This document shows positions 1-31,382 of a stretch of 31,382 nt of DNA, one piece after another; position 1 is the first letter of the stretch; each line of letters opens with the position of its first letter. The notes under the pieces were generated by a model, which was not told the origin of the DNA, searched no databases, and worked only from the letters and a program-made list of their open reading frames with translations. A program made the translations under genes and the position numbers. The stretch comes from Stramenopiles sp. TOSAG23-6 (Eukaryota; Sar): the NCBI GenBank assembly GCA_900128565.1, contig LT635961.1, forward strand, positions 1 to 31,382. The letters are read 5' to 3'.

Positions 1-31
1 TTTCGTACGAAATTTTGTACCTAACAAATTT
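1..31 (+). repeat. Intron-tail repeat, copy 1 (introner-like)
   Basis: This 31-nt stretch matches 8992-9022 in the coronin intron at 30 of 31 positions; the only difference is G at 9 against C at 9000. It contains a near-palindromic 16-mer (5-20, GTACGAAATTTTGTAC), then CCTAAC (20-25), a branch-point-like motif, and ACAAATTT. An AG follows at 33-34, then T tracts and CATAATCT at 58-65. The copy may continue left of the window. Confidence 0.7.
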
Positions 32-62
32 TAGTTTTTTTTTTTGAAATATTTTTTCATAA

Positions 63-107
63 TCTATGATTTCCGCTTTTGAAGAGAAAGGATTTGTTTA
101 CAACTGA
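63..107 (+). CDS. Candidate 3'-terminal exon of a gene that starts left of the window
   Basis: Bases 1-62 look like the tail of an intron: a CCTAAC branch-like core at 20-25, then long T tracts. A short open frame follows, with ATG at 66-68 and TGA at 105-107, reading MISAFEEKGFVYN. The same frame is closed upstream by TAA at 60-62, so coding must begin after it. A polyadenylation hexamer AATAAA lies at 138-143, 31 nt after the stop, as expected for a plus-strand gene end. The exon is placed by analogy with the coronin gene, where a near-identical intron sequence is followed by ATGATG. An alternative is the canonical AG at 33-34, which would give a different, phenylalanine-rich tail. The protein is not recognised. 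Confidence 0.3.
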   Translation, partial: SMISAFEEKGFVYN

Positions 108-179
108 TATATTTATTACAAATTTTTTAATGTATTTAATAAAAATATGTACAATCTTTCCCCCAATGAAATATTTCTA

Positions 180-1367
180 TTACTTTTTTGGCAAACACAA
201 TCCTCCAATTGCCATGACAGTCAATATAATTGATGTTGTTACAAAGGTGTAATGAGAATTACGCGGAAAAGATTGAGTTCCTGATGAAATATCAGAATTT
301 TCTTTGGACTTTATTTTATCCAAAGATTTAGCTTCAGGGAGGCTCCAATTATCTTTTACTAATATTTCATCACATGATAAACCAAACCATGAATCCATTT
401 GTGCAACTGCCATGGCATGCATTCCGGTAAAATTTTTCATATACATATCGCATAAACCAATAATTAGACGTCTACTGAAAAATTCATATCCATAGTCAAA
501 TTTAATTGTGACCATTTTATAAGCACAACAAACTGGACCAGAGTACTCAGCATTTGGTGTAGTAGATTGTTTACACCAAGTGCCACCTTTTTTGAACGGA
601 CCTCTGCCGGTAATGGTACTTGGATGCATTAAAACTGGATCAATGTCAGGAGAGTAAAAGTGTTTTTTATTCAGAGAACAAATATCAACTGGGACAATTC
701 TACGCTGTTTTAGAATATGCTCTGGTACATTCAGTGCGTTTGATGAGACTCCAACATCATCAACAAATGTAGTCTGTACAACTATCTTGAATCTCTTATT
801 TGAGAGATATTTGGATGTTACTACAGATATTAGGTGTGGATAGGAATTCCAAGATTCCTCTTGAATTATTAAAGCGTCTTTCGGTAATATCTGTTTTAAC
901 CAGAAAGGAATTCGACTCTCGATATGAAATTCTTTGACTGAATGGACGCCTTTATTTTGGGGTACTAGAATATCAGAAATTGTGGATACTAAAGGCTTTG
1001 TTTCACTGGAATTTGTGTTGTCATATGGGCAAGGTTTGCCACCTTTGGAAAAAGAAACTGCTGCTTGATTAGGATCCTCCTCTTCCATATCTGAGTTTAC
1101 TTTTCGTTCATAATTTCGAGCCATCCAATATTGACCAGGCTCAAAACTTGATACATCAAACGGTAATGGTACTCTATATTCAGTATATGATGACGCACTA
1201 CCAACAGGTACATATCGGTAAGAACTCTTTAAAGTAGAAGCCGGAACCTGCTCGATTGTGAAAATACTATTCTGCTTTCTATCACTGCTTGAAAAATACA
1301 AACCAACAATAGCGATGCAACCCGCTCCCCCTGCACATGTTGCAAGTTGAAAAGCTTTGGCAACCAT
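180..1367 (-). CDS. PITP: Phosphatidylinositol-transfer-protein (PITP) domain protein with N- and C-terminal membrane segments
   Basis: The 395-residue protein has a class I PITP-like lipid-binding fold at about residues 62-340. Recognisable family landmarks are EYRVPLPF (63-70), the ES-WNSYPH stretch (171-178), the VPVDIC strand (225-230), TGRGPF (253-258) near a Trp, CCAYKMVTIKF (280-290), and a C-terminal helix around DSWFGLSCDEI (325-335). PITPs move phosphatidylinositol and phosphatidylcholine between membranes. Unusually, a hydrophobic stretch lies at about 7-25 and another at about 373-392, so the domain may be tethered to a membrane. An acidic, Cys-containing insertion sits at about 94-128. 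The start is the first ATG of the frame (complement of 1365-1367), and the stop is TAA. A minus-strand AATAAA lies at 112-117. The gene is divergent from the channel gene to its right. Family assignment is confident; topology is inferred. Confidence 0.82.
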   Translation of the reverse strand: MVAKAFQLATCAGGAGCIAIVGLYFSSSDRKQNSIFTIEQVPASTLKSSYRYVPVGSASSYTEYRVPLPFDVSSFEPGQYWMARNYERKVNSDMEEEDPNQAAVSFSKGGKPCPYDNTNSSETKPLVSTISDILVPQNKGVHSVKEFHIESRIPFWLKQILPKDALIIQEESWNSYPHLISVVTSKYLSNKRFKIVVQTTFVDDVGVSSNALNVPEHILKQRRIVPVDICSLNKKHFYSPDIDPVLMHPSTITGRGPFKKGGTWCKQSTTPNAEYSGPVCCAYKMVTIKFDYGYEFFSRRLIIGLCDMYMKNFTGMHAMAVAQMDSWFGLSCDEILVKDNWSLPEAKSLDKIKSKENSDISSGTQSFPRNSHYTFVTTSIILTVMAIGGLCLPKK

Positions 1368-1696
1368 TAGTTCTCTATTGATTCATGATAACATTAGATA
1401 TTGTTTCGGGATTCATCATTTGAAGCTGCTTTGTACTAATCTAATTTGATTGAATTTTGTTCGATCTCGAAGTCAAGACAAGAGTCAGTTTGACGCAGTT
1501 TGACTCTTTGATGGTGTGAGTTTTGATATTTCGTGTTTCAAAAAAAATTGTTTCTATCCTGCGCATATCGATTGTCGGTTATTTTGTTTGTGTGTGGAGT
1601 GGTACGAGTAGAGCCAAGATACACTTTGGATACTTCGATTCTTTTCGCTTTTTCGAACAGCCTCTTATATCCTTTTACAATATCAGTCTGGAGCAC
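1368..1696. other. Divergent intergenic/5' leader region between the PITP and channel genes
   Basis: This 329-bp stretch holds the shared upstream region of two divergent genes. The channel frame stays open back to 1523 but has no ATG before 1697. The 58 extra codons could be leader sequence, or belong to an N-terminus begun in an unseen upstream exon. The only clear structure is the short repeat cluster at 1482-1506. No RNA gene or other reading frame is supported. Confidence 0.5.
1482..1506. promoter_or_regulatory. Tandem 10-bp repeat flanked by GAGTCA/TGACTC inverted repeat
   Basis: A 10-bp unit starting CAGTTTGAC occurs twice in tandem (1486-1495 and 1496-1505, last base differing). The cluster begins with GAGTCA (1482-1487) and ends with its reverse complement TGACTC (1501-1506). 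TGACTC is the core bound by GCN4/AP-1-type bZIP factors in other eukaryotes. Its position in a divergent promoter region suggests a regulatory site, but this is inferred from position and symmetry only. Confidence 0.3.
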
Positions 1697-4600
1697 ATGG
1701 AGTGCTTGAAAAAATGTAGTACCTCTAAAAAAGGCACGCACAATGGAACTCAGAAAAACACTAAACATTTCTTTGGTGAACCAGTGATAAATAAAAAATC
1801 TCCTGATAAAGCCGAACCTTCCACGAAAAAGTATTTAAATGAGCTCAGTGGCGAAGATAGCAGTGAAGATGAAGGTTGGCTCGGAAGTTCCATTATTGAC
1901 GCACATCGTGATGCAGTAAAAAAGGCAGATGATAGATATAATGAAGCAATGAAAGATGAAAGAGAAAAATATAATAAATACTCTCTTATAGACTGCAACA
2001 TAATCACATCTATGCTTATAATTACAGGAGGGAAAAAACCTGGGGATTTTAAAGCTGAAGAAAGAGAGAGTATTTGTGCTTGTTTGTTGTCGGATGCCGG
2101 GGCAGGACGGTCAATGCATAAAGTTGATCTGCGTAGCCTACGAATTTGGAAATTTCTACATTCTAAAAATTGGAGAATTCTGATGTATGTAATTATTTTC
2201 TGTCAATTTTATTTGACGATTTTTGAACATCAGACATGGAAAGCAGATAATTTTGTCGATGCTATAGCTGAACATAAAAGACAACCTTGGTGTGATGCTT
2301 CAAAAATCATAGCTGATAACTTTGTATTAGATACGAGATACTCGTTGAAACCTACGACGTCTTTGGCTATCGAGTTAACACTATTAATTCCACATGTGAT
2401 TGATTGCTTTTGTTGGTTTAAAGTGTCACTGTCGCTGCATAGAGATATATGGGTGAAAATGAAACTAATGATTACATTTGTAACATTATTCGACATTTTT
2501 TTGCATTTGGGGCTAGGTGTTTATTTTTCAACAGTCGAAGGATCAAATTTGGAAACTTCAATATCTTCATATTTTCGTATTTCGCGTATATTTAGACCGT
2601 TTTTCTTAATATTTCAGATGAAGTCTCTGCGAAATTCGACACTTAAAATAATCGCATCTGTGAAGGGGATATTTTCTCTGATTGTAGTAGCAATGGTCCT
2701 CACTTCTTGTGTAGCTGCAGCTAGTATTGATATATGGCCACCGGCTGTGACAAGCACAGGTGAAATGTATTTTTCTTCTGTTTTTAAATCCATTGGTTCG
2801 TTGTCCGAACTTATGTTTGGTCCAAACGGTTATCCAGATATTGAACTGCCTTCATATACAAGTGATACCCGTGGAAGTCCAATATTCTTTGGAATCTTCC
2901 TCGTTGTCTGTAATATATTTGTGCTACAGCAAACACTAGCCATTGTTTTTTGTGCTTACACAGAGTGCAATAAAGCTATTATTTTACATGACAAAGACCG
3001 AAAACGAACAGCTGTACTAATTGGGTTTATGATGCTAGATATGGACAACGATGGCAGGGTCTACAAAGATTCTTATTTAAGTGCTGTAAAAAAATCACGA
3101 GAACTTTTAAGGTTGGATAAACATTTAAGCCAAAGCATCGTAGACGAACAAATGATGGAATTTTGGGAGACTACTATAGATGAAGAGAATAAGGGCTACA
3201 TTTCCGATAAAAAATTTCTTTCTCATACAACTGCATTTGTAGGAAAACAATATATGAATCGAAGAGACAAGGCCTGGTTACTCGCAGGTGATGTTCCTGA
3301 GTTCAAAGCTGGTTGGTTGAATGGCGGAAAATTTCAAAAACAACTTCGACCAATACTTTTAAGTTCCTTATTTTGTTGGTTAATCGATATCATTGTTTTA
3401 TACTCAATTATTCATGTATTTGTTGTTGCAGCTATGATCATAAATCCTAATAATGACGACATAAACGGGAATACTATGAATGAGCTTTGGATAGAAGCTG
3501 CTATGACTTTTTGTTTTACAACTGAAATGGTGGTGACTATTCTTGGTATAGGCATCCATGGTTATCTCAGAACTCCAGAGTTATTTATTCATTTTATACT
3601 TGCCGTGATTCAAATTGTCACATTTTGGTTTATTGCATATCTTGAAATGAACGAGGGTATTCTCATAAATCATTTCAATCCAGTGGATATGACATTTAAT
3701 CGAATGAACAGGTTTTCGCCTTACAGTAAATTGAATTCTGAAAATGGGGCATATTTTTCACCGACTTCGATCGTTATGCTTTTAGAGGCTTTGCGGATTA
3801 CAAGATGTGTACGACTCCTACGGATCACTCGTCATTACGCGGATAGCCATGGCAAATCATCATTTATAAAACTTGTCATTAAGACAACTACGAATATCCT
3901 TCATAAACTAACTAACATTGCTCTTTATTTTTTCTGTGTTATGTTTATATTCGCTGTTATTGGGACACAGTGTTTTGGCGGTAGATTTACAATATATAAT
4001 TCTTTAGAACTCCAAGATACAGATTATTGGCAACAAGGTTACGACGTGTACGTTTGGGCACAACCGAAACCTAAATTAGTTCATGGCGTTATTCAATATG
4101 AATGGCCAAAAACATCGACTGAAAGTATCAAATGGCCACATGATGAAAGAAGATGGATCAAAATTACTGAACCTCCGACAGGGACATTAAGTAGATTGGG
4201 AAAACCTTTTTCTGAATGCGATAGAGGGCAAGATTTGCACAGTGTTCAAAATGAAGTTAATGACATGAAAATGGGAAATTGTTACATGCATGAGAGAGTA
4301 TTGTCTTGGTTATACGGAATGAATTTCAATACTGTTCACAAAAGTGTGAAACTCTTGATTAAAATTATTCTAGTCAACGACTATACTTTTGTATATGATG
4401 CATTGATTGCTACTTCTCACGACAATTCTACGAAATGGATGATACTATTTTACATCCTTACTGTTCAAGTAGTCTGCACACTTGTACTACTAAACATTTT
4501 AATATCAATTTTTTTGGACAACTACACTCAAAAACTTGATGAAGCTTCGAACAATTTTAGACAGGACAAAGAACGACTAAAGAAATTGTATCATATGTCA

Positions 4601-5815
4601 AATTCCACGGATAAACGGAGAAAGTTTAATGAATTGAGCTTCAGGAATTTAATTACTGATCCCTTCACAATGGTTGTTGAAGATCAGCACAAAGATGCAG
4701 TTTCTTTAAAGCGCCTTCAAAATAATATTCAGATTATAATGAAAAAGCGACAAGGTATAATAATGGATGTAGAAAGGCCAGATGAAACACACAGAAATGA
4801 TAATAATCAAGTTAAAAGAAAAGAATTCATTTCACCGGCCGCGGAAAAAATTCTAAAAGAGTTAACGTATTTAGATTTTGATAATTATTCTGATCAAGAT
4901 GATAAACGTGCTTCAAAACAAAAAACACCCGGTCCTCTGCCAATGGCATCAAAATACATATTGCGAGGCATATTTTTACAACATGGTCAAAACATTTCTG
5001 TCAGTAGAATTTCAAGTATCATTCGTATCTCAAATGTACATATGAAGAAAAATGGTTCATTTTCTGTAAAAGAATTCATTGATGCAATTCCTGCGACACT
5101 TGAGAAAATTTCTACTCTACACCATCATGATATTAGAGAGATGCGGAAGATTGAGTCTGTAGAAGAACAATTTACCGACACTGATACATGGATCCATGGG
5201 AATAGATGTCGTCTTTGTAATGTTCCGACTTCTAATTCATACAAGCAGATACTTTTGTCAATCCTACCTGTAAAATATCAAAACAAAAGATTTAAATATG
5301 TGTGTTACGCATGTCTAACTTCAGTTTGCGGTAGTTGTTCAGCCCGTCGCTATATCCCTAATTTGTGTATTCCATGCATACATGGTAGAAAAGAGCATGA
5401 ACACGTATATTGTGCATTCGAATCCCAAAGAATATGTTCATTGTGCTATAACTCGTACAAGAAAAATTTAGCAAACATCGCAAAAGATGAAATTGATTTT
5501 CAAAAAAAGAGAAAGAAATCCGCTATTAGAATCAATCCTGTAGGCCGCGATGATAGCGAGAATGAAAACTTGAAAGCAACTCCCATTGGTATTGCGTCAG
5601 CTAAAAATAATGAACTTAAACCCAGAATTAATACGACTAGTGAATCTAAAAATCTATTAAATTTACATGAAGGAATTGCTCTGGATATTCCCGAAGAGAG
5701 TAATTGCGACGGAAACCAAAATTCCCGTTTAGAAGTAAATACTAAGGACGACGACTCACAAAACAAAGATCATCGAATGAATTATAAATTGGAGGCCAAA
5801 TATGCCGATATATAA
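1697..5815 (+). CDS. TPC: Two-pore-type voltage-gated cation channel (TPC) with C-terminal FYVE-like zinc finger
   Basis: Counted from the first ATG at 1697 the protein has 1372 residues. Two six-helix channel units are visible. Domain I spans about 158-425 and its S4 carries RISRIFR. Domain II spans about 550-940; its S4 (LRITRCVRLLRITR) has regularly spaced arginines, as in plant TPC1, where domain II is the working voltage sensor. The second pore loop has LLIKIILVNDYTF, matching the TPC-type VNN filter region but with VND. The linker has two EF-hand-like loops (about 448-459 and 495-506), the plant/protist TPC1 arrangement, although both lack the usual Glu at position 12. After S6 come a charged region and a Cys cluster (C1171, C1174, C1203, C1206, C1211, C1214, C1247, C1250) spaced like FYVE ligands but without the RRHHC core. 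Known TPCs act in vacuole or endolysosome membranes; that location is inferred here. It converges on the small minus-strand gene 44 bp away. Confidence 0.85.
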   Translation: MECLKKCSTSKKGTHNGTQKNTKHFFGEPVINKKSPDKAEPSTKKYLNELSGEDSSEDEGWLGSSIIDAHRDAVKKADDRYNEAMKDEREKYNKYSLIDCNIITSMLIITGGKKPGDFKAEERESICACLLSDAGAGRSMHKVDLRSLRIWKFLHSKNWRILMYVIIFCQFYLTIFEHQTWKADNFVDAIAEHKRQPWCDASKIIADNFVLDTRYSLKPTTSLAIELTLLIPHVIDCFCWFKVSLSLHRDIWVKMKLMITFVTLFDIFLHLGLGVYFSTVEGSNLETSISSYFRISRIFRPFFLIFQMKSLRNSTLKIIASVKGIFSLIVVAMVLTSCVAAASIDIWPPAVTSTGEMYFSSVFKSIGSLSELMFGPNGYPDIELPSYTSDTRGSPIFFGIFLVVCNIFVLQQTLAIVFCAYTECNKAIILHDKDRKRTAVLIGFMMLDMDNDGRVYKDSYLSAVKKSRELLRLDKHLSQSIVDEQMMEFWETTIDEENKGYISDKKFLSHTTAFVGKQYMNRRDKAWLLAGDVPEFKAGWLNGGKFQKQLRPILLSSLFCWLIDIIVLYSIIHVFVVAAMIINPNNDDINGNTMNELWIEAAMTFCFTTEMVVTILGIGIHGYLRTPELFIHFILAVIQIVTFWFIAYLEMNEGILINHFNPVDMTFNRMNRFSPYSKLNSENGAYFSPTSIVMLLEALRITRCVRLLRITRHYADSHGKSSFIKLVIKTTTNILHKLTNIALYFFCVMFIFAVIGTQCFGGRFTIYNSLELQDTDYWQQGYDVYVWAQPKPKLVHGVIQYEWPKTSTESIKWPHDERRWIKITEPPTGTLSRLGKPFSECDRGQDLHSVQNEVNDMKMGNCYMHERVLSWLYGMNFNTVHKSVKLLIKIILVNDYTFVYDALIATSHDNSTKWMILFYILTVQVVCTLVLLNILISIFLDNYTQKLDEASNNFRQDKERLKKLYHMSNSTDKRRKFNELSFRNLITDPFTMVVEDQHKDAVSLKRLQNNIQIIMKKRQGIIMDVERPDETHRNDNNQVKRKEFISPAAEKILKELTYLDFDNYSDQDDKRASKQKTPGPLPMASKYILRGIFLQHGQNISVSRISSIIRISNVHMKKNGSFSVKEFIDAIPATLEKISTLHHHDIREMRKIESVEEQFTDTDTWIHGNRCRLCNVPTSNSYKQILLSILPVKYQNKRFKYVCYACLTSVCGSCSARRYIPNLCIPCIHGRKEHEHVYCAFESQRICSLCYNSYKKNLANIAKDEIDFQKKRKKSAIRINPVGRDDSENENLKATPIGIASAKNNELKPRINTTSESKNLLNLHEGIALDIPEESNCDGNQNSRLEVNTKDDDSQNKDHRMNYKLEAKYADI

Positions 5816-5859
5816 AATTGAAACATACTACATTTTATTTTCATAATTATGCAAGTTTC

Positions 5860-6282
5860 TTATATAAACATTGATACAAGCAAGTAACAAAAAATAACAG
5901 ATGCTGTGTCGACGAAGTCACGAATACTTTTGTTACATGGTCTTATATTTAGTTGGTGGCGCATGCTGTATTTTTCACTTGACCATTCTTCCTCGTCATC
6001 TCTTTGAATATTATACATACTACGATTGTAACAGCGACAATCTTCTGTGTCATCCTCGAATCTTAATCCTGTGTAATAGCAGTTATAAACGAACTGGGTG
6101 CCCGATGGAACGTTGGTTCTACAGTCAGCATTTACCTTGCATCGCTTCACCCCAGATTCTTCCAATAAAAGAGACCGATCATTGAAAATATTTGAAGCAG
6201 TGACATGAGGCATAGATTTAATTGCCAAACATGTGATAATAATAAGTAGTAACATGTGCCTTTGGTGTTTACTTAATGTCAT
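5860..6282 (-). CDS. Small cysteine-rich secreted or GPI-anchored-type protein, unknown function
   Basis: The 140-residue product begins with a probable signal peptide: basic residues, then LLLIIITCLAIK, with a plausible cleavage near residues 29-31. The body has cysteines at 48, 54, 68, 82, 84 and 116, enough for three disulfides, and N-glycosylation sequons at 86 (NRS) and 117 (NKS). The last 18 or so residues are hydrophobic with no basic tail (SVIFCYLLVSMFI), as in GPI-attachment signals; a C-terminal transmembrane helix is the alternative. No family is recognised. A minus-strand AATAAA lies in the 44-bp gap just past the TAA stop, at about 5835-5840. The gene is convergent with the channel gene and divergent from the porin-like gene, with only 39 bp between start codons if that gene starts at 6322. 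The opposing frame at 5901-6185 is not supported by comparable features. Confidence 0.6.
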   Translation of the reverse strand: MTLSKHQRHMLLLIIITCLAIKSMPHVTASNIFNDRSLLLEESGVKRCKVNADCRTNVPSGTQFVYNCYYTGLRFEDDTEDCRCYNRSMYNIQRDDEEEWSSEKYSMRHQLNIRPCNKSIRDFVDTASVIFCYLLVSMFI

Positions 6283-6321
6283 TTATGTAGTATTACTGTG
6301 ACAGGTGCAATTTAGTGTTAC

Positions 6322-7713
6322 ATGAATGCTGACGTAGTGCCTTCTCCTCAATACGGTTTCATTTTTTCTTACGGAAAGTTCGTCCGTAGTACGTTCTCAA
6401 ACTTGAACCCATATGTAGATATTAGGCAATAGTTGATGTTTTTCTCACAGATTGGCGAAGATGCAGACAAATTGCTGGAGTTATTTTATCCAACAACAAG
6501 CATTGGAGTTGCTTTGTACGATAGTACAGGACAATTTACAGTTACCGCTCAAAAGGCTTTACAAAAAATTATTTTTCCTGAAAAATGGCGTGAACTCTCA
6601 GATGCCGATGGTAACAAATATTACGAAGATTGTGCAACAGGAATAACAACATGGACAAAGCCTTTATGTGATGAACATGACGAAAACATCTCCAACCCCG
6701 ATACAATATGTCTTACATTCCAGCCTATAGACAGTTCTTTTGGTTTTTCTCTTTCAGGAGAATTTCCTACAAAACCTTTGAGTTTTTGTACTTGGGGAGA
6801 ATATTGTGGTTTTCCTGGCACTTTTACGGGTAACCTTACATGGCAGCCAAAGAAAGCAACTTGTCTGGAAATGTATTACGCTGGAATTCAAGTAGAAAGT
6901 CCTTTTGTAACATCTATTGTAGAAAGAATACAATATCTTGCGAATAAAGTAGCTGATAATCAGTCTAGTCTTATGATATCTCCAGCCACAACACTTGTAG
7001 TAAATCAAAGAAATAATCCTTCCAATAATGTAGATATAAACATATGCCATGCATTAACTTTAACTATGTCTGATAATTGGATACGTGATGTTTCCTGTGG
7101 AGTATCCTTCAAAAACAAAGTGTATTTTTCTTCTATTGATGAGAATAGTTATGGTAGTAATAGTGAGAATTTTTTTGTAACAAACTCGTCTTCCGAAATG
7201 AATCAATATCGACCATTCGCAGAGTGTTCCATGGGTACTCAACTAAGAACCAATTTAGATACAGTAGTTAGCATGAACGCAACATTAAATGTCAAGGATT
7301 CAGTAAATTCAAGTAATGATTTCGTAGTTGAGAAACTTAGTGTAAGAACTTCGGTATTCGCTTCACCTTGTAAGGGATTTGTCATAGCAGCTGCTTGGGA
7401 TATTGATAAAAAATCATCTATAATAGCATCACTTCCTTTGTCAAATATTAGTATAGCTGCAAAATGTTCTATTGATGAAATTACTAATGCTTACTATAAT
7501 AATGATGATAATACAAATAGTAGTAATAATACAAATAGTAGTGATAATACTTCGAACCCGGTTGTTTCACTTGTTGCAAATATCACAGGAGAAATTGGTA
7601 TGCGCTTTTCTGGATCAATACCATCATTGCCTCTACATGCTGAAGTTGTTGTACGGTCGAATATTTTACAATCTGGAAGTCCTAATTTCGGAGTGAGTCT
7701 CACGACTGGATGA
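6322..7713 (+). CDS. VDAC/porin-3-like beta-barrel protein with an inserted WW domain (two exons: 6322-6414, 6451-7713)
   Basis: The first ATG at 6322 opens 31 codons ending in Pro-Tyr; a 36-nt GT...CAG intron would join this in frame to 6451, giving 451 residues. The joined start (Y-I-GEDADKLLELFYP, then a GQFTVTAQKAL strand) resembles the VDAC N-terminal helix and first strand. The last residues, VVVRSNILQSGSPNFGVSLTTG in two halves (VVVRSNILQ, then SGSPNFGVSLTTG), resemble the VDAC ending with its GLSL beta-signal. Between them are alternating polar/nonpolar strands as expected of a mitochondrial outer-membrane channel. A clear WW domain lies at about 72-102 (W77, YY88-89, W99-T-K-P102), between the first strands; WW domains bind proline-rich peptides. 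An Asn/Ser-rich run sits near 7495-7555. If the intron is wrong, translation would start at ATG 6436, inside it. WW call is strong; VDAC call is moderate. Confidence 0.55.
6415..6450 (+). other. Candidate 36-nt phase-0 intron in the porin-like gene
   Basis: It starts GTAGAT and ends TTTTTCTCACAG, a good pyrimidine-rich GT-AG intron tail. Removing 36 nt keeps the frame and eliminates the single in-frame TAG at 6430-6432. The joined protein places a Tyr before I-G-E-D-A-D-K-L-L, as in VDAC N-termini. The very small size is the main doubt. Confidence 0.45.
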
Positions 7714-7980
7714 ACTAAAATGAATATAGGACTAGTACCGGGTACTGTCGGCTGTGCTGTAAAATTCAATGTTTCAGATTTTCGAGATTTTCGAGATTAT
7801 GACACGACACTGTGGCCAAACATTTGTGTCAAGAAAGACGCACTGATTATTGATTGATAATTCAAAAGTTGTCACTCCATTGTGAAGAAAGCTAAATTAC
7901 TCCCACTGCTTCAGAAAATATCCCTGCAAAGGAACTAGAGATTGTGAAAAAGGCCATCCCTTAACTCTCGATAATTGAAA

Positions 7981-9803
7981 ATGAGCATGTCTTCTCGCCA
8001 GCGCCACTCTAAGGTACGATATTGTTTTGCTGACACAAAGCATTCTGATGTGTATACTGGCCTTCCTGCAACTCGTGGGGTAGGTGATCATCAAATGATG
8101 AAAGCCAACTCTAAATTTTTTGCTTATGGATTTGATGCACCAGGTGGGCCCCTCCTGGTGTGGCCGCATGAAAAAAAAGGCAAATTTTCTCGTCAACAGA
8201 TATTCCTTGGCCATGGTCATTCCGATTCAATTATGGATATCGACTTTTCTCCTTTCAATGATAACTTATTGGCCACAGGTTCTAGAGATGGTACCATCAA
8301 ACTCTGGCAACTTCCGGATAGTGGAACATCTGAAAAAAACATCAAACCCATAACTTCTCTTGATCAACATTCTAAACGTGTTTTATTTACTAAGTTTCAC
8401 CCAACCGCCGAGAATGTTTTTGCAACAGCAGGTTCAACACCTTCAAATGAGTTGTTCATTTGGGACATTTCGCGTGGTGAGCCAACCCTAACATTTGACT
8501 TAGAGTTACACTCTTCACAAATAGAAGATTTGAAGTGGAACGAAAATGGGTCTTTACTTTGTACCTCTGATAAGTCTTGTATAGTACGCATGTTCGATCC
8601 CCGTGCCCTTGCTGTGGGTAGTGAACCAGTCGTTTCTTTCAAGCCACATCAAGGACATCGTCCTATCAAGGTCTCTTTCATTCCAAAATTTGATCGCTTC
8701 ATAACTTGTGGGTTTACTAAGTCTAGTAAACGTGAGATGAAATTCTGGGATCCACGAAATCTTGATAAACCTATTCAAAAAATTGCTATGGGACAGTCAC
8801 CAGCTGTTTTGTATCCTTTCTTTGATCAAGGTACAAATATTCTGTACGTATGTGGTAAAGGTGAAAACGCCGTGCATCTCTATGAGGTAGTAAGTGGAAC
8901 TGAAAATATTGTTCACTTGTCCAATGTGAATGGAATCGAATCATCGAAAGGATGGTGTATATATGTTTTCATCATGAATTTCAATTTTTGTTTTCGTACC
9001 AAATTTTGTACCTAACAAATTTCATTTTGTTTTTTTCACAATACATGATGCCGAAACGATCTTGTGATGTCATGAAACATGAAGTAGCGAGATGTTTAAA
9101 ACTAACACGTAATGGTGTTGAATCTATGCGCTTCAGAATTCCTCGTAAATCTCGTGATTTCCAGGAAGATCTCTTCCCTGATGCACCTTTCCCATTAAAT
9201 CCTATGTCAGCTGATGATTATTTTTCTGGTAAAAATAAGGATCAAGAACTTAGTTCTTTAGATCCTAAACAGCGTACGGATGCATCAGGTGGATCAGTCT
9301 TTGTTGCAGCTAAAACATCTACAGAATTATCTGTCGAGTTGGCTGCTGCAAATGCAAAGATAGTCAAATTGGAAAAAATGAAACTTGAACTTCTTGCTAA
9401 ATTGAAAGCAAAAGGAATTACACCTTTAAAAATTACTCCTCCGCCAGCTCCTGTGATTAAAAAAACTGTTGTTGTTCCGCCAGCTCCTGTGTTTAAAAAA
9501 ACTGTTGTTGAAAAAGTTGTCGCTCCAGTTGTTGTGAAGACAGCAGCAGCTACATCACCTCCAGTAGTTAAAAAGATTTCACCAGCAAAAGAAGTAAAAC
9601 CTGTCAAAAAAATGCAGGTTGTCAAGAAGGCAGCATCGCCGAAGAAGGAAGTAAAACAAGAGAAAAAAATTAAAAAAAAGACTGTCATGAAAAAAGCAGA
9701 CTATATGAAAGAAATATCGAATATGTGTAAAGATCTTGACCGAAGCGATGTTAAAAAAATACACGTCCTGGTGAAAGAGATCTGGGAAGCTGATGGTAAC
9801 TAA
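7981..9803 (+). CDS. CORO: Coronin (actin-binding WD40 protein), two exons, about 578 residues
   Basis: Exon 1 (7981 to about 8958) encodes an N-terminal basic coronin signature and WD40 repeats such as GHSDSIMDIDFSP and LATGSRDGTIKLWQ. Exon 2 (about 9045-9803) continues with the family motif MPKRSCDV...HEVARCLKL and the conserved RIPRKS / FQEDLFPDA segment. The reading frame changes between the two, so an 86-nt piece must be removed. Coronins bind F-actin and the Arp2/3 complex at cortical actin. A coiled coil (about 418-450, TELSVELAAANAKIVKLEKM) matches the usual oligomerisation helix. Normally the protein would end there; here a Lys/Pro/Val-rich tail with two PPAPV-x-KK-T repeats and a final helical segment (about 541-578) follow. 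The start is the first ATG, matching coronin N-termini. AATAAA lies at 9916-9921, past the TAA stop. Confidence 0.9.
8957..9046 (+). other. Intron within coronin with non-canonical borders (86 nt removed)
   Basis: Homology demands joining K-G-W-(C or Y) to M-M-P-K-R. Removing 8959-9044 (AT...AC; sliding by one or two bases gives the same product) yields Cys. Removing 8957-9042 (GT...AT) yields Tyr. No AG occurs between 8957 and 9082. The first canonical choice, GT at 8957 to AG at 9083-9084, is in frame but would delete the conserved MMPKRSCDVMKHEV segment. The interval contains the repeat shared with the left edge and a CCTAAC branch-like core (9011-9016). Confidence 0.75.
8992..9022 (+). 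repeat. Intron repeat, copy 2 (introner-like)
   Basis: This stretch is 30/31 identical to positions 1-31 and in the same orientation. It is followed, as in copy 1, by T tracts and a CA(C/T)AAT motif just before ATGAT. It lies wholly inside the coronin intron. Confidence 0.7.
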
Positions 9804-9936
9804 TTCCTCTTTGTGATCCAGTAATATGCTTTGTCTCTAATTTATGTAATGCTATTTAGTAGTACACGAAATATTCATAGCGACGTAACGGTATACATCT
9901 AAAAAACAGCTACAAAATAAAATCGTTTTTCTCAAT

Positions 9937-10578
9937 TTATTTAAGATCTGATACACTCATATGACTCGCTAGAATAATATCCATTCTCTCTGTGGCCACT
10001 TTGCTTATCATCGAGTTCAGAACAAGATTACTTTGTCGTAATTCAGTTTTGACTTTTTGAAGTTCCCTTAAATGCCTTGCTTCGATTTCTTCTAGTTTTT
10101 GAGTATATTTTCTTTTTTCGTCTACTCTCACTCTACTAATGTCATCTTTTAATTTTTTTATGGTTGCATCTTTATCATCTATAATATCTCGCTTCAAAAT
10201 AATGTCTGTTTTTGATTTGGAGTGAGATAATTCCGATTCATATATACGACACAACTCATCCAAATCAGACATTCTATTTGCCCGTGATTTTGCACTGGCT
10301 GCCTGTAATATACATAATTCTTTTTGTGCAACCTTTAACTGAGATTGCAACGAAAGCAATTCTGTTTTCACTTTTTTTGTTTTAGTTGTGATTGTTGTAC
10401 GATCGCTTACAAGAGTATCTATTTCATCCCGAGCAAATCTCTCCAAACACTCCGAACGTGAAAGTCTTTTATCTGAATTTAATTGACGTAAACTAGCCAG
10501 TCTAAGTTGTTCTTTTAGAATCTCAATCTGGATTTCGGGTGTAACCGCATCTGGGCATTCTTTGCATTCAGTCTGCAT
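9937..10578 (-). CDS. Coiled-coil protein, 213 residues, unknown function
   Basis: The protein begins with a short Cys motif (C5, C8) and then is almost entirely predicted helix: heptad-like, charged sequence from about residue 15 to 200, for example ILKEQLRLASLRQLN and KLEEIEARHLRELQKVKTEL. There is no membrane segment or signal peptide. Length and composition are like small axonemal or basal-body coiled-coil proteins, but no diagnostic motif is visible, so that is only a suggestion. The start is the first ATG (complement of 10576-10578) and the stop is TAA. The gene is convergent with coronin (133 bp between stops) and divergent from the EF-hand gene; the 254-bp divergent region between them holds a strong hairpin. 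Confidence 0.65.
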   Translation of the reverse strand: MQTECKECPDAVTPEIQIEILKEQLRLASLRQLNSDKRLSRSECLERFARDEIDTLVSDRTTITTKTKKVKTELLSLQSQLKVAQKELCILQAASAKSRANRMSDLDELCRIYESELSHSKSKTDIILKRDIIDDKDATIKKLKDDISRVRVDEKRKYTQKLEEIEARHLRELQKVKTELRQSNLVLNSMISKVATERMDIILASHMSVSDLK

Positions 10579-10717
10579 TATTAACTAACATGAAATTTCG
10601 AAAAATTCAGAGTTAGCATATATATTCTGCAAATAAAAATGGCTTTTATGGTCTTTCCCACTTGTGCCAATAATGTATACGTTAAAAATTATGGATTAAT
10701 TTTATTTCCTTCTTGCT

Positions 10718-10747
10718 TCGTTTCGGGGATCCATATCCCCGAAACGA
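10718..10747. repeat. Perfect 13-bp inverted repeat with 4-nt loop
   Basis: The left arm TCGTTTCGGGGAT (10718-10730) pairs fully with the right arm at 10735-10747 around the loop CCAT. It is clearly more GC-rich than its AT-rich surroundings and is roughly midway between the divergent starts of the coiled-coil (10578) and EF-hand (10833) genes. It could be a palindromic transcription-factor site, a hairpin in the EF-hand mRNA leader, or the remains of a small inverted-repeat element. Confidence 0.6.
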
Positions 10748-10832
10748 CCGTTATTAAAAATTGTCGAGTCTTGAGTAGACGTAGTAGGTAGGACTGTCTT
10801 AAAATAATTAAACTTTAGATTACAATAGTAGT

Positions 10833-12881
10833 ATGCGTAAAATGACGAACCCCCCACCAACACCACAGGTCACAATTGAAGATGTTGAATCTGAGGATGA
10901 ACCTCCATTGATGCCGCACGAGTTAGTTCCAGCAAAAAAAGCGCACTCAAAAATTTTAGAAATCCGCCAAAAGTTTACAGCGTTAGATGCTGATAAATCT
11001 GGTTATCTTGATATTGATGCAGCTCGTCAACTCATGATTGCGTTGGAGATACCATCAACATACGACGTCCAGAAAAGTTTTTCTGAGATTGATATAGGAG
11101 AGCAAGGCAAATTTTGTGTGGATGAATTTATTTACTGGTACCGACTAAGGTTTCCTATAGACCCTGAAGATGTAATCAATAATCTACGATATATTTTTAA
11201 TATGTTTGATGAAGACGGTAATAATGAGTTAAGCAAAAAAGAAGTTCGTAAAGTTTTAAAGAAAATGGGTGTACAAGTTTCTACAAGAGTTTTTCGACGT
11301 AAGGGAAAAAAAAGAATGAGAGATATATTCAAATTGATGGATATTGAACATAAAGGGACGGTATCATTTTCAAATTTTCTTCAGTGGCATAAACGAGAGT
11401 ATCAGCAACTCCATGCGTGGGAAGTTGAAAATAATACTGAACACGTTCGTACTTTAGAAACAGATGTCGTGATTCGTAATGAAAGTAAAGTAGATCCTTC
11501 GCTTGGAGAAACCACGGGAAAAAACGTGTTAAAAAATGAAAAAGATGAAGCAATAGAAACGGCAAAACGACGGATACCACAAATCAAACAAATAATGGGA
11601 AACATCGAAAAAAAAATGACAGAAGAAAAAGGTGTACTCAACACAGAAAAAAAGATATCAGAAAATGAACCACCACCACCGCCACCACCGCCAATGGTAC
11701 CCACAGAAAAAAATATGACAGAAGAAAAAAACAAAAAGAAAAAAGAACCAGTAGAGACGGCAATAAAAGAGATACCACAAGATGTATCACCACCACCACC
11801 ACCACCACCACCGATGGTACCCACAGAAAAAAATATGAAAGAAGAAAAAAACAAAAATAAAAAAGAACCAATAGAGACGGCAATAAAAGAGATACCACAA
11901 GTTGTATCACCACCACCACCACCACCGATGGTGCCCACGAAAAACAATATGGCAGAAGAAAAAAACAAAAATAAAAATGAACCAATAGAGACGGCAATGA
12001 AAGAGACATCAGAAGCCATAGACAAAAATATGCCTGAAAGTGAAGCTGTTGTGTCTTTTGATGTAGGCTCCAGCGAAGCAGGTGAATCTGTTATTTTGAT
12101 GAAAAACAAGAAGAACATAGAGACGGAAGGTGAACCCGAAGAAAACAAATGTAATAATGACGAAAATAGTACCAAACAAACGCAAGTATTTAATGACATA
12201 CAAAAACGAAAATTGAATATAATTTCTAGAGATTCTGCTGTTAAACAATTTCAAAACATCATTTTGCATCTACATGAATATGATTCTGACCATTGGTATG
12301 AGCCTCTCAAAAAAAGCTTAGAATGTTGCAAAGAAGTAGGTATGTCTGGTTATGAAGTTTTCAAACATTTAAAAACTTTGGATTTTAATAGTGAAAATCC
12401 AACTGAATATAACACCGAAATTAAAACTACTGAAAATTCATCACAATTACAGTCCCAGGAAAAAGATATAGTGGAAGAGAAACCCATTCATGAACTGGTT
12501 CGATGTATTTCGCCAAAGAATGAAGAGAAAATCATTATAAAGAATTTGGAAACTAGTGAATCCATAAATCCTTTGTCTAAAGCCAAAGCGATGCGTGAGT
12601 TAATAAATTTACACATTGCATTAAAAGTGAATCTTAGATATCAAACTGTCGGAGAGATAGAAAGTTATATAATGGCAGATGTGAATACAAAGACTCGATA
12701 TATAGAAAAAAATATTTTGCAGAAAAAAATCACAAAACTGGCACGTTTAACTTCTCATGAAAGTTTAACGCTTCACAAAGTTTTCAGTGTCGATGAAAAT
12801 GGTATGACTTGTGTAGACGATTTTTTGGCGTTCATCAAACTTCCCAGCTCGCAATTAGTTTCTTCAAGTGAAATGTTATGA
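10833..12881 (+). CDS. EF-hand protein with proline-rich tandem repeats
   Basis: The 682-residue protein starts with a calmodulin-like block of four EF-hand units (about 40-190). Loops begin at D52, D87, D126 and D170. Only the third (D126-E-D-G-N-N-E-L-S-K-K-E137) has a full canonical set of ligands; the first, second and fourth lack key positions (A63, G89, N181). A long charged linker follows with three copies of a repeat of about 40 residues, each with a run of 6-9 prolines, MVPT, and a Lys/Glu-rich segment ending near ETAIKEIPQ. The C-terminal third is helical and includes a degenerate EF-like motif (DENGMTCVDDF). Poly-proline runs bind profilin, SH3 or WW domains in other proteins. A calcium-responsive adaptor is a plausible role, perhaps cytoskeletal, but this is inference. 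AATAAA hexamers lie at 12910-12915 and 12929-12934. It converges with the dynein gene. Confidence 0.75.
   Translation: MRKMTNPPPTPQVTIEDVESEDEPPLMPHELVPAKKAHSKILEIRQKFTALDADKSGYLDIDAARQLMIALEIPSTYDVQKSFSEIDIGEQGKFCVDEFIYWYRLRFPIDPEDVINNLRYIFNMFDEDGNNELSKKEVRKVLKKMGVQVSTRVFRRKGKKRMRDIFKLMDIEHKGTVSFSNFLQWHKREYQQLHAWEVENNTEHVRTLETDVVIRNESKVDPSLGETTGKNVLKNEKDEAIETAKRRIPQIKQIMGNIEKKMTEEKGVLNTEKKISENEPPPPPPPPMVPTEKNMTEEKNKKKKEPVETAIKEIPQDVSPPPPPPPPMVPTEKNMKEEKNKNKKEPIETAIKEIPQVVSPPPPPPMVPTKNNMAEEKNKNKNEPIETAMKETSEAIDKNMPESEAVVSFDVGSSEAGESVILMKNKKNIETEGEPEENKCNNDENSTKQTQVFNDIQKRKLNIISRDSAVKQFQNIILHLHEYDSDHWYEPLKKSLECCKEVGMSGYEVFKHLKTLDFNSENPTEYNTEIKTTENSSQLQSQEKDIVEEKPIHELVRCISPKNEEKIIIKNLETSESINPLSKAKAMRELINLHIALKVNLRYQTVGEIESYIMADVNTKTRYIEKNILQKKITKLARLTSHESLTLHKVFSVDENGMTCVDDFLAFIKLPSSQLVSSSEML
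11668..12015 (+). repeat. Three in-frame tandem repeats of about 114-120 bp
   Basis: Within the EF-hand gene, the units start at about 11668, 11788 and 11908. The CCACAGAAAAAAATATG landmark at 11700-11716 recurs 120 bp later; the third unit is 6 bp shorter because of fewer CCA/CCG codons. Length change by proline-codon number suggests slippage. All units stay in frame. Confidence 0.7.
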
Positions 12882-12990
12882 AATTGTTTCCACAAAGATA
12901 AGATTTTGTAATAAAATATAAGCCTAAAAATAAAGCCAATTTTTTTGGGCTCTCTGTGTAACTTATAAAGGATTTATTTTTTATATTTTT

Positions 12991-15900
12991 TTAATCTTTT
13001 TCTTTCTCCCCGGCTTTGTCTATTGTCAATAAAATAGCTGTGCCATTATCTATCCATTTCGAATGTTTATCCATCGTGTTCATTGTTGCAATAAATTGGA
13101 ATTCCGAGACTCTCTCATTCGATAAGTATACAGGACATTCAAAAATATCATCATTGTTCCGAAGATATCCAGCTTCGATTCTTTTCCACTTGGGATTAAT
13201 ACGAATTGGGCGTATAAGCATAATTGGTAATCTGAAAAACTTTGTGTTTGTAATTGAATCGTCCAAACATCCTCCATATTGAGAATTGCCTATACTTTCT
13301 ATATCACTACTGGTTGGCTTCTCCCAGCTAGCGCCAATTAGATACATATCATGTGCATAACTGCCTCCCATATCTGGATGTTCATTAATGTTTTCAGTGT
13401 TAGAATACACAGTAACTTTAGTTTCTAATGTAAATGCTTCAATAGGGTGATTTTGCTCTTTAGCGGCGGATTGTAATATTGCAGATAAATATTTTTTCGG
13501 TGCAAATAATCCACCGAGCCAAATAGAGACTGGGCGCTCCATTTCACTCACCCATACATTCAATTGATCAACTCTAGCAAGTACATTATCCCACCAGTCA
13601 GTTAGTGATTGCTTCCATTTCCATGATAATTGAATCCACTGGTATGGTACTTTTTTAGAAAATATAGTTTTTATAATTTCAACGAGTTCATCTGTCATAT
13701 TAATCTTATTATCAAGCGCAAGAGCTATTTCATCCAACGATTTCTTGAGTTTTCCCAAGAAAATGTTCATCTGCAAGCACTCCTGAATGGCGAATCTCGC
13801 ATAAGGTGCATTCACATCATCCATAAGAACTGGCTCAGCTGCAATGTTTACATCATTCATGTTGAATTCTCGTGGCATCTTCGCAATTAGAACATCAATC
13901 TTCTCTTTGACATATTTCTCTCGATCCTTCAACAACTGAAGACTCTTTGATATTTTCTCTTCTACCGGTGGTTTACGTTTTGGTGCACCATCATTGTCGG
14001 CTACATTATTAGAATTGCCGTCACTGGTGGATGATAATGCTCCGGCTGTCTGGGCTTCATTCTGATCAAACTGTAATTTTTCGATTAGCTTTGAATGGGG
14101 TTGCATTATAATTTCACTTCCAAAAATATGCATCCCGTTTTTACAAATATATCCAAGTTCATCCACGAGAAGATTTCGCCCTGAATTTTCGTGAATGCCA
14201 AATGAACTAGAATTTGTGACTGAAGGTAAATTATCAGTAATGTGCTCTAAATAATCTTCATATTCTGCGCTAGCGTTGTCTAATGATGGGAAGTCTGGTA
14301 AAATATCACATTGCTCAAATAGTTCAGCGACAAACATTTTATCTAAATAATTTCGTGTAATACGGAGATCCCAAAAATTACTCATATGACCTCCATACAC
14401 CAACTCAGCAAAAATGTATCTCAGTTCTTCCCATGGAATTGAAATCTGTTTATCGAGATATCGTTCCATGATATTGATACATGTACCAAGGTCTCGTTTA
14501 TTGAATCGATAATTGTTACTCCAGCCAACAGACCCATATCGCTTTCTACCAACCAAAATTGCATGAAGAGAACATAGCGCAAAACTCAGTGCTTTGAACT
14601 CGGTAGGCTTCTCAGCCTCAAGAATTCTTTCTGGTGGAATTACCGACCAAGCTGATCTCATTATATGTGGTAACTCATTAGGTTCGTCATTGCAAACTTG
14701 TACACATTCTCTAAGTAAACTCTCAGGCAAAATTCGTCCAATTTCAATAACACTTGCTGGTGTTGTATTCGTATTAGACTCATTTGTTGATATAGAGAGC
14801 AAAACCCGGAAGTCTTCGTGGGCTTGACTTGTAACTGATTCTAATATCTCTTCGAGGCGGAGAAAAGTTTCCGGGACCAAATGTAAATTTTGTAGCAATA
14901 TCCATCCACCCTCTTTGCCAAGCCTTCGAATCTCTGTTTCCATAAAATCTTGATTATTCCCGCCGAGAGCAATAACCACAAATTTTCCATTGGATGGTGT
15001 AAAATCAAGTTGTGATGACATTGCTTCCACCCATGCAGTGGGGTCTTGACCTGGTACTAACACAAATAAAATTGGATTACACGATCTACTCTTTTCGTAA
15101 AGTTTCTTCATTGAAAATGAAGTATGTTTTACATATTCTGGGCCTAGATTAGATTCGATACAAGCTAGTATCATGTGTTTTGCGCGATCAGGACGAAGTG
15201 TTTGGATAAGCAAAATACGATCGAAATAGTCCAAATTTTCATACGGCTCTCCACCGGGGATCACTTCATTTTCTGGTTCGGCACTGAAATACCAATCAAA
15301 CCATTCTTCACTGTCTGCTTGCATGTGTGATGATATGTACCTATACTCTGAGAACTCGTTTAATGCGCATACCTTGGCCCATGCTTCAGTTGATAACCAA
15401 CCGCTAATTTGACCCATTTCACTTGGATTGGGATTAGATGGCGAATGAAGTAAATGCTCCAATTTCTTTGGGTGAATCTTTCTACTTATAGCCATAACTT
15501 TGCAGAAAAAGAGGAGTGCAAGTGTAGTATGGTCGTGATTATATATTGATCGTTTAACATCATTAAAAACAAAACTCGTTACCTTGTCTTGCATAACTAT
15601 ATTCTGTTCTTCTATTTCATCATCATCAAGCATTCCAGGTGTCGCATTTGGCATAAATACATTTCGAACGTTCTGTGGTGTTGGCAAACGTGCGGCTCGT
15701 AATAAATCAACACCCCAAATATAGCGTAATGTTGACTCAAGTTCACTACCGGCTACACGTTTTTTCTTGTCGAGTGACCTCGAGCCTCCACTATTATTTC
15801 CACTGGAAGATTTATCTAATGCTCGTGCAAATGTAATTACAAAAGAGTTCAATGAAAACACATAATTAGGATTTATCTTATGAAGATCGCTCAGTAGCAT

Positions 15901-18900
15901 AAAGATATTAGCACCACGCTCGGCGACTGGTCGGTACTTCTCTATAATTTCTTCCAGTTGAGTGGCAGTTGATTCAACAATGGAAAGCTTTTGTTTTGCA
16001 CTTTTTGCTGCAATTTTTGCACGTTCAAGAATATCAACAATTTCTTGGTCCTGGCAGACATCAACCTCCGCGTCGGCTAGTTTCTGTAATATTAGTGATT
16101 GAAGTCCTGCTAGCTGAATCTTTGATGTTGAACGTTGAATTGTATTGTTGGCAAACCTCTCTGCAATATCTGGTCTTTGTTTCCGAATTACGACGGCTAA
16201 TAATTGTTCTTCCAAACACTCTTGATTTACTGTAAAATCAACGAAAGTACAAGCTCCAAGTATACTATCAGAAAATTTAGGATTGCTTAAACGAGTTGCC
16301 ATATATAGTCGAAATGATCCGTGCATCTCAAATTCCGATCCACCCAATACTACATAATTTGTATTGCCTCTCTCATGTATCCTTTGTTTAATCAAGTTCA
16401 TCAAGATTGGTGGGAATTCTTCTTTCACGCCCTCCAAGAGAACAATTTGACCCTCCTCGAGGGCACCACTTAATATTTGCACGAATGCTTTCATCCCTAT
16501 ACGTAGATACAAGATATTACTCGATGGTTGTTCATCACCTGTACTTGCATTTGTGTTTTTCGTTGATTCGTACCGAGATTTAATCCAATGTACAGCTTGC
16601 AACTGAGGATCTAAAAGAAGTGGCCAGCGTTTGCTTTTTCTAGCGATAATTGCATTTTCAATTGAGGATCGATCGTTCGACAATGTTTCAGAAATAAGTT
16701 TGTCTTCATATTCATCACTAAGTAAAGCATACGCAGGATTGACAACCGTGTTCAAAGATATGTTAATCTGAGAGTTTCTCAAAAATGGCAGCCATGTTTG
16801 AGATAATAAAGTCCAGCGATGTTTAGTATCAAAAGGACCTACAAATGAAACAAAAGCAGAAGCTAAAGTGACATCACCAACCAAGTAATCACCATAGTTC
16901 TTAATCTCTTTTTGTTTTTGAAGCCATATGTCTTCTTCATCAAAAAGTGATCGGGCGAGTCTTCGAGCTAGCTTAAGTTTTGTCCGCCCAACAGTGAGCT
17001 TCATCACAGCGTCATCTTTTTCCTCTTCGGCAGACTCAAAATCTTTATTAAGTTGATTCAGAACTAATTGCATATCTTTAAGTTCTACTGTTCGATTATT
17101 AAGATTTTTATTTGCCTCCGCGAGATTTTCTGTTGCTTTTGCCAATGCTTCCCGCAATGGTGCCGTCGAAATGTAGACGTCATAATATGCTACAATGTTA
17201 ATTACCCATGAAACTAATATCCCTGCAGCAATATTTCGCGACGAGATAAGATCAACATCAAAATACTCATTTTCGATATATTGCCGAACTTCTTTCATGT
17301 TAATGGCAGGGATTTTCATGTCATGTAAAAGTTCTTGATATCCCTTGAGTTTTTCTATAAACACATTAATATTAGGCAACAAGGTTTTTATACACATTTT
17401 CCATGAACGATCGCGAATACGCCCACTTGAATCCACCCCATCAGTGATGTGAACTCCTGCAAAGAGCACCATAATCGCAGCAAAAACATCATCAACTCCC
17501 TTAGGAGGATCTTTTAATGTTTTACAAACACCCAGATCTCTCTTATCAATAGTTTCTGCAGCAATCTGAGAACGTACAAGTGCTGGCTCTCCTTTTTTAA
17601 GCTCTCCTTCGCACATTTCCCTCTTTGCGTGTGCGTCTTTTTGTACATTGGTACATATTTCTTGCTCCTGGCTGCATTTAAGACTTGCAAAGTCAACAAG
17701 AGACTTTTGTTCCGATACTTTAACTGCCAAATCTTCAGCTTCCTTTTTCTTTTCTTCGGCAGCTTCTTCCAAGAACTCCATATTATCTTCGATCTCGCCG
17801 ACATCATTCTTTGTCCTTCGAAGTTTATCAATGCCAATTTTCAAACGCTCAGTATCCGTTTCTACAGCGGCTGACTTCGTTTTTAAACCATGACGTAAAC
17901 GACGAAGCATATCAATATAATCTAGTGGTGCTATGTATACATGTCGTTGTGTATTCTCAAAATAAGTTTCCACCATTTCGGTGCTGCTACTATATACTAG
18001 TGGGATAAATTCTTCAACAACTTTAGCAGCTTTAACTTTATCCTCCCCAAATTCTGCAATATAGTTTGGCTCATCATCTTTTTTATCATCGCCCTCTTCA
18101 CCACCTTCAACTTGATCGTCGATAGATTTTTCCTCCGTAGGTGCAGCCAGAAACATTTGAGATATTTCTTGTAAAGTTGATACAGGCCATGATCTAAACC
18201 AATCTATTGTTGGGCATAAAAGTAGGCTCGGAAATCGTTTTGCTCGGGGCGAGAAATCAGGTGTAGTCGGAGACATGCACAAGATAACTTTGACATTTTT
18301 CTTTACTTTACCGATGAACCAATCCCATGACATTTCGTTGTCTATTGTAAGAACACGAAGTTCTGTTTTAGCTTTTGCCATTACATCTGTAATTATTGCA
18401 TCTTTTTCATCTTGGGGATATAAATCTTGTATTTCACAAGTGCTTATTAAATCAGATATAATCAATAGGATATCATCATTTCGTAAATATTCCTCGGTCA
18501 ATAAAAGTACTTGCTGTTTATCAGGGGCACCAGCAAGGACAAACATTTCTTTGAGGCGTTCCTTAAGCCCTGTTGCATTTTCAGAGTCTAATGCATGTAT
18601 GGGCATATTATTCATATGACAAGCAATTCGAGCAAGGGATTGTTTTCCCGTACAACCATGACCAATGAGACACACGTGACCTTGTCGCTGCAAAAGAATT
18701 CGTGTTATACGCGTGATATGTGACATGGCATCATTAAATAAAATCAAATCAATCTTTGGTTCATGTTTGTTGTGCTTTTCTACAGCTACAGATAGTTGCT
18801 CTCGAAGACTTTCCCAAGTAAGTACCGAATCATACACTTGTTCGTCAAGACTCTCCGCATAATGAAAGTAGCACAATGGCTCTGTTTGTGCCTGATTAAA

Positions 18901-21900
18901 AAATGGCTCGAACGCCATCTGAGGAAAAGATTTCTTCGCAGTTTTGAGAACATAACTTTTGTATTGCCAGAAATCTCCAGAAGTTTGCATCATATCACCA
19001 TACGCACGGTCACTCTCATGCAGCCATAATGCGATTAATTTTTCAAAATTTCCAAATTCTTTTTGATTTGACATTAGCATGCCCTTGAAAAGATGCGACA
19101 TATTCCGAATAGACCAACCAAAATGACAATTGATAGGAGTTTTGCGGAAGTTTTGAACAACTGCTTCGTGAACTTCTACAGCAGCTGTAACTATTGATTC
19201 GGATAAGGATTGGCATTCTGCATTAAAACGGCGAAGATGTGCATCTAAGAAAGTTTTAAATAATATTGTTAATGATGTGCCTGATAAAATAGGAAGGGAT
19301 AAAAGGGTAAAATGGCGTTGCATACGAACTCCCACTGATTTGGATCCCGCAAATGGATTTACGGAACCAATATATACTACATTCTCGATGTGTTTTTTCT
19401 CTAATTTTGAAGTATCATACCAGTATCCGTACTCTATATGTTGCCTCAAAAGTTCGTGTATAGATTGGGTACCGTATTGATCAGGCTGAGGCAAACTCAA
19501 ATCATCTAAGAAATAAACACAATCATGACCACCCGGAGGGGCATATCTATTTTCCCCCCCTTTTACTAGAATATGTTCTAGAGGAGACTTCAGATTATCT
19601 GTGCTGCTATAATAATTGCAATTTAATCGTATGTGCATCGTTTCATTTTTGTCTTGTTTTTTGCACATATCTTCAAGAATTGCAGACTTCCCTGTTCCTG
19701 ACGGACCGATTAATAAAAACCCTCGATTAGATGAAATCATCTTCTGTCCCCAGAAACTGATTGGGCAGGTCTCAGGAACCGGTACCACAACTTCTGAAAT
19801 ATCTGTAGTAACAGAATCAAAAGGCACACTAAAAAATTGAGGTGACCTATTCCATAGTTCAAAAACATTACTACCAGGATTAAGCCAGTAGTCAAATACA
19901 GTTTCACGCGCCGGAAATTTTACACGATCAAAATCTGGATATTTCTTCCAGAATTCACTGAACTTTTTGTCCCAATTGTTACCTCTTTGGTATCCGGAAT
20001 ATCCACCAAATGACCAAACCATGCAATAAATAAATGTTTTTTCAACACTGTTTGTAACTGCTGAGACGTCGCCCACCAGCATATCAGGTTTTATCATACT
20101 CGAGAACATTGCCAGAAATGTGTTAGCCGAACCAACAGCAGAAAATGGTAATAATGTTTTAGAGCTCTCTAAATATTGTACTGTTGGTTCCACGTAAATG
20201 CTAACTAGATTTGCGAGTGCGTCTTTTGCTTCCTGTTCCACATTCTGATGTTGTACCCATGAGGCGAATATACTTCTCCATTGAGCTCCTTCTTCAAGCG
20301 ATATCCATATTATCGTCGATCTTCCTACTGTTGAAGGGGATGTATTTTCGAGACTATTGACTTCAAATATCACTCTCATGTAAAACTTTAGATGTATTCT
20401 TTCATTGCTTTGAAGAATAAGTGTCTTGCTATTATCCATTAGAGCATTCAACGATTCAGCCCACCCTGCATCTATTTCACCATCTACAATTAACCATTTT
20501 GGTTCTTCGTCGCGAATACCTGCCAAATGCCTCAAAGCTTTTGGAAGCAGTCCTTCTCCCCACTCATGAGATTCATTATCTATAGAACCCAGTAATTCTG
20601 AAACAGTCACGGCCTTCGGGTTTATAACTTGTACATTAAGCTCCTTTAGCTTTCGAGCACGTGCGAGAGATTTCCAACATTCTGTTTTACCACAACCGAC
20701 ACCACCCATCAGCAATACTGTATGCGAGGAATCAAGTGCGTCGCTCAAGTCAGAGCAACGCCCTAAAAGATATTCCTCGGGCCATAGATCACGTTCCATT
20801 GCAGCATTCGCTATGGCGTTTTCCAAATCAAGATCTTTTGATTCCTCGGGTTCTTCTCCTGGGAATATGTCTGAAAGAATTCTATCAAAAATGTCCAAGT
20901 CATGAGTTTTTAATGTTGGGATGCAAATACTTTTGATGGACTTCATAACTACAGAGTTTTCTGACATATTTTCATTGTTCCGTCGCACTGATGATGCAAG
21001 CATTAAAATATTTGATGCTACTCGAAGCCCCCAGGCATAATGTCTTTCCTGGGCCAATAAATCCTTCATCATTTGCATGACAATATCAAGTTTTCCTGCT
21101 AAATCTTTTGCAGACTGAAACCCAGAAGACATCAATAAGTTCTCATAAATAATTTGACTATCTGGCTTGTAAAGAGTTATAGGGCGTAATAATATACGGA
21201 GATTATCTGGTAATTCGACACGACCACGATAAGATGGATTCACATTTAAAAATATCGCAGACGTTGACTGTAGTCGTATTTGACTCCCTTCTATATTAAC
21301 AGTCTTTTGGTCGCCTCTCATAGCATTGAGTAATGCCTTATATTGCAACGAACACACAGAAAGTACATTTAAGGGTAATCGATCAAATTCGTCAAAGCAA
21401 GCCCAGGTTCCACTAGCTGCGACGCCTTTAAATATTTCAGTTAGACTGAGGTAATCAAATTCAGGCGAAAAGTTAAAAATAAAGGAAGGCTTTGCCATCG
21501 CAACTGCGATATCACATGTAGTAGAAGTTTTCCCTGAACCGGAAGGACCAACTGACAAGCATCCCATTTTTGAATGCATTGACTGTGTCATTGATAAATA
21601 TACACGATTTGTCAAGTTGGTAACAACAAGGCGTGCCCCATTACCCACATATTCAAACCCATAATTAAAACTAGCGTCTAAAATACTAACAACCGCACCA
21701 CTCTCAGGCGAGTATTTGTATCTCAGCTGTTTACTCCATTGAAAACTTACTGGGGAAACAGTATTAGTCTGAACTAAATTGTGTGAAATATCTCGGTAGT
21801 GTGCCCCTTTCACTATCATCGCTTCAACTCTAAATCTATCGCAAATGCTTATCTTGTTTCGGACTATGAGAATCATATCTGATAACTGCTGGTGACATAG

Positions 21901-24900
21901 CCGCAATACACTATTTAGAGCATTCTTGTCACCACTAGACAGCCCTTTGAAAGCTTTTTCGACACTTGTTGTAAACATTAGCGCACTTACTAGTATTACT
22001 ATTTGTGCGCTATCTTTGTTACGGGTAGATTTTTTCTGATGTCCCTTTTCTCCACTAACTTTCTTTTTATCCATAAGCCACTCTGTTCGTTTCTTTTTAC
22101 CGAATCTTTTCAGAGATAGATTCAATGAGGTAGATAGTGTTGATCGAATTTTTAGCAATATTTCGTTTAAGTATGCTTCTGGTTTACCGGTCATTTTCAC
22201 TGTGGGGTCTAGGTCAAGCGTTTCTTCACCAACTAGTGAAGTGAACTGTATTACTCTGTATTGTGGACCAACTTCATTTGAAGCCGATACACCTTCTTCT
22301 TCTTTTAGTACTAATGTTTGAAGCGTAGGAAATAATTTGGGTATGTGTGTCAATAGTTTTGGTGGTTGTCCACCATTGGCAAGGACGTGCATGAGGTCTA
22401 ATTCTCCCATAAAATAAAAACGTGGAAATTGACCACGCTTACTTTCCATGAAACGACCAAGTGAGAGTTTACATTCCATTAAACTTTTTTCTATTTGTTC
22501 AAGTTTCTTCTGCACGGATTTTGAACAACAATACTGTTTGACGATCTTGGTCATATAAGCACCCTTTAAAACTTGTTTCATATCAGCATCTAATTTATTG
22601 AACACTTCTGCATCCATAGGAAGCTCATTCTGTACTTCTTCCGAACCTTGAAACAAAGGCTCTAGAAACATCCAAAGTTTTGAGGTTTTACGAATAAGCT
22701 GTATAACGGTCACCATCATTTCCATTGATTTTTTCCATTGATCAAGTTTCTTTAGGAAGAATGCAGCAAACTTTGATGCCAGAATACCTTGAATCGTCAT
22801 TTGGTCACTCTCCAAAGCATAAAAATCTTCCTCAGATATTACACAAACTTTTAATTTGTGAGACTCAACATCAATATATTCTTTGAAACCAAATTCAAGA
22901 TCGCCCCACACTTCATTCATTTTAACAAGTGCTTGTTCAATTTTCTCCTCTTTTCGGGCGCGATCTGTTACATCTTCTATCACACCAATATATCGATGTA
23001 CACCAATGTTGATTATTTGGGAAACTGGACACATTTTATCTTTATACGGAGAAGTAAATGGTTTATCAACTTTTGCACTCAGGTTATCCCAGTGTCGAGG
23101 GCGCATAGCTGGATGCGTCAATTGTTTTATTAATGGACAAGCAACAGTAAATTCAACGATTGTTTTCTCAAGAACTTCAAATGCATCACAAAACTTGATT
23201 TCATTGGGCAAAGATCGGATCTCTTTTAGCATACCCTCTGTAGAAGTTTGCATGCCTTGGCCATCAAGTTCAGTCCATAGAGCCATACCCATCAGACGAA
23301 GTCGAGTTTTCCAAGATTCTTCAAATTCCCAAAACTGAAGTTGCCATTTAAGCTCATTCTTTACAATGTTAAGCATCTCTTTGGAGTGATCCAATAGCTC
23401 TGGAAATTCAAACACTGTTGCAATACGAAGCTGTTTCTTAAATAGTTGTAATTGTTCTTTGTGTTCAGCTCTTGCATCTTCAATCAATCTTTGCGCTTTT
23501 TGAAATCCAGTTGTACTTTTCCAGTATTCGTGATGGCGATGATTGTCTAAGTATTCGGCAACTGTTGCTTCATACTCTGCTAAGTCCACCTTTATTGTGA
23601 GCGAAGCATCTTTCACCAGTGGTGCAATCCTCACTGCTGTTTTTGTAGATTGTGTCTTTGCTTCTTTCCATAATTTTTGAACTTTGTCTAATCTTTCAAC
23701 AATTTCTCTAAGCCATGGAAGTTCAAATTTTGATAAGAATGAAATCGTTGCTGCACATGTATCAACACCAATCTGAAGTTCGCCTTGTTTCCCCGTAACA
23801 TTCATTACATGTTCTTTGACATCTGTAAGAGCCGGAATATCTCCCCGTTGAACCTCGTACTTAAGACCTTCAAGTGTTGATTGCGAGAATGTCAACAGTT
23901 TACTGATAGTTTTTTTTAAGTCGTCTGTAACGAGCTGGCCATCCATTCGATTTGTATCTGTATCATGTGTACGAATAAAGTCAACTACGAATGGACTTCC
24001 TCGAAGAGCACCTGCATTACCCCTGAATGTACCATCAAATTCAACCTCAATATTATACTTGCCAGCAACACCAGCTTGAAAGATGACTATGTAATCACCG
24101 TCGTCATTATCTCGAATATCGTAAGCCAGAGTTACTCCATGTGGATCTTCGATGACTATATTAAAGATATCCCCTCCGCTACGTCGGTATTCGTTCTCTG
24201 TATCAACGGCTTGAATATGAAATATAGCCTGTGTCTCAGCAGCAGCACCATTAATTAATGCAGGACCAAATGCAACACAGTTGTCGCAATCCGTTACATT
24301 AAAGAAGGTAAACTTCCTGTAAGTAGTCGTAAAACTGTCTCCTCGTAGCGAAACCCGTACCTGAACTTCTTGTGCACCTAGTGCTTCGAATGAGGGTGTG
24401 GTACACACCATTGTTTCTTCATCAATATACTCTCCCTCAGCATCACTAAAATGTTTCCTTGTGGCAAATCTGACTGTAACCGGGGGACGATTAGCGAAAT
24501 CTACACCGATGATGGTCATTTTAATTCCTCCGGTGACCGGACCCATAGATGGTTCAATATTAAGAACGGCATATGGCGGTCCAACAATTGATCCAACATC
24601 TAGTGTACATATATCTCCAAACCATTTATTTGCCCATCCTCCAAATATAATAAGACGACTACCCTTTGTATCATATGCAACAGATGCATCTGATCGACCT
24701 TGTGGGGGCTCACCTGTTGTCGCAGGGTGAAACATATTGAAGTCACCAGTGTCCATCACTGAAGTATCACTAGCATACATTCCTTGAAGCAAATTTTCAG
24801 ACTTTGTGAGGTCACCACAGCTTCCACCAAATATAAATATTTTCCAATTTGGAATAGCTTCTACGGCACACGCCGACATGTTCCAACGAGGAATTCCAAT

Positions 24901-25680
24901 ATTTGAATCTACTTCGGACCAAGTATTCGAGGTGCAATCGAGTATCCAAAGGTCATTAAATTGTTCACCACAATTCCAACCCCCCATCACATATATCTTA
25001 TGATTCTTTTCTTGTGTTGTTGGAGTAGCACAATGACCAGATCGTGATTTAGGCATCTTTCCTTTGCATAGTATCTTCTTCCAGTGCATTTTTTCTAGAT
25101 TTCTAACATCGAGACAATACAGGTCACTGAGTTCTCGACGAGCAAAACCTGATCCACCAAACCCACCAAAAAAGTATATGTACTCTTCCCCAACTGGCGT
25201 TGCTGTATGCCCACTTCGAGGGGTTGGTAAATCCTTTTGTGTGTGAAGATATTTAGGGCAACTCCATAACTGAGTCACAGAGTCAAATATCCAGCAGTCG
25301 TTCAGTCGTTGTTCACCGGAAAGGTTTCCTCCAAAAAGGAAAATGCAGTTGTTACCAAAGAGAGTTGCAGAGTGTTTCCACCTAGGTTTTGGTTTTGGCA
25401 TGGGAGGACTAAGCTCTGGATCATCATTACGAAGTTTTGGTATGCCCCATTCAAATGAAGTTTGGCCAATCTTTAACGTGTACATTTGATTCGTTGGGCC
25501 TTCGGAAGTGCAGCCACCAAACATAATGGCTTGATTCCCAAGGACAGTAATGGATGCCCCCGACCTGGCTTCAGGAAAGTCTCCAAAAACTGAAGGACGT
25601 TTCCACTTTAGCAAGGATTTGGGGTCTCCTGGGTTTACTGGTGCTGACATATAGTCCACAGCACTATTGCTGCTTTCCAT
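12991..25680 (-). CDS. DHC: Axonemal outer-arm-type dynein heavy chain with N-terminal Kelch, IPT and filamin domains
   Basis: This is a 4229-residue, apparently intronless motor protein. Six Kelch repeats (about 35-355; for example RSGHTATPVGEEYIYFFGG), an IPT/TIG domain (about 370-460) and a filamin-type Ig domain (about 465-568) precede the tail. This is the layout of the Chlamydomonas outer-arm alpha heavy chain, so an outer-arm role in flagellar beating is likely. P-loops occur at AAA1 (GPSGSGKTST, about 1378), AAA2 (GGVGCGKTE, about 1658), AAA3 (GPSGTGKSA, about 1991) and AAA4 (GHGCTGKQS, about 2339). AAA1 has Walker B WACFDEFDRL and sensor NPSYRGRVELP; its P-loop departs from the usual GPAGTGKTET. 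Stalk coiled coils lie at about 2606-2715 and 2840-2915 around a microtubule-binding domain. A Lys-rich insertion sits in the linker near 1190-1215. The start is the first ATG; the stop is TAA, with minus-strand AATAAA at 12973-12978. It is divergent from the MYND-LRR gene. Confidence 0.95.
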   Translation of the reverse strand: MESSNSAVDYMSAPVNPGDPKSLLKWKRPSVFGDFPEARSGASITVLGNQAIMFGGCTSEGPTNQMYTLKIGQTSFEWGIPKLRNDDPELSPPMPKPKPRWKHSATLFGNNCIFLFGGNLSGEQRLNDCWIFDSVTQLWSCPKYLHTQKDLPTPRSGHTATPVGEEYIYFFGGFGGSGFARRELSDLYCLDVRNLEKMHWKKILCKGKMPKSRSGHCATPTTQEKNHKIYVMGGWNCGEQFNDLWILDCTSNTWSEVDSNIGIPRWNMSACAVEAIPNWKIFIFGGSCGDLTKSENLLQGMYASDTSVMDTGDFNMFHPATTGEPPQGRSDASVAYDTKGSRLIIFGGWANKWFGDICTLDVGSIVGPPYAVLNIEPSMGPVTGGIKMTIIGVDFANRPPVTVRFATRKHFSDAEGEYIDEETMVCTTPSFEALGAQEVQVRVSLRGDSFTTTYRKFTFFNVTDCDNCVAFGPALINGAAAETQAIFHIQAVDTENEYRRSGGDIFNIVIEDPHGVTLAYDIRDNDDGDYIVIFQAGVAGKYNIEVEFDGTFRGNAGALRGSPFVVDFIRTHDTDTNRMDGQLVTDDLKKTISKLLTFSQSTLEGLKYEVQRGDIPALTDVKEHVMNVTGKQGELQIGVDTCAATISFLSKFELPWLREIVERLDKVQKLWKEAKTQSTKTAVRIAPLVKDASLTIKVDLAEYEATVAEYLDNHRHHEYWKSTTGFQKAQRLIEDARAEHKEQLQLFKKQLRIATVFEFPELLDHSKEMLNIVKNELKWQLQFWEFEESWKTRLRLMGMALWTELDGQGMQTSTEGMLKEIRSLPNEIKFCDAFEVLEKTIVEFTVACPLIKQLTHPAMRPRHWDNLSAKVDKPFTSPYKDKMCPVSQIINIGVHRYIGVIEDVTDRARKEEKIEQALVKMNEVWGDLEFGFKEYIDVESHKLKVCVISEEDFYALESDQMTIQGILASKFAAFFLKKLDQWKKSMEMMVTVIQLIRKTSKLWMFLEPLFQGSEEVQNELPMDAEVFNKLDADMKQVLKGAYMTKIVKQYCCSKSVQKKLEQIEKSLMECKLSLGRFMESKRGQFPRFYFMGELDLMHVLANGGQPPKLLTHIPKLFPTLQTLVLKEEEGVSASNEVGPQYRVIQFTSLVGEETLDLDPTVKMTGKPEAYLNEILLKIRSTLSTSLNLSLKRFGKKKRTEWLMDKKKVSGEKGHQKKSTRNKDSAQIVILVSALMFTTSVEKAFKGLSSGDKNALNSVLRLCHQQLSDMILIVRNKISICDRFRVEAMIVKGAHYRDISHNLVQTNTVSPVSFQWSKQLRYKYSPESGAVVSILDASFNYGFEYVGNGARLVVTNLTNRVYLSMTQSMHSKMGCLSVGPSGSGKTSTTCDIAVAMAKPSFIFNFSPEFDYLSLTEIFKGVAASGTWACFDEFDRLPLNVLSVCSLQYKALLNAMRGDQKTVNIEGSQIRLQSTSAIFLNVNPSYRGRVELPDNLRILLRPITLYKPDSQIIYENLLMSSGFQSAKDLAGKLDIVMQMMKDLLAQERHYAWGLRVASNILMLASSVRRNNENMSENSVVMKSIKSICIPTLKTHDLDIFDRILSDIFPGEEPEESKDLDLENAIANAAMERDLWPEEYLLGRCSDLSDALDSSHTVLLMGGVGCGKTECWKSLARARKLKELNVQVINPKAVTVSELLGSIDNESHEWGEGLLPKALRHLAGIRDEEPKWLIVDGEIDAGWAESLNALMDNSKTLILQSNERIHLKFYMRVIFEVNSLENTSPSTVGRSTIIWISLEEGAQWRSIFASWVQHQNVEQEAKDALANLVSIYVEPTVQYLESSKTLLPFSAVGSANTFLAMFSSMIKPDMLVGDVSAVTNSVEKTFIYCMVWSFGGYSGYQRGNNWDKKFSEFWKKYPDFDRVKFPARETVFDYWLNPGSNVFELWNRSPQFFSVPFDSVTTDISEVVVPVPETCPISFWGQKMISSNRGFLLIGPSGTGKSAILEDMCKKQDKNETMHIRLNCNYYSSTDNLKSPLEHILVKGGENRYAPPGGHDCVYFLDDLSLPQPDQYGTQSIHELLRQHIEYGYWYDTSKLEKKHIENVVYIGSVNPFAGSKSVGVRMQRHFTLLSLPILSGTSLTILFKTFLDAHLRRFNAECQSLSESIVTAAVEVHEAVVQNFRKTPINCHFGWSIRNMSHLFKGMLMSNQKEFGNFEKLIALWLHESDRAYGDMMQTSGDFWQYKSYVLKTAKKSFPQMAFEPFFNQAQTEPLCYFHYAESLDEQVYDSVLTWESLREQLSVAVEKHNKHEPKIDLILFNDAMSHITRITRILLQRQGHVCLIGHGCTGKQSLARIACHMNNMPIHALDSENATGLKERLKEMFVLAGAPDKQQVLLLTEEYLRNDDILLIISDLISTCEIQDLYPQDEKDAIITDVMAKAKTELRVLTIDNEMSWDWFIGKVKKNVKVILCMSPTTPDFSPRAKRFPSLLLCPTIDWFRSWPVSTLQEISQMFLAAPTEEKSIDDQVEGGEEGDDKKDDEPNYIAEFGEDKVKAAKVVEEFIPLVYSSSTEMVETYFENTQRHVYIAPLDYIDMLRRLRHGLKTKSAAVETDTERLKIGIDKLRRTKNDVGEIEDNMEFLEEAAEEKKKEAEDLAVKVSEQKSLVDFASLKCSQEQEICTNVQKDAHAKREMCEGELKKGEPALVRSQIAAETIDKRDLGVCKTLKDPPKGVDDVFAAIMVLFAGVHITDGVDSSGRIRDRSWKMCIKTLLPNINVFIEKLKGYQELLHDMKIPAINMKEVRQYIENEYFDVDLISSRNIAAGILVSWVINIVAYYDVYISTAPLREALAKATENLAEANKNLNNRTVELKDMQLVLNQLNKDFESAEEEKDDAVMKLTVGRTKLKLARRLARSLFDEEDIWLQKQKEIKNYGDYLVGDVTLASAFVSFVGPFDTKHRWTLLSQTWLPFLRNSQINISLNTVVNPAYALLSDEYEDKLISETLSNDRSSIENAIIARKSKRWPLLLDPQLQAVHWIKSRYESTKNTNASTGDEQPSSNILYLRIGMKAFVQILSGALEEGQIVLLEGVKEEFPPILMNLIKQRIHERGNTNYVVLGGSEFEMHGSFRLYMATRLSNPKFSDSILGACTFVDFTVNQECLEEQLLAVVIRKQRPDIAERFANNTIQRSTSKIQLAGLQSLILQKLADAEVDVCQDQEIVDILERAKIAAKSAKQKLSIVESTATQLEEIIEKYRPVAERGANIFMLLSDLHKINPNYVFSLNSFVITFARALDKSSSGNNSGGSRSLDKKKRVAGSELESTLRYIWGVDLLRAARLPTPQNVRNVFMPNATPGMLDDDEIEEQNIVMQDKVTSFVFNDVKRSIYNHDHTTLALLFFCKVMAISRKIHPKKLEHLLHSPSNPNPSEMGQISGWLSTEAWAKVCALNEFSEYRYISSHMQADSEEWFDWYFSAEPENEVIPGGEPYENLDYFDRILLIQTLRPDRAKHMILACIESNLGPEYVKHTSFSMKKLYEKSRSCNPILFVLVPGQDPTAWVEAMSSQLDFTPSNGKFVVIALGGNNQDFMETEIRRLGKEGGWILLQNLHLVPETFLRLEEILESVTSQAHEDFRVLLSISTNESNTNTTPASVIEIGRILPESLLRECVQVCNDEPNELPHIMRSAWSVIPPERILEAEKPTEFKALSFALCSLHAILVGRKRYGSVGWSNNYRFNKRDLGTCINIMERYLDKQISIPWEELRYIFAELVYGGHMSNFWDLRITRNYLDKMFVAELFEQCDILPDFPSLDNASAEYEDYLEHITDNLPSVTNSSSFGIHENSGRNLLVDELGYICKNGMHIFGSEIIMQPHSKLIEKLQFDQNEAQTAGALSSTSDGNSNNVADNDGAPKRKPPVEEKISKSLQLLKDREKYVKEKIDVLIAKMPREFNMNDVNIAAEPVLMDDVNAPYARFAIQECLQMNIFLGKLKKSLDEIALALDNKINMTDELVEIIKTIFSKKVPYQWIQLSWKWKQSLTDWWDNVLARVDQLNVWVSEMERPVSIWLGGLFAPKKYLSAILQSAAKEQNHPIEAFTLETKVTVYSNTENINEHPDMGGSYAHDMYLIGASWEKPTSSDIESIGNSQYGGCLDDSITNTKFFRLPIMLIRPIRINPKWKRIEAGYLRNNDDIFECPVYLSNERVSEFQFIATMNTMDKHSKWIDNGTAILLTIDKAGEKEKD

Positions 25681-25871
25681 ATTGTTTTATGATGATGGCG
25701 AAATCTCCAAGGAATTAGATCTTAAAGGGATATATCATATATATAAAACTTCAACGGACGGAAGGTGTAACTGTAAAAGATGACACACTTCAAACTTTGG
25801 TCAAAAGCTACTAGCTACTATATATAAGATACTATAGGTATGCTTATGGAAGCAAAATTATTGTGAAAACA
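25681..25871. promoter_or_regulatory. Bidirectional upstream region between dynein and MYND-LRR genes
   Basis: This 191-bp divergent region has TATA-like runs at 25738-25747 (TATATATAAA) and 25819-25828 (TATATATAAG). A tandem 7-bp repeat AGCTACT x2 (25806-25819) abuts the second. A short upstream frame of eight codons (ATG 25840, TGA 25864-25866) ends six bases before the main ATG at 25872. Promoter function is inferred from position and composition only. Confidence 0.35.
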
Positions 25872-28800
25872 ATGAAGTCATCTTTGGAATGTGATCAAAT
25901 TTCTAAAGAATGTTCCCACTTTTTAGCGAGCATTCTGATACAAGAACAAATAGAAATTCCAGATAGCGACACAACATATAGTCCTCATCACACCACAGCA
26001 TTTATCAGAAAGGAGGAATATCCTTGTTTCCAGTGCGAGCAGCCTATTTTAGGTATAGTAGTTCAGTGTAAAGGTATAAGATGCCCGGCGCATTATTGTA
26101 GCAATAAGTGTCTACGTTCACATTGGCCTTTTCATCGCAACAGTTGTGGGACAAATGATGTTCCCTTACCTACCCCAATAAAAAATATGGAGACTCCAGA
26201 AGATTCTTCCTCAGAGACGTTGAGCGAAGAAATAAAGAGGCATCTTCCTTTCGTCAGAAAAAGCGAAGAAATGATAAAAGAACCAAAAATGTTGGAAGTA
26301 GCATTAACAGCTAAATATATTACTCGTTTGAAATCGAAAGTATTGCTACGAATTCAAGAAATAAGAAAGAAAAAATTAATGCTAGATAGTCCTTTACCCC
26401 CTGTTTTGCCCTTTGTGGATGAACCTATTTTTGGCAAAATACATAACTCTAGAACAGTAATTGAGCACCTTAAAGCGGATGTTCCACCAATGCAAAGCGA
26501 TACACCGGAAAGGACAAGAGCGGAAACTAACATTTTGTGGAAAGAAAAAGTAGCTGGGCCAAAGTCTGACTTTTATGCTCGTGCCAATCAAAACATAAAA
26601 GGTGGAAGAATAGTTACTTCGAACACTCCATTCCTAACACCACAAGGCGATCGTATTTTTCCCGGAGGTGACGGTCTTGGTATTGAAAAGCCGTGTAGAT
26701 GGGGTAAAAAGAAAAGAAGGAAACGCACAGAACGAGGAATTGGTCGTGTTTCTCCACGTAAAAACAATAGTAAATTTGCGTCACTACTTAAAGGTAAAAA
26801 AAAAATGCAATTTAGGTCATTTGATAATTTGAATTCACCTCAAAGTTCATCATCATCTACTTCTCTGTCAAATAGTCCAGATATAACCAGGTTACCGAAA
26901 GGGAGGAAACATGCTAAATTTAATTTTGCTACCATAACTGCAGCTACTATAGATAAAGAAGAAGCAGCAGCGACAGCAGCTATTCTTCGACCAATCACAG
27001 TGCGAACAGCGTATATAAAGAAATGTGAGGCATTGCAAGTATTGCCACAACCAGTCATGTTTGATCGTTCAAGTAGTAGTTTAGTATTAAAAAATTATGG
27101 ACTTGGGGAACGGCATATAGCGGCAGTATCAAATTCGATAGCTTTATGTACATTAAAAAACATAAATTTAGAAGGAAATAGAATTTCTGACAGCAGCGCC
27201 AAGCGATTATTTCAGCAGTTACATCTGGATACTTTAAGTTTAAATTTATCAAACAATATGCTTCAGTCACCAGTTGGGTTAGCCTCAATGTTGCGCATGT
27301 GTAAACATATTGTAACGCTTAATCTAAGTCGAAATAAATTGCACAAAGACACCATCGCAAAAATTTGTAAAAGTCTTTTCAATCATCCCTCAATCCGCGA
27401 GCTTGATCTTAGTTACAATACAGTTGGCGCTATCGGCGCTGAATATATAGGAACTCTTTTACAACGTTCCAAGTCCTTACAGGAGCTAAACCTGAGATGG
27501 TGTGGTCTAGCGGGTCTAATTGATCAAGGTGTCGTATCCCTCTTTCATGCATTAGCGACGAATAAAACACTAACTTCACTTGACCTTTCATATAATACAT
27601 TGGGCGCAGATCCAATGACTGCGGGTCTTTCACGTTGTGGGAATCAATTTTCTGTCGTTGGTGGCCCCCGTGCATGTATTGGACAATTAGCAACATCGTT
27701 GAAACGCAATACAACTCTCACTCATTTAGATATTTCGTTTAATATCTTAGACGAAGAAGACTTAAAAAATATTTCTGACGCCATTCAAGGAAACAAAAAA
27801 TTACTTGCGCTTCATATTGCAGGAAATCCAAAGATGGAACTTTCAAAAAATGGCATAGTCCTTAGCAGTAAATGTTTTGGCAAGAATAAAAAAAGGAAAA
27901 GACTATTTCCAAAACAGGGGGGATCCAAAAACGAGGGAACTTTTACTCGAATTAAAGGATATGAGCACTATAAGGGAACATACCACGAACAATGGCGAGC
28001 AGCACCACATGGCTGTTGCTGGATTTGTGATAAGTGGATTGAGCGGAAGTTTTCGTGGACTCCAGGATATAGTGGACGAAGACAAGTAAAGAGTCGACAA
28101 ATGGTAGCTCTAGAAACTGGAGATATATCAGATTTATCTTCGACTGTGTGTCCTTCATCAGCCTACAATAGTCCCATTGGTTCACGAAAGACTCCTAGAT
28201 TAACAACGAGAAAAAAAGTTCGGGGACGATACGTATCACGCAAGGAACACGAGGAGAAGGAAAAAGAATTAAAAGCGAAAAATAAGGTGGATCGTGAAGC
28301 TTTTACTGAGCATGTGAGGATTCATTTAAGTTTCAATGCTACAAATGAAAATTGGGGCAAGGGAGAGAAACTTACCGAGGAAAACTCAGAAGAAAGTGAA
28401 GATGCAGACGATATGATGACACAAAACAAGTATGTAATTTACAGATTTTGTCCACCAGGCTTGATTGGCTATATTTTTACATTGGAAACTTTAAATATTA
28501 CTGTTGCTGCTCGCGATCAGCCTCAAGCTACTTGGACTGAAAAGGAACATGCTCATTTGTCTAATGATTTTCTAGTGCCACCACATGTGCCAAATGGGTC
28601 TGTGAATATGATTCGTGTACCGCGTAGTAAAGTCCTTGTTCTTCCCGATGTAAAAGATAAGGTCAAATGGAGTATCCCTACATCTATTTTCGGTTCTTTC
28701 TTTTCTGGTTCCGCAAAGTTTACATCAGCAGCCCTCAACAAAGACATACAACAATCAAAGCTCAGTAATATCTTTCGAAGAAAACCAGATGAGTTTCAAA

Positions 28801-29861
28801 AAGTACAAAAAATTTTATTGGGGTGCCACAAAGATTTATCTGCCGCATTCAAGTATTACTGTGTAGAAAGCGATAACAGCATCAGCCCATTTCATATGAA
28901 CTGGTTAGCATACACAGCGTTTGTACAGGATTTAACAATATTGGAACATGATTTGAGGCTCTCGGATATAGANACAATATTCATAGCAACAAATGTACAT
29001 AAGCAAGTCGATAAAAAAACAGAAGATTTCACTGACTTATCATCATATTTGAAAAAGGAAAAAAACGTTTCACCCAGTGCATTAAAGAAACTTCAAAATC
29101 GTAACCCCGATAGAGCATTAACACGCTTTGAATTTATGGAAGCTATCGTGAGGCTTTCATTGGCAAAGTATCGAAGTTTAGGGATTTCGGCGAGTGATGC
29201 ACTTGAGCTTTTTATTCATGACCATTTCCTGACCCATGCAAAATTTCACAAAGGAAATTCTTGGAGAGCGGAAAGACTATTCAATTCCAGCTGTGACCAC
29301 GAGTTTAGACGCGTCGAGTCTCAATTAAAAGATGTATTTTGTGCATGTGCATTCAAAGATTCAAAAAGTCCGAAAGAAACCATAACAATGGAAACATTTA
29401 AATACATATTCGCAGAAAAAATGACCATTAGTATTTCTGATCAGAATTGTCGATTTGCGTATATTTGGTCAATGCAGAGAGTAGAAGATGAAATGGTGAC
29501 AGATAAACACCATTATATGACTTTTGTAGAGTTCATTCATAGTATTGGTTTGATTGCTGAGTTACGCCAAGAAAAAGAAGATATAATACATCGATATATG
29601 AATCCTCGCAGTGACGATTGGGCAGGAGTAGTCGACTCTAACTTCTTATCACCCCTTGCGCCTCTGTTGAGGCCAATACTGGACCAAATTATTGAAAGTA
29701 CACTTGATATAGTTGAAGAATATCATGATGCTATGGCCGCTTTGGCTTTAGCAAAATCAAAGACTTCAGCTGCAAAGGGACTGAGTGCTAAGCGTAATTT
29801 CAGAAAAGTAAGAAAAGGTAGATATCCACCTCAAAAGGGCCCTCAACGGCGGCATCACTAA
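25872..29861 (+). CDS. MYND zinc finger and leucine-rich-repeat protein, 1329 residues
   Basis: From the first ATG (25872) the protein has a canonical MYND finger at 52-92 (C52, C55, C66, C71, C76, C80, H88, C92), a protein-interaction module. A basic, disordered stretch follows (about 100-370), then RNI-type leucine-rich repeats at about 405-675 with units such as LTSLDLSYNTLGA and LTHLDISFNILDE. Next are a Trp/Cys motif (CCWICDKW, about 715), a mixed domain with YRFCPPGLIGYIF, and a helical C-terminal region with RFEFMEAIVRLSLAKY. That last pattern recurs in flagellar and EF-hand-related proteins of protists, so a flagellar scaffold is possible but unproven. One unresolved base (N at 28973) makes one codon Asp or Glu. 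The C-terminus is very basic. The protein family is not known to me as a named gene. It is divergent from the dynein gene, 191 bp away. Confidence 0.75.
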   Translation: MKSSLECDQISKECSHFLASILIQEQIEIPDSDTTYSPHHTTAFIRKEEYPCFQCEQPILGIVVQCKGIRCPAHYCSNKCLRSHWPFHRNSCGTNDVPLPTPIKNMETPEDSSSETLSEEIKRHLPFVRKSEEMIKEPKMLEVALTAKYITRLKSKVLLRIQEIRKKKLMLDSPLPPVLPFVDEPIFGKIHNSRTVIEHLKADVPPMQSDTPERTRAETNILWKEKVAGPKSDFYARANQNIKGGRIVTSNTPFLTPQGDRIFPGGDGLGIEKPCRWGKKKRRKRTERGIGRVSPRKNNSKFASLLKGKKKMQFRSFDNLNSPQSSSSSTSLSNSPDITRLPKGRKHAKFNFATITAATIDKEEAAATAAILRPITVRTAYIKKCEALQVLPQPVMFDRSSSSLVLKNYGLGERHIAAVSNSIALCTLKNINLEGNRISDSSAKRLFQQLHLDTLSLNLSNNMLQSPVGLASMLRMCKHIVTLNLSRNKLHKDTIAKICKSLFNHPSIRELDLSYNTVGAIGAEYIGTLLQRSKSLQELNLRWCGLAGLIDQGVVSLFHALATNKTLTSLDLSYNTLGADPMTAGLSRCGNQFSVVGGPRACIGQLATSLKRNTTLTHLDISFNILDEEDLKNISDAIQGNKKLLALHIAGNPKMELSKNGIVLSSKCFGKNKKRKRLFPKQGGSKNEGTFTRIKGYEHYKGTYHEQWRAAPHGCCWICDKWIERKFSWTPGYSGRRQVKSRQMVALETGDISDLSSTVCPSSAYNSPIGSRKTPRLTTRKKVRGRYVSRKEHEEKEKELKAKNKVDREAFTEHVRIHLSFNATNENWGKGEKLTEENSEESEDADDMMTQNKYVIYRFCPPGLIGYIFTLETLNITVAARDQPQATWTEKEHAHLSNDFLVPPHVPNGSVNMIRVPRSKVLVLPDVKDKVKWSIPTSIFGSFFSGSAKFTSAALNKDIQQSKLSNIFRRKPDEFQKVQKILLGCHKDLSAAFKYYCVESDNSISPFHMNWLAYTAFVQDLTILEHDLRLSDIXTIFIATNVHKQVDKKTEDFTDLSSYLKKEKNVSPSALKKLQNRNPDRALTRFEFMEAIVRLSLAKYRSLGISASDALELFIHDHFLTHAKFHKGNSWRAERLFNSSCDHEFRRVESQLKDVFCACAFKDSKSPKETITMETFKYIFAEKMTISISDQNCRFAYIWSMQRVEDEMVTDKHHYMTFVEFIHSIGLIAELRQEKEDIIHRYMNPRSDDWAGVVDSNFLSPLAPLLRPILDQIIESTLDIVEEYHDAMAALALAKSKTSAAKGLSAKRNFRKVRKGRYPPQKGPQRRHH

Positions 29862-30288
29862 TATGAGGGCCAAACAAAATGAAAATAATATAGTATTGGA
29901 AGCTTACAGTATGGTACAGAATATCTATTTTTATAAATTAATATACCACAGTAGATATATTTCGTGTTTGGTTTACATTTGCATAATACTACTACGGTTT
30001 TTTTATAGCGAGATAAATCCGTTAGTTTACGCGCGCCAAAATAGAGGAGCATGATGCATGTCAAAAGCGACATCAAAAATATTTGTATTTTTCTCATTCT
30101 CGTCTGTTCTTCGTTGTCCACTCCACTATTGCTCCTAGCTAGTGCTGGCACCAGCACCACGTCAATTCAGTAGAAGTTGGATTTTGTATGGCTAGTGTTG
30201 GTCATATTTAATAGACATTAGTATAACCTTTTTGTGAATTGTGTGAGGCTTGAAATAATAGATAAAAAAATCTAGAAAATACTCGACC
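29862..30288. other. 427-bp intergenic region with a short palindrome and a weak minus-strand frame
   Basis: This AT-rich gap holds a perfect 7-bp inverted repeat, GTGCTGG-CA-CCAGCAC, at 30142-30157. A minus-strand frame from ATG at 30097 down to 29858 would encode a 79-residue protein starting with a basic, hydrophobic, signal-like segment (MRKIQIFLMSLLTCIMLLYF). It overlaps the end of the MYND-LRR gene by four bases. Its second half looks non-coding, so it is not called as a gene. No tRNA or other RNA gene is seen. Confidence 0.4.
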
Positions 30289-31382
30289 ATGTCGGGGCGT
30301 CTCCATGGTGCTTCCTTTATGGGACGTGACGAAGACGAAAAGAAGTTTGCTGACCAGCAGAGTCGTCAGCGTTGCCCTGTTTGTCGCGAAAAACCACCAT
30401 CTATTGCTTTAGCCCCATTTTGCAGCACAGTATGCCAAAAATTTGGTCTCGCACTTAAAGCAAAGGGAATGTATAGAACTGCTGACGGGACTCTCGCTGA
30501 GCGACCTTTGCTTTCAGGAGATAAGGGTTCAAGTCTTCGAAAATTGCGTATAAGTACACAGCCAAGAATATCAAGTTGTATTAGTACTGTAATTCCATCA
30601 CATGTTGGCCCAACAACCCTAGTCAAGGGTTCTTTATCTGCATCACAGCCTTTATCTTGCATTTTTAGAGAAGACGCTACTTCNCCATTGTGTGGAAAAG
30701 TGATCCAAGATGGCATTGCTGCAAGACGTAAAAGTCAGTTATTGTTGATCGCTCATGAAGCTAGTATGACAGTAGCAAAGAAAGGAAACCTACGGGTATC
30801 TCCGAGCTCTATATTGAATAAATCCCCATCAATATCAGCAGTGAACTCTTCTCGGAGTTTTGGATTATCACCTTCGCCAAAGCAAGCAAATATTATTAAT
30901 AGGCAAATTTCATTTATAGAAAGTGTCGACAAACTGTCAGATAAACAACTTGATCCTTTCGAATCACTCAAAGCAGTTGGACCTGGAAATACAACAATTA
31001 TTGAGCGTACCAGAGCGTTAGCAAAGAATTGTGCATTAAATAAGCTAAATTATCGAACTATTAAATCTATTCTACAGCATGAGTTTGGTGAATATAAGAC
31101 GAAACGCCAGCAGACTCAAATTATGCAGATTGTAAATGACATTACAATGCATAGACAATCTTCTCAAATGGTTCAAGAAATGAGACTCTCCCTAATACAG
31201 CGTGATAAACAAGTCAGAGAATTGAGATCACAAGTTGATCAGCTTCAGCAAGCTTTAGAAAGAGGAGGCTATGCTGAAGATGTTTTGGTAAGTAATCTTA
31301 CGTGTCGAGAGGAAGATAAAACACTTAAAGCTGCATCTCCCCCACTAAATACGCTGCCTAAATATGCAAAATTTGTAAAGAT
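30289..31382 (+). CDS. Zinc-binding, coiled-coil protein, C-terminus cut by the window edge
   Basis: An open frame begins at ATG 30289 and runs without a stop to the last base, giving at least 364 residues. Near the N-terminus is a compact Cys motif (C29-P-V-C32 ... F-C45-S-T-V-C49) like zinc-ribbon or YacG-type knuckles. A Ser-rich, low-complexity middle follows. At about 265-330 there is a helical stretch ending in a coiled coil (MRLSLIQRDKQVRELRSQVD). One unresolved base at 30684 falls in a TCN codon, so Ser is unaffected. No named family is recognised. Opposing frames at 30366-30716 and 30753-30971 lie inside it and show no protein-like features. Confidence 0.6.
   Translation, partial: MSGRLHGASFMGRDEDEKKFADQQSRQRCPVCREKPPSIALAPFCSTVCQKFGLALKAKGMYRTADGTLAERPLLSGDKGSSLRKLRISTQPRISSCISTVIPSHVGPTTLVKGSLSASQPLSCIFREDATXPLCGKVIQDGIAARRKSQLLLIAHEASMTVAKKGNLRVSPSSILNKSPSISAVNSSRSFGLSPSPKQANIINRQISFIESVDKLSDKQLDPFESLKAVGPGNTTIIERTRALAKNCALNKLNYRTIKSILQHEFGEYKTKRQQTQIMQIVNDITMHRQSSQMVQEMRLSLIQRDKQVRELRSQVDQLQQALERGGYAEDVLVSNLTCREEDKTLKAASPPLNTLPKYAKFVK

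Follow-up and report, generated by a model that had tools for sequence, protein, structure and literature searches.

Two stretches of the window (the whole 31,382-nt piece of DNA analysed here), at positions 1–31 and 8992–9022, lie on the same strand and, read directly from the sequence, agree in 30 of their 31 bases. Why should two genes share a piece of intron so faithfully? The initial annotation suspected a family of introner-like elements with a common, recently spreading source. Our analyses point in the same direction: the repeat is very probably a copy of a non-autonomous intron-creating DNA element (an introner) of a MAST-3 marine stramenopile, and the introns that it creates would end in AT. 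The introner is a known kind of element; what is new here is a non-AG acceptor supplied by the duplication of a dinucleotide.

Two copies of one element in the window

The copy at 8992–9022 indeed lies inside an intron of a coronin gene, and the copy at position 1 at the very edge of the contig, 5' of a short terminal exon, as had been described. The first coding exon of the coronin gene (7981–8960, + strand), with matches to the WD40 and DUF1899 domains and a 71% identical relative (P0001), ends in ...GGA TGG TGT AT; the second (9047–9803, + strand) continues in an open frame to its stop codon, and the C-terminal half of P0001 can be matched to it by eye. The introner copy, delimited by the family rule described below, makes up the 86-nt intron between them (8961–9046, + strand). 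The repeated stretch (8992–9022, + strand) is the middle of this element and includes a branch-site-like motif, TACCTAAC, at 9009–9016 (+ strand). The intron starts with ATATGTTTTC, the family majority being GTAYGTTTT, and ends with CACAATACAT; this copy has lost the GT donor and carries AT at 8961–8962. It is flanked on the left by the dinucleotide AT (8959–8960), which the sequence and the covariation in the family assign to the exon, and the right-hand AT (9045–9046) forms the 3' end of the intron by the family rule. The joined product reads GWC-M-MPKR across the junction and is equal in length to the corresponding GWCCLPKR of P0001 and GYCVAPKR of P0002.

The second copy (1–67, + strand; boundary again from the family rule) is truncated at the contig edge. 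It has TACCTAAC at 18–25, ends with CATAATCTAT, and its right dinucleotide is AT at 66–67. A probable short terminal exon follows (68–107, + strand, with TGA at 105–107), the rest of the gene presumably lying off the contig. Similarity between the two window copies reaches 45 nt at 91% (family D5). The gene adjoining the edge copy (180–1367, − strand) encodes a phosphatidylinositol-transfer-protein domain. An Rfam search of the window yielded zero matches.

A genome-wide family

The window corresponds to contig C11 of its own assembly (8.03 Mb in 408 contigs), and a search of that assembly bears out a spreading common source rather than chance resemblance. The exact 15-mer TTTGTACCTAACAAA occurs there 696 times (376 + 320), a count inflated by duplicated contigs, and the reversed control 0 + 0 times, so the window harbours two of many copies and not the only two. 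A blastn search with window positions 8900–9060 as the query returned at least 46 matches in the same assembly, with 40 of 751 candidates scored. On contigs C2, C4, C27 and partly C37 the coordinates of the matches are mirrored within the contig, and in C13 and C14 they repeat with an offset of 2. These are probably palindromic or duplicated contigs, that is, artefacts of amplification or assembly, and independent introner copies must therefore be fewer than the raw counts. In viral contigs, the bare 15-mer was present in at least 120 stretches; three of these 120 had weak scores at both ends and were taken as chance occurrences rather than introners. Prokaryote genome contigs gave no match to the 22-mer core.

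For comparison we assembled 117 distinct copies, each with its two ends and sufficient flanking sequence, dropping 48 duplicates and leaving out rows with weak ends or short flanks. A conserved core resembling TACCTAAC served to locate the copies, and they were scored by models of the two ends that were built from 50 pattern-picked copies and exclude the flanking dinucleotides; as the copies were gathered by the conserved core, well-kept ones are over-represented. The copies are 84–163 nt long (median 98), with a mean GC content of 19%, and conform to the outline 5'-GTAYGTTTT...CGTACGAAATTTTGTACCTAACAAA...TTTTTC(A/C)A(A/C)AATAC-3', the last block being the 3' part of the element. The donor GTAYGT, the branch-like motif TACCTAAC and a T-rich tract are the hallmarks of the family. 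The element opens with GT in 101 copies, with AT in seven, with GC in five and with GA in four. Two flavours, GTATG...CCAAAATAC and GTACG...CACAATAC, are intermixed; the median identity of a copy to its nearest neighbour is 0.83, the highest 0.97. Possible terminal inverted repeats amount to GTAY/ATAC-like ends of about 4 bp. Two sequence features had initially been highlighted in the window copies. One of them, the CCTAAC core, is present in all compared copies but served as the search criterion; the other, a GTAC-bounded near-palindrome (CGTACGAAA or CATACGAAA), is common without being general, as only 54 of the 117 copies hold it.

How such an element would leave the transcript is suggested by its anatomy. 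A GTAYGT donor, a CTAAC branch site and a T-tract are spliceosomal signals, and the assembly encodes PRP8 (L223, contig C84), intact across the 1406 aa examined. Both observations speak against removal without a spliceosome, by a route that relies on paired ends to keep the exons together and has been proposed for the non-conventional introns of euglenids and the introners of Amoebophrya. Such a route would suit a non-AG acceptor and the short complementary ends GTAT...ATAC, and also the fact that U1, U2 and a clear U6 snRNA were not found in the incomplete assembly (for U6 there are three matches below the cut-off, of a level also seen in seven of 14 control genomes). However, the ends of the same copy show no pairing excess, their −2.01 kcal/mol being no better than that of swapped (−2.17) or shuffled (−1.92) ends, and we regard removal by this route as very improbable.

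Reading frame, flanking dinucleotides and the 3' splice site

The copies are found mostly inside coding genes and in the sense orientation. With codon preferences learned from the long open reading frames (ORFs) of the window, and the best frame on each side called from 60 nt, sense flanks score above antisense flanks in 105 of the 117 copies, and in 77 versus three with a clear margin; a distribution mainly outside transcribed regions and in both orientations, named initially as an outcome at odds with an introner family, is thus not what the genome exhibits. One fixed frame relation holds across 97 of the 117 copies and across 81 of the 85 with clear calls, chance being one third: removing the element together with one flanking dinucleotide restores the frame in these 81. 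All three codon phases are seen, and the lengths modulo 3 are spread 42, 39 and 36. If the boundary is set after the right dinucleotide, a stop codon appears within 30 codons in nine of the 85 copies, as against 75–78 of 85 for boundaries at offsets 0, 1, 3 and 4. For 34 loci that each hold at least two copies (some of the loci overlapping), removal of the copies raises the summed length of the longest ORFs from 8660 to 12462 aa, and boundaries shifted by 1 or 2 give only 7518 and 7628 aa; locus by locus, the longest ORF increases in 28 cases, is unchanged in one and decreases in five. Together with the hundreds of copies and the sense bias, the restored frame lends weight to the introner reading of the initial annotation.

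The same counts bear on two other interpretations. If the copies were ordinary GT-AG or GT-AA introns with a cut immediately behind the CACAA/CACAG near the 3' end, TACAT would remain in the exon; this interpretation could draw on the T-rich tract that precedes the cut and on the AG found there in eight of 77 copies. We give it hardly any credence, since 78 of 85 copies, if cut there, run into a stop within the next 30 codons, and the copies in L009, L022 and L045, which do have CAG at this place, still follow the downstream frame rule. An equally slight probability attaches to a MITE-like transposon that sits unspliced in genes and turns them into pseudogenes. Of 77 copies in an earlier set, 56 would indeed, if retained, introduce an in-frame stop, but on either side the reading frames and the conserved residues continue under one exact rule, several copies reside in single genes (the loci of the L013 contig, L017 and L044), and random insertion would yield both orientations.

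Four of the 85 clearly framed copies break the rule. Copies in tandem or nested within each other occur in L047, L021, L031, L040 and L045, which fits an element landing in or beside its own copies, and this accounts for some exceptions: among those of an earlier set, L021 and L040 are tandem composites, whereas L010 and L041 are not explained in this way.

As boundaries of the same frame class lie one or two codons apart, they were distinguished by homology. Gap-free alignments across the joined junction were obtained for a CHD protein (which reads LADE-M-GLGKT), two ABCC proteins, and TBC, PRMT5, DHHC and kinesin proteins, and by eye for coronin. A kelch product with four junctions has only four relatives in a protein search (23–45% identical, the full-length matches 39–45%); its junctions 1 and 3 align without gaps to P0125, and with a one-residue gap near junction 1 to P0126, junction 2 (L017 at 1232) is two residues longer than either homologue, and junction 4 could not be aligned. 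The junction of a USP gene (L198 at 251) also appears, by eye, to be two residues long, and both surpluses are perhaps insertions that added codons. An asparagine-synthetase-like product had no relative in a search against the PDB, its good junction fit being judged by eye only. In the kinesin gene (L047, C76:2100-3200) two introners lie back to back at about 452–660, and the joined exons encode the conserved DSLGGTSKT; to judge from this product, the pair must be removed together. The strict cut-off gave no match for this kinesin, and a looser one was used.

Neither a 2-bp target duplication nor a non-AG acceptor was part of the initial annotation. The left and right dinucleotides are identical in 84 of 117 copies, compared with 69.8 expected; none of 20000 permutations attained 84. 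They covary as would the two halves of a 2-bp target-site duplication. AT is more frequent on the right (101 of 117) than on the left (80 of 117), which is what one would see with a left copy free to drift in the exon and a right one that is kept. Of the 16 copies with another right dinucleotide, eight carry the same one on the left (GT in three copies, TT in two, and AG, GG and AC in one each); the GG/GG copy, in L211, is an exception to the frame rule. A longer duplication was considered and rejected, there being no consistent extra identity outside the dinucleotide in 77 copies (at most 29 versus 22.2 expected at +3 and 25 versus 19.3 at −8). A search of the own assembly for empty sites covered about 51 of 91 prepared junctions (the first 2079 of 3640 bases) and revealed none; the sole 31-nt match, C35:26398-26428, falls within L042 and is probably an occupied site.

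The AG acceptor is near-universal and among the most rigid parts of a spliceosomal intron. Here the right-hand duplicate would close the intron, giving most copies an AT acceptor: by the family rule it is AT in 101 and AG in three of the 117, and the strict 3' pattern has 784 AT, 27 AG and no control matches genome-wide, duplicated contigs included. These proportions do not fit the canonical U2 GT-AG class. U12-type AT-AC introns have an ATATCC-like donor and a branch site near the acceptor; this class does not fit either, as the donor of the introners is GTAYGT and the second A of TAAC lies 32–49 nt 5' of the boundary in 80 of 81 rows of an earlier set (in one row, at 92). The CHD gene that carries an introner also has a diverged intron, which appears, by eye, to end in ...TATACAT.

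The same introner might instead be spliced with its left dinucleotide in the intron (NN|GTAYG...TAC), usually as AT...AC. The acceptor would then be a constant AC, the spliced product would be identical wherever the dinucleotides are equal (84 of 117), and the coronin copy in the window, too, can be read as AT...AC. We nevertheless find this improbable, since the two readings diverge where the dinucleotides differ. In the kinesin pair (left TT, right AT), keeping the left copy in the exon gives DSL, the residues of the family, and not the DSH-GG that would replace DSL-GG under AT...AC; a one-base shift of the boundary yields an identical product. With the TBC copy, which has AT on the left and AG on the right and so ends in AG, keeping the left dinucleotide in the exon gives the F of TBC1D4 and TBC1D23, not V. 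At kelch junction 3 an intronic left copy yields Y and an exonic one N, the homologues having D or C. The AT...AC reading also entails slightly lower junction codon scores (33.3 versus 37.1 in 27 copies), and it is the right dinucleotide that is better kept (AT in 101 versus 80). For AT-ended introns, the identification of the right-hand copy as the putatively intronic one rests mainly on the kinesin.

We thus favour an exonic left and an intronic right dinucleotide, and from frame and homology we infer splicing along the following lines. A transposase would insert the element and duplicate 2 bp of the target; the spliceosome would use the element's own GTAYGT donor, CTAAC branch site and T-tract; and the 3' cut would fall at the end of the right-hand duplicate, so that the target would dictate the acceptor dinucleotide, as a rule AT and only rarely AG. 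The spliced mRNA would regain its sequence from before the insertion. If this is true, the transposon could duplicate nearly any dinucleotide, mostly AT, and be a working intron at once, which is how introns could be made without an AG in the target. With target-supplied acceptors, the host spliceosome would have to tolerate non-AG ends. It is quite possible, if somewhat short of probable, that the MAST-3 spliceosome is AG-independent, recognising the 3' site from where it lies past the branch motif or from the ATAC in front of it, and that the introns of this genome are by now GT-AT at large. A crude scan for GT-AG introns outside the copies in the examined loci gave 25 candidates, two of them with AG; control donors reached as many (26 and 33), so that the scan favours neither side.

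Host lineage and comparison with known introners

The PRP8 gene also provides a clue to the host. Exact shared blocks cover 1127 of the 1160 residues of the EukProt entry GSMAST32.ASY1.ANO1.1620.1, which, going by its label, places the genome in the MAST-3 stramenopiles; among the other named matches are oomycetes (74–76%) and, ranked second, a partial Haematococcus entry (65%). Some stretches with an open reading frame in the assembly are missing from the EukProt model, and the differences look like gaps in the gene model, as if introns had been mispredicted. A short-pattern search of the assembly for small-subunit rRNA found none.

No report of introners in MAST-3 was found in the literature, supplements aside: the word MAST is absent from the consulted main text of PMC9860276, the word intron from the consulted part of PMC8163842, and in that of PMC5778133 'intron' occurs twice, in the methods, and 'splicing' not at all. 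The introners of Chrysochromulina sp., as portrayed in sections of PMC9860276, are similar in forming near-identical introns in unrelated genes, in bringing their own donor and in taking the acceptor from a duplication that leaves the mRNA length unchanged, but there the duplication is 4 bp, whereas the MAST-3 family combines a 2-bp duplication with AT in place of an AG acceptor; the same sections mention 3–9 bp repeats for earlier introner families. The introner elements of Amoebophrya, another marine protist (PMC7789003, in part), share non-canonical borders and short direct repeats at the exon borders. They differ in 8–20 nt inverted repeats that pair the ends, for which the MAST-3 copies show no pairing above chance, in direct repeats of 3–5 nt rather than 2 nt, and in the variation of both donor and acceptor, the MAST-3 donor being nearly constant. 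Micromonas and Aureococcus likewise have element-made introns with direct repeats, with inverted ends in some families (cited in the portions of PMC9860276 and PMC7789003 consulted), and those of Aureococcus are credited in the latter with canonical splicing motifs and with repeats that do not vary in length. In tunicates, too, the spliceosome handles non-GT-AG introns genome-wide, and introner transposons with weak splice sites are named as a possible source (PMC13326754, in part), but the host is unrelated and the subject there is changes in U2AF and snRNAs.

The family predicts a relaxed recognition of the acceptor, testable in one lineage. It also matters for annotation, as such genes would defeat gene finders built on the GT-AG assumption. 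According to the consulted part of PMC5778133, the gene finder for MAST-3F was trained on MAST-3A, complete protein matches being lacking, and AT-ended introns may be the cause of this problem. For MAST-3A, the same part reports no full-length dynein heavy chain. The window encodes an intact one of 4229 aa (12991–25680, − strand) in a single uninterrupted exon, with Kelch, TIG and filamin domains at its N-terminus, which makes MAST-3F the likelier source of the genome. Between the coronin and dynein genes, an EF-hand protein (ORF 10833–12881) contains three imperfect tandem repeats of 114–120 nt (11669–12022, + strand) that code for a proline-rich stretch.
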